A stretch of DNA of 64,000 bases, taken from the NCBI RefSeq assembly GCF_000025305.1, contig NC_013740.1, positions 1,488,001-1,552,000 of the forward strand, in the 5' to 3' direction. Below are positions 1-64,000 of the stretch, in pieces. The notes below the pieces were generated by a model that was not told where the DNA came from, made no database searches, and saw nothing but the letters and a program-made list of their open reading frames with translations. This DNA is from Acidaminococcus fermentans DSM 20731. Its GTDB lineage: Bacteria; Bacillota; Negativicutes; Acidaminococcales; Acidaminococcaceae. A program made the position numbers and the translations under genes. Within the stretch, counting starts at the first letter, position 1. Every line of letters starts with the position of its first letter.

Positions 1-698
1 CACACGGAGTTGGACTGGGTGTATTTCAGGGTGATCATGGCGATCAGCAGATCCCGCCGGGCATTTTCCGGGATTTCCTTGTTCTTCGTGGGACGGTTCT
101 GGAGCAGTTCTTCCGTAATGTGGTCGTTGTTCCGTTTCTGTTCGAAGGTGATGCCGAATACCTGCTTGGTTTCCAGTTCTTCCGGTTCGTAGGCCGGGTC
201 GATCTGGATCACATTGTATTTGCCCTTTTTCTTGGCGGACAGGATTTCCAGGGCTTCCGGTTCATACCCGGGAGCAATGACCCCGTCGGAAACTTCATGC
301 TGGAGCACCAGGGCCGTGGCTTTGTCGCACACGTCGGACAGGGCCACGAAATCCCCGAAGGAGCTCATCCGGTCCGCACCCCGGGCCCGGGCATAGGCGC
401 AGGCCAGCGGAGACAGTTCCATGCCTTCCACACTATAGATCTTCTTCAGGGTATCCGTCAGAGGCAGGCCCACGGCAGCCCCGGCCGGGCTTACATGCTT
501 GAAGGAAGCGGCAGCCGGCAGTCCGGTGGCTCTCCGGAGTTCCCGCACCAGCTGCCAGCTGTTGAAGGCATCCAGGAAGTTGATGTATCCGGGTCTGCCG
601 TTGAGCACCGTAATGGGCAGGTCCGCCCCGCTCTCCATAAAGATCCGGGCCGGGATCTGGTTGGGATTGCAGCCATACTTCAGTTTCAGTTCTTTCAT
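1..698 (-). CDS. AICAR transformylase (stand-alone), 3' end outside window
   Basis: Phosphoribosylaminoimidazolecarboxamide formyltransferase, the penultimate step of purine synthesis, which transfers formyl from 10-formyl-THF to AICAR. The 232 visible residues match the transformylase half of PurH/ATIC, including [11 protein letters not shown] near the N-terminus, [50 protein letters not shown] and [13 protein letters not shown]-like text at the cut edge. The protein begins directly with this domain, so the N-terminal IMP cyclohydrolase (MGS-like) half of bifunctional PurH is absent. The ATG at 696-698 follows an AAGGAGG box by about 8 nt. It lies behind a ZTP riboswitch, which fits its substrate ZMP (AICAR). 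The C-terminus is cut by the window edge. Confidence 0.93.
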
Positions 699-724
699 GA
701 AAGATTCCTCCTTAGGGTCAAAAG

Positions 725-766
725 AAAAACCGACCCCGGGCCACAGCAGGTGCCCAGACGGTCGGC
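725..766 (-). terminator. Intrinsic terminator of the ZTP riboswitch expression platform
   Basis: On the minus strand the CCGACC segment of the aptamer's 3' core can pair with GGUCGG, which is followed immediately by UUUUUCUUUU. Ligand binding and terminator formation therefore compete for the same bases. The terminator ends about 25 nt before the start codon. Confidence 0.85.
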
Positions 767-828
767 GTTCTACGACCATGCTCCCTGTGGGTAAACCCAC
801 TTCCGTCAGTCACATGATCTGTCGGTCT
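750..828 (-). promoter_or_regulatory. ZTP (pfl) riboswitch aptamer
   Basis: Read on the minus strand, the leader contains GUGACUGACGGAAGUGGG, a short hairpin loop, ACAGGGAGCAUGG, and after a linker GCCGACCGUCUGGGCA. This is the conserved two-part core of the pfl/ZTP aptamer, recognised by comparison with remembered aptamer sequences. The class senses ZTP/ZMP (AICAR), which accumulates when 10-formyl-THF is limiting, and typically controls purH. Here it lies between promoter and start of the AICAR transformylase gene. The 3' core overlaps the terminator stem, as expected for a transcriptional ON switch. Confidence 0.9.
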
Positions 829-829
829 C

Positions 830-859
830 ATTATAGCATTGTCAGCCGTCCACGGTCAA
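830..859 (-). promoter_or_regulatory. Promoter of the ZTP riboswitch/AICAR transformylase gene
   Basis: Minus-strand TTGACC (854-859), 18-bp spacer, TATAAT (830-835). The -35 hexamer is part of a 7-bp periodic repeat block, so the repeat supplies promoter sequence. Confidence 0.75.
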
Positions 860-868
860 CTGTCAGAC
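841..868. repeat. Degenerate heptamer repeat block
   Basis: Four consecutive 7-bp units on the plus strand: GTCAGCC, GTCCACG, GTCAACT, GTCAGAC. The block lies at the 3' end of the radical SAM gene, supplies its TGA stop, and contains the -35 box of the next gene's promoter. Confidence 0.75.
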
Positions 869-1777
869 CTTTTTTATTCCCGTCCCATCGAAGGGCGGGA
901 TGAACTGGCTGTCGGCGGAACCGGCCTCCTGGACGAAGCCATCCTCGATGGGGCTCTGGAACAGGTAGTCTTCCACTTCCTGGTACTCCTCTTCTGCCAG
1001 GGGACGGCCGATTTCCGGATACTTTCCCTCTTTGGCCTGCCCGCAGGGCACATACTGGCGCATCAGGCTGAACAGCACCTGGCCGGGGGCGAAATTCTCC
1101 GCCACCCAGTCGATGATCCGCTTGCTGTCCTCCGTCATGCCCGGCAGGATCATGTGCCGGATGATCACCCCTTTTTTCAGCAGGCCGGTTGTTTCATCCA
1201 TTTCGTAGGGACCGGTCTGCCGGAACATTTCCCGGATGGCGGCGGTGGCCACGGCAAAATAATTCCGGGCGTGGCTGTACCGCCAGGCAGCTTCTTCGCT
1301 GACGTATTTCAGGTCCGGCAGGTAGATCTGGACCTTCCCTTCCAGCTGCCAGAGGGTCTCCACCTTTTCGTAGCCCCCGCAGTTGTACACCACCGGCACC
1401 GGCAGTTTGGGCTCCAGGGATTCCAGGATGGTGGGCAGGAAATGGGTGGGCGTCACCAGGTTGATGTTGTGGGCCCCCCGGGCGATCAGGTCCCGGTAGA
1501 TCCGGCGCAGATCATCAGCGGTCACTTCCCAGCCCTTTCCTCCGCTGCTGATCTCGCTGTTCTGGCAGAACACGCACTGGAGAGTGCAGCCGGAAAAGAA
1601 CACGGTGCCGCTGCCCCCGGAAGTGCCGCTGATGCAGGGTTCCTCCCACAGATGGAGAGCCGCCCGGGCCGCCCGGGGCCGCCAGGGCATCCGGCACCAC
1701 CCCAGGGTGCCCGGGGCCCCGGCGGTTTCCTGCCGGTCCACCCTACATTCATGGGGACAAAGAGTACATTGGGTCAT
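863..1777 (-). CDS. Radical SAM protein, PflX/COG1313-like
   Basis: A 304-residue radical SAM enzyme. The cluster-binding motif CTLQCVFC lies near residue 66, preceded by an N-terminal Cys-rich stretch (CTLCPHECRVDR) typical of PflX-type proteins annotated as putative pyruvate-formate-lyase activating enzymes. The physiological substrate of this group is not established, so activation of a glycyl-radical enzyme is only a guess. No glycyl-radical enzyme gene is adjacent. The ATG has an AAGGAA box upstream. The stop codon lies inside the heptamer block. Confidence 0.85.
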   Translation of the reverse strand: MTQCTLCPHECRVDRQETAGAPGTLGWCRMPWRPRAARAALHLWEEPCISGTSGGSGTVFFSGCTLQCVFCQNSEISSGGKGWEVTADDLRRIYRDLIARGAHNINLVTPTHFLPTILESLEPKLPVPVVYNCGGYEKVETLWQLEGKVQIYLPDLKYVSEEAAWRYSHARNYFAVATAAIREMFRQTGPYEMDETTGLLKKGVIIRHMILPGMTEDSKRIIDWVAENFAPGQVLFSLMRQYVPCGQAKEGKYPEIGRPLAEEEYQEVEDYLFQSPIEDGFVQEAGSADSQFIPPFDGTGIKKV

Positions 1778-1791
1778 AATGGGTTCCTTTC

Positions 1792-1823
1792 ATAAAAGAG
1801 GAGCTGCTTATGCAGCAGCTCCT
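1792..1823 (-). terminator. Terminator of the M15-like gene
   Basis: An 8-bp GC-rich stem (GGAGCTGC with GCAGCTCC) with A/T extension, followed on the minus strand by CTTTTAT, 8 nt after the stop codon of the secreted protein gene. Confidence 0.7.
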
Positions 1824-1830
1824 TTATTTC

Positions 1831-2460
1831 TCAGTATTTATACCCCCAGGAATACCGTCCCCGGTAATTGTAGGGATAAATGGTAATGTCATAATGGGCA
1901 TTGTCCAGCTCGTGGGTGATCTGGTGCTTGAAGGGCGCCAGGGCCAGATGGAGCACCTTGAAGGGCTTGGACCCCCACATGGCTCCCTCATCGGAAATGT
2001 CCACTTTATAGCCGTTTTCGTGGGAATAGGTGCCGGACGCATGATACCCCCGCTCTGCCCCGCCAGTGATCACGAAGGTGACCCCGTTTCTCCGGGCCAG
2101 GTCATTCAGGTGGTCCAGGAAGGCCACCGTGGAGGCTTTGAAATGGGCCGTATCCGTGGTGCTGTTGCTCCGCCAGGGCGTATCCATCCCTTCGGTGCTG
2201 CTCCACTTCCGCAGGTTGCTCTTGCCGAAATCCCGCCGCCATGCATAGGCCTTTTTGGTGGAAATGGGGGTATAAGACAGGGCTTTTCCCCGGTTCTGCA
2301 GGGTGGAAACCCGGTACCCGGCGCTTTTTACAGAAGCCGCAGAAGACGTACGGGTGCCATAGTTAAAGGGTACGGCACGGCGCGCCATTCCGGCAGCAGA
2401 AGCAGAAACGGAAACCGTCAGCGAAGAAAAAAGCACGGCAGTGAGTACGACTCTATTCAT
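1831..2460 (-). CDS. Secreted M15-like (D-Ala-D-Ala carboxypeptidase/endolysin-type) protein
   Basis: About 209 residues. An N-terminal signal peptide (MNRVVLTAVLFSSLTVSVSA, then AAGMA) is followed by a basic linker and a C-terminal domain with TGGAERGYHASG, SHENGYKVDI and DNAHYDITIYP. The His/Asp spacing resembles Zn-binding M15/hedgehog-type peptidases (HxxxxxxD plus a later His). Peptidoglycan cleavage is an inference from this motif. I chose the ATG at 2460, not the one seven codons upstream, because GGGAG lies 14 nt before it and the upstream ATG overlaps that box. It has its own promoter and terminator. Confidence 0.65.
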   Translation of the reverse strand: MNRVVLTAVLFSSLTVSVSASAAGMARRAVPFNYGTRTSSAASVKSAGYRVSTLQNRGKALSYTPISTKKAYAWRRDFGKSNLRKWSSTEGMDTPWRSNSTTDTAHFKASTVAFLDHLNDLARRNGVTFVITGGAERGYHASGTYSHENGYKVDISDEGAMWGSKPFKVLHLALAPFKHQITHELDNAHYDITIYPYNYRGRYSWGYKY

Positions 2461-2513
2461 GCGATTTTGCACATCTCCCAACGTTAAGATTTAAGGTATA
2501 AGAAATCCCTTTT

Positions 2514-2542
2514 ATTATACCCAAATTTGACAGAAATTTCAA
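2514..2542 (-). promoter_or_regulatory. Promoter of the M15-like gene
   Basis: Minus-strand TTGAAA (2537-2542), 17-bp spacer, TATAAT (2514-2519), about 50 nt upstream of the start codon. Confidence 0.75.
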
Positions 2543-2553
2543 GAGCCCATTCC

Positions 2554-3435
2554 CTACCGCTGCGCCAGCAGCACGGCGGCAAACACCAGCCCGCAACCGA
2601 TGATTTCCCGCAAGGTCATCACTTCTCCCAGGAACAGCCACCCGGCCAGCACCGCAAACACCGATTCCAGGCTCATAATCAGGGTGGCGGTGGTGGGGTC
2701 GGTGTACTTCTGCCCCACGATCTGGAGGGTATAGGCCACCCCGCTGGAAAGCCCCGCCGTATACAGCAGGGGCCACCGGGCCGCCCACAGGGCAGGGCCC
2801 AGACCGGCGGCGGGCAGGGTTTCCCACACCAGGGCTCCCAGGAGGGACACCAGGAAGGTCATGGCGAACTGGATCCAGGCCACCCGCACCCCGCTGGCCC
2901 CTTTCAGCAGGAAATGGTCCACACACAGGATGTGGAGGGCAAAGAACACCGCACACAGGAACACCAGGAAATCCCCGAAGGATATGGTGAAATCCCCGGT
3001 GACGCAGAGCAGGTAGAACCCTACCAGGGCCATGGGTACGCACAGCAGCAGGATTTTCCGCACCGTCCGCCCCAGGAACCGGCCCAGGATGGGCACCAGG
3101 ATGATGTACAGGGCGGTGATGAAACCAGCCTTTCCGGCGGTGGTCTGGGCAATCCCCACCTGCTGGAGGTTGCTGGCCACCCCCATGATGACCCCGCAGC
3201 ACAGCCCCGCCTTCACCGTCACGGCATCGGGCCGCAGCCGCTGCCACAGACTCCCCTGGCGGACGCCCCCGAAGGCCAGCACCACCGGTACCAGCACCCC
3301 GGTAGCCAAAAGGTTCCGGGCCGCGTTGAAGGTAAAGGGCCCCACATAATCCATGCCCACGCTCTGGGCCACAAAAGCGCTGCCCCAGATCAGGGCCGTC
3401 AGCAGCAGCAGCAGATTTCCTTTCATTTGATCCAT
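2554..3435 (-). CDS. EamA/DMT-family transporter
   Basis: A 293-residue inner-membrane protein with about ten hydrophobic segments. The two EamA halves are visible: LLTALIWGSAFVAQSVG near the N-terminus, and a second repeat with SGVAYTLQIVGQKYTDPT and ATLIMSLESVFAVLAGWLFLGE near the end. Members export amino acids or other metabolites; the substrate here cannot be read. The ATG at 3435 (MDQMKG) follows GGGGA at normal spacing. Upstream in-frame codons overlap the shared terminator and look non-coding. Confidence 0.85.
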   Translation of the reverse strand: MDQMKGNLLLLLTALIWGSAFVAQSVGMDYVGPFTFNAARNLLATGVLVPVVLAFGGVRQGSLWQRLRPDAVTVKAGLCCGVIMGVASNLQQVGIAQTTAGKAGFITALYIILVPILGRFLGRTVRKILLLCVPMALVGFYLLCVTGDFTISFGDFLVFLCAVFFALHILCVDHFLLKGASGVRVAWIQFAMTFLVSLLGALVWETLPAAGLGPALWAARWPLLYTAGLSSGVAYTLQIVGQKYTDPTTATLIMSLESVFAVLAGWLFLGEVMTLREIIGCGLVFAAVLLAQR

Positions 3436-3474
3436 GGTATTCCCCTTTTCACACATTGTAAGAATAAGGATACC

Positions 3475-3515
3475 ATAAAAAAGGAGCTGTTGCACGTGCA
3501 GCAGCTCCTTTTTTG
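3475..3515 (-). terminator. Terminator downstream of fumarase beta gene
   Basis: Long stem AAGGAGCTGTTGCACGTGCA with its complement, flanked by A6 and T6 runs, so it can work on both strands. It lies directly after the fumarase beta stop codon. Confidence 0.85.
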
Positions 3516-3519
3516 TTGC

Positions 3520-4140
3520 TTATTTAATGAACCGGACGTTGGGGATGATTTCCTCGTATACTTCTTCGGCCCGTTTCTTGTAGGTCTTCTTGTTTTCTTC
3601 GAACAGGTTGCCGCCTTTGGTGTCCACGGCCACGATCAGGGGCCCCAGTTCTTCCACTTCGCTGGTCCACAGGGTTTCCGGCATTCCCAGATCCTTCCAC
3701 TGGGCATCGATGATCTTCTTGAAATGCACCGCGGAAACCACTGCACAGCCGGCAGGGAACACGCAGAAGATGGTCTTGTATTTCTGGCAGGCATCCATGG
3801 TATCCTGGCCCATGCCGCCCTTGCCCACGATCAGCTTCACGCCGGTCTGGGGAATGAAATCCTTTTCGAATTTTTCCATCCGCATGGACGTGGTGGGTCC
3901 GATGGAAACCATTTCATAGGCGTTTTCCTTTCCTTCGATGGGACGGACGATGGGGCCTGCGTGGAAAATGGCGCCCCCTTCCAGGTCCACCGGCAGCTTC
4001 CGGCCTTCTTCGATGAGACGGCGGTGAGCCACGTCCCGGCAGGTGGTGATCTTGCCGGTCAGATAGACGATATCCCCGATTTTCAGGTTCTCGATGTCTT
4101 CGGATTTAATGGGTGTATGCAGCACAACTTTGTTAGCCAT
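3520..4140 (-). CDS. Class I fumarate hydratase, beta subunit
   Basis: The 206-residue C-terminal-type subunit of iron-sulfur fumarase (or L-tartrate dehydratase beta), which works with the alpha subunit encoded just upstream. Visible family features are TGKITTCRDVAHRRL, GGAIFHAGPIV, GPTTSMRMEKF and GKGGMG near residue 107. The two subunits together hydrate fumarate to malate. Its ATG overlaps the alpha stop codon as TAATG, implying translational coupling. The neighbouring SLC13 dicarboxylate permease supports a C4-dicarboxylate role over tartrate, but tartrate cannot be excluded. Confidence 0.9.
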   Translation of the reverse strand: MANKVVLHTPIKSEDIENLKIGDIVYLTGKITTCRDVAHRRLIEEGRKLPVDLEGGAIFHAGPIVRPIEGKENAYEMVSIGPTTSMRMEKFEKDFIPQTGVKLIVGKGGMGQDTMDACQKYKTIFCVFPAGCAVVSAVHFKKIIDAQWKDLGMPETLWTSEVEELGPLIVAVDTKGGNLFEENKKTYKKRAEEVYEEIIPNVRFIK

Positions 4141-5039
4141 TATAATTCAGCCCCCTTATGAGAAGTGATGGTGTAATGCAGGTCTTTGTCGAAAATGATG
4201 TGGCCCCGGCGGTGGTTCCAGCAGCCGATATTCACAGCCACCCCGATGGCGGACGGATGACGGGCGGTGTTCTCGATGTGGACGCCCAGGACGGAAGCAC
4301 TGCCGGTCATGCCCTGGGGCCCCAGACCGATCTTGTTGATGCCTTCTTCCAGGAGTTTTTCCATTTCCGCAGCCCGGGGATTGGGATTGTGGGTCCCCAG
4401 GGGACGCATCAGAGCTTTTTTGGAGAGTACGGCGGCGGTTTCCACGGAGGTGGCCACCCCTACCCCCACCAGGAAGGGCGGGCAGGCGTTGGGTCCATAG
4501 GTGTACATCCGTTCCAGGACGAATTTGGTGACCCCTTCATACCCTTCCCCGGGCATCAGCACCATGGCATGGCCCGGCAGGGTGCAGCCGCCCCCGGCCA
4601 TATAGGTGTCGATTTCGCAGGTATCGGAATCCGGTACGATTTCCCAGAACACGGTGGGAGTGCCTTTCCCCACGTTCTTGCCGGTGTTGTATTCATCGAA
4701 GGTTTCCACGCTGTTGTGGCGCAGGGGAGTGGCGAAGGTGGCCTGGACGGTGGCTTCCTTCAGCAGCCCTTCCAGTTCCCCGATCAGGGGGAAGTTGGTG
4801 CCGCATTTCACGAAATACTGGAGCACCCCGGTATCCTGGCAGGAAGGACGGTTCAGTTCCTTGGCCAGCTTCTGGTTTTTGGCATAGGTTTCATACAGCA
4901 GCTTGGCAATGGGCACGGTTTCCTTTTCGGCCAGTTCCTTCAGTTTGGCGGCCACGTCATCGGGCAGCACCTTGGCGGTGTATCCCACGAACTTGGCCAT
5001 GATGTCGGTCATTTGTTTCACTTGGGCTTCTTTGGACAT
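4140..5039 (-). CDS. Class I fumarate hydratase, alpha subunit
   Basis: A 299-residue [4Fe-4S] catalytic subunit. Conserved text includes RPSCQDTGVLQYFVKCG (first cluster cysteine), TVFWEIVPDSD, GGGCTLPGHAMVLMPGEGY and ACPPFLVGVGVA. The start at 5039 (MSKEAQ) gives 8-nt spacing to AAGGAGG; the ATG two codons upstream sits only 2 nt from it. The gene lies 60 bp downstream of the permease gene on the same strand, so permease-alpha-beta is probably one transcript. The oxygen-labile class I enzyme suits an anaerobe. Confidence 0.92.
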   Translation of the reverse strand: MSKEAQVKQMTDIMAKFVGYTAKVLPDDVAAKLKELAEKETVPIAKLLYETYAKNQKLAKELNRPSCQDTGVLQYFVKCGTNFPLIGELEGLLKEATVQATFATPLRHNSVETFDEYNTGKNVGKGTPTVFWEIVPDSDTCEIDTYMAGGGCTLPGHAMVLMPGEGYEGVTKFVLERMYTYGPNACPPFLVGVGVATSVETAAVLSKKALMRPLGTHNPNPRAAEMEKLLEEGINKIGLGPQGMTGSASVLGVHIENTARHPSAIGVAVNIGCWNHRRGHIIFDKDLHYTITSHKGAEL

Positions 5040-5099
5040 TTTCATTTCCTCCTTATACTTGAACACACAGGAATTTTTTATGTACAGGTTCCGGTTCCA

Positions 5100-6368
5100 T
5101 CAGGGATAGAAAGGGAACAGGATGGGCAGCAGGATGAGAGAGACGATGTAGCCGATGATCACCATGGGAATGCCGGCCTTCACGTAATCGTTGAAGGTGT
5201 ATCCCCCGGGGGCGAACACCATCATGTTGGCAGGCATGCCAATGGGGGTGGCAAAAGCCAGGGAAGCGCCGATGACCGTGGCTACGATCACCGCCTTGGG
5301 GTCCGCCCCCATGGCTTCGGAAATATTCACGGAAATGGGGATCAGCAGGGCCGCCGTACCAAAGTTGCTCATGAAGTTGGTCATGACGCAGCTGAGCAGC
5401 AGAATCACCGCCAAAAGCAGCAGCGGGGAAGCGTTGGATCCCAGGAGACCAATCACCCCGTCGGCCACCGCCTTGCCGGCGCCGGTTTTGGCCAGAGCCT
5501 TGGCCAGGGCCAGGGTGCCACCGTACACGAACAGGGTCTGGAGGTCGATGGACTGGTACGCCTGTTTTTCACTGATGACACCCAGGGTGACCAGCACAAG
5601 GGCACCGATGCAGCCGGACAGGTAGAATTTGATGCCGATCTGTTTTTCAAAGATCATTGCGATGATGGTAAGCACCATGACGATCAGGGAAACTTTTTGT
5701 TTCCAGGCCGGGACCTGGGAGAAATCCGGCGTCTTGTCGTAGATGCTTTCCCCGGTCTTCCCCTGCCGCTGCGGCAGGAACCGGTAACCTACCGTGGCAA
5801 AGAAGGCAGTGCCGATCAGCAGGATGGGAAAGCCCACGAAACCGTATTCAAAGAAGCTGATGTCCTGGCCGATGGCTTCCAGGGCGCTTTTCCCCAGCAG
5901 GTTCCCGGGAGCCCCGATGATGGACAGGTTACCGCCCATGGCGGCGGCGAAGATCAGGGGCAGCAGGAGCCGGGACCGGGCAAAGCCGGATTTGGAAGCG
6001 ATGCCGATGACCACCGGGATCAGGATGGCGGCAGTGCCCGTGTTGGACAGGAAGCCGCTCATGATGCCGGTGACCAGCATCACTGCCACAATCAGCTGCC
6101 GTTCGGAGCTGGCGAACCGGGTAACGATGCCCCCCACCTTGTTGGCCATGCCCGTTTCAAAAAAGGCACCGCCGATGATGAACATGGCCACGAACAGGAT
6201 CAGGTTGTTGTCCACAAAGCCGGCAAAGGCATCCTTGGGACTCAGCACGCCGGTGAGCACCAGCACCATCAGGGCCAGCATGGACGTGACGGCCAGGGGA
6301 AGTTTTTCGGTGACGAACAGGATAATGACACAGACCAGAAGGGTCAGGGTAATGGCAATGGGTGACAT
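5100..6368 (-). CDS. SLC13/ArsB-type permease, probable C4-dicarboxylate transporter
   Basis: A 422-residue polytopic membrane protein with 10-12 hydrophobic segments. Motifs of the SLC13/CitM/ArsB superfamily are present: SNTGTAAILIPVVIGIA, GGNLSIIGAPGNLLG, SNFGTAALLIPI and ATPIGMPANMMVFAPGGY. Co-transcription with fumarase suggests uptake or exchange of malate, fumarate or a related acid. The substrate is inferred only from the neighbourhood. The ATG has GGAGG about 11 nt upstream. Confidence 0.85.
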   Translation of the reverse strand: MSPIAITLTLLVCVIILFVTEKLPLAVTSMLALMVLVLTGVLSPKDAFAGFVDNNLILFVAMFIIGGAFFETGMANKVGGIVTRFASSERQLIVAVMLVTGIMSGFLSNTGTAAILIPVVIGIASKSGFARSRLLLPLIFAAAMGGNLSIIGAPGNLLGKSALEAIGQDISFFEYGFVGFPILLIGTAFFATVGYRFLPQRQGKTGESIYDKTPDFSQVPAWKQKVSLIVMVLTIIAMIFEKQIGIKFYLSGCIGALVLVTLGVISEKQAYQSIDLQTLFVYGGTLALAKALAKTGAGKAVADGVIGLLGSNASPLLLLAVILLLSCVMTNFMSNFGTAALLIPISVNISEAMGADPKAVIVATVIGASLAFATPIGMPANMMVFAPGGYTFNDYVKAGIPMVIIGYIVSLILLPILFPFYP

Positions 6369-6446
6369 TATGGGTTTCTCCTCCTTTGTTTCATCAATCC
6401 TGCGCGCTTTGGATTAATCTTGATATTTGATAATGTATCCATTTGT

Positions 6447-6457
6447 TGGTTATACTA
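6447..6457. promoter_or_regulatory. Candidate GntR/FadR-type operator over the -10 box
   Basis: TGGTTATACTA fits the FadR-subfamily half-symmetric consensus TNGTNNNACNA at all six fixed positions. It overlaps the -10 element of the permease-fumarase promoter, where binding would block transcription. The only GntR-FCD gene in the window begins about 1.3 kb away and ends about 265 bp from this site. Confidence 0.45.
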
Positions 6458-6482
6458 TACCCCCATTGGCTGCAGGAGTCAA
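6454..6482 (-). promoter_or_regulatory. Promoter of the permease-fumarase operon
   Basis: Minus-strand TTGACT (6477-6482), 17-bp spacer, TATAGT (6454-6459), about 85 nt upstream of the permease start. It is the only promoter-like sequence seen in the 354-base gap between the permease and GntR genes. Confidence 0.75.
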
Positions 6483-6536
6483 TGGGGTTTAAGAATTATC
6501 TGATTTTTGACTACAAATTGGATTGTTTATCATAAA

Positions 6537-6573
6537 TACAAAACCGGGGGCGTGAATGAATTCACACCCCCGG
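6537..6573 (-). terminator. Terminator-like hairpin in the gap downstream of the GntR gene
   Basis: A 14-bp near-perfect stem from CCGGGGGCGTGAAT paired with the downstream strand, followed on the minus strand by TTTTGTATTT. It lies about 150 bp after the GntR stop codon, beyond the heptamer-bounded element. Confidence 0.65.
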
Positions 6574-6725
6574 TCACGGGCCACGAGTCACAGGTCGCGG
6601 GCCTGGACGTTTAAATCGTTTGTTCTTTTTCTATATAATGACACGAGAAAACCGTACGGAATAGAAAACCGGACATTGTATCTGCTCCAACAAGCCCGCG
6701 GCTCACGACTCGGGGCTCGTGACTA
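6572..6725. repeat. Intergenic element bounded by inverted heptamer blocks
   Basis: Left block 6572-6603 reads GGTCACG, GGCCACG, AGTCACA, GGTCGCG, GGCC. The right block 6694-6725, read on the minus strand, gives AGTCACG, AGCCCCG, AGTCGTG, AGCCGCG, GGC. The two blocks are therefore inverted copies of the same 7-bp-phased motif, enclosing about 90 bp of A+T-richer sequence. The right block begins at the GntR gene's TAG stop codon. Confidence 0.7.
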
Positions 6726-7715
6726 AAGCTTTTTCCCCACCTGCTCCCGGTAGTTGGTGAGGATGTTTTCCATGCTCCGTTCCATGTGTTCGTCCATGAG
6801 CTTCCGGGCCTTTTCCGGATCATGGGCCCGGAGGGCTTCCATCAGCTGCCGGTGTTCAAAGAAGGAGATCTTGGCATAATCGGTTTCCGTCATCAGGAAC
6901 CCCAGGGAAAGCCCGTTCCACAGGCTGGCCAGAATCCGGGCCAGTTTGGGATTGTCCGCCGCCTCCCACAGGGCCATATGGAAGCTTTCGTTGTAGTGCT
7001 TGTAGTCCCCGTACCGGTGCTCTTCCATGCACTTTTCCATGCCGGCATAGACCTGTTCCACTTCCGTCAGGTCACTGCCGGGCCGGGCGGCCAGGGCGGC
7101 GGCTTCCCGTTCCAGGATTTCCCGGACGGCAAAATGGTCCCGGATGGCCTTTTCATCCATTCCCAGCACCACCGCTCCCTTGTTGGGCCGCAGCTTCACC
7201 AGTCCCTGGCTGGCCAGAAGCTGGAGGGCTTCCCGGACCGGAGTGGCGGAGACCCCCATGTGCCGGGCGGTCTCTTCCAGGGTCAGCACACTGCCTTCCG
7301 GGATCTCCCGGCGGAGGATGGCTTTCCGCAGATAGGAAGCCACCTGTTCCCGGGCCGGCAGGAGATGGATCTTCCCCACGTTTTTCATCGGGGTGTCCCC
7401 GGCTACCCGGTACACCGGAACAGGGGACGCCGGCGGTTCCTGGGCTTCCGGCACCGGGGCCTGTCCCGTTTTCCGGTTCCCCAGCAGCTCCCGGGCCTCC
7501 TCCGCCACCACCATGTGCCGGTTGCTGAGCCGGGTCACCAGCCCTTCCAGCAGCAGGGTCTGGAGGGCCTCCCGGATGGGCATCCGGGATACGCCGTAGG
7601 TCCTGGCCAGTTCCACCTGCTTCAGTTCCGTCCCCGGTTCCAGATCACCGGAGGCGATCCGGTTCCGCAGGGACTGGCAGATCAGTTCCTGGGTGGATTT
7701 CTGCAGGGTCACCAT
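6723..7715 (-). CDS. GntR-family regulator with two winged-HTH domains and FCD domain
   Basis: A 330-residue protein with an unusual order. A first GntR winged HTH spans residues 5-72 (ELARTYGVSRMPIREALQ, LLLEGLVTRL) and a linker 73-118 follows. A second, complete GntR winged HTH spans 122-185 (ETARHMGVSATPVREALQ, LASQGLVKLRPNKGA). A C-terminal all-helical FCD ligand domain follows from about 190 (REILEREAAALAA, ESFHMALWEAADNP, EHRQLMEAL). FCD regulators usually bind organic acids. The ATG at 7715 follows AAAGGAGG. It lies 20 bp downstream of lepA, so it may be co-transcribed. Control of the adjacent permease-fumarase operon is inferred from proximity and the candidate operator. Confidence 0.88.
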   Translation of the reverse strand: MVTLQKSTQELICQSLRNRIASGDLEPGTELKQVELARTYGVSRMPIREALQTLLLEGLVTRLSNRHMVVAEEARELLGNRKTGQAPVPEAQEPPASPVPVYRVAGDTPMKNVGKIHLLPAREQVASYLRKAILRREIPEGSVLTLEETARHMGVSATPVREALQLLASQGLVKLRPNKGAVVLGMDEKAIRDHFAVREILEREAAALAARPGSDLTEVEQVYAGMEKCMEEHRYGDYKHYNESFHMALWEAADNPKLARILASLWNGLSLGFLMTETDYAKISFFEHRQLMEALRAHDPEKARKLMDEHMERSMENILTNYREQVGKKL

Positions 7716-7735
7716 GGGTCCACCTCCTTTCTCTC

Positions 7736-9541
7736 TTACTTGTCGTCCATTTTCAGGATGGCCATGAAGGCTTCCTGGGGCAGTTCCACGCTGCCCACCT
7801 GCTTCATGCGCTTCTTCCCGGCTTTCTGCTTTTCCAGCAGTTTCCGTTTCCGGGTGATGTCGCCCCCGTAGCATTTGGCCAGCACGTCCTTCCGCAGGGC
7901 GCTGACGTTTTCCCGGGCAATGATCTTGCTGCCGATGGCCGCCTGGATGGGGATCTCGAACAGCTGCCGGGGAATCAGTTTCCGGAGCTTTTCCACCAGG
8001 GCACGGCCCCAGTACTGGGCCCGGTCCCGATGGACGATGGCGCTGAGGGCATCCACCGGATCCCCGTTCAGCAGGATATCCACCTTCACCATGTCCGAAG
8101 GCCGGTAGCCGCTCAGTTCATAATCCAGGGAGGCATAGCCCCGGGATACGCTTTTCAGCCGGTCGAAATAGTCGAAGATGATTTCCGACAGGGGCAGGGC
8201 ATAGTGGATCATCACCCGGGTTTCGTCCAGGTAAGTCATGTTCTGGTATTCTCCCCGCTTTTCCTGGGACAGTTCCATCACCGGCCCCACAAAATCCTTG
8301 GGCACGATGATGGTGGCGTTCACAAAGGGTTCCTCCACATGCTCGATTACCGTGGGATTGGGGAACTGGGAGGGGTTGTCCACCATTTCAATGTCCCCGT
8401 TGGTCTTCACCACTTCGTAGATAACGTTGGGAGCGGTGGTGATGAGGCTCAGGCCGTATTCCCGTTCCAGCCGTTCCTTGATCACATCCATGTGGAGCAG
8501 GCCCAGGAAGCCGCAGCGGAAACCGAAGCCCAGGGCGGAAGAAGTTTCCGGTTCGAAGGTCAGGGAGGCGTCGTTGAGCTGGAGTTTTTCCAGGGCGTCC
8601 CGGAGATTGTCGTATTCAGAGTTCTCGATGGGATACAGGCCGCAGTACACCATGGGGGTGGCCTTCCGGTACCCCGGCAGGGGCTCTTTGGCCGGCTGGC
8701 TGTTGTCGGTGATGGTATCCCCCACCCGGGCGTCCTTCACGGTCTTGATGGCGGCTGCCAGAAAGCCCACCTGGCCCTCTCCCAGTTCCGGCACGTTGAC
8801 CATGGCGGGCTTGAACACCCCCACTTCCGTCACGTCATAGACCTTGCCGGTGGCCATGAGCCGGATGGACATGCCCTTCTTCAGGCAGCCGTTCACCACC
8901 CGCACATAGAGCATGACCCCTTTGTAGGCGTCGAACTTGGAATCGAAGATCAGGGCCTGGAGAGGGGCCGCCGGGTCCCCTTTGGGCGCCGGCACCCGGT
9001 TCACCACCGCTTCCAGCACCTGGTCCACCCCCAGGCCGGTCTTGGCGCTGCACAGGACGCATTCGCTCTTGTCGATGCCCAGGATGTCCTCGATTTCCTT
9101 TTCCACCCGGGGCACATCGGCGCTGGGCAGGTCGATCTTGTTGATCACCGGGATGATCTCCAGGTCATGGTCCATGGCCAGGTACACATTGGCCAGGGTC
9201 TGGGCCTCGATGCCCTGGGTGGCGTCGATGACCAGCAGGGCCCCTTCACAGGCCGCCAGGGCCCGGGACACTTCGTAGGTAAAGTCCACATGGCCCGGGG
9301 TATCAATCAGGTTCAGGATGTAGTCGTTCCCGTCCTTGGCCTTGTAATCCAGCTGGACCGCCTGGTCCTTGATGGTGATGCCCCGTTCCCGTTCCAGGCT
9401 CATGGAGTCCAGGATCTGGTCCTCCATTTCCCGCTTGGACAGGGTGCCGGTCATTTCAATGAGCCGGTCGGCCAGGGTGGATTTGCCGTGGTCGATATGG
9501 GCGATGATGGAAAAATTTCGAATATGATCACGTTTTGCCAT
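7736..9541 (-). CDS. lepA: Elongation factor 4 (LepA)
   Basis: A 601-residue translational GTPase, the usual family length, that acts on the ribosome and can back-translocate it. The G-domain motifs are AHIDHGKST (P-loop, residue ~16), DTPGHVDF and NKIDLPSAD. It then carries EF-G-like domains and the LepA-specific C-terminal domain, with [23 protein letters not shown] and a basic tail ([19 protein letters not shown]). It has its own promoter, and the leader carries a perfect CGCCTG/CAGGCG hairpin at 9565-9582. Confidence 0.97.
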
Positions 9542-9599
9542 GGAATCTTCTCGCTTTCTGCCAACGCCTGAAAAACAGGCGGAAATATTTCAATACTTT

Positions 9600-9628
9600 A
9601 TTATATCATGTTCGGCCGGGCCCTTCCA
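9600..9628 (-). promoter_or_regulatory. Putative lepA promoter
   Basis: Minus-strand TATAAT (9600-9605) preceded at 17 bp by a weak -35 TGGAAG (9623-9628). It lies about 60 nt upstream of the lepA start. Confidence 0.6.
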
Positions 9629-9650
9629 CCTGGCATCCGGCAATGTAAGT

Positions 9651-9790
9651 GTCAACAAGTTCTCGGTAAGACCTTCATCACAGTATGGTTATGCAGCAAA
9701 GTGCAGAGTGAAGAGCACGGACGATGAAAATCCAATGACCCATTGCGATGCCGTAGGGGGCGCAGGCCGGTTGCCCCGCTCCCTCCGCAT
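9651..9790 (+). repeat. Dispersed intergenic repeat, copy 1
   Basis: Two modules. The first (9651-9703) runs from GTCAACAAGTT to ATGGTTATGCAGCAAAGTG. The second (9751-9790) contains CCGTAGGGGGCGCAGGCC and a run of C. Both match, with about 80-90% identity by eye, a minus-strand copy at 48041-48131. This copy has an extra ~45 bp between the modules, including the heptamer-like GCAGAGTGAAGAG. It fills most of the 300-base lepA-rpsT gap, where I see no gene. Confidence 0.8.
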
Positions 9791-9794
9791 ACAA

Positions 9795-9826
9795 CAAAAA
9801 AGGCCGGCAACCGGAGTTGTCAGCCT
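9795..9826 (-). terminator. rpsT terminator
   Basis: On the minus strand, GGCTGACAAC pairs with GTTGCCGGCC and is followed by TTTTTTGTT, about 15 nt after the rpsT stop codon. Confidence 0.75.
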
Positions 9827-9841
9827 TCCTGCTGTTCAGCC

Positions 9842-10105
9842 TTATTTTACTGCGTTGACTTTCTTAGCTAAACGGGATTTCTTGCGAGCTGCGGCTTTTT
9901 TGTTCACCGTGCCCTTCCGAGCAGCTTTATCTAATAAGCTCGCTGCTACTTTCAAAGTGGCCTGGGCCTCTTCTTTGGATCCTGCAGCAGCAAAAGCTTC
10001 AACCTTGCGTGCGGTGCTGCGGATTTCAGCTTTCACCGGGCCATTGGCAGCGCGCCGTTCGGCATCAGTCTTGACACTACGAATGGAAGACTTAATATTC
10101 GGCAT
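9842..10105 (-). CDS. rpsT: 30S ribosomal protein S20
   Basis: An 87-residue basic protein of the S20 family (MPNIKSSIRSVKTDAERR start; AARKKSRLAKKVNAVK end). It binds 16S rRNA in early 30S assembly. The ATG at 10105 follows GGTGGAGGTGAGAAC, an excellent ribosome-binding site; ten upstream in-frame codons have none. It is a monocistronic gene with its own promoter and terminator, divided from lepA by a dispersed repeat. Confidence 0.97.
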   Translation of the reverse strand: MPNIKSSIRSVKTDAERRAANGPVKAEIRSTARKVEAFAAAGSKEEAQATLKVAASLLDKAARKGTVNKKAAARKKSRLAKKVNAVK

Positions 10106-10138
10106 GTTCTCACCTCCACCAATAAGCTTTACCAAAAT

Positions 10139-10167
10139 ATAATATCATGGATACGTCCTTTGTGCAA
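10139..10167 (-). promoter_or_regulatory. rpsT promoter
   Basis: Minus-strand TTGCAC (10162-10167), 17-bp spacer ending in TGA (extended -10), TATTAT (10139-10144), just downstream of the ribF stop codon. Confidence 0.7.
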
Positions 10168-10179
10168 GGGATTTTTCCA

Positions 10180-11121
10180 TTATTTCTTGTTCTTTTCCAT
10201 GGCCAGGATGCTCTGGGCATTCCGGGCGTCCTTCCGGAGCTGTTCCTGGAGCCTGTCCAGGTCGGGGAATTTCTCCTCTCCCCGGAGCCGGGCCACCAGC
10301 TGCACCCGGACTTCCTTCCCGTACAGGTCCCCCTGGAACCGGAACAGATGGGCTTCCAGCCGGGTTTCCTGGTTGGCGAAGGTGGGATTGTCCCCTACAT
10401 TCACCATGGCATCATGCCACTGGCCGTCCACCAGCACCCGCCCTGCGTACACCCCGAAGGCGGGCACGGCAAAATGCTGGCCCAGGAGCTTCAGATTGGC
10501 CGTAGGGAAGCCCAGGAGCCGTCCCCGGTGATCCCCGGGCACCACCTGGCCCCGGATGGCATAGGGCCGGCCCAGCATCTGGGCCGCCAGTTCCACCCGT
10601 CCTTCGGCGATAGCCTTCCGGATGTTGGTGCTGCTCACCACCAGCCCGTCCTGCTTCAAAAGAGGCCGGGACAGGATGGTGAGCCCGAACCGGGTGTGTT
10701 CCGTCTTCAGAAGACGGACGTTCCCCTTGCCCCCGGCCCCGAAGCTGAAGTTGTCCCCGATGCCCACAGCCTTGACTCCCAGATCCACCAGCATCTGGAG
10801 GAAATCGTCGGCGCTCATGGCCGCCAGTTCCCGGGTAAAGGGGATGTTCACCAGGATGTCCACCTCCAGGTCCACCATGAGTTTTTCCTTGGCGGCATTG
10901 TCCAGCAGCCGGGGCGGTTCCAGCTCCGGCTTCAGACTGGCCAGAGGGTGGGTGCTGAAGGTGAACACCATCAGCTGGAGATGGTGCTGCCGGGCATAGG
11001 TCCGGGTGGTCCCGATCACTTCCTGGTGTCCCCGGTGGACCCCGTCAAAGGTCCCCAGAGCCGCCGCGGAAGGCAGCAGATGGGCTCTGTGCAGTTCGTC
11101 CAGTGAGGTTATCAGTTTCAT
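10180..11121 (-). CDS. ribF: Bifunctional riboflavin kinase/FAD synthetase
   Basis: A 313-residue protein that makes FMN and then FAD from riboflavin. The N-terminal nucleotidyltransferase carries AALGTFDGVHRGHQEV near residue 20 and a late SSTNIRKAIAEG. The C-terminal flavokinase carries DHRGRLLGFPTANL and LEAHLFRFQGDLYG. The ATG at 11121 overlaps the truB stop as ATGA, so it is coupled to truB and ends the long rimP-ribF operon. In-frame sequence upstream of this ATG is truB in another frame. Confidence 0.96.
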   Translation of the reverse strand: MKLITSLDELHRAHLLPSAAALGTFDGVHRGHQEVIGTTRTYARQHHLQLMVFTFSTHPLASLKPELEPPRLLDNAAKEKLMVDLEVDILVNIPFTRELAAMSADDFLQMLVDLGVKAVGIGDNFSFGAGGKGNVRLLKTEHTRFGLTILSRPLLKQDGLVVSSTNIRKAIAEGRVELAAQMLGRPYAIRGQVVPGDHRGRLLGFPTANLKLLGQHFAVPAFGVYAGRVLVDGQWHDAMVNVGDNPTFANQETRLEAHLFRFQGDLYGKEVRVQLVARLRGEEKFPDLDRLQEQLRKDARNAQSILAMEKNKK

Positions 11122-12014
11122 GGTTGTTCTTCCGTCCTTGTTTCCACGTCCGGGATGTGGATGATCTTGTGGGCCCGGAGCCGGCCGTCCACGGCACGGG
11201 CCAGTCCCACCAGCACCCCGTCCCGGGTCCACAGCTGGTACAGGGTCCCTTCCGTCAGCCCGGGCAGGGTGGTGGCCACTCCCTGGGCGATCCGCCGCCC
11301 CTGGAGGGCATTCACAATCTTTTTGGGAAAGCCGGCCAGGATGGGTTCCACCCCCATGCAGCAGCCTTCCGGATCGGCGGCGATCTCCTGGAGGGTATGG
11401 GCGTCTTCCAGCCGGAAGACCCCGGCCCGCCGCCGGAGCAGGAAACTCATGGTCCCCTTCATCCCCAGCTTCGCCGCCAGGTCCTCACACAGGGTCCGGA
11501 TAAAAGTCCCCTTGGAGCAGGTCACGTCGAACACCAGGGTCTTTCCGGTGTAATCCACCTTTTCCAGTTCATAGAGAGTGATGGGACGGGGCTCCCGCTT
11601 CACTTCGATGCCCTGTCGGGCCAGCTTGTACAGCTTGGTGCCCCCCACACTGATGGCGGAATACATGGGCGGGATCTGGGTCCCTTCCCCCCGGAAGGAG
11701 GCCAGGGCGGCTTCGATTTCCTCTGCCGTCAGGTCCCGTACGGGACTTTCGGCGATCACCGCCCCTTCCGTATCCCCGGTGTCGGTCTGAAACCCGAAGG
11801 TCAGCTCTGCCCGGTAGCTTTTTTCCTCGTGGGCCGCGTATTCCAGGAATCGGGTGGCCATGCCGGTGAACACCGGCAGCACCCCGGCGGCCAGGGGATC
11901 CAGGGTGCCCCCGTGGCCGATTTTCTTCATATGGAGGATTTTCCGCAGGGCCCCCACCACATCATGGCTGGTCATGCCCGGTGGTTTGAGTACGTTGAAA
12001 ATCCCATCCATCAC
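11118..12014 (-). CDS. truB: tRNA pseudouridine-55 synthase
   Basis: A 298-residue TruB that isomerises U55 in the tRNA T-loop. Key features are GIFNVLKPPGMTSHDVV at the N-terminus, the catalytic-Asp motif HGGTLDPLAAGVLPV near residue 38, RAELTFGFQTDTGD, and CSKGTFIRTLCEDLA. A short C-terminal PUA-like region follows. It overlaps both nrnA (4 bp, ATGA) and ribF (4 bp). Confidence 0.97.
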   Translation of the reverse strand: MMDGIFNVLKPPGMTSHDVVGALRKILHMKKIGHGGTLDPLAAGVLPVFTGMATRFLEYAAHEEKSYRAELTFGFQTDTGDTEGAVIAESPVRDLTAEEIEAALASFRGEGTQIPPMYSAISVGGTKLYKLARQGIEVKREPRPITLYELEKVDYTGKTLVFDVTCSKGTFIRTLCEDLAAKLGMKGTMSFLLRRRAGVFRLEDAHTLQEIAADPEGCCMGVEPILAGFPKKIVNALQGRRIAQGVATTLPGLTEGTLYQLWTRDGVLVGLARAVDGRLRAHKIIHIPDVETRTEEQP

Positions 12015-12967
12015 AGTTCCTCCAGGGCCTTTTCCAGCGCCTCCAGCAGGGCCTTCTTGGCCTCTTCCAGAGGCAGGCCGATGGTGCAGCCGGCGGCTTT
12101 GGGATGGCCGCCCCCGTTGAAGGCCACGGCCACCCTGCTCACGTCCACCTTTTTGGAGCGCATGCTCACCCGCGTGGATCTGGGTTCCACCTGCTTGAAG
12201 AGCACCGCCACGTCCACCCCGGCAATGTACCGGGGATGGTAGATGAAGCTTTCCGTGGAAACGGTCTTGTCATACAGGGAAAGAGGCACTTCCAGGGTGG
12301 CAATTTTCCCTCCGGCATAGAAGCTCAGGCTGGGCAGCACCTTGGCCAGGAGCTCCACGGAATTCCGGGCTTTCAGTTCCAGCTGGTCGGAGATCTCGTC
12401 GGGCTTCACCCCCAGGGCCACCAGGTCCGCCGCCACCCGCATGCACCGGGGGGTGGTGTTGGCGTACTTGAAAAAGCCGCAGTCGGTGACAATGGCCGTG
12501 TACAGATCCGTGGCCAGTTCCTGGTCCACCGGGATCCTGTTGGCTTCCAGCATCCGGTACATGATTTCCCCGGTGGCCGCCGCCCTGTCATCCAGCAGCA
12601 GATAATCCGCATACCGGGTGTTGGACACATGGTGGTCGATGTTCAGGATGGGTGCGGAAAGACAGTCTTCCGCAGCCCCCATCCGGTCTTTGGAAGAGGC
12701 ATCCACCACCACCGTCAGGTCGCAGTCGATTTTCTCCCCGGGTTTGGGCTGCTCATAGGCGTCCAGTCCGGGCAGGAACTGGTACACCGCCGGCAGGATG
12801 TCATCCACCAGCAGACGCACCTGTTTCCCTGCCTGGCGCAGGGCCCGGGCCAGTCCCAGGGTGGAGCCCAGGGTATCCCCGTCCGGTCCCACATGGCTCA
12901 CCAGCACCAGGCGGCTGACGCTCATCAGCAGCTGCCAGGTTTCCTTCAGATCCAGTGCCTTACTCAT
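12011..12967 (-). CDS. nrnA: DHH/DHHA1 phosphoesterase (NrnA-like oligoribonuclease)
   Basis: A 318-residue DHH protein of the NrnA family, which degrades nanoRNA and/or converts pAp to AMP. The metal-binding motifs are VSHVGPDGDTLGS near residue 24, VVVDASSKDRMG, and NIDHHVSNTRYAD (the DHH signature). The DHHA1 domain ends with VAVAFNGGGHPKAAGCTI. Its position between rbfA and truB is common in Firmicutes. The start overlaps the rbfA end by 8 bp. Confidence 0.93.
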   Translation of the reverse strand: MSKALDLKETWQLLMSVSRLVLVSHVGPDGDTLGSTLGLARALRQAGKQVRLLVDDILPAVYQFLPGLDAYEQPKPGEKIDCDLTVVVDASSKDRMGAAEDCLSAPILNIDHHVSNTRYADYLLLDDRAAATGEIMYRMLEANRIPVDQELATDLYTAIVTDCGFFKYANTTPRCMRVAADLVALGVKPDEISDQLELKARNSVELLAKVLPSLSFYAGGKIATLEVPLSLYDKTVSTESFIYHPRYIAGVDVAVLFKQVEPRSTRVSMRSKKVDVSRVAVAFNGGGHPKAAGCTIGLPLEEAKKALLEALEKALEEL

Positions 12968-13316
12968 GATGCTCTTCTTTCTTCAGCTCATGGAGGATGG
13001 ATTCGATATGGGCGCTGTATTCCATGGACGTATCCTTGTGGAAGCTGAGCACCGGAGCCACCCGGAGATCGATCCGCCGGGCGATTTCCCGGCGGAAGAA
13101 GCCCAGGGCGGACTGGAGGCCCTTCCAGGCGGCTGCCTGCTGTTCCTCACTGCCGTAGAGGCTTACATAGATCTTGGCGTAGCTCAGGTCGTTGCTGACT
13201 TCCACCCCGGTGATGGTGACGAACTTCACCCGGGGATCCTTCACGTCACGGATCATCATGTTGCTCATTTCCTGCTTGATCAGCGCCTGGAGTTTTTCAG
13301 CACGAAGTTTGGACAT
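12960..13316 (-). CDS. rbfA: Ribosome-binding factor A
   Basis: A 118-residue KH-fold 30S maturation factor. Typical text: RAEKLQALIKQEMSNMM, DVKDPRVKFVTITGVEVSND, YAKIYVSLYG and RIDLRVAPVLSFHKDTSME. Its position directly after infB is the usual arrangement. Confidence 0.96.
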   Translation of the reverse strand: MSKLRAEKLQALIKQEMSNMMIRDVKDPRVKFVTITGVEVSNDLSYAKIYVSLYGSEEQQAAAWKGLQSALGFFRREIARRIDLRVAPVLSFHKDTSMEYSAHIESILHELKKEEHHE

Positions 13317-13325
13317 GGTCCCTCC

Positions 13326-15914
13326 TTATTCTGCAGCCACTTCTTCCATGGTGTAGACTTCCAGCTGGTCCCCCACCTTGATATCCCGGTAGTCGGCCAG
13401 GGTAAGCCCACATTCGAAGTTGGCCGCCACTTCCTTCACATCGTCCTTGAACCGGCGCAGGGAATCCAGTTCCCCTTCGTGGATCACGATGCCGTCCCGG
13501 ACCAGACGCACCTTGGCGGACCGGGTGATCTTCCCGTCCTTCACATAGGCCCCGGCGATCAGCATCTTGTTGATGGGGATAACCTGACGGATTTCCACAT
13601 GGCCGATGATCTTTTCCTTGAATTTGGGTGCCAGCATCCCCTTGATGGCGGCTTCCACATCGTTCAGGGCATCGTAGATGACCCGGTAGGTGCGGATATC
13701 CACCTTTTCGGCTTCGGCGGTCTTCCGGGCATTGGCGTCCGGACGGACGTTGAAGCCGATGATCAGGGCGTTGGCGGCGGAAGCCAGCATCACGTCGGAT
13801 TCGTTGATGGCCCCTACCCCGGAATGGACGATGACCACTTTCACTTCATCGTTCTTGATCTTGGTGAGCGCCTGTTCCAGGGCCTGGATGGTGCCCTGCA
13901 CGTCGGCCTTCACCACGATGTTCAGGTCCTTCAGTTCCCCTTCCTGGATCCGGTTGAAGATATCGTCCAGGGAAACCTTGGCCTTCTTCTGTTCTTCCAT
14001 CTTCTGCTTGGCCTGGCGTTTTTCCGCCACGGACCGGGCCACATGTTCATCGCAGGCATCCAGGATATCCCCGGCTTCCGGCACATCGTTGAGCCCCAGG
14101 ACTTCCACAGGGGTGGAAGGCAGGGCCTTCTTCACCTTTTCGCCCCGGTCGTTGACCATGGCCCGGACCTTGCCGTAGCAGGTGCCGGCCAGGATGGAAT
14201 CCCCGATGTGCAGGGTGCCCCGGTCGATGAGCACGGAGGCCACAGGCCCTCTGCCCTTGTCCAGTTTGGCTTCGATGATGGTGCCGTGGGCGGGCAGGTT
14301 GGGGTTGGCCTTCAGATCCTGCATTTCAGCCACCAGCAGGATCATTTCCAGCAGGTCGGAGATACCGGTCTTCTGCCGGGCGGATACGGGAACCATGATG
14401 GTATCCCCGCCCCAGGCTTCCGGGATCAGTCCATGCTCGGACAGCTGCTGCATGACGAAATCCGGGTTGGCCCCTTCCTTGTCGATCTTGTTGATGGCCA
14501 CGATCACCGGCACCTTGGCAGCCTTGGCATGGTTGATGGCTTCGATGGTCTGGGGCATCACCCCGTCGTCAGCGGCCACCACCAGCACGGCGATATCCGT
14601 CACCTGGGCCCCACGGGCACGCATGGCGGTGAAAGCTTCGTGGCCCGGGGTATCCAGGAACACGATGGGCTTGCCCTGGCACACCACCCGGTAGGCACCG
14701 ATGTGCTGGGTGATCCCGCCGGCTTCCCGGGCGGTTACGTTGGTCTTCCGGATGGCATCCAGCAGGGAGGTCTTGCCGTGGTCCACGTGGCCCATGACCG
14801 TCACCACGGGGGGACGGGGCACCCGCAGAGCCGGGTCGTCTTCCACTTCCGGCACTTCCGTGGGATCCGCTTCAGGAGGCGGTTCCTTGATTTCACAGTT
14901 GAAGTCCATGCCCACCAGTTCGGCGGTTTCATGGTCGATTTCCTGGTTGATGGTCACCATCTTGCCCAGCATGAACAGCTTCTTGATCACTTCGTTCACG
15001 TCCCGGCACAGGAGCTTGGCGAAATCCTTTACGCTGATGCTTTCGCCCACTTCGATGCTGGTGGGACGGACCACTTCCGCTTTTCTGGCCGGAGCGGCGT
15101 TCCGGTTGCTGTTGTTGTTGTTTTTGTGTTTGTGGTTTTTCATCATATGATCGGCACTGCGGGTAGGACGGTCCTCCCGGGTGGCATAAGAGCCCTTGAT
15201 TTTCTCCCGTTTTTCCTGATGGTTGTGGTTGTTGTTCCGTTTGCCCATATCCTTGCCGGCATGGGCACTGTTCCCGCCGATGGGGGCACCGGGCTTCCCG
15301 GCACGGCCGTTCTGGGGCTTGTTCCGGTTGTTCCCGCCGTTCCCACTGCGGTTCTGGTTCCCGCCATTCCGGTCATTCCGGCCGAACCGGCTGCTGCCGT
15401 TCCCGTTGCTGCGGTTCTGGCCGTTCTGGGGCCGGTCGTTTCTCCGGCCGTTGTCCCGGTTCTGGCCATTCTGGCTGCTCTGGGGCCGGTCGCCCCGCCG
15501 TTCGCTGTGGTTCTGGCCGTTCCGGTCATGGCCGCGGTTTTCTCCCCGGCCGTCGTTTCTCCGGTCGTTCCGGTCATTCCGGCTTTCCTGGGCCGGTTTC
15601 TGCTGGGCCGCATGATGGGCCTGGATGGCCGCCTTCCCCACGGCAATGTCACTTTTCACCTGGGCCACTTTGGCAGCCACCGGCGCCGCCGCCTGGGCGG
15701 CTTTTTCCTGGACCTTCCGGGCCGCATTCTGGGCGGCTTCCTTCACGGATCCCTGGTTGGCCTTCAGGCCCTTGACGATCATGTCCCGGACCCCGGCTTC
15801 CACGGTGCTCATATGGTTCTTCACCGTGATCTTGTGGTCGGCCAGAAAGCCCAGCACCTTCTTGTTGTCCAGGTTCAGTTCCTTGGCGATCTCATAGATT
15901 CTGTATTTTGTCAT
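13326..15914 (-). CDS. infB: Translation initiation factor IF-2
   Basis: An 862-residue GTPase that places initiator tRNA on the 30S. The N-terminal IF2_N domain ([23 protein letters not shown]) is followed by a helical Ala/Lys segment. A low-complexity region rich in Asn, Arg, Gly and Gln spans about residues 108-215. Then come a second IF2_N segment ([18 protein letters not shown]), the G domain ([37 protein letters not shown]) and domains II-IV. The ATG at 15914 has GGAGG at 7-nt spacing; a GTG two codons upstream is too close. Confidence 0.97.
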
Positions 15915-15930
15915 CCGCACACCTCCATAA

Positions 15931-16230
15931 TCACAAGCCCATCATCTTCCGGAAGCCGTCGTCCAACAGGACCACTGCCGCCCGGGGCGCTTTTCCGATG
16001 GCGGACCCCAGCCGGATGCGGTCCAAAGCCATCCCATAGGGGATTTTTTCGGTATCGCACCAGTGCCGGATCTTTTCCACCGTCCGGGGAGAGGCATCTG
16101 CGGCAATCAGCACGTAGCGGGCACGGCCTTTTTTCTTCAGCGTGTCCCATACGCCCTGATCGCCGGAGGCCAGTTTCCCGGCCTTCTGCGCCAGACTCAG
16201 GGCAAAGCAGAGCTCATTGTCCGTTTTCAT
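15931..16230 (-). CDS. ylxQ: L7Ae/L30e-family RNA-binding protein (YlxQ)
   Basis: A 99-residue L7Ae/L30e/S12e/Gadd45 fold protein. The [25 protein letters not shown] core matches YlxQ, a K-turn-binding ribosome-associated protein. It begins 17 bp inside the end of rnpM, so it is translated from within that gene's tail. The neighbours nusA, rnpM and infB are its standard context. Confidence 0.92.
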
Positions 16231-16489
16231 GGGACAGCTCCGCCAGCAATGCTTCCTTCGTTTCCGGAGAAACCTTCACCTGCAGGGCCCGTTCCAGGCT
16301 TTTGCTCTGGAAGGCCTTTTCGATGCAGCCGGCGTTGGGGCACACATAGGCCCCCCGGCCCGGTTTCTTGCCGGAACGGTCCAGGCTCACGGCTCCTTCC
16401 GGAGACCGGACGATCCGGACCATTTCCTTTTTATTGTGGATTTCCCCGCAGCCGATGCAGGTCCGCTGGGGAATCTTCTTCACTTTCAT
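16214..16489 (-). CDS. rnpM: RNase P modulator RnpM (YlxR)
   Basis: A 91-residue DUF448/YlxR protein. Conserved motifs are PQRTCIGCGE near the start, KKPGRGAYVCPN near residue 41, and CIEKAF. The family binds RNA, and RnpM has been reported to modulate RNase P. The start overlaps the nusA stop (ATGA). Confidence 0.93.
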   Translation of the reverse strand: MKVKKIPQRTCIGCGEIHNKKEMVRIVRSPEGAVSLDRSGKKPGRGAYVCPNAGCIEKAFQSKSLERALQVKVSPETKEALLAELSHENGQ

Positions 16490-17574
16490 GCGTCCTCACC
16501 ACTTTCCTCAGGGGCTTCCTGAGCCTGGGCAGCTTCGGCAGCCGCCGCCTGGGATTCGCTCTTGATATCGATCTTCCAGCCGGTGAGTTTGGCGGCCAGA
16601 CGGGCGTTCTGCCCTTCCTTGCCGATGGCCAGGGACAGCTGGTAATCAGGCACCACCACCCGGCAGATCTTTTCGTCCTTGTCCGCCCGGGCAGAGACCA
16701 CCTTGGAAGGAGACAGGGCGTTGGCCACGTATTCTTCCGGATCTTCGCTGTACTTCACGATGTCGATCTTTTCGCCCCGGAGTTCGTCCACGATGGTCCG
16801 TACCCGCATGCCCTTGGGGCCCACGCAGGCGCCCACCGGATCCACGCTGGGATTGGTGCTGTGGACGGCGATCTTGCTGCGCATCCCCGGTTCCCGGGCC
16901 ACGCTGTCGATGATCACGGTGCCATCCTGGATTTCGGACACTTCCAGCTCGAACAGCCGTTTCAGCAGGCCGGGATGGGTCCGGGACAGGATGATCTGGG
17001 GTCCCTTGGTGGTCTTTTTCACTTCTACCACATAGCATTTCAGCCGCTGATGGTAGTCGTAGGTTTCATGGGGGATCTGTTCATTGGGCAGCAGCAGGCC
17101 TTCCGCCGTGCCCAGGTCGATGAACACGTTGCGGCCTTCGATCCGCTGTACCGTCCCGGTGACGATGTCGTTTTCCCGGTCGGAATACCGTTCGTACACC
17201 ATCCCCCGTTCCGCTTCCCGGATCCGCTGGACGATCACCTGCTTGGCGTTCTGGGCGGCAATCCGGCCGAAGTTCTTGGGGGTCACTTCCGTTTCCAGGA
17301 TATCCCCGGCCTGGTAGTGGGCGTTCATTTTCTGGGCGTCTTCCAGGCTGATTTCCGTGGTGGGATCCGTGACTTCCTCCACAATGTTCTTCCGGGCATA
17401 GACATGGATCTCCCCGGTTTCTTTATGCATGGAAACCCGTACATTCTGGGCAGAACCGTAGTTTTTCTTGTAAGCGGTGATCAGGGCTTCCTCCACTGCA
17501 CTGTACAGTACGTCGGGAGAAATGCTTTTCTCCTTGGCCAGGAGCGCAATGGCTTTCACGAAATCCGCATTCAC
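16486..17574 (-). CDS. nusA: Transcription termination/antitermination factor NusA
   Basis: A 362-residue NusA. The N-terminal RNAP-binding domain is followed by an S1 domain ([19 protein letters not shown]), then KH1/KH2 ([37 protein letters not shown]). It ends in an acidic Ala/Glu tail and lacks the C-terminal repeats of proteobacterial NusA, which is normal for Firmicutes. Second gene of the rimP operon. Confidence 0.97.
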
Positions 17575-17604
17575 TTCAAAATTCCTCCTTAATCAATGGT
17601 TCCA

Positions 17605-18066
17605 TTAAAAGTCGATGTGGGGCCGTACCGAAGCGATCAGCTTCCGTTCAATGGCCAGTTTTTTCTTTTTGGCATCTTCCAGCACCAGCTTTTCGGCATC
17701 GTGGCTTTTCAGCACTGCCGTCAGCTGCTTTTTCCCCTCATAGGGGGCAAAGAAGGCCAGGTCCACCTTCTGCCCGTAATGGGCTTCCAGGTCCTTGTCC
17801 TTCTTCAGGGGCCGGTCGATTCCCGGGGAAGAGACTTCCAGGTAGTACTTCTCTTTAATGAAGTCTTCCTCATCCAGCTTCTTGGCCAGCGCATTGCTGA
17901 CCGCCGAGCAGTCATCGATGTCGATGCCGCCCGCCTTGTCGATGAATACCCGCAGGAACCAGTCCCGTTCCCGCACGTATTCCACATCCACCAGTTCCAG
18001 CCCGGCTTCCTCCACAATGGGAGCTGCCAGGTCCGTCACCCGTTCTGTGATTTTCTTTTTGTCCAT
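17605..18066 (-). CDS. rimP: Ribosome maturation factor RimP
   Basis: A 153-residue 30S assembly factor. Visible motifs are LGLELVDVEYVRER-like text near residue 22, GIDIDDCSAVSNALAKKLDEED, and YLEVSSPGIDRPLKK. It is the first gene of the rimP-nusA-rnpM-ylxQ-infB-rbfA-nrnA-truB-ribF operon. The leader contains a hairpin with a UUCG loop (AGAGTGGGTA/TACCCGCTCT) around 18095-18125. Confidence 0.95.
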   Translation of the reverse strand: MDKKKITERVTDLAAPIVEEAGLELVDVEYVRERDWFLRVFIDKAGGIDIDDCSAVSNALAKKLDEEDFIKEKYYLEVSSPGIDRPLKKDKDLEAHYGQKVDLAFFAPYEGKKQLTAVLKSHDAEKLVLEDAKKKKLAIERKLIASVRPHIDF

Positions 18067-18154
18067 TCAGGCACCTCTGCTTTTTTCTTTCCTAGTAAAC
18101 GAAAGAGCGGGTACGAATACCCACTCTCTAAGGTCTGCCTCAGTTTTCCTCATT

Positions 18155-18183
18155 ATTATAGCACCCTCCCGGGAAAATGGCAA
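18155..18183 (-). promoter_or_regulatory. Promoter of the rimP-ribF operon
   Basis: Minus-strand TTGCCA (18178-18183), 17-bp spacer, TATAAT (18155-18160), about 90 nt upstream of rimP. Confidence 0.8.
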
Positions 18184-18225
18184 CTGTTGGAAGAAATGTC
18201 CCCTATACACCTCACCGGACAAATG

Positions 18226-18234
18226 TGATATAAT
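18226..18234 (+). promoter_or_regulatory. Extended -10 promoter of the PBP1A gene
   Basis: TGATATAAT (TGn plus perfect TATAAT at 18229-18234). No good -35 is visible, as is common for extended -10 promoters. It lies about 55 nt before the start codon and is divergent from the rimP promoter. Confidence 0.65.
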
Positions 18235-18287
18235 ATCCTGTAACTTATGGTCTCAATCCATTTCTATCTGTTATAGGAGCTGACGTG

Positions 18288-20342
18288 ATGACAAGCAACA
18301 AGAATAAGAACTGGAGGAACCTCTTCGGTTCCTCTTCTCCTCACAAACGAAAGAAGCTGGGGGGGACGATTTTTTCGGCCCTGATGGCTCTGGTGCTGGT
18401 GGGCTTCCTTTCGGTGGCCGCCTTCTTTGCGGTGGCCAAGTTCACCACCGCCAAGATCCTCACCAAGGACATGGCACCCATGGCTTCCTCCCAGTTCTTC
18501 GACGCCAAGGGCAACCTGATCACTACGGTGAATTCGGAAGAAGACCGGATCCCGGTGACCATCGACAAAGTCCCCAAGAACCTCCAGCATGCGTTCCTGG
18601 CGGCAGAAGACATCCGGTTCTATGAACACGGAGGCATCGACTTCCGGGGGATCGGCCGGGCCATCTACACCTACATCCGGTGGGGCGAGGTCCAGGGGGG
18701 CAGCACCATCACCCAGCAGCTGGCCAAGAACTACTTCCTGACCCAGGAACAGACCCTGAGCCGGAAGCTCCATGAAGCCTTCATTGCCCTCCAGATCGAA
18801 CAGAAATACACCAAGAACGAGATCCTGGAGATGTACATGAACCAGATCTACTTCGGCCAGGGGGCTTACGGGGTGGAAACCGCCGCCAACACCTACTTCG
18901 GCAAACACGTGGAAGATCTGGATCTGGCCCAGAGTGCCATGATCGCCGGGATCCCCAAGAGCCCCAACTACTACTCCCCCCTGTCCAACCCCAAGGCCGC
19001 CAAGGCCCGGCAGAAGACGGTGCTGGAGCAGATGACCAAATACGGGTTCATCACCAAGGAAGAAGCCGACAAGGCCTATGCGGAGCCCCTGACCTACAAG
19101 AGCCTCAATGAATCTCCCGGCTCCAAGAAATACTTCATCGATTACTGCATCCAGCTGCTGGTGGACAAGTTCGGTCCCGACGCCGTGTACAAGCAGGGCC
19201 TGAAAGTCTACACCACCCTGGATCCGGATATGCAGAAGGCTGCGGAAAAAGCCGCCGCCCTCACTCCCACCTACTACACCGACAGCAACAAGCTGAAACA
19301 GCCCCAGAGCGCCATTGTGGCCGTTGATCCCAAGACCGGCTACATCAAGGCCATGATCGGGGGCCGGGGCACCGACCAGTTCAACCGTGCCGTCATGGCG
19401 GAACGGCAGCCCGGTTCCTCCATGAAACCCTTTGTGTATCTGAACGCCCTGGAACAGGGAGCCACCCCCGGGGACACCGTACAGGATTCTCCGATCCCCG
19501 GCGAATGGAATCCCCAGAACTATGACCGGAGCTTCCACGGCACCGTCAGCTACCGGACGGCCCTCACCTATTCCTACAATGTGCCCGCCATCAAGGTGGC
19601 CATGAAGTACGGTACGGAAAAGACCATCAAGCTGGCCAAGCGGCTGGGCATCACCACCCTGGTGGAGGATGACGACAATCCGGCCATGGCCGTAGGGGGC
19701 CTGACCCACGGGGTCACCCCGCTGGAAATGGCCGGTGCCTATGCGGGCATCGCCAACATGGGGAAATTCAATAAACCCACCCCCATCATCAAAATCCTGG
19801 ACCGGAACGGCAAAGTGCTCTATGAACACAAGACCAATCCCACCCAGGCTGTGAAACCGGAAAGCGCCTACATGATGATCTCCATGATGGAAGACGTCAT
19901 GACCCGGGGCACCGGCCGTGGTGCCGCCATCAGCCGGCCCTGCGCCGGGAAATCCGGGACCACCGACAATTACCACGATGCCTGGTTCGTGGGCTTCACC
20001 CCCAACCTGGCCTGTGCCGTATGGATCGGGGATGACAACAATGAATCCCTGGGCGGCATGACCGGGGGCGGCCAGCCGGCCACCCTGTGGCGTGCCTTCA
20101 TGAGCGGTGCTCTGGACGGCATTCCTGCTGAAGACTTCGAAAAACCGGACGGCTTCAAGATGCCGGCGCCGAAGTATGAAGCCCCCAAGCCCCAGCCCAA
20201 GAAACAGACCACCAAGAAACAGGATACCAAGAAAAAGGACAGCAAGAAGGAAGACGCCCTGCCGGGAGGCGGGAACGTTCCCCAGCCGCCCCGGTCCGGC
20301 AAGAGCTCCACGCCCCCGCCGGTACGGCCGCCGAAACAGTGA
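18288..20342 (+). CDS. Class A penicillin-binding protein (PBP1A family)
   Basis: A 684-residue bifunctional peptidoglycan synthase anchored by one N-terminal membrane segment (about residues 25-48). The GT51 glycosyltransferase has AAEDIRFYEHGGIDFRG, GGSTITQQLAKNYF and EQKYTKNEILEMYMNQIYFG. The transpeptidase has the catalytic SxxK in PGSSMKPF, the SxN in YSYNVPAIK, and GKSGTTDNYHDAWF. The C-terminal tail is Lys/Pro/Gln-rich (KKQTTKKQDTKKKDSKK) and probably disordered. The ATG at 18288 has AGGAG at about 8 nt; a GTG one codon upstream is possible. Followed by a strong terminator. Confidence 0.95.
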   Translation: MTSNKNKNWRNLFGSSSPHKRKKLGGTIFSALMALVLVGFLSVAAFFAVAKFTTAKILTKDMAPMASSQFFDAKGNLITTVNSEEDRIPVTIDKVPKNLQHAFLAAEDIRFYEHGGIDFRGIGRAIYTYIRWGEVQGGSTITQQLAKNYFLTQEQTLSRKLHEAFIALQIEQKYTKNEILEMYMNQIYFGQGAYGVETAANTYFGKHVEDLDLAQSAMIAGIPKSPNYYSPLSNPKAAKARQKTVLEQMTKYGFITKEEADKAYAEPLTYKSLNESPGSKKYFIDYCIQLLVDKFGPDAVYKQGLKVYTTLDPDMQKAAEKAAALTPTYYTDSNKLKQPQSAIVAVDPKTGYIKAMIGGRGTDQFNRAVMAERQPGSSMKPFVYLNALEQGATPGDTVQDSPIPGEWNPQNYDRSFHGTVSYRTALTYSYNVPAIKVAMKYGTEKTIKLAKRLGITTLVEDDDNPAMAVGGLTHGVTPLEMAGAYAGIANMGKFNKPTPIIKILDRNGKVLYEHKTNPTQAVKPESAYMMISMMEDVMTRGTGRGAAISRPCAGKSGTTDNYHDAWFVGFTPNLACAVWIGDDNNESLGGMTGGGQPATLWRAFMSGALDGIPAEDFEKPDGFKMPAPKYEAPKPQPKKQTTKKQDTKKKDSKKEDALPGGGNVPQPPRSGKSSTPPPVRPPKQ

Positions 20343-20343
20343 T

Positions 20344-20385
20344 AAAAAAAATCCCTGCCGCAGCTGCGGCGGGGATTTTTTTGTC
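20344..20385 (+). terminator. Terminator of the PBP1A gene
   Basis: AAATCCCTGCCGCAGC pairs with GCTGCGGCGGGGATTT, flanked by A7 and T7, immediately after the stop codon. It can act on both strands. Confidence 0.9.
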
Positions 20386-20580
20386 AAGGGGTAAGAGTCA
20401 ATGGCCAGTCGACAATGGCCCAATGTTAAATTTGCAGACAAATTTTTGAATATGCAGAACCTTTGGATCAAATAACCTCTCAGTTTACTCTCGATTCTGG
20501 TTCTATAGAATCAGAAGGATTCGCCCATCCAGGCTAATCCTGTCCTAAGGCTTCCGACTTCAGACTCCTGACTCCAGACA
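20383..20580. repeat. Intergenic element bounded by heptamer blocks
   Basis: The left block (20383-20424) has GTCAAGG, GGTAAGA, GTCAATG, GCCAGTC, GACAATG, GCCC. The right block (20551-20580) has CTTCCGA, CTTCAGA, CTCCTGA, CTCCAGA, which on the minus strand begins GTCTGGA, GTCAGGA, GTCTGAA, GTCGGAA. The blocks are thus inverted with respect to each other around an A+T-rich centre that includes GATTCTGGTTCTATAGAATC. It sits exactly between the two convergent terminators of the PBP1A and carboxyltransferase genes. No gene seen. Confidence 0.65.
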
Positions 20581-20612
20581 AGGGACTGTTGCTCATGCAA
20601 CAGTCCCTTTCC
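20580..20612 (-). terminator. Hairpin downstream of the carboxyltransferase gene
   Basis: AGGGACTGTTG pairs with CAACAGTCCCT around a CTCATG loop, 28 nt after the stop codon. On the minus strand the following tract (TGTCTGG) is poor in T, so efficiency is uncertain. Confidence 0.55.
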
Positions 20613-20639
20613 ATCGGCCGCTGCCACAGCAGCAGCTTT

Positions 20640-22016
20640 TTACCGGTTGTTCTTGAAGAAGGCCAGGGCCACTTCCGGGAACAGGGCATAGGACAGCACA
20701 TCTTCCACGGAGGCATTGGGATAGCCTTTGGCAGCCAGGTCGGCTTTCATCTTTTCCATTTGCGGCGGAATATCGTCGGCCGGTCTGTGGGTAATGGGAG
20801 AAATCACGGTCTTGCCGGTCTTCTTTACGATCCAGCGGCGAACCAGTTTCTTCAGATCTTCGCTGATGGGTCCCGGCGTCTTGCCGTATTTGCCCATGAC
20901 AATATCCTGGATTTCGTTGGGGATCATTTTGTACCGTCCCATCATGACGTTCATGGTGGCCATGGTGCCCACAATCTGGCTGGAAGGAGTTACCAGAGGA
21001 GGATACCCCAGGTCGGCCCGGACTCTGGGCACTTCCTTCAGCACTTCTTCGTATTTGTCGGCCATGCCCATTTCAGTGAGCTGGTTCAGCATGTTGGACA
21101 GCATGCCGCCAGGGATCTGGAAGCTCAGGACCTTGGGGTTAATGCTGATGTTGCTGGGCAGCTTGAAGGTCTTCACCAGATCAGCACGGACTTTCTTGAA
21201 GTGGTCCGCAATGGGCCCCAGTTTGTCCATGTCGATGCCAGTATCTCTTTCGGTGCCCTTCAGGGTGTACACCAGGGATTCGGTGCAGGGATGGCTGGTG
21301 GTTTCCGCAAAGGGAGACAGAGCCGTATCCACAATATCCGCACCGGCTTCGATGCCCTTCAGCAGGGTCATGGAAGCCATGCCGCTGGTGCAGTGAGAGT
21401 GCACGTTTACAGGGATGCTGATTTCCTTCTTCAGGGCCTCTACCAGGGAAGCGCAGGCATAGGGAGCCAGCAGGCCGGACATGTCTTTGATGCAGATGGA
21501 GTCAGCCCCCATTTCCACCAGTTCCTTGGCCAGCTTCAGATAGTCGCTGTCCTTGTGGTACGGGCTGATGGTGTATACCAGGGTGCCCTGGGCATGAGCG
21601 CCGGCAGCCTTGGTGGCTTTCATGGCCGTTTCCAGGTTCCGGGTATCGTTGAAGGCATCGAAGATACGGATGATGTCGATCCCGTTGTCCACGCTGCGTT
21701 TGACGAATTCGGTGACCACATCATCGGCATAATGGTTGTAGCCCAGGATGTTCTGGCCACGGAGCAGCATCTGCAGCTTGGTTTTCTTCACATGTTTCCG
21801 GATTGTACGCAGCCGTTCCCAGGGATCTTCGTTCAGGAAACGCAGGCAGGAATCGAAAGTGGCGCCGCCCCAGGCTTCCAGGGCATAGAAGCCGCAGTCA
21901 TCCAGGGCTTCCAGCATGGGCAGCATGTCGCTGGTGCGCATACGGGTGGCACACAGGGACTGATGGCCGTCACGGAGAACCGTTTCCACGATTTTAACGG
22001 GGTTCGGATTGTTCAT
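20640..22016 (-). CDS. Pyruvate/oxaloacetate carboxyltransferase (5S/OadA-type, no biotin domain)
   Basis: A 458-residue carboxyltransferase of the transcarboxylase 5S/OadA/PycB family. HMGL-like TIM-barrel motifs are VETVLRDGHQSLCATRM, EAWGGATFDSCLRFLNEDPW, RGQNILGYNHYADDVV, KDMSGLL and VNVHSHCTSGMA (metal-binding His). It ends after the conserved carboxylase domain, without the AMKM biotinyl-carrier segment. It must therefore work with a separate biotin protein, as in oxaloacetate decarboxylase or transcarboxylase complexes. No partner subunits are adjacent. The ATG follows AGGAGG. Confidence 0.9.
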   Translation of the reverse strand: MNNPNPVKIVETVLRDGHQSLCATRMRTSDMLPMLEALDDCGFYALEAWGGATFDSCLRFLNEDPWERLRTIRKHVKKTKLQMLLRGQNILGYNHYADDVVTEFVKRSVDNGIDIIRIFDAFNDTRNLETAMKATKAAGAHAQGTLVYTISPYHKDSDYLKLAKELVEMGADSICIKDMSGLLAPYACASLVEALKKEISIPVNVHSHCTSGMASMTLLKGIEAGADIVDTALSPFAETTSHPCTESLVYTLKGTERDTGIDMDKLGPIADHFKKVRADLVKTFKLPSNISINPKVLSFQIPGGMLSNMLNQLTEMGMADKYEEVLKEVPRVRADLGYPPLVTPSSQIVGTMATMNVMMGRYKMIPNEIQDIVMGKYGKTPGPISEDLKKLVRRWIVKKTGKTVISPITHRPADDIPPQMEKMKADLAAKGYPNASVEDVLSYALFPEVALAFFKNNR

Positions 22017-22066
22017 TGCTCAACCTCCTATAGTTACGAACAGTCTAACTGATTTATACAATGTAT

Positions 22067-22096
22067 ATTATATCATACATCCGTCCTCTGAGGTAA
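22067..22096 (-). promoter_or_regulatory. Promoter of the carboxyltransferase gene
   Basis: Minus-strand TTACCT (22091-22096), 18-bp spacer ending TGA, TATAAT (22067-22072): an extended -10 promoter about 50 nt upstream of the start. Confidence 0.7.
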
Positions 22097-22135
22097 TACA
22101 TTGTAGTTTATTCAGAATATTAGCAGATCCTTATT

Positions 22136-23311
22136 TCAGTGTGAAGCTTTTCTTTTCCGGAATTCTTCCCACATGGCGGTGAGCTTTTCCGGGTCTTCCA
22201 GGATGGAGCAGCAGGCGGCGGCCAGGATCTGGCTGCCATAGCCGATGGCCTTATGGGCGGCTTCCGTCTTCCCGGCCTTCAGATAGACTTCGGAATGGGC
22301 CGGGGTCCCTTCCGGCACAAAGGCCACCCGGATGCAGGTGCCGGGCATGTGGTACAGGATGATGCCGAAATCCGTGGAACCGGTTTTCTGCCGGGGTTCC
22401 GACAGCTGGGGCGCCCCGAAGGCCCGGGCCTGTTCCATCACCAGGTCATTGAGGGTCAGACAGGGGATCTTGGCATAGAATTCGTGGGTCTCGGTGATGG
22501 TATGGGTGGTACCGGTCATCAGGCAGGCCCCTTTCAGGATATCCAGGAACCGGGGTTCCAGGCTCCGGAGGTAGCCGGTATCGTAGGAACGGAGCTCATA
22601 CTGGGCCAGGGTCCGGTCAGGGACCACATTGGCCGGTCCCCCGGCGTCCCGGACCGTGTAGTGCATCCGGGTGTCCTCGTTCACATGTTCCCGGAGGAAT
22701 TCGATGGCATTGAAGCTGAGCAGGGCCGCGTCAAAGGCGCTCCGTCCCTGTTCCGGGCTCATGGCCGCATGGGCCCGCACCCCGTGGAATTCCACCCTAT
22801 AGCTTTTGTTGGCCATGCTCTTTACATCCACGCAGGTGGTGGGCGCGGCGTGCATCATCAGGGCGATGTCGATGTCCTGGAAGCAGCCCTGCTCCATCAT
22901 CACCGTCTTGCCCCCGATGGTCTCTTCCGCCGGTGTCCCGTAGATCACCAGGGAAAAGGGCACGCCTTTCCCAGCGAACCGGTCCCGGACCGCCAGGGCC
23001 GCCCCGATGACGGAAGGTCCCTGGAGATGATGGCCGCAGCCATGGCCCATGCCTTCCAGGGCATCGTATTCACACAGGAACCCCAGCCGGGGTCCTCCCT
23101 CTCCCTGTTTCCAGGTGGCCCGGAAGGCGGTGGGCAGGGTCCCTACTCCTTTTTCCACGGCAAATCCCTGTTGTTCCAGATAGTCTTCCAGCAGGGCGGA
23201 GGATTTGGTTTCTTCCAGGCCCACTTCCGCCCAGTCATAGATCTGGTCCGCCATGCGGCACAGTTCTTCCCGGCGTTTTTCCCAGCTTTCCTTGATTTTT
23301 TCCCGTTCCAT
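22136..23311 (-). CDS. M20-family amidohydrolase/peptidase
   Basis: A 391-residue M20D-type metallo-hydrolase (AbgB/amidohydrolase-like). Metal-ligand motifs visible are GMGHGCGHHLQGPSVIGAA, GTPAEETIGGK and HSEVYLKAG near the C-terminus, with the dimerisation-domain text FHGVRAHAAMSPEQGRSAFDA. It probably cleaves N-acyl or p-aminobenzoyl amino acids or dipeptides; the substrate is unknown. I prefer the ATG at 23311 (MEREK) because AGGAG is 7 nt upstream; the ATG two codons earlier abuts it. It lies immediately downstream of the HD-domain gene. Confidence 0.87.
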   Translation of the reverse strand: MEREKIKESWEKRREELCRMADQIYDWAEVGLEETKSSALLEDYLEQQGFAVEKGVGTLPTAFRATWKQGEGGPRLGFLCEYDALEGMGHGCGHHLQGPSVIGAALAVRDRFAGKGVPFSLVIYGTPAEETIGGKTVMMEQGCFQDIDIALMMHAAPTTCVDVKSMANKSYRVEFHGVRAHAAMSPEQGRSAFDAALLSFNAIEFLREHVNEDTRMHYTVRDAGGPANVVPDRTLAQYELRSYDTGYLRSLEPRFLDILKGACLMTGTTHTITETHEFYAKIPCLTLNDLVMEQARAFGAPQLSEPRQKTGSTDFGIILYHMPGTCIRVAFVPEGTPAHSEVYLKAGKTEAAHKAIGYGSQILAAACCSILEDPEKLTAMWEEFRKRKASH

Positions 23312-23313
23312 GG

Positions 23314-23871
23314 TCATTCTCCTTTATTTTCTTCCTGACAGTTCCGGAACCAGTCCAGATACTCCTGTTCCACTTCGGTAAAGAGCCGCACCCGGTAGTC
23401 CACCGGCAGCCGCAGGGTCCCTTCCTGTTCCCGGTTTTCCGGATGGTCCATGAGATGATGCAGGTCGCTGAACATCAGGGCCCGGTCGATCTGTTCCACT
23501 TCCGCCCATTCTTCCGGGGTAAGGGGCCCTCCCAGGAACCGGTCCAGCACCGCCTGGAGCAGACGGTCTTCCAGCTCCCGGTACCGGGGCATGTTCACCT
23601 TGTAGGGATGGGGCACGTCGGACAGATAACATTCCGTGGCGTCATGGAGCAGGGCCCCCAGGATCACCTGCCGGGAATCCCCCCGGGCTGCCGCTTCTTT
23701 GGCCGCCGCCAGACAGTGCTGGCCCACGGAATAGAAAGTCTTCACATGGCCGTTGCCCCGGCACAAAAGGCTCAGGGCATGGGCGATGTCCTGGATCCGG
23801 ATGGTTTCCGGGTCCGGATGGAGGGGATCGAACTGGATCCCCGTATAGGTTGTGATTTCCCCCTCACTCAT
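23314..23871 (-). CDS. HD-domain phosphohydrolase (YfbR-like)
   Basis: A 185-residue HD-superfamily protein. Metal ligands are probably in TFYSVGQHCLAAAK, the HD pair in LGALLHDATECYLSDVPHPYK, and a later acidic IDRALMFSDL. Relatives include 5'-nucleotidase YfbR and other nucleotide hydrolases; the actual substrate is not evident. It is the middle gene of a probable mmuM-HD-M20 operon. Confidence 0.8.
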   Translation of the reverse strand: MSEGEITTYTGIQFDPLHPDPETIRIQDIAHALSLLCRGNGHVKTFYSVGQHCLAAAKEAAARGDSRQVILGALLHDATECYLSDVPHPYKVNMPRYRELEDRLLQAVLDRFLGGPLTPEEWAEVEQIDRALMFSDLHHLMDHPENREQEGTLRLPVDYRVRLFTEVEQEYLDWFRNCQEENKGE

Positions 23872-23907
23872 GGACCGGCGCCTCCTTTGTTCCTCTTCCC
23901 TCTGCCC

Positions 23908-24861
23908 TCATGCCTCTCCCAGGAACTGTTCCCGGGCCGCCGCCACCTGGCGGACATGATCCGCCACCGTGGTGCAGCAGCCCCCTACGGCCACGGCTCC
24001 GGCCTTCATATACTCCAGGGCATAATCGCCGAACTTCCGGTCCGTGCCCACTCCATGCCAGGTCTTGGTCACCGGGTCATATTCTTCTCCGCTGTTGGGA
24101 TAGACGAATATGGGCCGGTCAGAAGCGGTTTTCAGTTCTCCGATCAGGCTCACCAGGTATTCCGGTTTGGTGCAGTTCACCCCCAGGGCCTCCACTTCCG
24201 GGAACTGACGGACCACTTCCGCCGCCGCTTCCCGGATCGGGGTCCCTTCGCAGATATGGAGCCCGTCCCGGCAGGAGAAGCTCACCCAGAAGGCGGCTCC
24301 CAGATCTTTGGCGATGGAAACTTCCACCAGGGCTTCTTCCAGGGAGGGCTGGGTCTCGAACAGCAGCACATCCGCCCCGGCCTGCCACAGCAGTTCCGCC
24401 CGGCGCCGATGGAATTTTTCCAGATCTTCCCGGGACACCCCGTAATGGCCCCGGTATTCGGACCCATCCGCCAGATAGGCGCCGTAAGGCCCCACCCCGG
24501 CCAGGCACAGAGGCCAGGCCCGGCCGGCGGCTTTCCCTTCCCGGTCCCACCATTCCTGCCGGGCTTCCTGGAAAATGGTCACGGACCGGGTGATCAGCTC
24601 TTCCGCTTCCTGTTCCGTAAAGCCGTTGGCCACAAGCCCCGGGATGGAAGCCTGGTAGCTGCAGGTAATCCCCGCATCGGCCCCGGCCCGGAAATAATCC
24701 AGATGGACCTGTTTCACCAGTTCCGGCCGGTTGGCCAGCACCCGGGCGGTCCACAGGCTGTTGTTCAGATCCGCTCCCAGGTTTTCCAGGGCCGTGCCCA
24801 TGGAGCCGTCAATGACCAGGATCTTGTTCTGGTCCAGGATATTCTTCAGTGTCTGTCTCAT
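23908..24861 (-). CDS. mmuM: Homocysteine S-methyltransferase
   Basis: A 317-residue Zn-dependent methyltransferase that makes methionine from homocysteine and S-methylmethionine or SAM. Pfam S-methyl_trans features are IDGSMGTALENLG at the N-terminus, SYQASIPGL, LLFETQPSLEEA, and the Zn cysteines in ALGVNCTKPE and VGGCCTT (third and fourth positions of the motif). The length equals that of E. coli MmuM. It is first in its transcript. A strong inverted repeat lies just upstream. Confidence 0.93.
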   Translation of the reverse strand: MRQTLKNILDQNKILVIDGSMGTALENLGADLNNSLWTARVLANRPELVKQVHLDYFRAGADAGITCSYQASIPGLVANGFTEQEAEELITRSVTIFQEARQEWWDREGKAAGRAWPLCLAGVGPYGAYLADGSEYRGHYGVSREDLEKFHRRRAELLWQAGADVLLFETQPSLEEALVEVSIAKDLGAAFWVSFSCRDGLHICEGTPIREAAAEVVRQFPEVEALGVNCTKPEYLVSLIGELKTASDRPIFVYPNSGEEYDPVTKTWHGVGTDRKFGDYALEYMKAGAVAVGGCCTTVADHVRQVAAAREQFLGEA

Positions 24862-24882
24862 CGTTTCTCTCCTTTGATTCTA

Positions 24883-24918
24883 TATACCGGCAGCGGGACG
24901 TCCCTTTCCGCCGGTATA
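24883..24918. promoter_or_regulatory. Inverted repeat upstream of mmuM
   Basis: Perfect 9-bp arms TATACCGGC and GCCGGTATA separated by 18 bp that contain the palindrome GGACGTCC. It is 22 nt before the mmuM start and has no T-run. It could be an operator or a leader hairpin; no known riboswitch was recognised. Confidence 0.55.
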
Positions 24919-24931
24919 CTGTCCCCATAAG

Positions 24932-24957
24932 TGTGGACACTTTTTAAGAGTAGCACC
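24932..24957 (+). repeat. IS left terminal inverted repeat
   Basis: Matches the complement of 26632-26657 at 19 of 26 positions, with GGACA, TTT, AGTAG and ACC conserved. Confidence 0.7.
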
Positions 24958-25086
24958 TGCCCACAAAATTGGACAGGCTACAATTTGAATCCTTTAAAAT
25001 TGGCGTGCTCATTTTGGACCCAACCTATTGAACACAATCATATGCATGTGGTATCCTCAAATCCAATAAAGCCAAGGAGAATCCAC

Positions 25087-25491
25087 ATGAGCAGAAAACT
25101 TTTTACTGAGGAGCAGATTGCAGCGTTGCGCCAGAACCCTTATGTGTATAGCGTAAGCCGCTCTACCCTGGTCCTGAGGAAGTCCTTTAAAGAAATCTTT
25201 TACACCGAATATATGGAAGGAGTCTATCCTAAAGACGTCTTCAAAAAATACGGCTTTGACCCTGCTGTGCTGGGCGAAAGACGCATTGGCGGTGCTCTCC
25301 AGCATATCAAAGAGGAATATGCCAAATATGGTTGTTTCTATGAAGGCAGGAGACCCGCCGACAGGTCTGACACCGCCGCCAAGGTCAAGCCTGAAGATGA
25401 CATTAAGGCCCTCAGACATGAAGTTGAATACTTGCGGCAGGAAGTGGAATATTTAAAAAAAATTTCCGCGATCAAGAACACAAAAAGGTAG
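25087..25491 (+). CDS. IS3-family OrfA (HTH/leucine-zipper protein)
   Basis: 134 residues. It has an N-terminal helix-turn-helix-like region (KLFTEEQIAALRQNPYVYSV, KDVFKKYGFDP) and a C-terminal heptad-rich coiled coil (IKALRHEVEYLRQEVEYLKK) that mediates dimerisation in IS3 elements. The ATG at 25087 follows AAGGAG. An A8 run at 25455-25462 near its end is a candidate -1 slippery site; slipping there enters the orfB frame, which is open through the junction. Confidence 0.88.
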   Translation: MSRKLFTEEQIAALRQNPYVYSVSRSTLVLRKSFKEIFYTEYMEGVYPKDVFKKYGFDPAVLGERRIGGALQHIKEEYAKYGCFYEGRRPADRSDTAAKVKPEDDIKALRHEVEYLRQEVEYLKKISAIKNTKR

Positions 25492-25502
25492 GTTCTCTGC
25501 TC

Positions 25503-26501
25503 ATGAACGATTCCTCTTGTGTGTTCGAAATCATAGAAAAGACGGTAAGTACCAGCGAGAACAGACTTTCCATCAGCAGTTTATGCAAGATGGCAGGCGT
25601 GTCCCGAAGCGGTTATTATGCCTGGGTAAAGGCGGAAGCATTTCGGCAGGCCCAGCAAGAACAGGACCGCAAGGACTTTGAACTGATCCTTGCCGCTTAC
25701 AAAAGACGAGGGTACAAGAAGGGCGCCCGCAGCATCTATATGGAGCTGCTCCACATGGATCCGCCCGTCATTATGAATGTGAAGAAAATCCGTCGTCTGA
25801 TGAAAAAGTTCCACCTGCTTTGCCCCATCAGGAAGGCGAATCCCTATCGGCAGCTGGCGAAAGCCCTGAAGACCAATACGGTGGCCGATAATCTGCTGCA
25901 GCGCCAGTTTGAGGACTATGGTCCTCGCATGGTACTGCTGACAGATATTACCTATCTTCCTTACAATGGGATCTTTGCTTATCTTTCCACCATACTGGAT
26001 GCCTATACCAAGCAGATTCTGGCGTATGTCCTCAGCGATTCTTTGGAGGTGGATTTCGTGGTAGAAACGGTGAACAACCTGATTCGAGATCACGGCGTCT
26101 CACTGCATGCTGAAACCATCGTGCATTCTGACCAGGGTTGCCATTACACGAGTCACAGCTTCATCGATATCCTCCATGACAAGGATCTCAGACAATCCAT
26201 GTCACGGCGGGGGAATTGCTGGGACAATGCGCCGCAGGAAAGCTTCTTCGGCCGTATGAAAGACCATGTGAAAAAGAAAATTGCAGCAGCAGTGAGCTTT
26301 GGGGAGGTGAAGGCCATCGTAGATGATTACATGGATTATTACAACAACGAGCGCTACCAGTGGGAACTGGCGAAACTGTCGCCAAACGAGTTCTACCAAT
26401 TTGTAACAACAGGGGTTTATCCGCTCGATATTCCCAAGATGCCCGAGGTTCCTACATTGAAGCGGAGAGCCTGTGAGCTGGGGAACCAGCTCACCTCATA
26501 A
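25503..26501 (+). CDS. IS3-family transposase (OrfB, DDE integrase)
   Basis: A 332-residue catalytic half. An N-terminal HTH_21-like segment (SISSLCKMAGVSRSGYYAW) and a YKKGARSIYMEL stretch precede the rve integrase core. The DDE residues are visible as LLTDITYLP (D1), VHSDQGCHYTS (D2) and NCWDNAPQESFFGRMK (E). It appears intact. It is either initiated at the ATG at 25503 or, more likely, made as an OrfAB fusion by -1 frameshifting at the A8 tract, since the frame is open from 25455. Confidence 0.92.
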   Translation: MNDSSCVFEIIEKTVSTSENRLSISSLCKMAGVSRSGYYAWVKAEAFRQAQQEQDRKDFELILAAYKRRGYKKGARSIYMELLHMDPPVIMNVKKIRRLMKKFHLLCPIRKANPYRQLAKALKTNTVADNLLQRQFEDYGPRMVLLTDITYLPYNGIFAYLSTILDAYTKQILAYVLSDSLEVDFVVETVNNLIRDHGVSLHAETIVHSDQGCHYTSHSFIDILHDKDLRQSMSRRGNCWDNAPQESFFGRMKDHVKKKIAAAVSFGEVKAIVDDYMDYYNNERYQWELAKLSPNEFYQFVTTGVYPLDIPKMPEVPTLKRRACELGNQLTS

Positions 26502-26525
26502 AATGGCAAAAGCAGCCATTTTATG
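26473..26525 (+). terminator. Two tandem hairpins at the end of orfB
   Basis: The first is GTGAGCTGG/CCAGCTCAC with a GGAA loop (26473-26494), within the last codons. The second is CATAAAATGGC/GCCATTTTATG (26497-26525), enclosing the stop codon. Both stems are perfect. There is no strong T-run after them, so this may be a transcription barrier or an RNA-stability element. Confidence 0.55.
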
Positions 26526-26631
26526 AGTAAGGAGCCAGTGCATAAGATTGGATGGTTAGGGGCCTTCTGATAGACAATTACCAAACGTCCATTTTAAAGG
26601 TACCAGGATTGTTGAACTGTCTAAAACAAGG

Positions 26632-26657
26632 GGTCCTACTTTTAGAAACTGTCCTTG
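26632..26657 (-). repeat. IS right terminal inverted repeat
   Basis: Partner of the left end at 24932-24957. The next bases are ACA, so the element might extend to 26660 with a CA terminus. Confidence 0.65.
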
Positions 26658-26681
26658 ACAAGGGGTACGGTTTACGGACGC

Positions 26682-26737
26682 CTCTTCCCTCTTCACTCTG
26701 CACTCTTCACTCTGCACTCTTCACTCTTCTCTCATCC
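26682..26737. repeat. Heptamer repeat block at the symporter 3' end
   Basis: Eight 7-bp units on the plus strand: CTCTTCC, CTCTTCA, CTCTGCA, CTCTTCA, CTCTGCA, CTCTTCA, CTCTTCT, CTCATCC. The symporter's last codons (RRVKSAE) and its TGA stop are encoded by this block, so the repeat has become, or replaced, the coding tail. Confidence 0.8.
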
Positions 26738-28149
26738 TCCACAGTCCCGTAGGAGACCACCGGGGGATTTTCGCCCCGTTCTTTGGCCGGCAGGAACCGG
26801 AACCAGAAATCATCGAACAGCCGGAAGATTTCCTTCTGCTGGGTGACGATGAACAGGATGGTGATCATCACATAGATGGCGGACAGGATGTCCGTCATGG
26901 CCCACAGGGCATCGGCTTTGGCATGATAGAGCACCACACAGGGGATCATGTAGTAGAACATGTACAGCCGGGTGCCGATTCTGTTCCGCCGGGTGTCCCC
27001 GAAGGCGTAGTTGACGGATTTCTCACAGCTGTAATACATGCCGATGATGGTGGTCCAGGCAAAGACTGTAATGGCCAGGGCCAGGAACCAGGCCCCCGGT
27101 TCCCCGAAAGAGACCCGGAAGGCGGCGGTGGTGAGCCGGGCACTGTCCAGGCCGGGGAAATCCGTATAGGCATGGGTCAGGATCAGGGAAAGGGCCGTAA
27201 CGGAACACACCACGATGGTGTCCAGGAACACTTCCCCCCAGCCCCAGGAAGCCTGGCGCACCGGATGATCCGTCCGGGCCGAGGCATGGGCGATGATCCC
27301 GTAGCCAGTGCCTGCATCATTGGAATACAGTCCCCGGGCAATGCCGTAGCGCATGGCATCCTTCACGGTGGCTCCCGCAAAGCCCCCGGCGGCAGCCGTA
27401 GGACTGAAGGCGCTGCGGACGATCAGGGCCAGGGCCCCGGGTACCTCCTGCCAGTTCTGGAGCAGGATGGCCACTCCTCCCAGGATGTACAGCAGGGCCA
27501 TCACCGGCACCACCCGTTCCATCACCTGGGAGATCCGCCGGAGACCCCCGAAGATGGTGGCAAAACAGGTGATTCCCAGAAACGCTGCAGCGTACACCGG
27601 CGGGATCCCGAAGGCTTCCTTCAGGGCCCCCACTACCGATTCGGTCTGGACGGAGCAGGTCCAGGGGCCCAGGGTGAAGCAGGCCACGGACAGGAGCAGG
27701 GCGCCTCGTTTCCAGCCCAGGGCGTTTTTCATCACAAAGGACCGGTCGCACATGTATTCGTCCATGGATTTGGAATATTTCACCCGGAACCGCTGGCCCA
27801 GGATGATCTCACAGGCTTTGGTGGACATGCCCAGACAGCCGGACACCCACATCCAGAATACGGCCCCCGGTCCCCCGGACACAATGGCCGTAGCCACCCC
27901 GCCGATGTTCCCCACCCCGATGGTGTTGGCCATGGCGGTGCAGGCGGCGGCAAAGCCGGAAACCGTGCCATGGCCCTCCCCTTTCTGGAACATTTTGCCG
28001 AAGGTGTTCCGGAAATGGAACCCCCAGTGGCGGAAATTGTAATAAAAGCGGAACCGGAGGCTCAGATACAGCCCCATGCCCACCAGGACCACCGTCATCG
28101 GTGTCCCCCACAATGCGTCTGCAGCCCCCTGCAGAAAAGTCAGCAGCAA
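26707..28149 (-). CDS. Alanine/glycine:cation symporter (AGCS family)
   Basis: About 480 residues with some ten hydrophobic segments, importing alanine or glycine with Na+ or H+. Family signatures include GHGTVSGFAAACTAMANTIG, GNIGGVATAIVSGGPGAVFW, GIARGLYSNDAGTGYG and ASARTDHP. No ATG fits: the best start is TTG at 28149, about 9 nt after AAGGAG; another TTG at 28158 abuts that box. The C-terminus runs into a heptamer repeat that supplies the stop. Confidence 0.9.
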   Translation of the reverse strand: MLLTFLQGAADALWGTPMTVVLVGMGLYLSLRFRFYYNFRHWGFHFRNTFGKMFQKGEGHGTVSGFAAACTAMANTIGVGNIGGVATAIVSGGPGAVFWMWVSGCLGMSTKACEIILGQRFRVKYSKSMDEYMCDRSFVMKNALGWKRGALLLSVACFTLGPWTCSVQTESVVGALKEAFGIPPVYAAAFLGITCFATIFGGLRRISQVMERVVPVMALLYILGGVAILLQNWQEVPGALALIVRSAFSPTAAAGGFAGATVKDAMRYGIARGLYSNDAGTGYGIIAHASARTDHPVRQASWGWGEVFLDTIVVCSVTALSLILTHAYTDFPGLDSARLTTAAFRVSFGEPGAWFLALAITVFAWTTIIGMYYSCEKSVNYAFGDTRRNRIGTRLYMFYYMIPCVVLYHAKADALWAMTDILSAIYVMITILFIVTQQKEIFRLFDDFWFRFLPAKERGENPPVVSYGTVEDERRVKSAE

Positions 28150-28207
28150 TCCCCTCAACTCCTTATGGTAAATGTATATCCTATAATATCAGTTGGATTG
28201 GCGGGCG

Positions 28208-29389
28208 TCAATCGTCCAGTCCCAACAGGGTCCGGTACAGCACTTCTCCGCCCCGTTCCACGTCTTCCGGAGGCGTGTATTCTTTGCCGCTGTGGCTGAT
28301 GCCCAGATGGCTGGGGATGAACAGCATCCCCACCGGGATCCGGTGGGCGATGGAATCCGCATCGTGGCCGGCGCCGCTGGGCATCACCTGCCAGGTGGCT
28401 CCCAGGCTGTCCGCCGCCTTTTCAAAGGCTTCCATCAGTTTGGGATCGCACAGAGCGCTGTCCTTGTGGATCAGCTGCTGCACCGTGAACCGGGCATCCG
28501 GGATCAGCTCCGTGGCCGCCCGGATCTCCCGGATCAGTTCGTCAGTGTACTGCCGGTCCACATTGCGCATTTCAAAGGTGCAGGTCACCTTCCCGGGGAC
28601 CACATTGGCCGCATTGGGGCTGCACTGGATCTTCCCGGCGGTGAACACCAGGCTGTGGCCGATCTTCCGGCAGGCTGCGTCGGCAAAGACGATGAGTTTG
28701 GCCATGGCCACCATGGCATCCTGCCGGTCCTCCATGGGGGTGGTGCCCCCGTGGTTGCTCTGGCCTTCCGCCGTCACCAGGTACCGGACGATGTTGGAGA
28801 TGCCGCTGACGATGCCCAGCTGGATCCCTTCCTTCTCCAGCCGTCCCCCCTGTTCGATGTGGGTTTCCAGGTAGCAGGCCGCATCGGAAAAGTCCCGGCG
28901 GCAGGCCAGGATTTCTTCCACCGAATGGCTGAATCCCTCCAGGGTTTCCCGGAGCAGGGGCTGGTCCGGATCTGTAAGCCCGGCCAGAGTCCGACTGCCG
29001 AAGGTCCCTCCCAGGGGGCTGGCTTCTTCCCCGTTGAAGGCGTACACCTCCACCGTGTGCCGCAGCTTCCGTCCTTCTTCCCGGAGCCGCCGGACGCAGC
29101 CGATGGCCGCCGCCACCCCGTAGGCCCCGTCATAAAGACCCCCGGAGGGCACCGTGTCCAGATGGGACCCCAGGAGGATGTGCTTTGCCTCCGGATCCGT
29201 CCCGGGCAGCACGGCCCGAAGATTCCCCGCCGCGTCCCGGCTGGTGGTGAGACCCGCCTGCCGGAGCAGCCCTTCCGCCGCCTCCAGGGCCTGGAAGAAT
29301 TCCGGACTGTACAGCCGGCGGGTATAAGACCCGTCCGGATTTTTGCCAAAATGGCCGATGGTTTCCAGGATATCCATAACTTTTCCCAT
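28208..29389 (-). CDS. M20-family Zn-dependent amidase (N-carbamoyl-L-amino-acid hydrolase/allantoate amidohydrolase type)
   Basis: A 393-residue protein of the hydantoinase/carbamoylase (HyuC/AllC-like) group. Metal and substrate motifs are LGSHLDTVPSGGLYDGAYGV, FNGEEASPLGGTFGSR, CYLETHIEQGGRLEKEG, TPMEDRQDA, and MPSGAGHDADSIA. The specific N-carbamoyl or ureido substrate cannot be assigned. The ATG at 29389 has AAGGAGG at 8 nt; TTATAATGG just upstream may be its -10. It is one of two M20 enzymes flanking the transporter and IS region. Confidence 0.87.
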   Translation of the reverse strand: MGKVMDILETIGHFGKNPDGSYTRRLYSPEFFQALEAAEGLLRQAGLTTSRDAAGNLRAVLPGTDPEAKHILLGSHLDTVPSGGLYDGAYGVAAAIGCVRRLREEGRKLRHTVEVYAFNGEEASPLGGTFGSRTLAGLTDPDQPLLRETLEGFSHSVEEILACRRDFSDAACYLETHIEQGGRLEKEGIQLGIVSGISNIVRYLVTAEGQSNHGGTTPMEDRQDAMVAMAKLIVFADAACRKIGHSLVFTAGKIQCSPNAANVVPGKVTCTFEMRNVDRQYTDELIREIRAATELIPDARFTVQQLIHKDSALCDPKLMEAFEKAADSLGATWQVMPSGAGHDADSIAHRIPVGMLFIPSHLGISHSGKEYTPPEDVERGGEVLYRTLLGLDD

Positions 29390-29442
29390 GAAAAAGACCT
29401 CCTTCACGTACATTTCTTCCATTATAACCATAAAATGGGGAA

Positions 29443-29489
29443 ATAGAAAAGGAGCTGTGAAAAAATGAAAAATCATTTTTCACAGCTCC
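29443..29489 (-). terminator. polC terminator
   Basis: GGAGCTGTGAAAAATGA pairs with TCATTTTTCACAGCTCC, followed on the minus strand by TTTTCT. It begins about 20 nt after the polC stop codon. Confidence 0.85.
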
Positions 29490-29508
29490 GTCCCTGGCAG
29501 CAGCCCCC

Positions 29509-32500
29509 TTAAAACAGCTCGATCTGGTCCGTTTTGGGCATCCCTTCCAGGACTCCCAGTTCGTCCAGGATCTCCACGTTGCTGGTGCTGATCTTGGCCC
29601 GGTTCCGCAGGTCTTCCTGGGAAATGAAGGGGCCCTTCTTCCGGGCCTCCACGATCCCTTCCGCGGCCACGCCCCCGATGCCCCCGATGGCACCCAGCGG
29701 CGGCAAAAGCCCTTTTTCCGTCACCAGGAACTTGTGGGCGTCGGACTTGTACAGGTCCACCTCATCGAAGACGAAGCCCCGTTCCAGCATCTCCACGCAC
29801 AGTTCCATGTAGGTGGCCGTATCCTTGTCGTTCACCGATGCCTTGGTGCCCTGGGCGTTCACGTTCTGGATGAACCGCTTCATGTAATCCAGGCCCTTGT
29901 GGACCAGGGTGTAATCGAAGTGGGGCGCCCGCACCGTAAAGTAGGCGGCGTAGAACTCCTTGGGATGGTGCACCTTGCAGTAGGCGATCCGGTAGGCACT
30001 GAGCACGTAGGCCACGGCATGGGCCTTGGGGAACAGGTACTGGAGAGTGGTGCAGGCCTTGATGTAGAAATCCGGGATGTGGGCCTTTTCAAAGGCTTCC
30101 AGCTGGTCCGGTTCGAACCCTTTCTTGTGGGCCTTCCCTTTCCGGCTCCATTCCATGATCCCGAAAGCCATACTGGGCTCCATGCCCTTGTTGATCAGCC
30201 AGTTCATGATGTCGTCCCGGGTGGAGATGGTGTCTTCCGTGGGAGTCCCGCTGCGGATCAGGTCCTGGGCGTTGTTCAGCCACACGTCGGTGCCGTGGGA
30301 ATACCCGGAAATGCGCAGCAGGTCGGAAAAGTTCTTGGGCTTTACGTCCGAAATCATCTGCCGGACGAACCGGGTGCCGCATTCCGGCACCCCGTAGGTG
30401 GCCACATCCGTCCCGATCTGCTCCGGGGTCACCCCCAGGGATTTGGTGGACAGGAACAGTTCCATGGTGTCCGGATCCCCGATGGGGATGTTCCGGCAGT
30501 AGTCCTCTCCCAGCATCCGGTCCAGCATCTTGATCACCGTGGGATCATCGTGGCCCAGGATATCCAGCTTGACGATCCGTTCGTCAATGGAGTGGAAATC
30601 GTAATGGGTGGTGATGGTGCCGCAGCTGGGATCATCCGCCGGATAGGATACGGGGGTGATGTAGTGGACATCCAGATCCCGGGGAATGACCACGATGCCC
30701 CCGGGGTGCTGGCCGGTGGTCCGTTTCACCCCGGCCAGTTTGGGGATCAGCCCTTCGATGAAGGCCGTCCGCTTGGGTTCTCCCCGGGTCTCATAGTACT
30801 TCTTGATGTACCCGTAGGCCGTCTTGTCCTTGATGGTGCCCAGGGTACCGGCCCGGAACACATTGTCCCGGCCGAACAGTTCTTCCGTGTATTTGTGGGC
30901 CCGGGGCTGGTATTCCCCGGAGAAGTTCAGGTCGATATCCGGCACCTTGTCCCCGTGGAACCCCAGGAATACGGCGAACGGGATATTGTGCCCGTCCCGG
31001 ATCATGGGAGTGCCGCATTCCGGGCAGTCCTTTTCCGGCAGGTCGAAGCCGGACCCTACGGAGCCATCGGTGAAGAATTCCGTATGGTAGCAGTGAGGGC
31101 ACCGGTAATGGGGCACCAGAGGATTCACTTCCGTGATGTTCAGCATGGTGGCCACAAAGGAGGACCCTACGGACCCCCGGGACCCCACCATGTACCCGTC
31201 GTCGTTGGATTTCTTCACCAGCAGATGGGCGATGTAGTACAGCACCGAGAACCCGTTGCCGATAATGGAGGAGAGTTCCTGCTTCAGCCGGTCCTCCACG
31301 ATCTTCGGCAGCTTGGGGCCGTACCATTCGTGGGCTCTGGCGTAGCTCAGGGATTCCACCTTTTCCTTGGCCCCGGGGATGGTGGGCGAATACAGCTGGT
31401 CCCGGTCGGGCACCGGCTTGAAATGCTCCACCTGGTCGCTGATTTTGTTGGCGTTTTCCACCACCACTTCATAGGCCCGGTCCCCCAGGTAGGAAAATTC
31501 CTCCAGCATCTCTTCGGTGGTCCGCAGGTACAGGGGCGGCTGTTCCTCATCAGGATAGCCCATCCCGGCCTGGAGGATCTTCCGGGCCAGGGCGTCTTCC
31601 GGATTCAGGAAGTGGACGTCGCAGGTGGCCACGGTGAGTTTTCCCAGTTCGTCCCCCAGGGCCAGGATCTTTTTGTTGATGGCCTGGAGGTCTTCCACCG
31701 AATGGATGTCCGGGAACCGGGGATCCCGGATCAGGTAGTTGTTGTTGCCCGTGGGCTGGATCTCCAGATAGTCGTAGTAGGAGGCGATCTCCTTCACTTC
31801 CTCATCGGGGAGCCCGGCCAGGATGGCCCGGTACACTTCCCCCGCGGCACAGGCGGATCCGATGATCAGCCCGTCCCGGTACTGGTCCAGGAGGCCCTTG
31901 GTCATCCGGGGCCGCTTGGGTTTGCCCCCGAAATACTGGAGGTGGGACAGGGACACCAGCCGGTACAGGTTCCGGAGCCCTTCCACGTTTTTGGCCAGCA
32001 GGATGATGTGGTAGTTCTTCTTGTCCTCCCGGCTGTGGCACAGGTATCCTTCCACCCCGTAGATCAGCTTCAGTTCCCAGCCGTTCTTTTTGGCCAGGTC
32101 CTTGGCTTCATCATAGGCAAAGGGGAAGGCCTGTACCACCCCGTGATCCGTCAGGGCCAGGGCCTTGTGGCCCCAGCGCACCGCCGTATCCACCAGTTCC
32201 TTGATGGGGGTGAGGCCGTCCATCTTGCTCATCTTGGTGTGGCAGTGTAGCTCCACCCGCTTGACTTCCGCCCTGTCTTCCCGGAGTTCCACCGGTTCCT
32301 TCATGATGCCCTTGACCCCCACCATCACCAGTTCGGAGTTGGCGTATTTGTCCACGGTGATGTTTCCCTGGATCTTCACCAGGGATCCTTCCGGGATCTT
32401 GGCCTGGAGGTCCGCACACTCCTTCTGGTTCTTCTTGGGGTCGTTGCCTTCGTTCCGTTCGCCGAAGCGGATCTTGGCAAAGAGCCCTTCGGTGTCGTCG

Positions 32501-33084
32501 GAGAGCTTGATGGTGAGCATCACGGCGCCGGTCCGCAGTTCCCGCACTTCGAACCCCACCACGGTGCCTTCCACCACCACATTGTTCTCTTCTTCCACCA
32601 CTTCCGCCATGGTCCGGGCCTTTTTGGTGATCTTCCGGCCGAAGACCACCCCGTCGGTCAGTTTTCCCCCGCCCCGGCTGGCTTCCACCGCCTCCAGGGC
32701 CCGGAGATATTCCTCACTCTGGAAGAAATCATCCTGTGCCTGTTCTTCTTCCGGGGGTTCTTCCGGTTCCGGGGGCAGGGGGACTTCTTCATCCTCCAGA
32801 CAGGGCGCCGCCACCTGGTCTGCGTGGACATTCACGAAAGCCACCTGGGCAACAGAACAGGCAGCGGCCAGCTTTTTCGCTGCCGCTGCCAGTTCCTGCT
32901 GTTCCAGAGCCGTCGCCGCCGCATCGTAAAAAATCTTCCAGGTGTTCCTGGCCTCATCCACTTCCACATACCGGATGGGAAAGGTTTCCACACAGTGCCG
33001 CTGTTCCGGGCTCAGATCCAGGGTGATCATAAAGTCCAGGAACACATGCCTGTTGGGTACGATCTTATAGCAACTTGCGCTCAT
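29509..33084 (-). CDS. polC: DNA polymerase III PolC-type alpha subunit, lacking the exonuclease insertion
   Basis: A 1191-residue replicative polymerase, about 250 residues shorter than typical PolC. The order is an N-terminal domain with an acidic Pro-rich linker (about 97-125), an OB fold (about 165-265), a PHP domain with VELHCHTKMSKMDG (278-290) and TDHGVVQAF, then polymerase. The PHP domain continues without interruption at residues 330-370, where PolC normally carries a DnaQ-like 3'-5' exonuclease, and no DxExTG motif occurs anywhere. The Zn-finger cysteines (CPHCYHTEFF, CPECGTPM), GSRGSVGSSF and PDIDLNFS (catalytic Asp pair) are intact. Confidence 0.93.
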   Translation of the reverse strand: MSASCYKIVPNRHVFLDFMITLDLSPEQRHCVETFPIRYVEVDEARNTWKIFYDAAATALEQQELAAAAKKLAAACSVAQVAFVNVHADQVAAPCLEDEEVPLPPEPEEPPEEEQAQDDFFQSEEYLRALEAVEASRGGGKLTDGVVFGRKITKKARTMAEVVEEENNVVVEGTVVGFEVRELRTGAVMLTIKLSDDTEGLFAKIRFGERNEGNDPKKNQKECADLQAKIPEGSLVKIQGNITVDKYANSELVMVGVKGIMKEPVELREDRAEVKRVELHCHTKMSKMDGLTPIKELVDTAVRWGHKALALTDHGVVQAFPFAYDEAKDLAKKNGWELKLIYGVEGYLCHSREDKKNYHIILLAKNVEGLRNLYRLVSLSHLQYFGGKPKRPRMTKGLLDQYRDGLIIGSACAAGEVYRAILAGLPDEEVKEIASYYDYLEIQPTGNNNYLIRDPRFPDIHSVEDLQAINKKILALGDELGKLTVATCDVHFLNPEDALARKILQAGMGYPDEEQPPLYLRTTEEMLEEFSYLGDRAYEVVVENANKISDQVEHFKPVPDRDQLYSPTIPGAKEKVESLSYARAHEWYGPKLPKIVEDRLKQELSSIIGNGFSVLYYIAHLLVKKSNDDGYMVGSRGSVGSSFVATMLNITEVNPLVPHYRCPHCYHTEFFTDGSVGSGFDLPEKDCPECGTPMIRDGHNIPFAVFLGFHGDKVPDIDLNFSGEYQPRAHKYTEELFGRDNVFRAGTLGTIKDKTAYGYIKKYYETRGEPKRTAFIEGLIPKLAGVKRTTGQHPGGIVVIPRDLDVHYITPVSYPADDPSCGTITTHYDFHSIDERIVKLDILGHDDPTVIKMLDRMLGEDYCRNIPIGDPDTMELFLSTKSLGVTPEQIGTDVATYGVPECGTRFVRQMISDVKPKNFSDLLRISGYSHGTDVWLNNAQDLIRSGTPTEDTISTRDDIMNWLINKGMEPSMAFGIMEWSRKGKAHKKGFEPDQLEAFEKAHIPDFYIKACTTLQYLFPKAHAVAYVLSAYRIAYCKVHHPKEFYAAYFTVRAPHFDYTLVHKGLDYMKRFIQNVNAQGTKASVNDKDTATYMELCVEMLERGFVFDEVDLYKSDAHKFLVTEKGLLPPLGAIGGIGGVAAEGIVEARKKGPFISQEDLRNRAKISTSNVEILDELGVLEGMPKTDQIELF

Positions 33085-33105
33085 TCCAACCTCTTTGTTA
33101 TTCCG

Positions 33106-33783
33106 TCACTCATCCACCAGGGCCACGTGCTGCACCGTTTTGGTGCTTTCCAGGCCGCTGATGATGGTATTGGCGTTGTAGTACTTGCCGATTTTCACCG
33201 CCAGGTCCACCTCGATCACATTCCGCTGGGGGTCGTTGTGGATTCCCAGGATCCGGGTCTTGATGTTCCGTTCCTGGAGGAAATCCATCACGTCCATCAT
33301 GCTGTCCGGATTCTTGTCCAGCACCACATGGAGCTTGCACCGGGTGGCTTTGCCCGTGGGCAGCACCTTCTTTTCCAGCCCCCGGATCATGATCAGGGTC
33401 ACCAGGGTAATCACCGTGGTGAAGATCCCCACGGCCAGCATGCCGCAGCCCACCGTGAGCCCGATGGCCGACACGATCCACAGGCTGGCGGCGGTGGTAA
33501 GCCCCTTCACCGTCAGTCCCTCGTGGAGGATGGTGCCGGCCCCCAGAAAGCCGATGCCGCTGACCACCTGGGAGGCGATCCGGGAAGGATCCCGGTACTG
33601 GGGGTGTCCGTCGATGCCGTAGATGGAAACCACCATCAGAAGGGCCGAGCCGGTAGCCACCAGCACGTGGGTCCGCAGCCCGGCCGGCCGGTCCCCGCTG
33701 CTCCGTTCCAGACCGATGAGACCGCCCAGGAAGGCGGCCAGAAGGATCCGCAAAGTCATCTGGGCCAGCATTTCGTTTTCCAT
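33106..33783 (-). CDS. MgtC/SapB-family membrane protein
   Basis: A 225-residue protein. The N-terminal MgtC domain has four or so hydrophobic segments (RILLAAFLGGLIGLERSSGDRPAGLRTH, then GIGFLGAGTIL). A soluble C-terminal ACT-like domain follows from about residue 140. MgtC proteins are linked to Mg2+ homeostasis and growth in low Mg2+; transport itself is doubtful. The ATG at 33783 has GGAGG at 8 nt. The leader holds a GGGCTGC/GCAGCCC hairpin at 33803-33821. Confidence 0.87.
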   Translation of the reverse strand: MENEMLAQMTLRILLAAFLGGLIGLERSSGDRPAGLRTHVLVATGSALLMVVSIYGIDGHPQYRDPSRIASQVVSGIGFLGAGTILHEGLTVKGLTTAASLWIVSAIGLTVGCGMLAVGIFTTVITLVTLIMIRGLEKKVLPTGKATRCKLHVVLDKNPDSMMDVMDFLQERNIKTRILGIHNDPQRNVIEVDLAVKIGKYYNANTIISGLESTKTVQHVALVDE

Positions 33784-33821
33784 GGTTTCCACCTCCAATT
33801 ACGGGCTGCAGAAAGCAGCCC

Positions 33822-33972
33822 GGGTCGCGAATCGCGTGCTCTGTTCCGTTGAATCAAACGGCCGTCTTTCCTGTCCATAGAAACATGCTCTGCTCTTTTC
33901 TGCAAAGCAGCAGGATTCTATAGGGATTGCGGTCAAAGCCCGCGACTCACTTGCCCGCGACCCGTGACCCAA
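33822..33972. repeat. Intergenic element bounded by inverted heptamer-like blocks
   Basis: The left end reads GGGTCGC, GAATCGC, GTGCTCT. The right end, read on the minus strand from the proS stop codon, gives GGGTCAC, GGGTCGC, GGGCAAG, then GAGTCGCGGGC. The ends are inverted copies of one 7-bp-phased motif around about 90 bp with small hairpins (CCGTT/AACGG, CTGCT/AGCAG). It separates proS from mgtC; no gene seen. Confidence 0.65.
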
Positions 33973-35688
33973 TTACAGCGCCTTGTCTAGGATGTCCCGG
34001 ATGGCCTGGATCCAGTCGCCTTCAAAGGAAACGTCGGCCATTTCCCCATTGCACCGGAGCTTGGTTTCCATGGCGTTCCGCTTCATGGTCTTGGGCCCGA
34101 TGACGATCCGCAGGGGGCAGCCGATCAGGTCCGCATCCTTGAACTTCACCCCGGCCCGTTCGTCCCGGTCATCCAGCAGGGTATCGATGCCGGCCTGGTT
34201 CAGGGCGTCGTGGATTTCCACCGCCTTCTGCCAGCTTTCCTCGTCCTTCACGTTCATGGCCAGCACCATCACCTGGTAGGGGGCGATGTTCCTGGGCATG
34301 ATGATCCCGTCCTTGTCGTGGTGCTGTTCGATGGCCGCAGCCAGGGTCCGGCCCACGCCGATGCCATAGCAGCCCATCACCAGGGGATGTTCCTTCCCGT
34401 CCACATCCAGATAAGTGGCATGGAGGGCTTCACTGTACTTGGTGTTCAGCTTGAACACCTGGCCCACTTCGATGCCCCGGGCTTCCTTCAGGTGCCCGTC
34501 ACAGTGGGGGCATTTGTCCCCGGCCACGGCGGTGCTGATGTCCGCCACCTGGGTGTACACGAAATCCCGGGAGGGTTCCGCGTTCACATAGTGGACGTCT
34601 TTTTCGTTGGCGCCGCAGCACACATTGTGCATGTGCATCACCGTATGGTCGATGAGGATGATGGCCTTGTCCTTGTTCAGGCCGATGGGGCCCATGAACC
34701 CAGGCACCGTGCCAGCTTCCCGGATCAGGTCGTCGGGAGCCATGTCCACTTCGTTGCAGCCCACGGCGTTCACCACCTTGGTGTCGTTCACTTCCTTGTC
34801 CCCCCGGACAAAGCACAGCACCAGTTTCCCTTCGTCGGTGACAAAGGCCACGGCCTTTACGCTCTTTTCAATGGGAGATCCCAGGTACTGGCACACCGCT
34901 TCGATGGTGCTGCAGTCCGGAGTGGCTTTCTTTTCCAGTTCTTTCGGTTCTTCAGCCGGAGCTTCGATGGCGGCACATTCGGCCTTTTCCACGTCGGCGG
35001 CGTATTCACAGGTATCGCAGTACACAATGCCCGCTTCCCCGCTGTCCGCCAGGGCCATGAATTCATGGCTGCCCTTGCCGCCGATGGCGCCGCTGTCCGC
35101 TTCCACCGGCCGGTAATCCAGGCCGCACCGGGTGAAGATCCGGCTGTAGGCATCGTATTCATCCTGGTAGGATTTGTCCAGGCCTTCCGCATCCTTGTCG
35201 AAGGAATAAGCGTCCTTCATGATGAATTCCCGGCTGCGCATGAGCCCGAAACGGGGGCGCTTTTCATCCCGGAACTTGCTTTGGATCTGGTACAGGGTCA
35301 CCGGCAGCTGCCGGTAGGAGCGCAGGTCATCCCGGACCAGGGTGGTCACCAGTTCTTCATGGGTGGGCCCCAGGCAGAAATCCCGGCCGTGCCGGTCCTT
35401 CAGCTTGAACATTTCCGCCCCGTATGCCGGCCACCGGCCGCTTTCCTGCCAGATTTCAGAGGGCTGCACAATGGGCATCATGATTTCCTGGGCTCCGGTG
35501 GGGACCATTTCCTCCCGGATGATTTCCTCGATTTTCCGCAGGCTCCGCCAGGCCAGGGGCAGATAGCTGTACAGGCCGCCGGCCACCTTCCGGATGTATC
35601 CGGCCCGGAGCATCAGCTTGTGGCTTTCGATGACGGCTTCTGCCGGAACCTCTCTGAGAGTGGGAGCATACAATTGGGAAACGCGCAT
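33973..35688 (-). CDS. proS: Prolyl-tRNA synthetase (bacterial type)
   Basis: A 571-residue class II synthetase. Motif 1/2 text is LMLRAGYIRKVAGGLYSYLPLA, GPTHEELVTTLVRDDLRSYRQLP and FRDEKRPRFGLMRSREF. An INS cis-editing domain (about 225-400, with PKELEKKATPDCSTIEAVCQYL) follows, then motif 3 (GCYGIGVGRTLAAAIEQHHD) and the anticodon-binding domain. A Cys4-type cluster (CDTCEYAADVEKAEC; CPHC) is visible. It lies 2 bp after ispG in the uppS-cdsA-dxr-rseP-ispG-proS operon. Confidence 0.97.
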   Translation of the reverse strand: MRVSQLYAPTLREVPAEAVIESHKLMLRAGYIRKVAGGLYSYLPLAWRSLRKIEEIIREEMVPTGAQEIMMPIVQPSEIWQESGRWPAYGAEMFKLKDRHGRDFCLGPTHEELVTTLVRDDLRSYRQLPVTLYQIQSKFRDEKRPRFGLMRSREFIMKDAYSFDKDAEGLDKSYQDEYDAYSRIFTRCGLDYRPVEADSGAIGGKGSHEFMALADSGEAGIVYCDTCEYAADVEKAECAAIEAPAEEPKELEKKATPDCSTIEAVCQYLGSPIEKSVKAVAFVTDEGKLVLCFVRGDKEVNDTKVVNAVGCNEVDMAPDDLIREAGTVPGFMGPIGLNKDKAIILIDHTVMHMHNVCCGANEKDVHYVNAEPSRDFVYTQVADISTAVAGDKCPHCDGHLKEARGIEVGQVFKLNTKYSEALHATYLDVDGKEHPLVMGCYGIGVGRTLAAAIEQHHDKDGIIMPRNIAPYQVMVLAMNVKDEESWQKAVEIHDALNQAGIDTLLDDRDERAGVKFKDADLIGCPLRIVIGPKTMKRNAMETKLRCNGEMADVSFEGDWIQAIRDILDKAL

Positions 35689-35690
35689 GT

Positions 35691-36758
35691 TTACAACTTC
35701 CTTTCGTCTGTGATCTTTTGGATTTCTTCAAACAGTTCTTCTACCAGCCGGGCTTCCGGCACCTTCCGAAGGATCTGTCCCTTCCGGAACAACAGACCTT
35801 CGCCCTTGCCTCCGGCAATGCCCACATCGGCCTCCCGGGCTTCACCCGGTCCGTTCACCACGCAGCCCATGACGGCTACGGTAATGGGTTCCGGGATCTC
35901 AGCCAGCCGGGCTTCCACCTCTTTGGCCACCTTTTCCAGGCTCCAGCAGGTCCGGCCGCAGGTGGGGCAGGATACCAGGGTGGGTCCGTGCTGGCGCAGG
36001 CCAAGGGATTTCAGGATCTCGAACCCGGCATCGATTTCCGCCAGGGGATCCCCGGTAAGGGAAACCCGGATGGTGTCCCCGATGCCTTCGGCCAGCAGGG
36101 TGCCGATGCCCACGGCGCTTTTGATGAGACCGCTGCGGATGGTCCCCGCCTCGGTGATCCCCACATGGAGGGGATAGTCGCACTCTCTGGCCATGAGCCG
36201 GTAGGCGGCCAGGGTCAGGGGCACATCGTGGGCTTTGAGAGAAATGACGATATTATTATAATCCATTTCTTCCAGAATATGAATATGGCGCCAGGCGGCT
36301 TCCACCAGGGCTTCCGCCGTAGGGTGCCCGTATTTTTCCAGCAGGTCTTTGGGCAGGGACCCGGCGTTCACCCCGATGCGGATGGGCACCTGCCGCTGCC
36401 GGGCGGCTTCCACCACCTTTTCCACCCGGTCCCGTCCCCCGATGTTCCCCGGGTTCAGACGCAGGGCGTCCACCCCGGATTCCAGGGCCGCCAGGGCCAG
36501 CCGGTAATCGAAATGGATGTCCGCCACCAGGGGGATGGCGATCTGTTTCCGGATTTCCTTCAGGGCCTGGGCCGCTTCCAGGGTGGGCACGGCGCAGCGG
36601 ATGATTTCACAGCCCCGGTCCGTGAGCCGGTGGATCTGGTCCACGGTGGCGGGGATATTTTCGGTTTTCGTATTGGTCATGGACTGGACGGCCACCGGGT
36701 TCTCTCCCCCGATGGTCACCTGGCCGATGGCAATGGTACGGCTTTTTCTTCTTTCCAT
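35691..36758 (-). CDS. ispG: 4-hydroxy-3-methylbut-2-enyl-diphosphate synthase
   Basis: A 355-residue [4Fe-4S] enzyme, the penultimate step of the MEP isoprenoid pathway. The TIM-barrel part has GENPVAVQSMTNTKTENIPAT and VADIHFDYRLALAA, LRLNPGNIG. The C-terminal cluster domain has CPTCGRTCWSLE and VMGCVVNGPGEAREADVGIAG. Co-transcription with dxr and uppS places precursor synthesis and undecaprenyl synthesis together. Confidence 0.96.
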   Translation of the reverse strand: MERRKSRTIAIGQVTIGGENPVAVQSMTNTKTENIPATVDQIHRLTDRGCEIIRCAVPTLEAAQALKEIRKQIAIPLVADIHFDYRLALAALESGVDALRLNPGNIGGRDRVEKVVEAARQRQVPIRIGVNAGSLPKDLLEKYGHPTAEALVEAAWRHIHILEEMDYNNIVISLKAHDVPLTLAAYRLMARECDYPLHVGITEAGTIRSGLIKSAVGIGTLLAEGIGDTIRVSLTGDPLAEIDAGFEILKSLGLRQHGPTLVSCPTCGRTCWSLEKVAKEVEARLAEIPEPITVAVMGCVVNGPGEAREADVGIAGGKGEGLLFRKGQILRKVPEARLVEELFEEIQKITDERKL

Positions 36759-36767
36759 GGTTTCCTC

Positions 36768-37784
36768 CTACTGCAGCAGATCATGCAGGGTGGCGAAAAT
36801 GGTCAGGGCCACGATGCAGCCCACCCCGATCATCTGGATCACTTCCTTGGCTTTGGGGGCCAGGGCATGGCCCAGGATCCCCTCCACCACCAGCACCAGG
36901 AACTGGCCTCCGTCCAGGGCCGGGATGGGCACCAGATTCAGCACCGCCAGGTTCAGGCTCAGAAAGGCCATGAACTCCAGGTAGGGCACCGCCCCCTGGG
37001 CCGCCACGTCCCCGGCCATGTGGGCCACGCCGATGGGGCCGGCGATATCCGCGTTCACCTTGCCGGTGATCATCTTCCGGAGTCCGTCCACCATGGCGGC
37101 GGTGGTCCGGCCCACGGCCAGGGCCGCAGTCTTCAGGCTTTCTCCCAGGGACAGCTGCCGGTGTTCCACCCGGGGCCGGACCCCGATCAGGAACCGGTGG
37201 GATTCCCCGTCATACCGGGGCTTCAGCACCACCGTCCGTTCCGTCCCGTTCCGATCGATCACCACCTGGCCCGGTTCCGGTCCGTTCTGCTGGACCAGGG
37301 CATTGATGTCATTCCATTTTTCCAGTTTCCGGCCGTTGATGCTCACCAGCCGGTCCCCGGCCTTGAGCCCCGCTTCCGCTCCCGGATATCCTTCCATCAG
37401 GGAGCCCACCACCGGTTCGTTTACCGGCAGGGTCAGGCCGCTGAAAGCAAACACCCCGAAGAAGATCAGGAAAGGCAGGAGGAAATTCATGAAGGGCCCT
37501 GCCAGGATCACCAGCATCCGGGCCCACAGGGGACGGCCGTTGAATCCCCGGGGCGTCACCGCCTCCCCCGGCTCCATGCCGGCAATGCGGTTGTAGCCCC
37601 CCAGAGGGCACAGCCGGAGGGAATACAGGGTCTCCCCCACTTTTTTCTGGAACAGCCTGGGCCCGAAGCCGATGGAAAACTCCGTAACCAGCATGCCGGT
37701 ACCTTTGGCCGCCAGGAAATGGCCCAGTTCATGGACCGTGATCAGCACACCGAACAGGACGATGGCTGCAAGAATCGTCAACAA
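36768..37784 (-). CDS. rseP: RIP site-2 metalloprotease (RseP/RasP family)
   Basis: A 338-residue intramembrane zinc protease. HELGH lies in TVHELGHFLAAKGTG near residue 18 in the first membrane segment. Then come a PDZ domain (EGYPGAEAGLKAGDRLVSINGR, ~130-190) and the third catalytic motif NLVPIPALDGGQ near the last helices. It cleaves anti-sigma factors and signal-peptide remnants. The dxr-rseP-ispG order is standard. Confidence 0.95.
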   Translation of the reverse strand: MLTILAAIVLFGVLITVHELGHFLAAKGTGMLVTEFSIGFGPRLFQKKVGETLYSLRLCPLGGYNRIAGMEPGEAVTPRGFNGRPLWARMLVILAGPFMNFLLPFLIFFGVFAFSGLTLPVNEPVVGSLMEGYPGAEAGLKAGDRLVSINGRKLEKWNDINALVQQNGPEPGQVVIDRNGTERTVVLKPRYDGESHRFLIGVRPRVEHRQLSLGESLKTAALAVGRTTAAMVDGLRKMITGKVNADIAGPIGVAHMAGDVAAQGAVPYLEFMAFLSLNLAVLNLVPIPALDGGQFLVLVVEGILGHALAPKAKEVIQMIGVGCIVALTIFATLHDLLQ

Positions 37785-37796
37785 GGCTTTTCCCTC

Positions 37797-38951
37797 CTAC
37801 TGTCCCCGGGCCACCAGGTCTTCCGCCAGGGCCCGGGCCTTCCGGTCCGCTTCCACAATGGTTTCGTACCCGTCCACTTTTTCCGGCACCGTGGCTTCCA
37901 GCACCTTTTCGATCAGGTCGGCAATGCCCAGGAAGGACAGCCGGCCCTGGAGAAAGGAAGCCACCGCCACTTCGTTGGCCGCATTGAAGGTGCAGGGCAG
38001 GGTGCCGCCGGTTTTCCCAGCCTGGATGGCCAGGGCCAGGGCACGGAAGACTTTGGTATCCGGTTCATAAAATTCCAGGGCCCCGGCCTTCACCAGGTCC
38101 AGCTGGTCAAAGGCCACCGGCCACCGGTCCGGCCAGCTGAGGGCATACTGGATGGGCAGCTTCATATCCGCTACCCCCAGCTGGGCCATCACCGCCCCGT
38201 CGCTGTATTCCACCAGGCTGTGGACGATGCTCTGGGGATGGATGATGGGAACGATCTTTTCATAGGGAGCATCAAACAGCCAGTGGGCCTCGATCACTTC
38301 AAGTCCTTTGTTGGCCAGGGTGGAGGAATCGATGGTCACCTTGGTGCCCATGGTCCAGGTGGGATGATGGAGGCACTGCTCCACGGTCACCCCCTGGAGT
38401 TCTTCCCGGGTCCTGCCCCGGAAGGGCCCCCCGGAGGCCGTCAGCAGGATCCGTTTCAGGTCTTTGTGGGCGTTGCCCTGGAGACACTGGAAAATGGCAC
38501 TGTGTTCGCTGTCCACAGGGGTCAGACGGACCCCGGCCTTTTTCACCGCGTCCATCACCAGGCTGCCCGCCGCCACCAGGGTCTCCTTGTTGGCCAGGGC
38601 AATGTGCTTCCCGGCCCGGATGGCCGCCAGGGTGGGACGAAGCCCCGCATAGCCCACCATGGCACCCAGCACCGTATCCGCTTCGCTGCAGGTGGCTGCG
38701 GCCATGATCCCTTCGGGACCGCTGAGGATCTCCGTAGGTCCGTTGTACCGTTCCTTCAGCCTTTTGGCCGCTGCAGGATCCGAAAGGGCCGCCACCAGGG
38801 GCTGGAACTTCCGGATCTGGGCTTCCAGCAAGGCATCGTTTTTATGGGCCGCCAGAGCCACCACCCGGATCCGTTCCGGGTTGGCCGCCGCCACATCCAG
38901 GGTCTGGGTGCCGATGGAACCGGTGGACCCCAATATTGCGATTTTCTTCAT
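37797..38951 (-). CDS. dxr: 1-deoxy-D-xylulose 5-phosphate reductoisomerase
   Basis: A 384-residue NADPH enzyme making MEP. It has the Rossmann motif ILGSTGSIGTQTLDV, LANKETLVAAG, VDSEHSAIFQCLQG, LTASGGPFRGRT and HPTWTMGTKVTIDSSTLANKG. The start at 38951 (MKKIAI) has GGAGG 5 nt upstream. Third gene of the uppS operon. Confidence 0.97.
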   Translation of the reverse strand: MKKIAILGSTGSIGTQTLDVAAANPERIRVVALAAHKNDALLEAQIRKFQPLVAALSDPAAAKRLKERYNGPTEILSGPEGIMAAATCSEADTVLGAMVGYAGLRPTLAAIRAGKHIALANKETLVAAGSLVMDAVKKAGVRLTPVDSEHSAIFQCLQGNAHKDLKRILLTASGGPFRGRTREELQGVTVEQCLHHPTWTMGTKVTIDSSTLANKGLEVIEAHWLFDAPYEKIVPIIHPQSIVHSLVEYSDGAVMAQLGVADMKLPIQYALSWPDRWPVAFDQLDLVKAGALEFYEPDTKVFRALALAIQAGKTGGTLPCTFNAANEVAVASFLQGRLSFLGIADLIEKVLEATVPEKVDGYETIVEADRKARALAEDLVARGQ

Positions 38952-38962
38952 GGAAACCTCCT

Positions 38963-39793
38963 TCAGCCCAGCAGGCACAGGGTAATGAAATAATAGGCAA
39001 AGGGCACCGAGAAGATCAGGCTGTCACACCGGTCCAGCACACCCCCGTGGCCAGGGAAGAAATTGCCGGAATCCTTGATGTCACAGGACCGTTTCAGGAT
39101 GCTTTCCACCAGGTCGCCCAGAGGGGCGAAGAACCCGATGCCCACCCCCAGGAGCAGCACCGGCACCAGAGGATACCGGAGCCACAGGGAGCCCAGGAGC
39201 CACACGGTGGCCACGCAGCCAAGGAAGCCGCACAGGGCCCCTTCCCGGGTCTTTTTGGGGCTCACCCTGGGCAGCAGCTTGGTCTTCCCGAAAGCCCGTC
39301 CCCCGAAATAGGCAAAGGTGTCACTGGCCCAGGTGGCGAACATCACCGTCCACAGCAGGGCTTCCCCCAGGCTCACCGTCCCCCATCCGGGGATGGTGTG
39401 GAAGGGACCGGAAAGTTCCCGGAGCAGGATGAAATGGGCAAAGGGCAGCCCCAGGTACACCAGAGCCATGCAGGTCAGGCCGGTGTTTTCCGGAAAATGG
39501 CCCTGGGCATAAAAACAGAGCCCTTCCAGCAGCACCAAAAGGGAAAACAGGGTCACCAGGGGCAGCAGCCAGTCCGGTCTCCCCAGCCCGGCCGCCCCGA
39601 TGAGAAGAGCCGTACCCACAAGTCCCGTGGCCCGGTACACCTGGATCCCGTCCCGGGTCAGCATGTTCCGGTATTCCCGGAAGCCCACCAGCCCCAGGAT
39701 CAGTACTCCCAGAGCAAACAGCAGGCCCCCCATCTTGATCAAAAACAATGCAATGGGGATGGCGACGATCGCCGTCCGTATTCTCTGTCCCAT
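38963..39793 (-). CDS. cdsA: Phosphatidate cytidylyltransferase
   Basis: A 276-residue integral membrane enzyme making CDP-diacylglycerol for phospholipids. About eight hydrophobic segments, with the signature near the C-terminus: SPKKTREGALCGFLG, GDLVESILKRSCDIKDSGNFFPGHGGVLDRCDSL (conserved Asp and GHGG). It sits between uppS and dxr as in many bacteria. Confidence 0.95.
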   Translation of the reverse strand: MGQRIRTAIVAIPIALFLIKMGGLLFALGVLILGLVGFREYRNMLTRDGIQVYRATGLVGTALLIGAAGLGRPDWLLPLVTLFSLLVLLEGLCFYAQGHFPENTGLTCMALVYLGLPFAHFILLRELSGPFHTIPGWGTVSLGEALLWTVMFATWASDTFAYFGGRAFGKTKLLPRVSPKKTREGALCGFLGCVATVWLLGSLWLRYPLVPVLLLGVGIGFFAPLGDLVESILKRSCDIKDSGNFFPGHGGVLDRCDSLIFSVPFAYYFITLCLLG

Positions 39794-39805
39794 AGTCAGC
39801 GCCTC

Positions 39806-40597
39806 TTATTTCTGATTCAGGCCGCCGAACCGGCGGTCCCGTTTCTGATAACTGAACACCGCTTCCGTCAGCAGTTCCTCGGAAAAGTCCGGCCAGAAAA
39901 CAGGCGTGGTCCAGAATTCCGAATAGGCGATCTGCCAGAGCATGAAATTGCTCACCCGCAGGTCACCCCCGGTGCGGATCAAAAGATCCGGTGCCGGCAG
40001 GCCCCGGGTATACAGATGTTCTTCGATGGTCTTTTCATTTATGGCATCCGGGGTCAGGGTCCCCTGCTGGACGGAGCCGGCGATTTCCCGCACGGCCTCC
40101 ACCAGCTCCCGCTGGCCGCCGTAATTGATTGCGATATTCAGGATGATTCCCGTATTGTCCTTGGTCACGTCCAGGGCATGGTCCATCTTTTCCTGGACAA
40201 TGGCGGGCAGTCCCTCCCGGGAGCCCATGAAACGGATACGGACATTGTACTGATTGAATTCTTCCAGTTCACTGGTCAGATACTGGCACAGAAGATCCAT
40301 GATGAAACGGACTTCCGTAACGGGCCGTTTCCAGTTTTCCGTGGAAAAGGCGTAGACGCTCAGGGCCTTGATGCCCAGATGGTCTGCAAACTTCACGATC
40401 CGCCGCAGGGTGCGGGCACCGGCTGCATGGCCGAAGGTCCGGGGTTTTCCCTGGGCTCTGGCCCACCGGCCGTTGCCGTCCATGATGATGGCCACGTGGC
40501 AGGGGATCAGATCGGGCTGAAGCATGGAAGTATCCACCCCGTCGGTTTCCGGGATGGGTTCCGGTTTGGAAGTGAGGCCTAAGAGTTTTTTCAGCAT
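39806..40597 (-). CDS. uppS: Undecaprenyl diphosphate synthase (isoprenyl transferase)
   Basis: A 263-residue cis-prenyltransferase making the C55 lipid carrier for cell-wall synthesis. Motifs: CHVAIIMDGNGRWARAQGKPR, LSVYAFSTENWKRP, and LLIRTGGDLRVSNFMLWQIAYSE. I prefer the ATG at 40597 because AGGGG is 7 nt upstream; an ATG two codons earlier abuts it. The ribosome-binding site lies right after the T-run of the ferredoxin terminator, so read-through or a hidden promoter must supply transcription. Confidence 0.96.
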   Translation of the reverse strand: MLKKLLGLTSKPEPIPETDGVDTSMLQPDLIPCHVAIIMDGNGRWARAQGKPRTFGHAAGARTLRRIVKFADHLGIKALSVYAFSTENWKRPVTEVRFIMDLLCQYLTSELEEFNQYNVRIRFMGSREGLPAIVQEKMDHALDVTKDNTGIILNIAINYGGQRELVEAVREIAGSVQQGTLTPDAINEKTIEEHLYTRGLPAPDLLIRTGGDLRVSNFMLWQIAYSEFWTTPVFWPDFSEELLTEAVFSYQKRDRRFGGLNQK

Positions 40598-40609
40598 TGG
40601 CATACCCCT

Positions 40610-40650
40610 ATAAAAAAATTTGCGCAGCCTGCTTACGCGGGCTGCGCAAC
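40610..40650 (-). terminator. Ferredoxin terminator
   Basis: TTGCGCAGCC pairs with GGCTGCGCAA, followed on the minus strand by ATTTTTTTATA. It lies 14 nt after the ferredoxin stop and 7 nt before the uppS start. Confidence 0.85.
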
Positions 40651-40663
40651 AACGCCAGAAAGC

Positions 40664-40837
40664 TTATTCAGCTTTGATAGCGCCAACCGGGCAAGCGCCG
40701 GTGCAAGCATCGCAATCGATGCAGCTGGCTTCGTCAACCTTGTACTTGCCGTTGTCTTCAGCGATTGCACCTACCGGGCAGGTCCCAGCGCAGGAACCGC
40801 AGCCGATGCATTCGTCTTGGTTAATTTTGTGTGCCAT
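40664..40837 (-). CDS. 2[4Fe-4S] ferredoxin
   Basis: A 57-residue clostridial-type ferredoxin. The two cluster motifs are CIGCGSCAGTCPVGAI and CIDCDACTGACPVGAI, each CxxCxxCxxxCP. It is a low-potential electron carrier, typical of anaerobes and their pyruvate or glutaconyl metabolism. The ATG at 40837 follows GGGAGGTG by about 10 nt. Its first 67 bases overlap, in another frame, the end of the upstream PASTA-like gene. It is followed by a strong terminator. Confidence 0.95.
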   Translation of the reverse strand: MAHKINQDECIGCGSCAGTCPVGAIAEDNGKYKVDEASCIDCDACTGACPVGAIKAE

Positions 40838-41073
40838 TGGTCAGTACACCTCCCTTCGAATTTGCAACCAACAATAATTTGTAATGTATGGTCAGACACA
40901 ACGGTCTGCTTAAGGATATAAGCAGAGTCATCATGCCAGACTAGCGCAGGATGGTGAAGATAAGGTTCCGCCCGGACGATTTCAGCCTGCCAGCCGGCCT
41001 GCTCCAGTTTTTTCAGAGCCAGGGCCAGGGGCCGGGCCAGTACATCGGGGGCCTTGGGAGCTGCCGTACTCAC
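40771..41073 (-). CDS. Small protein with PASTA-like domain
   Basis: 100 residues with no signal peptide. Residues 8-68 (APDVLARPLALALKKLEQAG, then AEIVRAEPY and a final strand LQIIVGCK) follow the PASTA pattern: P-D-V, G-x-x-A-L-x-x-L-x-x-A-G helix, then three strands. The start is a GTG that overlaps the frr stop as GTGA, suggesting real translational coupling. The tail overlaps the ferredoxin gene by 67 bp. Function unknown. PASTA domains elsewhere bind peptidoglycan outside the cell, which does not fit a cytoplasmic protein. Confidence 0.6.
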   Translation of the reverse strand: MSTAAPKAPDVLARPLALALKKLEQAGWQAEIVRAEPYLHHPALVWHDDSAYILKQTVVSDHTLQIIVGCKFEGRCTDQWHTKLTKTNASAAVPALGPAR

Positions 41074-41633
41074 ACCGACATGACTTCCTTTTCTTTCTGG
41101 GCCAGGACATCATCGATTTTCTTCATGAATTTGTCCGTCAGCTTCTGGGAAAAATCCGTTGCATCTTTGGCATCATCTTCGGTGATTTCTTTGGCTTTCA
41201 CCTGTTTTTTCACAGCGTCATTGAAATCCCGGCGGATGTTCCGGATTTCCACCCGGCTGGCTTCGCCCTTTTTGTTGACCACCTTTACCAGTTCCTTCCG
41301 GCGTTCTTCCGTCAGGAGAGGCAGGTTCAGGCGGATCACAGTCCCGTCGTTGTTGGGGTTCAGGCCCAGGTCGGAAGTCATGATGGCCTTTTCAATGACC
41401 TTCAGCAGGCTCCGGTCCCAGGGCTGGATCACGATCATACGGGGTTCCGGCACGGACACATTGGCCACCTGGGTCACAGGAGTGGGAGCCCCATAGTAGT
41501 CCACTTTCACCTGGTCCAGCAGGGACGGGGTAGCCCGCCCGGTGCGGATGTTGGTCAGTTCGTTCCGGAGCGCATGGAGCGCTTTATCCATCTTTTCTTG
41601 GGTTTTGGTTTGCAGTTCTTCAATCGTTGCCAT
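41070..41633 (-). CDS. frr: Ribosome recycling factor
   Basis: A 187-residue RRF. Characteristic text: KMDKALHALRNELTNIRTGRA, VDYYGAPTPVTQVANV, IQPWDRSLLKVIEKAI, and LPLLTEERRKELVKVV. It splits post-termination ribosomes with EF-G. It lies 1 bp after pyrH, the usual order rpsB-tsf-pyrH-frr. Confidence 0.97.
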   Translation of the reverse strand: MATIEELQTKTQEKMDKALHALRNELTNIRTGRATPSLLDQVKVDYYGAPTPVTQVANVSVPEPRMIVIQPWDRSLLKVIEKAIMTSDLGLNPNNDGTVIRLNLPLLTEERRKELVKVVNKKGEASRVEIRNIRRDFNDAVKKQVKAKEITEDDAKDATDFSQKLTDKFMKKIDDVLAQKEKEVMSV

Positions 41634-42371
<738 letters not shown>

Positions 42372-42465
42372 CTACAGAGTTCCGCAGATCTTGAACAAGA
42401 AGTCATCCACAGTTCTACAATGCTTTTGAAAGGTCCGGACCAGCCGTCCCCTTCCGTTCTTTATC

Positions 42466-42494
42466 ATTATAGGTGAAAATGGTCTTTCCTGCAA
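42466..42494 (-). promoter_or_regulatory. pyrH promoter
   Basis: Minus-strand TTGCAG (42489-42494), 17-bp spacer, TATAAT (42466-42471), about 105 nt upstream of pyrH. Confidence 0.75.
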
Positions 42495-42513
42495 GACTGA
42501 ATCTAGAATGTCT

Positions 42514-42552
42514 CAAAAAACAAGGGGCTGCCGCACAAGCGAGAGCCCCTTG
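42514..42552 (-). terminator. rpsB-tsf terminator
   Basis: CAAGGGGCT pairs with AGCCCCTTG and is followed on the minus strand by TTTTTTGAG. It begins about 9 nt after the tsf stop codon. Confidence 0.8.
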
Positions 42553-42560
42553 CAAGAGTG

Positions 42561-43442
42561 TTATTTTACGAAGCTGGCAACTTCAGCAGCGAAGTCTTCC
42601 TTCTTCTTTTCAATGCCTTCGCCCAGCTGGAAGCGGACGAATCTCTTTGCCTTGGCATTGTGTTCCTTCAGCAGGGTGCTGATGGATTTATCCGGATCTT
42701 TGATGAATTCCTGATCCACCAGGCAGATTTCCTTATAGAATTTCTGGATACGGCCCATAACCATCTTTTCGATGATTTTTTCCGGTTTTCCTTCGTTCTT
42801 GGCCTGTTCAGCCAGGACTTCTTTTTCGTGATCCAGTTCGCTGGCAGGAACCTGAGTCCGGTCCAGATAGGACGGGTTGGCAGCAGCGATGTGCATGGCC
42901 ACGTCTTTGGCCACTTCCGCATCCCCGCCTTCCAGTTCAACCAGGACGCCGATCTTGCCGGCCCCATGGATGTAATGGCCCAGGGTATCGTTGCCGTATT
43001 CATACACGGCGAAGCGGCGGACATCGATCTTTTCGCCGATCTTGGCGATGGCTTCGGTGATCACTTCGCTGACTTTCTTGTCCGTACCTTCGAAGGTCTG
43101 GTCGTTCAGTTCAGCCACATCAGCCGGTTTGTGGGCGGCAATGTGTTTGGCCACGCTCAGCACCAGGTTCTTGTATTCGTCGGTGTTGGCCACAAAGTCG
43201 GTTTCGCAGTTGACTTCCACCAGGACAGCCACTTTATTGGCTTCGTCCACATATGCTTCCACCAGGCCTTCAGCAGCCACACGGCTGGCCTTTTTGGCAG
43301 CCTTGGACAGGCCTTTTTCTCTCAGGTAGTCGATTGCCTGATCCATATCGCCGTTGGTGGCGGTCAGGGCCTTTTTGCAGTCCATCATGCCGGCGCCGGT
43401 ACGTTCACGCAGTTCTTTAACCATGCTAGCAGTAATTGCCAT
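42561..43442 (-). CDS. tsf: Elongation factor Ts
   Basis: A 293-residue nucleotide-exchange factor for EF-Tu. The N-terminal UBA-like domain reads [20 protein letters not shown]; the core contains [20 protein letters not shown] near residue 72 and HIAAHKP; the C-terminal half repeats the fold. It lies 42 bp after rpsB in the standard two-gene operon. Confidence 0.97.
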
Positions 43443-43484
43443 CAGTATTCCTCCTGTAACTTTATGGAATTTGGGAAAGGAAGC

Positions 43485-44234
43485 TTATTCAGCGTCCTTG
43501 GCTTCTTCTTCAGCAGCAGCTTCGTCAGCAGCGGCAGCTTCTTCATCCACAGCGCTGGCTTTGCCTTCCAGGACAGCGTCAGCCATTTTGCTGGTCAGCA
43601 GACGGACGGCACGGATGGCGTCGTCGTTGGCGGGCATCAGGTAATCCACTTCATCGGGATCGCAGTTGGTGTCAACGGTGGCCACGATGGGGATGTGCAG
43701 TTTCCGGGCTTCCAGGATGGCGTTGTGTTCCTTCCGGGGATCGATGACGAACAGAGCGCTGGGCAGCTTCTTCATGTCTTTGATACCGCCCAGGTATTTT
43801 TCCAGTTTGGCCATTTCATGGCGCAGAACGATAACTTCTTTCTTCGGCAGCAGTTCGAAGGTGCCTTCTTCTTCCATCTTTTCCAGGTCATGCAGTCTCT
43901 TGATCCGGGTCTGGATGGTCTTGAAGTTGGTCAGCATGCCGCCCAGCCATCTTTCGTTCACATAGAACATGCCGCAGCGTTCAGCTTCTTCTTTAATGGC
44001 AGCCTGAGCCTGCTTCTTGGTGCCTACGAACAGCACGGTGCCGCCCTGGGCAGCCAGTTCACGCAGGAAGCTGTAGCATTCTTCCACCTTTTTCACGGTT
44101 TTCTGCAGATCGATGATGTAGATCCCGTTCCGTTCGGTGAAGATGTAGGGAGCCATCTTGGGGTTCCAGCGGCGGGTCTGATGACCGAAGTGTACGCCTG
44201 CTTCCAAAAGTTGTTTCATGGATACAATTGCCAT
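43485..44234 (-). CDS. rpsB: 30S ribosomal protein S2
   Basis: A 249-residue S2 protein. Signature text: [71 protein letters not shown] and [13 protein letters not shown]. The acidic Ala/Glu-rich tail (about 225-249) is a common S2 extension. Transcribed from its own promoter with a roughly 110-nt leader. Confidence 0.97.
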
Positions 44235-44355
44235 TTTTGTTTCCTCCTGTTTTTACCTCCGCAGATCATTTTTCGCTTAACCTTCCAAAGAAGGACAGCC
44301 GCGTCCTGACTCTGCGTGTGTTTTTTCTCCGGCTGTGCAATCACAGCCGATAGAA

Positions 44356-44385
44356 ATTATATCATATTTGTTACAAAAGTTGCAA
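44356..44385 (-). promoter_or_regulatory. rpsB promoter
   Basis: Minus-strand TTGCAA (44380-44385), 18-bp spacer, TATAAT (44356-44361), with an extended TGA before the -10. The leader contains GGACGCGGCTGTCC-type hairpins that could bind S2; I cannot assign a known leader motif. Confidence 0.75.
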
Positions 44386-44421
44386 GAGGGTATTGCACGG
44401 AACGTGCCATATCCTCTTGCT

Positions 44422-44456
44422 GTCAGCGGTCAACTGTCAACGGTCAACGGCCCATG
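44422..44456. repeat. Heptamer repeat block
   Basis: Units GTCAGCG, GTCAACT, GTCAACG, GTCAACG, then GCCCATGG. It lies between the alaX hairpin and the rpsB promoter. The tail CGGCCCATGG parallels CGGCCGATGG at the block near 47946. Confidence 0.75.
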
Positions 44457-44460
44457 GAGG

Positions 44461-44482
44461 AAACCTGCCAGCCGGCAGGTTT
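44461..44482 (-). terminator. Hairpin after alaX
   Basis: Perfect AAACCTGCC/GGCAGGTTT stem with an AGCC loop, 8 nt after the alaX stop codon. The following minus-strand tract is only moderately T-rich. Confidence 0.5.
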
Positions 44483-44490
44483 CCCGCTTT

Positions 44491-45684
44491 TTACTTTTTA
44501 ATCTCTGCCACCAGTTCCCGGACCTTCTGTTCCCAGTCCGCTCCGGCGGTGCCGCCGCCCTGGGCGCTCTGGGGCCGTCCCCCGCCCCGGCCTCCGAACA
44601 GGGCATTGGCTTTGGTGCAGCAGGCTTTGCAGTCCCCTTCCGCCCCTTCGCTGAGGGCGAACTGGTACATGATCCGGTCCCCGTCTTTGGTGAACACTGC
44701 CGCCAGCACCCCGGGTTCCGCGGAGGCCAGCTTCATGGCGCTCTTCCCGTCCGCTGCCGTCCCTTCCAGGGTCAGCACCAGCAGCCGGGTGCCGTCGGCC
44801 AGCACCGGGGCCTGGGCCAGAAGGTCGGGCAGCTGGAAGCGGATCAGTTCCTGGGTCTTTTCCCGGACTTTCCCCCGGAGATCCAGGATTTCCTGGTGGA
44901 GCTTCTCCACCGCCGGCAGCACGTCTTCCGCCTTGACGGACAGGAAGTTGCTGGTTTCTTCCAGGATCCGGTTCCGTTCATGCATGGCCTTCAGGGCCCG
45001 GTTCCCGCAGAGGAACTCGATCCGGCTGCCTCCCTTGTGCCGGACGAAGCGGATGATCTGGATGGACCCCACCATGCCTGTATAGGGGGGATGGGTGCCG
45101 CAGCAGGTGCAGATGTCCCCGTTCTTGATGTCCACCAGCCGCACGGTGCCCCTGAGTTTTTCGTTCTTTTTCCGCAGGGGATACTTCCCCAGTTCCGATG
45201 CATCCACATAATGGAGGGAAACAGGTTCGTTGGCCCACAGGCACTCATTGGCCATCCACTCCGCCTTTTTGGCCTTTTCCTCGTCGATTTCCTGGTCCAG
45301 GTCGATGAACACACTGTCTTCATTCATATGGAAGCCCACATTGTTGGCCCCGCAGGTTTTCCAGAAGGCATAGGAGAGGATATGCTCCCCGCAGTGCTGC
45401 TGCATCCGGTCCAGACGCACCGGCCAGTCCAGCTTCACGGTGACGGTCTTCCCCGGTTCCACCGGAGCATGGGTCCAGTGGCGCACCTCCGGTCCGTCTT
45501 CCGAGGCATAGTACACCGGCACCATATCCAGCCAGCCCTTGTCGGACAGCTGGCCGCCCCCTTCCGGGAACAGCACCGTCCGGTCCAGGATCACTTCATA
45601 ATGGTCCTCTTTTTGCTCACAGGAACGGACCACCGCCGTACAGCTCTGGAGCAGAGAATCGTTTTCATACAGTTTTTCTGTCAT
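44491..45684 (-). CDS. Alanyl-tRNA editing protein (AlaX-L/AlaXp type with DHHA1)
   Basis: A 397-residue AlaRS-related protein lacking the synthetase core. The N-terminal segment has FPEGGGQLSDKG. The editing-site metal motifs are QQHCGEHILS (HxxxH, near residue 96) and CTCCGTHP (CxxxH, near 192). The C-terminal DHHA1 domain contains the Gly-rich FGGRGGGRPQSAQGGG. It probably hydrolyses Ser-tRNA(Ala) or Gly-tRNA(Ala) in trans. It overlaps the upstream radical SAM gene by 20 bp. Confidence 0.9.
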   Translation of the reverse strand: MTEKLYENDSLLQSCTAVVRSCEQKEDHYEVILDRTVLFPEGGGQLSDKGWLDMVPVYYASEDGPEVRHWTHAPVEPGKTVTVKLDWPVRLDRMQQHCGEHILSYAFWKTCGANNVGFHMNEDSVFIDLDQEIDEEKAKKAEWMANECLWANEPVSLHYVDASELGKYPLRKKNEKLRGTVRLVDIKNGDICTCCGTHPPYTGMVGSIQIIRFVRHKGGSRIEFLCGNRALKAMHERNRILEETSNFLSVKAEDVLPAVEKLHQEILDLRGKVREKTQELIRFQLPDLLAQAPVLADGTRLLVLTLEGTAADGKSAMKLASAEPGVLAAVFTKDGDRIMYQFALSEGAEGDCKACCTKANALFGGRGGGRPQSAQGGGTAGADWEQKVRELVAEIKK

Positions 45685-46663
45685 GGAACCTCACCTCGAA
45701 CTTTTCTCCTGTCTGGAATGCCACCCGGACCTTTCCCGTCTCTTCCCACAGACGGACATTGCTCCGGTGCTGGCCCCGGACGATCGAAGCCAGCCTGTCC
45801 GGACAGGTGATAATCATATTATAATCCCCACCGGGGAGCTCTGCAATCTTCTCCAGCACCTGGAGCCCCACCCCCCGGCTTTTCACCAGTTCCCCGAAGG
45901 CAGGATGGAAGGGCCCGGCCAGGATGTGCCCCGGAGCGCACAGTTCCCGGTCCGGCTGGAGGCCCAGGCGGATCACCTGGATCCCGGCGGCGGTGAAGTC
46001 CCGGTACAGGGGCCAGCAGGCATCCACCGCCTCCTCCACCGTCTGGGGCCTGTATGCTCCCTGGCGCCACTGGTCCGCCAGGAGCGTCCCTTCGATCACC
46101 AGCACCGGGTAGATCCGCACCAGATCCGGGTGGAGGGCAAGCACCTGGGCTTTGGTGTCTTCCAGGCTGGGCCCGTCCTGGCCCGGGAGCCCGGTCATCA
46201 GCTGGAGCCCCAGCCGGAAGCCCCCCTGCCGGATCAGCCGGGAAGCCGTGCGGACCTGGGCAGCCGTATGGCCCCGCCGGGCCAGTTCCAGCACCCGGTC
46301 ATCCAGGGACTGGGCCCCCAGTTCGATGGTTTCCACCTGGTGGGCCCGGAGACGGTCCAGGATTTCCGGGGTGATGGCGTCCGGCCGGGTGGACAGCCGG
46401 AGAGGGCCGCACAGCCCCTGCCCTCTCCAGGTTTCCGCCAGATCCAGCAGGGCCTCCTGCCGGTCAGGATCCAGGGCAGTGAAAGAGCCGCCGTAAAAAG
46501 CCAGTTCGTTGGCGGGATCGGGACGGACCCAGCCAAGGAGGTTTTCCATCTGCCGCCGGGCTCCGGCCAGGCTGCTGTCCCCCTCCCCGCTGATGGTCCG
46601 CTGGTTGCAGAAGGAGCAAAGGTGGGGACACCCGGCGTGGGGGATGAAAATGGGAAGGATCAT
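45665..46663 (-). CDS. Radical SAM protein, Elp3-like fold
   Basis: A 332-residue enzyme. The cluster motif is CPHLCSFCNQ at residues 12-21, close to the N-terminus. Then come ELAFYGGSFTALD, LRLSTRPDAI, ETIELGAQSLDDRVL, and QLMTGLPGQDGPSLEDT, as in the radical SAM half of Elp3. There is no GNAT acetyltransferase domain, so it is not a full Elp3. Substrate unknown. Its coupling to an alanyl-tRNA editing gene hints at an RNA-related role, but only by context. Confidence 0.85.
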   Translation of the reverse strand: MILPIFIPHAGCPHLCSFCNQRTISGEGDSSLAGARRQMENLLGWVRPDPANELAFYGGSFTALDPDRQEALLDLAETWRGQGLCGPLRLSTRPDAITPEILDRLRAHQVETIELGAQSLDDRVLELARRGHTAAQVRTASRLIRQGGFRLGLQLMTGLPGQDGPSLEDTKAQVLALHPDLVRIYPVLVIEGTLLADQWRQGAYRPQTVEEAVDACWPLYRDFTAAGIQVIRLGLQPDRELCAPGHILAGPFHPAFGELVKSRGVGLQVLEKIAELPGGDYNMIITCPDRLASIVRGQHRSNVRLWEETGKVRVAFQTGEKFEVRFHDRKTV

Positions 46664-46772
46664 GGAATCGGGACTCCTTTCAGATTGTGTTCGCTATTCC
46701 CTCCCATTATACCCTTTCTGTATCAGATGTTGCAATTCCTGTGGCCATCCCACCGTCTTTTTTACTATTTCA

Positions 46773-46801
46773 TTGACAAACCCGTTGCAGATGGGTAATA
46801 T
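46773..46801 (+). promoter_or_regulatory. ilvE promoter
   Basis: TTGACA (46773-46778), 17-bp spacer, TAATAT (46796-46801). The 70-nt leader has two copies of CTATAG (46836-46853) of unknown meaning. Confidence 0.8.
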
Positions 46802-46873
46802 ATTGAGGTATGCAAAATTCATTTTTGTAACATAATCTATAGCATATCTATAGGAAAGAAATGAGGGGTTTGT

Positions 46874-47899
46874 ATGTCTAATGTAAACATCGATTGGTCC
46901 AAACTGGGATTTGAATACCAGCCCATTGCCCAGCGGTATGTTGCCAACTTCAAGGACGGCAAATGGGGCAAAGGCGGTCTCACCGGTGATGCCAACGTGG
47001 TCCTGAATGAATGTGCCGGCATCCTGCAGTATTGTCAGGAAGTCTTCGAAGGCCTGAAAGCCTACAAGACCAAAGACGGGCGCACTGTGACCTTCCGTCC
47101 GGATCAGAACGCCAAACGGATGATTGATTCCGCCAAACGGCTGGAAATGCCTCCGGTCTCTGAAGAAATGTTCATGGAAGCCGTGGACGAAGTGGTCCGG
47201 GCCAACAAAGACTACATTCCTCCTTTTGAAAGCGGCGGCGCCCTGTACCTGCGCCCCTACCTGTTTGCCACCGGCCCGGTGATCGGGGTGAAACCCTCCG
47301 CTGAATACCAGTTCCGTCTGTTCGGGACCCCTGTGGGCAACTACTTCAAAAACGGCGTAAAGCCCATCACCATCTGCGTATCCGATTTCGACCGTGCGGC
47401 ACCCCGGGGCACCGGCCACATCAAAGCCGGCCTGAACTACGCCATGAGCCTCCACGCCTACATCACCGCCCATCACAACGGGTTCGATGAAAACATGTAC
47501 CTGGATCCGGCCACCCGGACTTACGTGGAAGAAACCGGCGGCGCCAACTTCCTGTTCGTGAAAAAGGACGGCACCCTGGTCACCCCGAAATCCGATTCCA
47601 TCCTGCCCTCCATCACCCGCCGTTCCCTGATCACCATCGCAACGGATATGCTGGGCATGAAAGTGGAACACCGTCCGGTGAAATTCTCCGAAGTGGCTGA
47701 TTTTGCCGAAGCCGGCCTGTGCGGCACCGCTGCCGTCATCTGCCCGGTGGGCAAAGTGGTGGACCACGGCAAGGAAATCTGCATCCCCAGTGGGATGGAA
47801 GAAATGGGCCCTGTGCTGACCAGACTGTACAAGACCCTGAGAGGTATCCAGATGGGCGAAATCGAAGGCCCGGAAGGCTGGATCCACGAAGTGAAATAA
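46874..47899 (+). CDS. ilvE: Branched-chain amino-acid aminotransferase
   Basis: A 341-residue fold-type IV PLP enzyme (BCAT group II length). Motifs: CQEVFEGLKAYKTKDGRTVTFRPDQNAKRM, YLRPYLFATGP, GTGHIKAGLNYAMSLH with the PLP lysine (KAGLNYA) near residue 184, and YVEETGGANFLFV. It catalyses the last step of Leu/Ile/Val synthesis or the first step of their degradation. It stands alone with a consensus promoter and a strong terminator. Confidence 0.95.
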   Translation: MSNVNIDWSKLGFEYQPIAQRYVANFKDGKWGKGGLTGDANVVLNECAGILQYCQEVFEGLKAYKTKDGRTVTFRPDQNAKRMIDSAKRLEMPPVSEEMFMEAVDEVVRANKDYIPPFESGGALYLRPYLFATGPVIGVKPSAEYQFRLFGTPVGNYFKNGVKPITICVSDFDRAAPRGTGHIKAGLNYAMSLHAYITAHHNGFDENMYLDPATRTYVEETGGANFLFVKKDGTLVTPKSDSILPSITRRSLITIATDMLGMKVEHRPVKFSEVADFAEAGLCGTAAVICPVGKVVDHGKEICIPSGMEEMGPVLTRLYKTLRGIQMGEIEGPEGWIHEVK

Positions 47900-47910
47900 T
47901 TGATGGCAAG

Positions 47911-47946
47911 AAAAAAGACTGTCGCTTCCGCGGCAGTCTTTTTTTG
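47911..47946 (+). terminator. ilvE terminator
   Basis: AAAAAAGACTGTCG pairs with CGGCAGTCTTTTTTT around a TTCCG loop, 12 nt after the stop codon. Confidence 0.9.
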
Positions 47947-47973
47947 TCGGCGGTCAACGGTCAGCGGCCGATG
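47946..47973. repeat. Heptamer repeat block
   Basis: GTCGGCG, GTCAACG, GTCAGCG, GCCGATG, directly after the ilvE terminator. CAGCGGCCGATGGAAA here recurs on the minus strand at about 20606-20622. Confidence 0.7.
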
Positions 47974-48040
47974 GAAATCATTTTTTGCAAATTGATTTTG
48001 AAACAGAATACACCGTTTTTTCCGTTCAAGAGTATATGGC

Positions 48041-48131
48041 GGGGAGCCGGGCCTGCGCCCCCTACGGTCCCGTACTCGTCACTTTGCTGCATAACCATAC
48101 TGCGATGAAGGTTTCGCCAGGAACTTGTTGA
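48041..48131 (-). repeat. Dispersed intergenic repeat, copy 2
   Basis: On the minus strand, GTCAACAAGTT through ATGGTTATGCAGCAAAGTG is followed after about 12 bp by CCGTAGGGGGCGCAGGCC and CTCCCCGCC. It matches the plus-strand copy at 9651-9790 but without the 45-bp spacer insertion. It lies in the 355-base gap between ilvE and the first diguanylate cyclase; no gene seen there. Confidence 0.8.
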
Positions 48132-48153
48132 CCCCCACCAGGAAAATACCCGA

Positions 48154-48182
48154 GTGGACAAATCTCCCTTCTTTTCTTATAA
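48154..48182 (+). promoter_or_regulatory. Promoter of diguanylate cyclase 1
   Basis: TGGACA (48154-48159), 17-bp spacer starting AATC, TATAAT (48177-48182). It shares TGGACAAATC with the promoter of the second cyclase gene. Confidence 0.75.
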
Positions 48183-48255
48183 TGAATAAACAGGTAACTT
48201 TATGCAACGTTTCTCCTGGCTGAGGGGAGTATACTTTTTTCGAGGTGTATCCGTC

Positions 48256-49929
48256 ATGGCTAAAATCCGCAGTCTCCGTCTTCAACTCACCATCGTCATT
48301 GTGGCCATCACCGTTGTGCTGACCCTGATCATGGGGGTGATGAACATCCGGAGCATCAATATTTATTCCACCCAGGTGGCCAATACCGGGCTCAACTGGG
48401 AGACCCAGCGGGAAGCATCCCATCTGGACAAAATGATGCTCCAGTCCCAGGACGCGGTGGATTTCGCCGCCAACACGGCCCAGCAGTATTTCACTTCCAA
48501 GAACCAGCTGCAGGATCCGGCCTTCCGGGCCGATATCAAAATCCGCCTTCACCGCCAGTTCCAGGCGGCTGTCCGCAACATCCCGGAAGTATCCGGTTTC
48601 TATCTCCATTTCAATGAGGATCTGCTTCCGGAACCTGACGGGTTTTCCTACCAGAAACTGCCCGGCCGGACGGAATTCCAGGAAGAGCCCATCGCCCATC
48701 CCAAGGAAGGGCCGGAAGAGGAGGCCCAGGCAAATAACCGGTGGTACTACGAACCCATGGAAAAACTGTCCCCCGTGTGGATCCCTCCCTATCAGGAGAG
48801 CCCCAATGGCCCCCGGGTTATTTCCTACACCAAGCCTATCTTTGTGAACCGCCGGTGCATCGGCCTGGTGGGCATCGACATCCGGATGGATACCCTCATC
48901 GGCAGATTGAAGAACGTCCATATCTACGACAGCGGCTATGCCCTGCTGTTTTCCGCAGGAGGAGAGCTGTACTACCATCCGGACCATCCCTATGGACTCC
49001 CGGATACAAACCTGAGTGATTTCGGACTGTCCCAGTACCAGAGCCTGTTCCGGCAGCACGACAGCGGTTCCGACACCCTGCCGATCTTCTATAAAAAGGA
49101 ACAAAGGCAGCTGGCCTTCACCACCCTGGTGAACGGGATGAAGCTGGGAGTGGAAGCCCCCAGCAGTGAAATCTATGCAGTCCAGCGAACAGCCACCTTC
49201 CGGGCCTTTTTCCTGCTGATCCTGTTTGCCATTTGTGGCTCCTCCCTGGCGGCCTACCTGGCCAACAAATTCCTCCAGCCCCTGGCAGCCATCAACAAGG
49301 CGGCTTCCCGGATGGGCCAGGGAAATTACGATATCCCGGTATCCTACGAAAGCCAGGATGAGATCGGTCAGCTGGCCCAGAACATAAACAAAACCATGGG
49401 CCTGATGAAGACCATGGTCCAGGGCCTGAAGACCGAGGCCTTCCAGGACAAACTGACCCATGTGAAGAATGTCAGCGCCCTGGAAACCAGAATCCTGGAC
49501 CTGAACGGCCGGATCACCGAGAAGGATCCCCAGCTGGCCTTCGGGGTGGTGATGGTGGACTGCAACAGACTCAAAGGGATCAACGACACCTACGGCCACG
49601 AAAAGGGGAACCTGTTGCTCCAGCTCACCGCCAAAACCATCTGCGATGTGTATGCCCACAGTCCGGTGTACCGGATCGGCGGGGATGAATTCCTGGTACT
49701 GCTCCAGAACCGGGATTATGAAAACCGGGAAGCTCTGTGGCAGCAGCTGCTCCCCTATCTCCGGAAACGGGACTGGACCGGAGAAAAGCCCTGGGAACAG
49801 CTTTCCTTCTCCGCCGGCCATGCGGAATACCAGCCGGGCAGTGATATCAGCTTTACGGAAGTGTTCCGCCGGGCGGATGGAGCCATGTACCAGGTGAAAC
49901 GTTCCATTGAAGGGGACGCGGCCCGGTAA
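48256..49929 (+). CDS. Membrane-bound diguanylate cyclase 1 (Cache-HAMP-GGDEF)
   Basis: A 557-residue c-di-GMP synthase. A membrane segment lies at about residues 8-28. An extracytoplasmic Cache-like sensor (~30-300; FVNRRCIGLVGIDIRMDTLI, YDSGYALLFSAGGELYYHPD) precedes a second membrane segment (~307-330), a HAMP linker (PLAAINKAASRMGQGNYDIPV) and GGDEF. The active site is intact (VYRIGGDEFLVLL, with substrate residues in DCNRLKGINDTYGHEKGN). No RxxD inhibitory site is seen before GGDEF, and no EAL domain. The ATG at 48256 follows CGAGGTG. It is paralogous to the next gene. Confidence 0.9.
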   Translation: MAKIRSLRLQLTIVIVAITVVLTLIMGVMNIRSINIYSTQVANTGLNWETQREASHLDKMMLQSQDAVDFAANTAQQYFTSKNQLQDPAFRADIKIRLHRQFQAAVRNIPEVSGFYLHFNEDLLPEPDGFSYQKLPGRTEFQEEPIAHPKEGPEEEAQANNRWYYEPMEKLSPVWIPPYQESPNGPRVISYTKPIFVNRRCIGLVGIDIRMDTLIGRLKNVHIYDSGYALLFSAGGELYYHPDHPYGLPDTNLSDFGLSQYQSLFRQHDSGSDTLPIFYKKEQRQLAFTTLVNGMKLGVEAPSSEIYAVQRTATFRAFFLLILFAICGSSLAAYLANKFLQPLAAINKAASRMGQGNYDIPVSYESQDEIGQLAQNINKTMGLMKTMVQGLKTEAFQDKLTHVKNVSALETRILDLNGRITEKDPQLAFGVVMVDCNRLKGINDTYGHEKGNLLLQLTAKTICDVYAHSPVYRIGGDEFLVLLQNRDYENREALWQQLLPYLRKRDWTGEKPWEQLSFSAGHAEYQPGSDISFTEVFRRADGAMYQVKRSIEGDAAR

Positions 49930-49942
49930 GGAAAAGTATGGC

Positions 49943-49971
49943 TGGACAAATCACAACATAACGTTTATAAT
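49943..49971 (+). promoter_or_regulatory. Promoter of the riboswitch-diguanylate cyclase 2 transcript
   Basis: TGGACA (49943-49948), 17-bp spacer, TATAAT (49966-49971), just upstream of the c-di-GMP riboswitch. Confidence 0.8.
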
Positions 49972-49996
49972 AATGATAATCAAAAAAAAAAAAACA

Positions 49997-50085
49997 CAAA
50001 ACCTTTTGGCAAACCTGGAGAAATCCAGCGACGCAAAGCTAACAGGGCCTGTAAAATGGCAGCCAGCTGCACAGTGTTTTTCCTC
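49997..50085 (+). promoter_or_regulatory. Cyclic di-GMP-I (GEMM) riboswitch
   Basis: The leader contains GGCAAACCTGGAGAAATCCA followed by GCGACGCAAAGC, TAACAGGGCCTGT and GGCAGCCAGC. These are the GEMM-I hallmarks: the GGCAAACC start, the GAAA-type tetraloop stem with its GACGCAAAGC receptor region, and the CAGGGCC and GGCAGC strands. It lies between a good promoter and a terminator ahead of a diguanylate cyclase gene, so the cyclase product can control its own gene. Confidence 0.9.
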
Positions 50086-50118
50086 CGCCCTGAAAAATGC
50101 GGAATGGTGAGAACCGTC

Positions 50119-50158
50119 AGCCGTCTGTCTATGGGACAGGCGGCTTTTCGTTGTTTTG
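50119..50158 (+). terminator. Terminator of the c-di-GMP riboswitch expression platform
   Basis: AGCCGTCTGTC pairs with GACAGGCGGCT around TATGG, followed by TTTCGTTGTTTT. It is about 35 nt downstream of the aptamer and 30 nt before the start codon. Whether ligand turns the gene on or off cannot be read from sequence alone. Confidence 0.85.
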
Positions 50159-50187
50159 CCATCCAATAAGTAAGGAGAAGTTGCATT

Positions 50188-51855
50188 GTGCGAAGATTAA
50201 TCCGAAGTCTACAGGCCCAGTTTCTGGTGCTGATCCTGGGGATCACCCTGGCCCTGATCCTGGTGCTGGGCTTTTTGAACCTGCAGACCGTCAACGGTAC
50301 CTCCACCCGGATTGCCGCCATGAGCCTGAACTGGCAGGCCCAGCGGACTTCCGCCCCCATCCAGGGGGTGCTCACCAGCACCATGGACATGACGGACATC
50401 CTGGCCAATGGATTGATCAAAGATGTACCGGACCCCGGCCGGCTGAGTGATCCGGCTTTCCGGAAAGGTATCCTGGTCCATCTCCAGAAGCATTTCAACC
50501 TGTCCGCCAGGAATTCCACCACGGTCTTTGGCTATTATGTCCAGTTCAATCCGGAGCTGACCGGAGGGCCTGCCGGGTTCTGGTACACCTGGGATCCCCG
50601 GCGGAGCCAGTACATTTCCCATTCCCGGGAAGCCATGGGGGCCTATTTCTATGGAAAGGGCGGTTTCCTCCCCTATTTCCGGGATCTGATTGCCGATGGA
50701 AAACCGGTCTGGCGGAACCCCTATGACGACCACAACTTCGGGGTCCGGCGGATTTCCTATATCGTTCCGGTGTACAGCAACGGCACCTTCGTGGCCTTCC
50801 TGGGCATGAGCATCCGGATGGATACCCTGGTGACCATGATGTCCCACGCCCGGATCTACGACACCGGCTATGCGGCCCTGTTTTCCGATGACGGGGAGAT
50901 TTTCTACCATCCGGACTATCCGGACGGGGCCCCCACCACCCTAAAGGATTTCGGCCTGGAACCCTATGCGGAACAGCTTAAGGACCGGGATTCCGGCATG
51001 GACCTCTTATCTCATCACTACAGGGGAATCAAAAAAGAAATGGCCTTCATCACCCTGAAAAACGGTATGAACCTGGGGATTGTGGCGCCTGACAGTGAAA
51101 TCTATGAGGAACGGAAAACCACCTACGGCCGGCTGCTGTTCCTGACTATCCTGTTCGGACTGTTCACTTCCGGGCTGGCCATCATCACCGCCAACCGGAT
51201 CATCGCCCCCCTGAAAGACATCGATGCGGCGGCCAAACGGATGGGCCAGGGAGATTATGACACCTTCATCCACAACAACCGGGGGGACGAAGTGGGTGAA
51301 CTGGCCCAGAACATGAACCAGACCATGGTACTCATGAAGGACATGTTCGCCCGTCTGGAAAAACAGGCCATGGAAGACACCCTGACCCGGGTGAAGAACA
51401 ACCGGGCCTATGAGCAGATGGTCCATGAGCTGAATCACCGGATGTATCAGGAGCCCAAACCCGCTTTCGGGGTGCTGATGGTGGACGTAAACGGTCTGAA
51501 GGGGGTCAACGACCGGTTCGGCCACGAGCAGGGGAACCTGCTGCTGAAGCATACGGTAAAGACCATCTGTGACCTGTTCAAGCACAGCCCGGTATACCGG
51601 GTGGGCGGGGATGAATTCGTGGTGATCCTCCAGAACCAGGATTACACCAACCGGAAGGCCCTGTTGGAACAACTCCGGCCCTACAGCCGGAAACGGGATT
51701 ACTCCCTGAAAGAACCCTGGCTCCAGCTGGCCTTTGCTTCCGGTTTCAGCAACTACGATCCGGAAACCGACGAAAATTACCTCCAGGTGTTCCTCCGGGC
51801 GGACGCTGCCATGTACCTGGACAAGAAATCCAGGGAAGGAAAAGAAATGAGATAA
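50188..51855 (+). CDS. Membrane-bound diguanylate cyclase 2 (Cache-HAMP-GGDEF)
   Basis: A 555-residue paralogue of the preceding cyclase with the same domain order. Membrane segment ~10-30; Cache-like sensor to ~300 (SLNWQAQR, YIVPVYSNGTFVAFLGMSIRMDTLV, YDTGYAALFSDDGEIFYHPD); second membrane segment; HAMP (DIDAAAKRMGQGDYDTFI); GGDEF (VYRVGGDEFVVIL; DVNGLKGVNDRFGHEQGN). No RxxD site or EAL domain. The start appears to be GTG at 50188, about 11 nt after AAGGAG. It is controlled by a c-di-GMP riboswitch, so feedback on c-di-GMP production is likely. Confidence 0.9.
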   Translation: MRRLIRSLQAQFLVLILGITLALILVLGFLNLQTVNGTSTRIAAMSLNWQAQRTSAPIQGVLTSTMDMTDILANGLIKDVPDPGRLSDPAFRKGILVHLQKHFNLSARNSTTVFGYYVQFNPELTGGPAGFWYTWDPRRSQYISHSREAMGAYFYGKGGFLPYFRDLIADGKPVWRNPYDDHNFGVRRISYIVPVYSNGTFVAFLGMSIRMDTLVTMMSHARIYDTGYAALFSDDGEIFYHPDYPDGAPTTLKDFGLEPYAEQLKDRDSGMDLLSHHYRGIKKEMAFITLKNGMNLGIVAPDSEIYEERKTTYGRLLFLTILFGLFTSGLAIITANRIIAPLKDIDAAAKRMGQGDYDTFIHNNRGDEVGELAQNMNQTMVLMKDMFARLEKQAMEDTLTRVKNNRAYEQMVHELNHRMYQEPKPAFGVLMVDVNGLKGVNDRFGHEQGNLLLKHTVKTICDLFKHSPVYRVGGDEFVVILQNQDYTNRKALLEQLRPYSRKRDYSLKEPWLQLAFASGFSNYDPETDENYLQVFLRADAAMYLDKKSREGKEMR

Positions 51856-51863
51856 AATGGATA

Positions 51864-51917
51864 AAAAAGGTGCTGTGAAAAAATGATCCGTCATTTTTTC
51901 ACAGCACCTTTTTTTAC
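51864..51917. terminator. Bidirectional terminator between cyclase 2 and rnc
   Basis: AAAAAAGGTGCTGTGAAAAA pairs with the complementary TTTTTCACAGCACCTTTTTT around GATCCG. A- and T-runs on both sides serve two convergent genes. Its right end overlaps the last codon of rnc. Confidence 0.9.
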
Positions 51918-52621
51918 CGGAGGGCTTTCAACGCTTCCCTTGCGGCACGCTGTTCCGCCTCTTTTTTGGTTCTTCCCCGGCCTTTGCCCAATTCGTTCCC
52001 GTTCACCAGGACACGCATCACAAAGGTCCGGTTGTGGCTGGGGCCTTCTGCGGAAACCTGATCGTACAGGATTTCCGCCGGGCCATCTTTCTGCACCACT
52101 TCCTGGAGACGGGTCTTGTAATCCCGGTCGATGCCGTCGGCCGTCAGTTCCGGGATCCGGCTGATCAGCAGCCGGTTCAGCAGCCCCGTCACCCGGGCAA
52201 AGCCCTGGTCCAGGTAATAGGCTCCCAGGACGCTTTCAAAGGCATCGGCCAGGATGGAGGGATTCTCCTCCCCATCCAGGTTGATTTCCCCTTTGCCCAG
52301 GAGCAGATGGTCTCCCAGATGGTTTTCCGTGGCCAGCTGGGCCAGGGTCTCCTCGCACACCAGGAAGGCCCGGAGCTTGGAAAGCTCCCCTTCGTCCATC
52401 TGGGGACAGGTTTTGTAGATATGGGTGCTGACCACCAGGCTCAGCACCGAATCCCCCAGGAACTCCAGCCGCTGATTGTGCTGGGGCCGGGGATTTTTCT
52501 TGGATTCATAGGCATAGGACGTATGGGTCAGTGCCATGTCCAGCAGGTGCAGGTCTTTCATTTCCATGCCCAGCTGACGGCAGAGCCCTTCCAGCTCTTT
52601 CTGACGCTGTTCCTCCATCAC
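51914..52621 (-). CDS. rnc: Ribonuclease III
   Basis: A 235-residue double-strand-specific RNase. The catalytic domain has the signature NQRLEFLGDSVLSLVVS (~48-64) and the second acidic cluster LADAFESVLGAYYLDQG. The C-terminal dsRBD (~158-233) ends GKGRGRTKKEAEQRAAREALKAL. It is the last gene of the fapR-fab operon, 10 bp after fabF. Confidence 0.97.
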   Translation of the reverse strand: MMEEQRQKELEGLCRQLGMEMKDLHLLDMALTHTSYAYESKKNPRPQHNQRLEFLGDSVLSLVVSTHIYKTCPQMDEGELSKLRAFLVCEETLAQLATENHLGDHLLLGKGEINLDGEENPSILADAFESVLGAYYLDQGFARVTGLLNRLLISRIPELTADGIDRDYKTRLQEVVQKDGPAEILYDQVSAEGPSHNRTFVMRVLVNGNELGKGRGRTKKEAEQRAAREALKALR

Positions 52622-52630
52622 CGACGCCTC

Positions 52631-53878
52631 TTAGTCTTCGTACTTCTTGAAGCACAGGATGGCGTTGTGACCGCCGAACCCGAAGTTGTTGGACAGAGCC
52701 ACCTTCACATCGGCTTTCCGGGCCACATTGGGCACATAGTCCAGATCCAGGCCTTCTTCCGTATCCACATCCTCATAGTTGATGGTGGGAGGGATCATGC
52801 CGTTTTCGATGGTCAGCACCGTAGCCACGGCTTCCACGCCGCCGGCACCGCCCAGCAGATGGCCGGTCATGGATTTGATGGAGCTGATGGGCACCTCCTT
52901 GGCCCGGTCCCCGAACACCCGCTTGCAGCAGTTGGTTTCATTCAGGTCGTTCCGGTGGGTGCTGGTACCATGGGCATTCACATAGTCGATGTCCCCGGGG
53001 GTCAGTCCGGCATCCTTGATGGCCATTTCCATGCATTTCACCTGCATATCCCCTTCCGGATCCGGAGCAGTGATATGGTAGGCGTCACTGTTGTGGCCAT
53101 AGCCGGCCACTTCGGCGTAGATATGGGCCCCACGGGCCTTGGCGTGTTCCAGTTCTTCCAGGACCACAATCCCGGCGCCTTCGCCCATAACAAAGCCGCT
53201 GCGCTTCTTGTCGAAGGGGCAGGAAGCCTTTTCCGGAGCGTCGTTGTTCCGGGACAGGGCCTTCATGTTGTCGAAGCCGGCTACCGCAATGGGAGAGATG
53301 GCGGCTTCGGTACCCCCGGCCAGCATCACGTCCGCATCCCCGTACTGGATGGTCCGGAGAGCGTCCCCGATGCAGTCAGAACCGGTGGAGCAGGCGGTGA
53401 CAATGGCCGTGTTGGGGCCTTTCACCTTCAGATCGATGGCGATCTGGGCTGCCGGCATGTTGGGGATTTCCATGGGAATGAAGAAGGGGCTGATCCGGCC
53501 CGGTCCCTTGGAGACCAGCTTGCTGGCCGCGTCCAGGAAGGTATGGATGCCGCCGATGCCGGTGCCTACGCACACGCCGATCCGGTCCGTATCTTCTTTT
53601 TCCAGATCCAGGGCAGAATCCTGCACCGCCATTTTGGCGCAGGCCACGGCGAACTGGGTCACCCGGTCCATCCGCTTGCCTTCTTTTTTGTCGCCGTAGT
53701 CCGCAAAGTCAAAGCCTTTGACTTCCCCGGCGATTTTGCAGTTAAAATCAGTGGTATCGAACTGGGTAATCAGACCGATACCGGATTTGCCTTCCATCAG
53801 GCTGTTCCAGAATGCTTCTTTACCGATGCCAATGGGCGTAATCGCACTGAGGCCGGTCACAACCACTCTTCGTTTCAA
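52631..53878 (-). CDS. fabF: Beta-ketoacyl-ACP synthase II
   Basis: A 415-residue condensing enzyme of fatty-acid elongation. The catalytic Cys lies in [13 protein letters not shown] (~165), with His in [12 protein letters not shown] and [15 protein letters not shown]. The glycine-rich end is [12 protein letters not shown]. The start is taken as TTG at 53878 (MKRRVVVTG): GAGG lies 8 nt upstream and the reading agrees with known FabF N-termini. A GTG three codons upstream overlaps the ribosome-binding site. Confidence 0.96.
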
Positions 53879-53889
53879 CAGGATCACCT

Positions 53890-54846
53890 CTACTCAATAT
53901 TGTCCCAGTCTTCCCGGATCCGTCTGAAGATTTCATGGACGGGAAGGATTTCTTTGATTTTCCACATATTGGCTCCGGTAAACACCAGACCTGTTTCCAG
54001 ATCCCCCTGCTGAGCCCGGGTCAGGGCCCGGATGATACAGAAGCTGCGGGAGCAGTGCTTCAGGCAGCTGTCGCAGGTGGAGGGTTTCAGAGGATGGCCT
54101 TCCAGCACCGCCTTGGAGAACGGTGTCAGCACGGCCCGGCCCTTGAAGCCTACCGGACTATCTATTTGAACCACATCATCTTGGGTCATTTTCAAATAAA
54201 ATTGTTTCAGGAAAGGAGACCCGTTGGACTCCTCACTGGCAGCAAACCGGCTGCCCATCTGGACGCCGCTGGCACCCATTTTCAGCAATTCCGCCGCATC
54301 TTTGCCGGTGACAGCGCCACCAGCCGCAATGACTGGAATCTTCACCACCGAAAGGATCTCCGGCAGGATATCTTTGATGGAACGCTGGGTCCCCAAATGG
54401 CCCCCTGCTTCAGTCCCTTCCACCACAACGGCGGAGGCACCGAGCCGTTCCGCAATCTTTGCCAGTTTGGCATAGGACACAATCGGCACGATGGGAACAT
54501 TGTATTCCCGGCCGACAGAAAACATATCTCTGGAAAAGCCAGCCCCGGCCACAATCAGATCGACTTTTTCCTGGGCCGCAGTTGTAATGAGGCCTTTGAA
54601 TTCCCGGGCGGCTACCATGGCATTGATGCCAATCATTCCCTTGCCGTTGGACAATTTCCGGGCAAGACGGATTTCCTTGCGCAGCTCATCGAAGGGCAGA
54701 CCAGAAGCAGCGATCAGACCCACACCGCCTTCATTGGCCACAGATGCTGCCAAACGCGCCGTGGACAAGCGTATGGCCATACCGCCTTGGACGATAGGCA
54801 TAGTTGCTACTTTTTCACCAATCTTCAGCACTGGCACTTTCAACAA
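53890..54846 (-). CDS. fabK: FabK-type enoyl-ACP reductase II / nitronate monooxygenase family
   Basis: A 318-residue FMN TIM-barrel protein. Motifs: MPIVQGGMAIRLSTARLAASVANEGGVGLI, VDLIVAGAGFSRD, VVVEGTEAGGHLG, and PVIAAGGAVTGKDAAELLKMGASGVQMGSRF. Position between acpP and fabF, with no fabI or fabL nearby, supports FabK rather than nitronate oxidation. An extra C-terminal cysteine cluster (CDSCLKHCSRSFC, ~257-269) is unlike classic FabK and could bind metal. The start is TTG, six bases after GGGGGA. Confidence 0.82.
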   Translation of the reverse strand: MLKVPVLKIGEKVATMPIVQGGMAIRLSTARLAASVANEGGVGLIAASGLPFDELRKEIRLARKLSNGKGMIGINAMVAAREFKGLITTAAQEKVDLIVAGAGFSRDMFSVGREYNVPIVPIVSYAKLAKIAERLGASAVVVEGTEAGGHLGTQRSIKDILPEILSVVKIPVIAAGGAVTGKDAAELLKMGASGVQMGSRFAASEESNGSPFLKQFYLKMTQDDVVQIDSPVGFKGRAVLTPFSKAVLEGHPLKPSTCDSCLKHCSRSFCIIRALTRAQQGDLETGLVFTGANMWKIKEILPVHEIFRRIREDWDNIE

Positions 54847-54885
54847 AAATCCCCCATTTCAGATCATAAGATCATGGATAAAGTT

Positions 54886-54913
54886 CGGAAAGCCCCTGTT
54901 GCAGGGCCTTCCG
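54886..54913 (-). terminator. Intercistronic hairpin between acpP and fabK
   Basis: CGGAAGGCCCTG pairs with CAGGGGCTTTCCG, 18 nt after the acpP stop. The following minus-strand AACTTTATC is not a strong U-run. It may attenuate transcription or stabilise the abundant acpP mRNA. Confidence 0.5.
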
Positions 54914-54930
54914 AAAATAATGGGATGCTA

Positions 54931-55173
54931 TTATTTGCCTTCTTTATCCAACAGTTCGACTGCGTCTCTCACAGTGCGGATCTTTTCAGCCACATCGTCG
55001 GGGATTTCAGTGTTGAATTCCTCTTCGAAAGCCATGATCAGTTCCACAATGTCCAGAGAGTCAGCTCCCAAGTCATCGATGAAAGTAGAGTCCATTTTTA
55101 CGTCTTCAGGAGCAACGCTCAGCTGATCAACGGTGATGGCCTTTACTTTTTCAAAAGTGCTCTGTTCGCTCAT
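54931..55173 (-). CDS. acpP: Acyl carrier protein
   Basis: An 80-residue acidic four-helix protein. The phosphopantetheine serine is in [15 protein letters not shown] near residue 39, followed by [12 protein letters not shown]. It carries growing acyl chains for FabD, FabH, FabG, FabF and PlsX, all encoded alongside. Confidence 0.98.
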
Positions 55174-55213
55174 GCCAGTTCACCTCCTTCCAATCCTCTA
55201 ATAGATAATGATA

Positions 55214-55957
55214 CTACATTACCATGCCACCGTCCACATTTAAAACCTGGCCGGTTATATAAGCAGCCCCCTCGCTTGCGAGGAACAGGACTGCATTGGC
55301 AACATCTTCAGGCTGGCCGGCCCGTCCCAGAGGGATGGTCCGAGCCATTTCGGCCTTCTGGTCGTCGGAGAGCACACTGGTCATATCCGTGGCGATGAAG
55401 CCGGGAGCAATGGCATTGACCGTAATGCCCCGGGAAGCCACTTCCTTGGCCAGGCTCTTGGTGAAGCCGATGACCCCGGCTTTGGCAGCCGCGTAGTTGG
55501 CCTGGCCGGCATTGCCCATTTCCCCCACTACGGAGGCCATGTTCACGATCCGGCCGCTTTTCTGTTTCATCATGGTGCGCATCACTGCCTTGGAGCAGTT
55601 GTACACGCCTTTCAGGTTGGTGTTCATCACATCGTCCCAGTCGGCTTCCTTCATGCGCATCAGGAGGCCATCACGGGTGATCCCCGCGTTGTTCACCAGG
55701 ATGTCCAGACGGCCCAGATCCTTCACCACCTGGTTCACCATGGCCTGGACACCGTCGGTATCGGCCACGCTGCACTGGATCAGGAGAGCCTTCCGGCCCA
55801 TCTGTTCGATGGCGGCTTTGACTTCTTCTGCCGCAGCGGTATTGCCGGCATAGTTGATGGCTACGTCAGCCCCGTTTTTCGCCAGCTTCAGGGCAATGGC
55901 ACGGCCGATGCCCCGGGAGCCGCCGGTAACCAGCGCCACTTTCCCGACTAAAGTCAT
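55214..55957 (-). CDS. fabG: 3-oxoacyl-ACP reductase
   Basis: A 247-residue SDR enzyme. Cofactor motif [20 protein letters not shown] at ~89, catalytic Ser in [15 protein letters not shown], and YAAAKAG (Tyr-x-x-x-Lys). It ends [14 protein letters not shown], typical of FabG. It reduces beta-ketoacyl-ACP with NADPH. It lies 1 bp after fabD. Confidence 0.97.
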
Positions 55958-55958
55958 T

Positions 55959-56906
55959 TTATCTGACCTCCTTTAAATAAGCAAGGGTTTTTTCCAAACT
56001 GGCCAGGTCTTCCACGTTCTGGCCGGTGTAGGACCGGTCGATCTTCTTCACAAAGCCGGTGAGCACCTTGCCGGGGCCCACTTCGATGAAGGTATCCACG
56101 CCGTTTTCCATCATGTACCGGACGCTGTCTTCCCAGAGCACCGGGCTGGCAGCCTGTTTCACCAGTACCTGACGGATTTCGTCCCCCTTCTGTTCGGGAC
56201 GGGCGGTGACGTTGGCGATCACCGGGATCTTGGCATCCGCCACTTCGATCCCGTCCAGCACTTCCTTCAGCCGGTCCGCGGCGGGCTGCATCAGGGTGCT
56301 GTGGAAGGGTGCGCTTACCGGCAGCAGGATGGCCCTCTTGGCGCCGGCGGCTTTTAGGGCATCGCAGGCTTCCTTCACCGCTTCCGTGGCCCCGGCGATG
56401 ACCACCTGGCCCGGGCAGTTGAAGTTCACCGGCTGGACGGCTTCCCCCCGTCTTTCCTGGATTTCCGCACAGATTTCCCGGATCCTGGCGGTATCCAGAG
56501 CGATGATGGCGGCCATGGCTCCCTGGCCCACAGGAACGGCTTCCTGCATGAACTGGCCCCGTTTCCGCACAGTGCGGACGGCGTCAGCGAACTTCAGGGA
56601 CCCGGCGCACACCAGGGCGGAATATTCCCCCAGGCTGTGACCGGCGGCCACATCCGGGAACACCCCGTTTTCGTTCAGCACCTTCATGGCCGCAATGCTG
56701 CAGGTCAGGATGGCGGGCTGGGTGTTGTAGGTGAGCCGCAGCTGGTCTTCCGGCCCTTTGAAGCACAGGTCCGTCATGGAAAAGCCCAGTGCCTCATCGG
56801 CTTCCTTGAATACTTCACGGACGCAGGCATAGTTGTCATACAGTTCCTTCATCATGCCCACGGTCTGGGACCCCTGTCCCGGGAACACAAAAGCGATTTT
56901 ACTCAT
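55959..56906 (-). CDS. fabD: Malonyl-CoA:ACP transacylase
   Basis: A 315-residue acyltransferase. [13 protein letters not shown] at the start, the catalytic serine in [12 protein letters not shown] (~91), the His in SAPFHSTLM (~200), and [15 protein letters not shown] near the end. It loads malonate on ACP. The start overlaps the fabH end by 4 bp. Confidence 0.97.
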
Positions 56907-57913
56907 CCTCTGGCCTCCTCATCTTTTTGCCATTTCACTACCAGGGAACCGTAGGTGAGACCGGCTCCGAAGCCCACCATCACCACGTTCTCACCTTTAT
57001 GCAGCCGGCCTGCATCCCGCGCCTGGCAAAGGGCGATGGGAATGGATGCGCCGGACGTATTGGCGTATTTCTCCAGGTTTACGAAAATCTTGTCGGTGGA
57101 CAGTTTCAGCCGCTTGGCAGCGGAATCGATGATCCGCTGGTTGGCCTGGTGGGGGATCAGGAGATCGATGTCCTCCTTGCTCATGCCGGCTTTTTCCAGG
57201 GCGGCCAGGGCGCTGTGGCCCATGACCTTCACGGCGAACTTGAACACTTCCTTGCCCACCATGTGAATGCAGTGTTCGTGGTTGGCCACGGTCTCTTCAC
57301 TGGCCGGCTTCCGGGATCCCCCGGCGGGCATGGTCAGGAACTTGCCCCCGGCCCCGTTGGCTCCCAGGTCCACGGACAGGATGCCGTAGCCTTCTTCCAC
57401 CGGCCCCAGCACGGCGGCACCGGCCCCATCCCCGAAGAGGATGCAGGTGTTCCGGTCCTGCCAGTTGAGGATCCGGGAAAGGGTTTCCGCCCCCACCACC
57501 AGCACATGCTTGTACAGGCCGCTGGCGATGGTCTGGCTGGCGATGCCGCAGGCATACACAAAGCCGGAGCAGCCCGCCGCCAGGTCGAAGGCCGCCGCAT
57601 GGGAAGCCCCCAGTTTGTCCTGGAGGATGCAGGCCACGGAGGGGAATTTCATATCCGGGGATTCCGTGCCCACCACGATCAGGTCGATGTCTTCCGCCGT
57701 GAGCCCGGCGTCTTCCAGGGCCCGCTGGGCGGCGATGTAGGCCAGATCGGACGTGGCCTGGTCCGGAGCGGCGATGTGCCGTTCCCGGATCCCGGTCCGT
57801 TCCACGATCCACTGATCGCTGGTATCCACCATTTTTTCCAGATCAAAATTGGTCAGTACTTTCTCCGGCACGTAATAGCCCATGCCCAGAAAGCCTACTG
57901 CAGGTTTCGTCAT
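56903..57913 (-). CDS. fabH: Beta-ketoacyl-ACP synthase III
   Basis: A 336-residue initiating condensing enzyme that joins acetyl-CoA (or a branched acyl-CoA) to malonyl-ACP. Catalytic triad: Cys in DLAAGCSGFVYAC (~115), His in IPHQANQRII (~253), Asn in EKYANTSGASIPIAL (~283). GDGAGAAVLGP is also present. Directly after plsX. Confidence 0.97.
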   Translation of the reverse strand: MTKPAVGFLGMGYYVPEKVLTNFDLEKMVDTSDQWIVERTGIRERHIAAPDQATSDLAYIAAQRALEDAGLTAEDIDLIVVGTESPDMKFPSVACILQDKLGASHAAAFDLAAGCSGFVYACGIASQTIASGLYKHVLVVGAETLSRILNWQDRNTCILFGDGAGAAVLGPVEEGYGILSVDLGANGAGGKFLTMPAGGSRKPASEETVANHEHCIHMVGKEVFKFAVKVMGHSALAALEKAGMSKEDIDLLIPHQANQRIIDSAAKRLKLSTDKIFVNLEKYANTSGASIPIALCQARDAGRLHKGENVVMVGFGAGLTYGSLVVKWQKDEEARG

Positions 57914-58930
57914 TTATAATTCACCACTTTCTTCGTCGTGCATGATTTCCTGGCGGATCCGTCCCACCACGTCTTTCTGGGTCAGCTCGATGGCCACCCG
58001 TACGGCATTCTTGATGGCCTTGGCCTTGGAACTGCCGTGGCAGATGATGAAGGGAGCCCGCACCCCCATCAGGAGGGCGCCGCCGTATTCAGAGGCATCC
58101 ATCTGCTTCTTCATCCGCAGGAGCGCCGGCTTCATGAGCAGGGCTCCCAGTTTGGCAAAGAGGCCGCTTTCCATCAGGGTCTTTTTCAGGATCTCCATCA
58201 CCGCGGCGGCCAGGCCTTCCATGGTCTTTAAGACCACGTTGCCCACGAACCCGTCGCAGACCACCACATCCACAGTACCCTTGTTGATGTCCCGGCCTTC
58301 CACATTGCCGATGAAATGGATGTGAGGGTCTTTTTTCAGCAGGGGGTAGGTGGCCAGGCACTGTTCATTGCCCTTGGTCTCCTCTTCCCCGATGTTCAGC
58401 AGTCCCACCCGAGGCTGGGGGATCCCCAGCTGGAGTTCCGCATAGATGGACCCCATGATGGCATTCTGCACCAGCTGTTCCGGTTTGGCATCCACCTTGG
58501 CGCCGGAATCCACCAGCACCGTGGCCCCCTTCACATTGGGGATCACCGTGGCGATGGCCGGCCGTTCGATGCCCCGGATCCGGCCCAGGCCGAACAGGGC
58601 GGAAGCCACGGCGGCGCCGGTACTGCCGGAAGACACCAGGGCGTCACATTCCTTTTCATGGAGGAGATGGGTGGCCACCACAATGGAGGCATCCTTCTTT
58701 TTCTTTACGCTGATGCCCGGATGATCCTGCATTTCGATGACCTGGCTGGCATGATGGATGGTTACCCGGGGGTTGTTTTCCTGATGTTCCCGGGCCAGTT
58801 CCCGGCGGATCACTTCCTGATCCCCCACCAGCACCACGTCGCAGCCGTATTCGCTTACTGCCTGAAGCACCCCTTTGATGATCTCGGCAGGGCCATAGTC
58901 TGTGCCCATTACGTCAACTGCGATTTTCAT
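57914..58930 (-). CDS. plsX: Phosphate acyltransferase PlsX
   Basis: A 338-residue enzyme making acyl-phosphate from acyl-ACP for phospholipid synthesis. Typical text: IAVDVMGTDYGPAEIIKGV, VSSGSTGAAVASALFGLGRIRGI, LLNIGEEETKGNE, and NVEGRDINKGTVDVVVCDGFVGNV. It overlaps the end of fapR by 17 bp, the usual fapR-plsX arrangement. Confidence 0.97.
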   Translation of the reverse strand: MKIAVDVMGTDYGPAEIIKGVLQAVSEYGCDVVLVGDQEVIRRELAREHQENNPRVTIHHASQVIEMQDHPGISVKKKKDASIVVATHLLHEKECDALVSSGSTGAAVASALFGLGRIRGIERPAIATVIPNVKGATVLVDSGAKVDAKPEQLVQNAIMGSIYAELQLGIPQPRVGLLNIGEEETKGNEQCLATYPLLKKDPHIHFIGNVEGRDINKGTVDVVVCDGFVGNVVLKTMEGLAAAVMEILKKTLMESGLFAKLGALLMKPALLRMKKQMDASEYGGALLMGVRAPFIICHGSSKAKAIKNAVRVAIELTQKDVVGRIRQEIMHDEESGEL

Positions 58931-59504
58931 CTTCTTGGCTCCTTTGTTCCGGTATGGCGACGATCAGGAACTTGGCACGGAACACTTCCCGGTGGTTGTT
59001 CCTGATCTTCACCCAGATGGTATATTTGTCCTCCTGCTTCCGGACCACCTCAGCTCTTGCCACCAGCGTGGCCCCCACGGTCACAGGGATCTTGTACTTC
59101 ACATTGGCCACCCCGGTGAGAGCCGCCGGGGCATCGATCACCGCCAGGGCCAGGGAATTGGCCTGGGCGAACATATACTGCCCCCGGCACACGCCGGTTT
59201 TCTGCAGCACCATTTCCCGGTCCACGGTCATCATGGAAATGCCGCTGACCCCGATTTCCAGGTCGATCAGTTCCCCCACGATGTCCTCGCTGGTAATGGC
59301 TTTCAGTTTTTCCTGGGCATCCTCCGCCATGTGGCGGGTCCGTTCCCGGAGTTCCGGGATCCCCAGGGCCAGCCGGTCCAGACGGATGGTCTGGATGCTG
59401 ACCTGAAAGGTTTCGGCCAGATGCTCATCGGTCAGGAACGGATTCCTGGCCAGCAGCTGCTGCAGACGCTGCTGTCTTGCCTTTTTCTGTCCCACAGAAC
59501 CCAT
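58914..59504 (-). CDS. fapR: Fatty-acid biosynthesis repressor FapR
   Basis: A 196-residue DeoR-like N-terminal HTH (RNPFLTDEHLAETFQVSIQTIRLDRLALGIPELR) joined to a hot-dog effector domain that binds malonyl-CoA. Conserved RGQYMFAQANSLALAVIDA and YKIPVTVGATLVARAEV fall in the hot-dog fold. It represses fatty-acid and phospholipid genes when malonyl-CoA is low. It heads the operon it controls, with an operator-like sequence just upstream. Confidence 0.95.
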   Translation of the reverse strand: MGSVGQKKARQQRLQQLLARNPFLTDEHLAETFQVSIQTIRLDRLALGIPELRERTRHMAEDAQEKLKAITSEDIVGELIDLEIGVSGISMMTVDREMVLQKTGVCRGQYMFAQANSLALAVIDAPAALTGVANVKYKIPVTVGATLVARAEVVRKQEDKYTIWVKIRNNHREVFRAKFLIVAIPEQRSQEDENRS

Positions 59505-59516
59505 TCTACCACCTAC

Positions 59517-59537
59517 TTTTAGTACCTAGTCATAACA
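59517..59537. promoter_or_regulatory. FapR operator
   Basis: TTTTAGTACCTAGTCATAAC closely resembles the Bacillus FapR box (TTAGTACCTRRTCTTAATT as remembered). It covers the region just downstream of the expected transcription start and 13 bp before the fapR start codon, giving autorepression of the fapR-rnc operon. Confidence 0.85.
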
Positions 59538-59546
59538 CTAGAGTTA

Positions 59547-59574
59547 ATTATACCAGAGTAAGGGCAAAAAACAA
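59547..59574 (-). promoter_or_regulatory. Promoter of the fapR-plsX-fab-rnc operon
   Basis: Minus-strand TTGTTT (59569-59574), 16-bp spacer, TATAAT (59547-59552). The FapR operator follows immediately. Confidence 0.75.
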
Positions 59575-59620
59575 GACTTGACTGGGGAGTCTGTTACAGA
59601 ATTTACAGCTTGTTCATAGA

Positions 59621-60277
59621 TTACCGGCCAAACACCGCTTCGAAATCCTGGCAGAACTTCTCGATGCCGGTCCGGGTCAGGGGATGCTGGACCATCTGCA
59701 TCAGCACCTTGTAGGGCACCGTGGCGATATCCGCGCCCACCTTGGCGCACTCCACCACGTGCATGGGATGGCGGATGGAGGCGCAGATCACCTTGGTGGT
59801 GATATCCGGGTACATCCGGAAGATCTCCATCACTTCCCGGATGAGACGGGTGCCGTCGGTGGAAATGTCGTCCAGACGGCCCAGGAAGGGAGATACATAA
59901 GTGGCACCGGCCCGGGCGGCCAGGATGGCCTGGGTGGCGGAAAAGACCAGGGTCACGTTGGTCCTGATCCCTTCCGAAGCCAGGATCTTCACGGCCTTCA
60001 GGCCCTCTGCCGTCATGGGGATCTTCACCACCATGTTGGGATGGATCTGGGAGATCACCCGGCCCTCCATCACCATGTCCCGGGCCAGGGTAGTGCTGGC
60101 CTTCACTTCCCCGGAAATGGGCCCGTCCACGATCTGGGCGATTTCCCGGAGGGTTTCTTCATAATCCCGGCCTTCTTTGGCGATCAGAGAAGGATTGGTG
60201 GTGACTCCGCTGATGATGCCCATGGCTTCCGCTTCCCGGATCTCGTCCAGGTTGGCTGTATCGATAAAGAATTTCAT
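59621..60277 (-). CDS. fsa: Transaldolase-like fructose-6-phosphate aldolase
   Basis: A 218-residue TalC/Fsa-family aldolase. Motifs: [40 protein letters not shown] with the Schiff-base Lys near residue 85, [15 protein letters not shown], and [14 protein letters not shown]. It either cleaves fructose 6-phosphate or acts as a small transaldolase in the pentose-phosphate pathway; the two cannot be separated by sequence alone. Single gene with its own promoter. No clear terminator follows. Confidence 0.92.
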
Positions 60278-60323
60278 ACTCCGCTGCTCCCCTCATGTAT
60301 ATTGGGTTGATGCTTATTCTATC

Positions 60324-60352
60324 ATTATAAGCCAGTTTGGAGGATTTAGAAA
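60324..60352 (-). promoter_or_regulatory. fsa promoter
   Basis: Minus-strand TATAAT (60324-60329) with a weak -35 TTTCTA (60347-60352) at 17 bp. Confidence 0.55.
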
Positions 60353-60359
60353 GGGGGAC

Positions 60360-60402
60360 ATGAAAAGAACACCGCCCCCGGAGGGACGGTGTTCTTTTCA
60401 AG
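60360..60402 (-). terminator. yceD-rpmF terminator
   Basis: GAAAAGAACACCG pairs with CGGTGTTCTTTTC around a GC-rich loop, about 25 nt after the rpmF stop. U-runs are built into the stem. Confidence 0.8.
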
Positions 60403-60424
60403 GTTCCCGGCTAGCCGGCAATCC

Positions 60425-60607
60425 TTATTCTTCGTCTTCTTTCACGACTTCCTTACCATCGTAATAGCCGCATTCAGTGCATACGTGGTGAGGGCGCTTC
60501 AGCTCGTGGCATTGAGGGCATTCAACCAAGCCAGGAGCAGCCAGTTTCCAATTGGCACGACGGGAATCCCGACGGGCTTTAGACATTTTTCTCTTTGGTA
60601 CTGCCAT
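60425..60607 (-). CDS. rpmF: 50S ribosomal protein L32
   Basis: A 60-residue Zn-ribbon-type L32. [20 protein letters not shown] is the conserved N-terminus, and the CPQC...CTEC pairs form the Zn site. Preceded by AGGAGGTG. Partner of the DUF177 gene upstream, the conserved yceD-rpmF pair. Confidence 0.97.
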
Positions 60608-60631
60608 ATTCGTACACCTCCTAAACTCAAC

Positions 60632-61135
60632 CTATTTCTCTAACAACGCCTTAAGAGCTTCCAACCGGGGGTCGATGGAATGGGTATCGCAGTGACAGTC
60701 CGTCACATTGCGGTCCGCTCCACAGACCGGACAGATTCCCTTGCAGTCCGGTTTGCACAGGACTCTGGCCGGAATGGCCAGGAGCAGGGACTCCCTCAAA
60801 GCATCCGTAACATCAACCACGTCAAACTGATAGGTGAAGGCATCCTCTTCCAGCCCTTCGGTCCCTTCCGGGTAATACCGCTCTTCCACCTGGGCGCTCA
60901 GCTCCAGCCGCACATCTTTCAGGCAGCGGGCGCAGGTGCCGTGGCAGACGAACCGTTCCGTGGCCGTGAGAAGCAGCACGTCTCCCCCGTTGGAGATCTC
61001 CCCTTCCACCAGGATGCGCCCTTCCAGGTCCGCATCTTCCGGCGTCAGGTTCAACTGGGACGGGGCAAGGTCGTACTGGAAAGATTCCGACCCTGTCAGT
61101 CTTTTTTTGATTTCTGCTACATTGATTTTAATCAT
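60632..61135 (-). CDS. YceD/DUF177-family protein
   Basis: A 167-residue protein linked to 23S rRNA/large-subunit metabolism in other bacteria and nearly always next to rpmF. Visible: CHGTCARCLKDV (~68) and a C-terminal cysteine pair region CKPDCKGICPVCGADRN, a probable Zn site. The ATG at 61135 lacks a recognisable ribosome-binding site and lies only about 16 bp after a perfect -10, so the mRNA leader would be about 8-10 nt. Upstream in-frame codons lie within the promoter and are unlikely. Confidence 0.88.
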   Translation of the reverse strand: MIKINVAEIKKRLTGSESFQYDLAPSQLNLTPEDADLEGRILVEGEISNGGDVLLLTATERFVCHGTCARCLKDVRLELSAQVEERYYPEGTEGLEEDAFTYQFDVVDVTDALRESLLLAIPARVLCKPDCKGICPVCGADRNVTDCHCDTHSIDPRLEALKALLEK

Positions 61136-61150
61136 ATTATCAACCGTTAC

Positions 61151-61179
61151 ATTATATCGATGAAACCGGCCTTTGTCAA
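61151..61179 (-). promoter_or_regulatory. Consensus promoter of yceD-rpmF
   Basis: Minus-strand TTGACA (61174-61179), 17-bp spacer, TATAAT (61151-61156): a perfect sigma-70-type match, as expected for a ribosomal-protein operon. Confidence 0.9.
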
Positions 61180-61197
61180 GCAAAAGCCCAAATCATC

Positions 61198-62394
61198 TTA
61201 TTTGCTGCACAGTCTCAGGGTATCCTGGGCAATGGCCAGTTCTTCGTTGGTGGGGATCAGGAATACTTTTACCTTGGAATCAGCAGCACTGATTTCGGTG
61301 ACTTTGCCCCGAACGTTGTTCCGGTCAGCATCCAGTTTCACACCCAGGAATTCCAGGCCTGCGCAAACCTGCTGACGGGTGTGGATGTCGTTTTCGCCCA
61401 CGCCTGCGGTGAACACAATGGCGTCAACGCCGCCCATGGCAGCTGCATAAGCACCTACATAGCGTTTCACCTGATAGCAGAACATATCCAGGGCCAGCTG
61501 GGCTCTTTCGTTGCCTTTGGCGGCAGCATCTTCCAGGTCACGGAAGTCGCTGGAAACGCCGGATACGCCCAGGACGCCGCATTCCTTGTTCATGTACTTG
61601 TCAACGCCGGCAGCATCCAGGCCCTTCTTCTGCATCAGCACAGGAACCACAGCCGGATCGATGGAACCGGTACGGGTGCCCATCAGCACGCCGTCCAGGG
61701 GAGTGAAGCCCATGGAAGTATCCACGGATTTTCCCCCGTCCACAGCGGTGATGCTGGAGCCGTTGCCCAGGTGGCAGGTGATGATCTTGGTGTCTTTGAT
61801 GTCCTTACCCAGCAGCTGGGCGGCCACGCCGGACACGTATTTGTGGGAAGTCCCGTGGAACCCGTATTTCCGGATGCCATAGTCCTTGTATTCTTCGTAT
61901 TTCACGCCAAACATGTATGCCACAGGAGGCATGGTCTGATGGAAGGCGGTATCGAATACGGCAACCTGCGGGGTGTTGGGCATCAGTTTCTGGCAGGCAC
62001 GGATACCGGAAACGTTGGCCGGCTGATGCAGGGGAGCCATATCGCTCAGATCTTCGATCTGTTTCAGCACTTCGTCGGTAATCACAACGGATTCGTTGAA
62101 GATTTCACCGCCGTGCACCACACGGTGGCCCACTGCATCGATTTCATCCATGGATTTGATGACACCGTGGTTGGGGTCAACCAGAGCAGCCAGGACTTTC
62201 TTGATGCCGTCCACATGGTCGGGGATGGCGCTTTCCAGTCTTACTTTGTCCTTGCCGGCGGGGGTGTGGGTCAGAACGGAACCTTCGATGCCGATACGTT
62301 CTACCAGACCTTTTGCGATGACAGATTCATCCTTCATATCAATCAGCTGATATTTGATGGAAGAGCTGCCGCAGTTTACAACAAAAATCTTCAT
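61198..62394 (-). CDS. ackA: Acetate kinase
   Basis: A 398-residue acetokinase. Motifs: [68 protein letters not shown], and [16 protein letters not shown]. It makes ATP from acetyl phosphate, the fermentation energy step. pta is not adjacent. The ATG follows AGGAGG. Confidence 0.98.
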
Positions 62395-62442
62395 TACATT
62401 GCCTCCTGATCGACTACTGATTTTAAACCAGTATTATGCTTA

Positions 62443-62451
62443 TGCTATAAT
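62443..62451 (+). promoter_or_regulatory. Extended -10 promoter of tmcAL
   Basis: TGCTATAAT (TGn plus TATAAT at 62446-62451), about 55 nt before the start. No strong -35 is seen. Confidence 0.55.
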
Positions 62452-62509
62452 ACTAATATATGTTAGCAAAGATTTTGGAATTTGTAAAATAAAAATTTGG
62501 AGATTTGCC

Positions 62510-63733
62510 ATGGAACATCCTTCTGTCGTCGGCCTGGTGGCCGAATACAATCCCTTTCACCGGGGCCACGGCCATCAGCTGGAGGCAGTGCGGAGCCTGT
62601 TGGGACCTGCCCTCCCGGTCATCGCCGTCATGAGCGGCAGCCTCACCCAGCGGGGAGAACTGCCCCTGTGGGACAAGTGGCGGCGGACCCGTCTGGCCCT
62701 TCTGGGAGGCGCGGACCTGGTGCTGGAACTGCCGGTGACAGGCAGCCTGCAAAGCGCCCAGGGGTTCGCCTTTTTCGGGGTGGAGCTGCTGGCTGCCACC
62801 GGCCTTGTGACCCATCTTTCCTTCGGCTGCGAAGCCAGGGACCCGGAGGCCCTGGTCCGGCTTTCCCGGGAGGAATTCACCCCGGAGGAATGGCGGCAGG
62901 CCCTGGGGGACGGGCTCTCCTACGGAGCCGCCGCGGCCCGGCTGGCCAGTGAGCGGGATCCGGCCTACGGGGACCTGTTCACCGGTTCCAACAACCTGCT
63001 GGCCCTGGAATACCTCCGGGCCCTCCGGCCCCATCCGGAGATCCGTCCCCTGCCTATCCGCCGGGAAGGCACCCTCTACGGCAGCCGCACCCTCGATGAA
63101 AACGGCTGGCCCAGTGCTTCCGCTCTCCGCCAGGAGCTGCAGTGCCACGGGTTCACGGAAGCAGCGGCAGGCGCCCTGCCCCCGGCCCTCCGGCCCCTGT
63201 GCAGAGCCTGGTGGGAGGACGGGCTCCCTCTGCCGGACCGGGAACGGGCCCTGGACACCCTGCTGGCCTATGCCCTGGAAACCGGTTCCCCGGAAGGCAT
63301 GGCGGCCTGCACCCAGGTGTCCGAAGGGCTGGAAGACCGGATCTGGAAGCTGCGGCACTCCGGCGGTTTCGCCGCCCTGGTGGAACAGGTGAGCACCCGG
63401 CGGTACTCCCCCTCCCGGATCCGGCGGCTCCTGTGGCAGTACCTTCTCTCCGGTCCGGACTGCCGGTTCCGGGATGCCGCCCAGGCCGGTCCCCGGTACC
63501 TGCGGGTGCTGGGGATGACCCAGACCGGCCGGCAGCTGCTCCGGGCCATGAAAAAGACGGCCCGTCTGCCCCTTTTGACCGGCATCCAAAAGAACACCCT
63601 GGGCAAGGCCCCGGATCCCGGCTTCCGGCAGCAGCTCCAGCTGGATATCCGGGCCCAGGACCTGTTCCAGCTGGTGACGGAGGGCCGGGTGACGGACCGG
63701 GATTACAAAGAAAAGCCTGTTGTGCTCTTTTGA
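62510..63733 (+). CDS. tmcAL: tRNA(Met) cytidine acetate ligase TmcAL
   Basis: A 407-residue nucleotidyltransferase-fold enzyme that uses ATP and acetate to form N4-acetylcytidine at the tRNA(Met) wobble base. Motifs: VVGLVAEYNPFHRGHGHQL (HxGH), MSGSLTQRGELPLWDKWRRT, LVLELPV, and FTGSNNLLALEYLRAL. The next-door acetate kinase shares the substrate acetate, but divergent transcription argues only weakly for a link. The ATG at 62510 follows TTGGAG. The last codons form the 5' arm of the terminator. Confidence 0.93.
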   Translation: MEHPSVVGLVAEYNPFHRGHGHQLEAVRSLLGPALPVIAVMSGSLTQRGELPLWDKWRRTRLALLGGADLVLELPVTGSLQSAQGFAFFGVELLAATGLVTHLSFGCEARDPEALVRLSREEFTPEEWRQALGDGLSYGAAAARLASERDPAYGDLFTGSNNLLALEYLRALRPHPEIRPLPIRREGTLYGSRTLDENGWPSASALRQELQCHGFTEAAAGALPPALRPLCRAWWEDGLPLPDRERALDTLLAYALETGSPEGMAACTQVSEGLEDRIWKLRHSGGFAALVEQVSTRRYSPSRIRRLLWQYLLSGPDCRFRDAAQAGPRYLRVLGMTQTGRQLLRAMKKTARLPLLTGIQKNTLGKAPDPGFRQQLQLDIRAQDLFQLVTEGRVTDRDYKEKPVVLF

Positions 63734-63755
63734 CAGCACAACAGGCTTCTTTCTT
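63713..63755. terminator. Bidirectional terminator enclosing the tmcAL stop codon
   Basis: AAGCCTGTTGTGCT (63713-63726) pairs perfectly with AGCACAACAGGCTT (63735-63748), then TCTTTCTTTC. The tmcAL TGA (63731-63733) lies in the loop. Convergent with the partial gene at the window end. Confidence 0.85.
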
Positions 63756-63764
63756 TCTGACCGA

Positions 63765-64000
63765 TTATTTCTCTTCTCCCCCGTTGTTCCCGGCATTCAG
63801 CTGGTGATCGGCGTCATAGCTGGATTTCAGGGCATTCCCGTTGTCCCGTACGGCACTGAGGGTCTTGGTGAGGTTTTCTTCCAGATAGTTGAACACATCC
63901 ATGGCATACTGCATGGATTCGCTGTGGAGTTTTTCCGCATAGGCATCGGCAGCCGCCCGCATGTCCTTGTCGTACTGCTGGGTGGTGGCGATGATGCCGT
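63765..64000 (-). CDS. Helical/coiled-coil protein, 3' part only
   Basis: The last 78 residues of a protein cut by the window edge. Visible text includes QQYDKDMRAAADAYAEKLHS and FNYLEENLTKTLSAVRDNG, long amphipathic helices, ending in a polar Asn/Gly/Glu tail (NNGGEEK). The pattern recalls ATP-synthase-b-like coiled-coil proteins found next to tmcAL-type genes in other Firmicutes, but I cannot name it with certainty. Confidence 0.7.
   Translation of the reverse strand, partial: GIIATTQQYDKDMRAAADAYAEKLHSESMQYAMDVFNYLEENLTKTLSAVRDNGNALKSSYDADHQLNAGNNGGEEK

Follow-up and report, generated by a model that had tools for sequence, protein, structure and literature searches.

Among the short repeats of bacteria, the heptanucleotide repeats of cyanobacteria went by the older name of STRR. 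Heptad arrays as a kind are already known from cyanobacteria, Xanthomonas and the Beggiatoaceae, as described in the respective papers (PMC4476775, PMC4692102, PMC4679880). The P6b stem of the Nostoc trnL intron carries degenerate heptanucleotides of the type TDNGATT or NNTGAGT (PMC4476775). The GGGNATC heptamers of Xanthomonas and Nostoc are enriched in non-coding DNA, where four units are preferred; many lie within 50 bp of a stop codon, they are under-represented between divergent ORFs and are described as generally not associated with known mobile elements (PMC4692102). A paper on the TAACTGA repeats of the Beggiatoaceae introduces 7-nt units as the most abundant class in most genomes and mentions polymerase slippage as a proposed explanation (PMC4679880).

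Here we describe a heptad-flanked element in a window of 64,000 nucleotides (G000:C1:1488001-1552000) from the genome of Acidaminococcus fermentans VR4T (G000; one contig, 2,329,769 bases). The element follows the gene of a GntR/FCD regulator and precedes the terminator-like hairpin of this gene, beyond which a citrate/DASS-type transporter gene is situated; it belongs to a dispersed repeat family to which we give the name F1. The features of the locus are:

6572..6599, + strand: left arm, four degenerate heptads (GGTCACG 6572-6578, GGCCACG 6579-6585, AGTCACA 6586-6592, GGTCGCG 6593-6599)
6599..6702, + strand: F1 core of 104 bp, delimited by alignment A1, beginning GGGCCTGGACG and finishing CCAACAAGCCCGCGGC; overlaps the innermost heptads
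6697..6724, - strand: right arm, four heptads (AGTCACG 6724-6718, AGCCCCG 6717-6711, AGTCGTG 6710-6704, AGCCGCG 6703-6697)
6723..6725, - strand (reads 6725-6723): TAG stop of the GntR gene, within the outer right heptad
6723..7715, - strand: GntR/FCD-type regulator gene, 330 aa (PF00392, 2.7e-31; PF07729, 3e-23); its 3' end abuts the element
6542..6575, - strand: terminator-like hairpin with 15 pairs, a loop of 4 and the tail TTGTATTTAT; shares a few bases with the first heptad
5100..6368, - strand: citrate/DASS-type transporter gene (PF03600, 9.1e-71), downstream, its upstream region left of the terminator

The hairpin at 6542-6575 would, from its predicted structure, terminate the GntR transcript. 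The heptads that a first-pass annotation had picked out on both sides were found in place as inverted arrays, and the GntR TAG overlaps the outermost right heptad, in agreement with its remark that the right block starts there; the enclosed stretch, put at about 90 bp, measures 97 bp. The adjacent hairpin formed no part of that annotation's proposal. A repeat search placed the arms at 6573-6605 and 6691-6723 (33 nt, 76% complementary). The inverted-repeat score of this copy (15.4) was reached in none of 500 Markov-1 shuffles (maximum, 10.8), whereas four of 500 shuffles equalled its lag-7 score of 14/21, which is weaker evidence from a single copy. The organisation itself is beyond doubt, because it recurs in 17 full-length copies in the same genome.

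Comparison with the described heptads reveals partial likenesses. As in the Nostoc trnL stem, degenerate 7-nt units form both stem arms, the number of units varies and two alternative unit types occur per locus; the trnL stem is, however, one intron locus, whereas the Acidaminococcus units are GTC-anchored, belong to a member of the Bacillota and bracket dispersed families next to terminators (PMC4476775). GGGNATC repeats share with F1 the heptamer size, the non-coding location, the preference for four units, the proximity to stop codons and the scarcity between divergent genes, yet they are direct arrays that form G-quadruplexes in vitro and F1 consists of inverted arrays with a conserved core (PMC4692102). 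The TAACTGA repeats are likewise intergenic heptamer arrays but have a single exact unit, lie mainly upstream of start codons, lack a core and include almost no inverted sets (PMC4679880).

Like MITEs and other miniature bacterial repeats, F1 is short, non-coding, intergenic and multicopy (17, 15 and 2 full-length copies in three genomes), with terminal inverted repeats that are imperfect, as the 76% complementarity of the window copy illustrates; unlike in MITEs, these ends are repeat arrays instead of fixed terminal repeats. One Porphyromonas MITE reportedly contains a minisatellite. Internally repetitive inverted arms are also a feature of Foldback and Galileo of Drosophila, a structural analogy only: these are eukaryotic elements with long arms, and the Galileo transposase is of the P-element type. 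REP/BIME sequences with their RAYT and the intergenic mosaic elements of Neisseria are intergenic or 3'-end mosaics of short repeats and cores, which F1 resembles in location and build; the single Y1 transposase found in VR4T has unrelated ends, and we know of no motif that F1 has in common with either group. Literature searches that paired the genus or the Negativicutes with heptamers, intergenic repeats or MITEs yielded no paper on these elements among the matches listed, with most subscription journals outside the coverage. In the available portion of the VR4 genome paper, the word "intergenic" is absent and the sole mention of "repeat" is a CRISPR repeat count (PMC3035267). As far as these searches go, the F1 family is undescribed.

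Copies of F1 and their place among genes

With the window stretch as query, blastn gave at least 19 matches in VR4T (19 of 57 candidate places scored), at least 20 in A. massiliensis Marseille-P2828 (G003) and at least 19, mostly short, in 'A. fermentans' WCA-389-WT-5B (G007), and none in the six other congeners or in 32 genomes outside the genus. A sequence-only model, R1, was built from 31 copies (alignment A1); at a row threshold of E<=0.01 it returned 28 rows in G000, 20 in G003, five in G007, a weak one in congener G005 and none in the five other congeners. Taking E<1e-20 as our own cut for a full-length copy, we counted 17 in G000, 15 in G003 and two in G007, 34 altogether; the weaker rows are truncated or diverged copies, or arms read backwards. 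When two mismatches were tolerated, triplets of the unit RGTCNCG were found 44+46 times and the reversed pattern, used as a control, 1+0 times. Under the stricter limit of one mismatch, such triplets occurred in five of 250 genomes of the class, every one in Acidaminococcus. The exact 3'-end signature CAACAAGCCCGCGACYCRNGRC was found in six stretches among 84,980 species genomes (five from A. massiliensis and one from WCA-389-WT-5B), in a scan that possibly excluded the source genome of the window and its close relatives. A 17-base end signature also appears in nine viral contigs, where R1 gave three matches that scored no higher than 17.2 bits, full copies scoring 76-117; we take these as chance. 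An origin from a phage or plasmid was rejected, as neither the 50,697 phage records nor the 72,556 plasmid records contained a match.

Read by eye, a typical full copy comprises a hairpin, the left heptads, GAGCCTGGACGTT..., a core of about 105 bp, ...CACCAACAAGCCCGCGAC, the right heptads and a second hairpin. The arms mostly consist of 3-4 degenerate RGTCNCG heptads. Four heptads per side are commonest (left arm in 15 and right arm in 13 of 30 copies), but the number ranges from 0 to 5 on the left and from 1 to 4 on the right, and the two counts are uncorrelated (r=0.02). The core has a mean pairwise identity of 77% and varies in length through indels, not in steps of three. Heptad loci that are coreless also exist (L034, L035, L081, L083, L086, L088 and L089, among others), as do loci whose cores are alike in little beyond their ends (L065/L073, L068/L072 and L066/L071/L075). 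Foldback elements are built of a variable middle flanked by inverted arms that consist of short tandem units, and F1, the F2 family described below and the diverged cores L065/L068/L066 share this arm design. At L066, L071 and L075, the orthologous site in G000, G003 and G007, a promoter-like TATAAT stands between the arms together with a GAAC-N4-GTTC box, which we take to be LexA-type, just upstream of a start codon.

Copies of F1 typically sit at gene 3' ends beside intrinsic terminators. With neighbour orientation assigned by our own codon-score gene caller, trained on five window genes, 16 of the 34 full copies lie between convergent and 17 between codirectional genes, none lies between divergent genes and one is uncalled on one side; each of the 33 copies for which both neighbours could be called has the 3' end of a gene on one side or both. 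Divergent intergenic regions may be empty because insertions into promoters were lost. One of the associated hairpins, hairpin A (GGGTGTGAA...TTCACACCC), occurs 53 times in G000 as an exact pattern. Only nine of these occurrences have an R1 row within 300 bp and 12 have an RGTCNCG triplet within 100 bp, counts that miss variant stems. It seems to have arrived with F1 at locus L028; against its being a part of F1, the window locus has a terminator at the same place in G003, G005 and G007. Exact GGGTGTGAA stems number 53 in G000, 44 in G005, 26 in G007 and 19 in G003, with none in five congeners. The terminator stems of the junctions in these four genomes comprise a few stereotyped sequences (GGGTGTGAA, GGGCTGTTGC, GGTGCTGC), and the type differs between species at the same place. 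At L094 and L238 of G003, terminator-type hairpins are interrupted by an insertion-sequence-like end (TGATGTGACTCCAAAAAGTTAGACC).

The junctions of relatives reveal both occupied and empty sites. The GntR junction was matched in seven of eight congeners and R1 finds F1 in none of the seven, the G001 contig ending 184 bases past the match. At this junction, G003 carries a GGTCTCG palindrome that is short and has no core, G005 and G007 lack heptads and keep a hairpin with the same tail, and G001 and G002 have other seven-phased arrays (by eye). Visual inspection also revealed a hairpin followed by the tail TTTGTATTTATGATA in G003, G005 and G007, whose GntR orthologues end at other nearby stops. 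Twelve further full copies, preselected for having no orthologue in our lists, were compared in the same three genomes, and F1 was absent from all 30 orthologous junctions examined (of 36 possible); the sole R1 match among them, L238, is a separate copy on the other side of the gene. Ten of the 30 carry another seven-phased array by eye, two of them of only two units. The first-pass annotation had staked its proposal on further copies in the genome and empty sites in relatives, and both are there: 17 full-length copies in G000, of which 13 (the window copy and the 12 preselected ones) have no F1 at the relatives' junctions examined.

Individual sites are instructive. At L028, the junction in G007 reads stop, A run and terminator, and G000 has a hairpin and F1 between the A run and the terminator. 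At L030, F1 is found in G000, F2 in G003 and F3, a third family, in G005, with neither in G007. Three full copies of G000 (L024, L026 and L029) are present at the same sites in G003, where the orthologue of a fourth (L022) is coreless. The coreless orthologues L022/L052 and L043/L058/L085 can be read as core deletion instead of insertion.

Heptad arrays and families beyond F1

Two more families carry arms like those of F1. In F2, the arms consist of GGTCTCG units and the core, about 170 bp long, contains two terminator-like hairpins; its blastn matches, many of them partial, number 15 in G000, 18 in G003, 38 in G007, five in G005 and one in G001, with none in the other four genomes. Two F2 copies in G003 are 99% identical over 196 bp and have unrelated outer flanks. 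A separate palindromic repeat (CCGTAGGGGC...GCCCCTACGG) is nested in the F2 copies at L079, L095 and L097. The arms of F3 are of the GTCACTA type; this family neighbours F1 at three loci (L023, L026 and L037) and a coreless array at a fourth (L089).

In VR4, degenerate arrays with a period of exactly seven, mostly GTC-anchored, occur about once per 7-8 kb and often beside hairpins. Arrays of this period number 25 per 200 kb in G000, 30 in G002, 14 in G005, 13 in G003 and none in G008, with none in 120 kb of G004 and one in 80 kb of G001. Shuffled sequences, a small control with much noise, gave estimates of 0 in four genomes and 6.7 in G008. Periods 8, 10 and 11 yield 0-3 arrays across genomes (0-1 in G000), and the 10, 27 and 7 arrays with periods of 5, 6 and 9 in G000 are read as coding repeats. 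The anchor is GTC/GAC in 28 of the 41 arrays listed for G000 (by eye), and period 7 accounts for 22 GTC loci there, whereas periods 8, 10 and 11 account for 1, 1 and 0. No GTC excess was seen in G008, G004 or G001, and other trinucleotides are commonest in G002, the one genome in which plain lag-7 autocorrelation is clear (0.286). The window itself holds four more GTC-anchored seven-phased arrays, of other unit types (e.g., TGTCAGCGGTCAACTGTCAACGGTCAACGG), and a tandem array without the anchor:

840-864, + strand: GTC array
20549-20587, - strand: GTC array
44421-44452, + strand: GTC array
47945-47969, + strand: GTC array
26682-26733: tandem array of CTCTTCA, 7.4 units, period 7, without GTC anchor

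By eye, the arrays at 20.5 and 44.4 kb directly adjoin hairpins. A hairpin lies within 45 nt upstream of 20 of 38 GTC arrays in G000 (264 kb) versus 13 of 300 random non-coding positions, and of seven of 14 in G003 (13 of 300 random), three of 13 in G005 (11 of 300) and three of eight in G002 (22 of 300). Little reliance can be placed on the count of GTC arrays in non-coding DNA (16 of 38), since intergenic stretches are hidden by long ORFs that are spurious. An inverted partner was found for nine of 41 arrays in G000, four of 46 in G002, four of 26 in G003 and six of 18 in G005, and most arrays outside F1 and F2 have none detected, by a test so insensitive that it missed one known F1 arm. Other heptad types, AGTGGTT and GGCATTT, occur in G002 (L151, 5460-5675 and 16015-16187), where near-identical inverted copies of one such element lie about 10.5 kb apart.

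Transcript structure, mobility and 3'-end function

The first-pass annotation had offered two readings, a mobile element or a structured RNA, and the element does fold well: the predicted fold has a z of -6.1 when the terminator is included and of -5.8 when it is left out. On a longer 30-copy alignment, alifold predicts the arm stem at -51.8 kcal/mol, with its pairs kept in 18-30 of the 30 copies. Both the strong fold and the complementary consensus arms follow from the arms being inverted, and the fold lends no support to a regulatory RNA (a small RNA or a 3'-UTR element with the heptad arms as its long stem), which we regard as very improbable. The arms are not co-adapted, since pairing with the own arm averages -36.7 kcal/mol against -37.7 for swapped arms (permutation p=0.86, 30 copies), and covariation in the core is almost nil (over 31 copies, RNAalifold gives an energy of -4.2, its covariation term being -0.2, and two of ten pairs have a double change). 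Rfam contained no family at threshold for the element (window copy and six loci, E up to 5), the best sub-threshold match being BjrC68 (24.5 of 39 bits, E 0.014) at the right end of L041 and its hairpin. These results, with the uncorrelated arm lengths, led us to reject a structured RNA; the varying presence of arms and core also speaks against it. Elsewhere in the window, the Rfam scan identified a ZMP/ZTP riboswitch (745-823, - strand) and a c-di-GMP-I riboswitch (49998-50074, + strand). The window copy has a promoter match, TTTAAA-18-TATAAT, but the copies share no promoter position on either strand, which is a further point against an RNA gene, and scores of at least 9/12 were reached in six of 30 copies on the + strand and five of 30 on the - strand, compared to 9% of shuffles. 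We thus rejected an embedded promoter as a general feature: few copies score, positions differ and the promoter-like core of L066/L071/L075 is not general.

The mobile half of the proposal fared better, upheld by the copies, the empty junctions and the near-identical F2 copies. We estimate at about two in three the probability that F1 is a non-autonomous foldback-type (MITE-like) intergenic element inserted at gene 3' ends, a mobility that we infer from its distribution. F1 would have inserted between a stop codon and its intrinsic terminator, or between two terminators, its copies would have been moved by an enzyme acting in trans and its heptad arms may grow and shrink through 7-nt slippage. 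In the window copy, the right arm supplies the GntR stop codon, and the element lies in the GntR 3' untranslated region ahead of the terminator. Overall, F1 resembles a degraded mobile element more closely than it does a gene for an RNA. No target-site duplication could be made out among the A runs and G runs of terminators that flank F1. A search of G000 with PF01797 found no transposase with F1-like ends; 12 further heptad loci of G000 were examined over about 100-300 bp of flank. The single Y1 transposase (137 aa) has a different, unrelated end hairpin, and its flanks do not resemble the repeat as those of a RAYT do; the frame after it is presumably TnpB-like. Against the mobile reading, three of the 17 G000 copies occupy the same sites in G003.

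Shared sites also revealed unexpected conservation. Four orthologous pairs were compared, three of them G000-G003 and the fourth G003-G007. Their cores agree at 386 of 416 sites (92.8%), compared to 1250 of 1850 third codon positions (67.6%) and 3472 of 3700 first and second positions at the same loci (core versus third positions, Fisher p=3e-30 with sites treated as independent), a contrast inflated by the choice of pairs in which both members are recognisable and of the least conserved frame as the third position. Neighbouring terminator stretches are intermediate (about 0.78-0.89). Even in columns that vary among paralogues (37% paralogue agreement), orthologues agree at 33 of 37. The first member of each pair resembles its orthologue more than it does any other copy, and independent insertion at the paired sites is therefore unlikely. 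Judging by the sequences, conservation of this kind should not occur in a dead insert and counts against F1 as one; it gives a hint of selection on retained F1 copies after insertion.

The same conservation, including that at paralogue-variable columns, favours a cis-acting 3'-end element in which core and arms would be selected as an insulator, an exonuclease barrier or a termination aid, with mobility incidental or ancient. So do the location of all 33 callable full copies at a gene 3' end and the hairpins upstream of about half of the GTC arrays in G000 and G003, although these accompany only three of 13 arrays in G005 and three of eight in G002. We nevertheless consider this explanation unlikely: F1 is absent from the relatives' junctions examined for 13 of 17 G000 copies, and the core comparison draws on only four preselected pairs and is somewhat biased by the least conserved frame. 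Tandem growth by polymerase slippage beside terminators, purely local and with inversion as a by-product, would involve no moving unit. It could account for the prominence of period 7 over periods 8, 10 and 11 in G000 and for the differing heptad types that species exhibit at one junction, as at L033 and the GntR site (by eye), but a common core of 105 bp in 34 full copies, most at unrelated loci, and the near-identical F2 copies leave it barely credible. Local growth is largely refuted for F1 and F2, and coreless arrays may still fit it. We consider it improbable that a genus-wide and nearly sequence-independent process lays arrays in 7-nt register, GTC-anchored in several species, beside terminators, in which case F1, F2 and F3 would be different cores captured between such arrays, later selected at transcript 3' ends.

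Period seven in Acidaminococcus

It is not obvious why a period of seven should be so frequent among the short repeats of bacteria. In Acidaminococcus, dense and degenerate heptads, often GTC-anchored, form the arms of more than one dispersed family, and the arrays turn over between species at the same terminator. Several species are available for comparison at individual sites, which makes the competing explanations (slippage, transposition and selection at 3' ends) testable in this genus. Independently of this, the shared cores merit attention for a conservation that was not expected.
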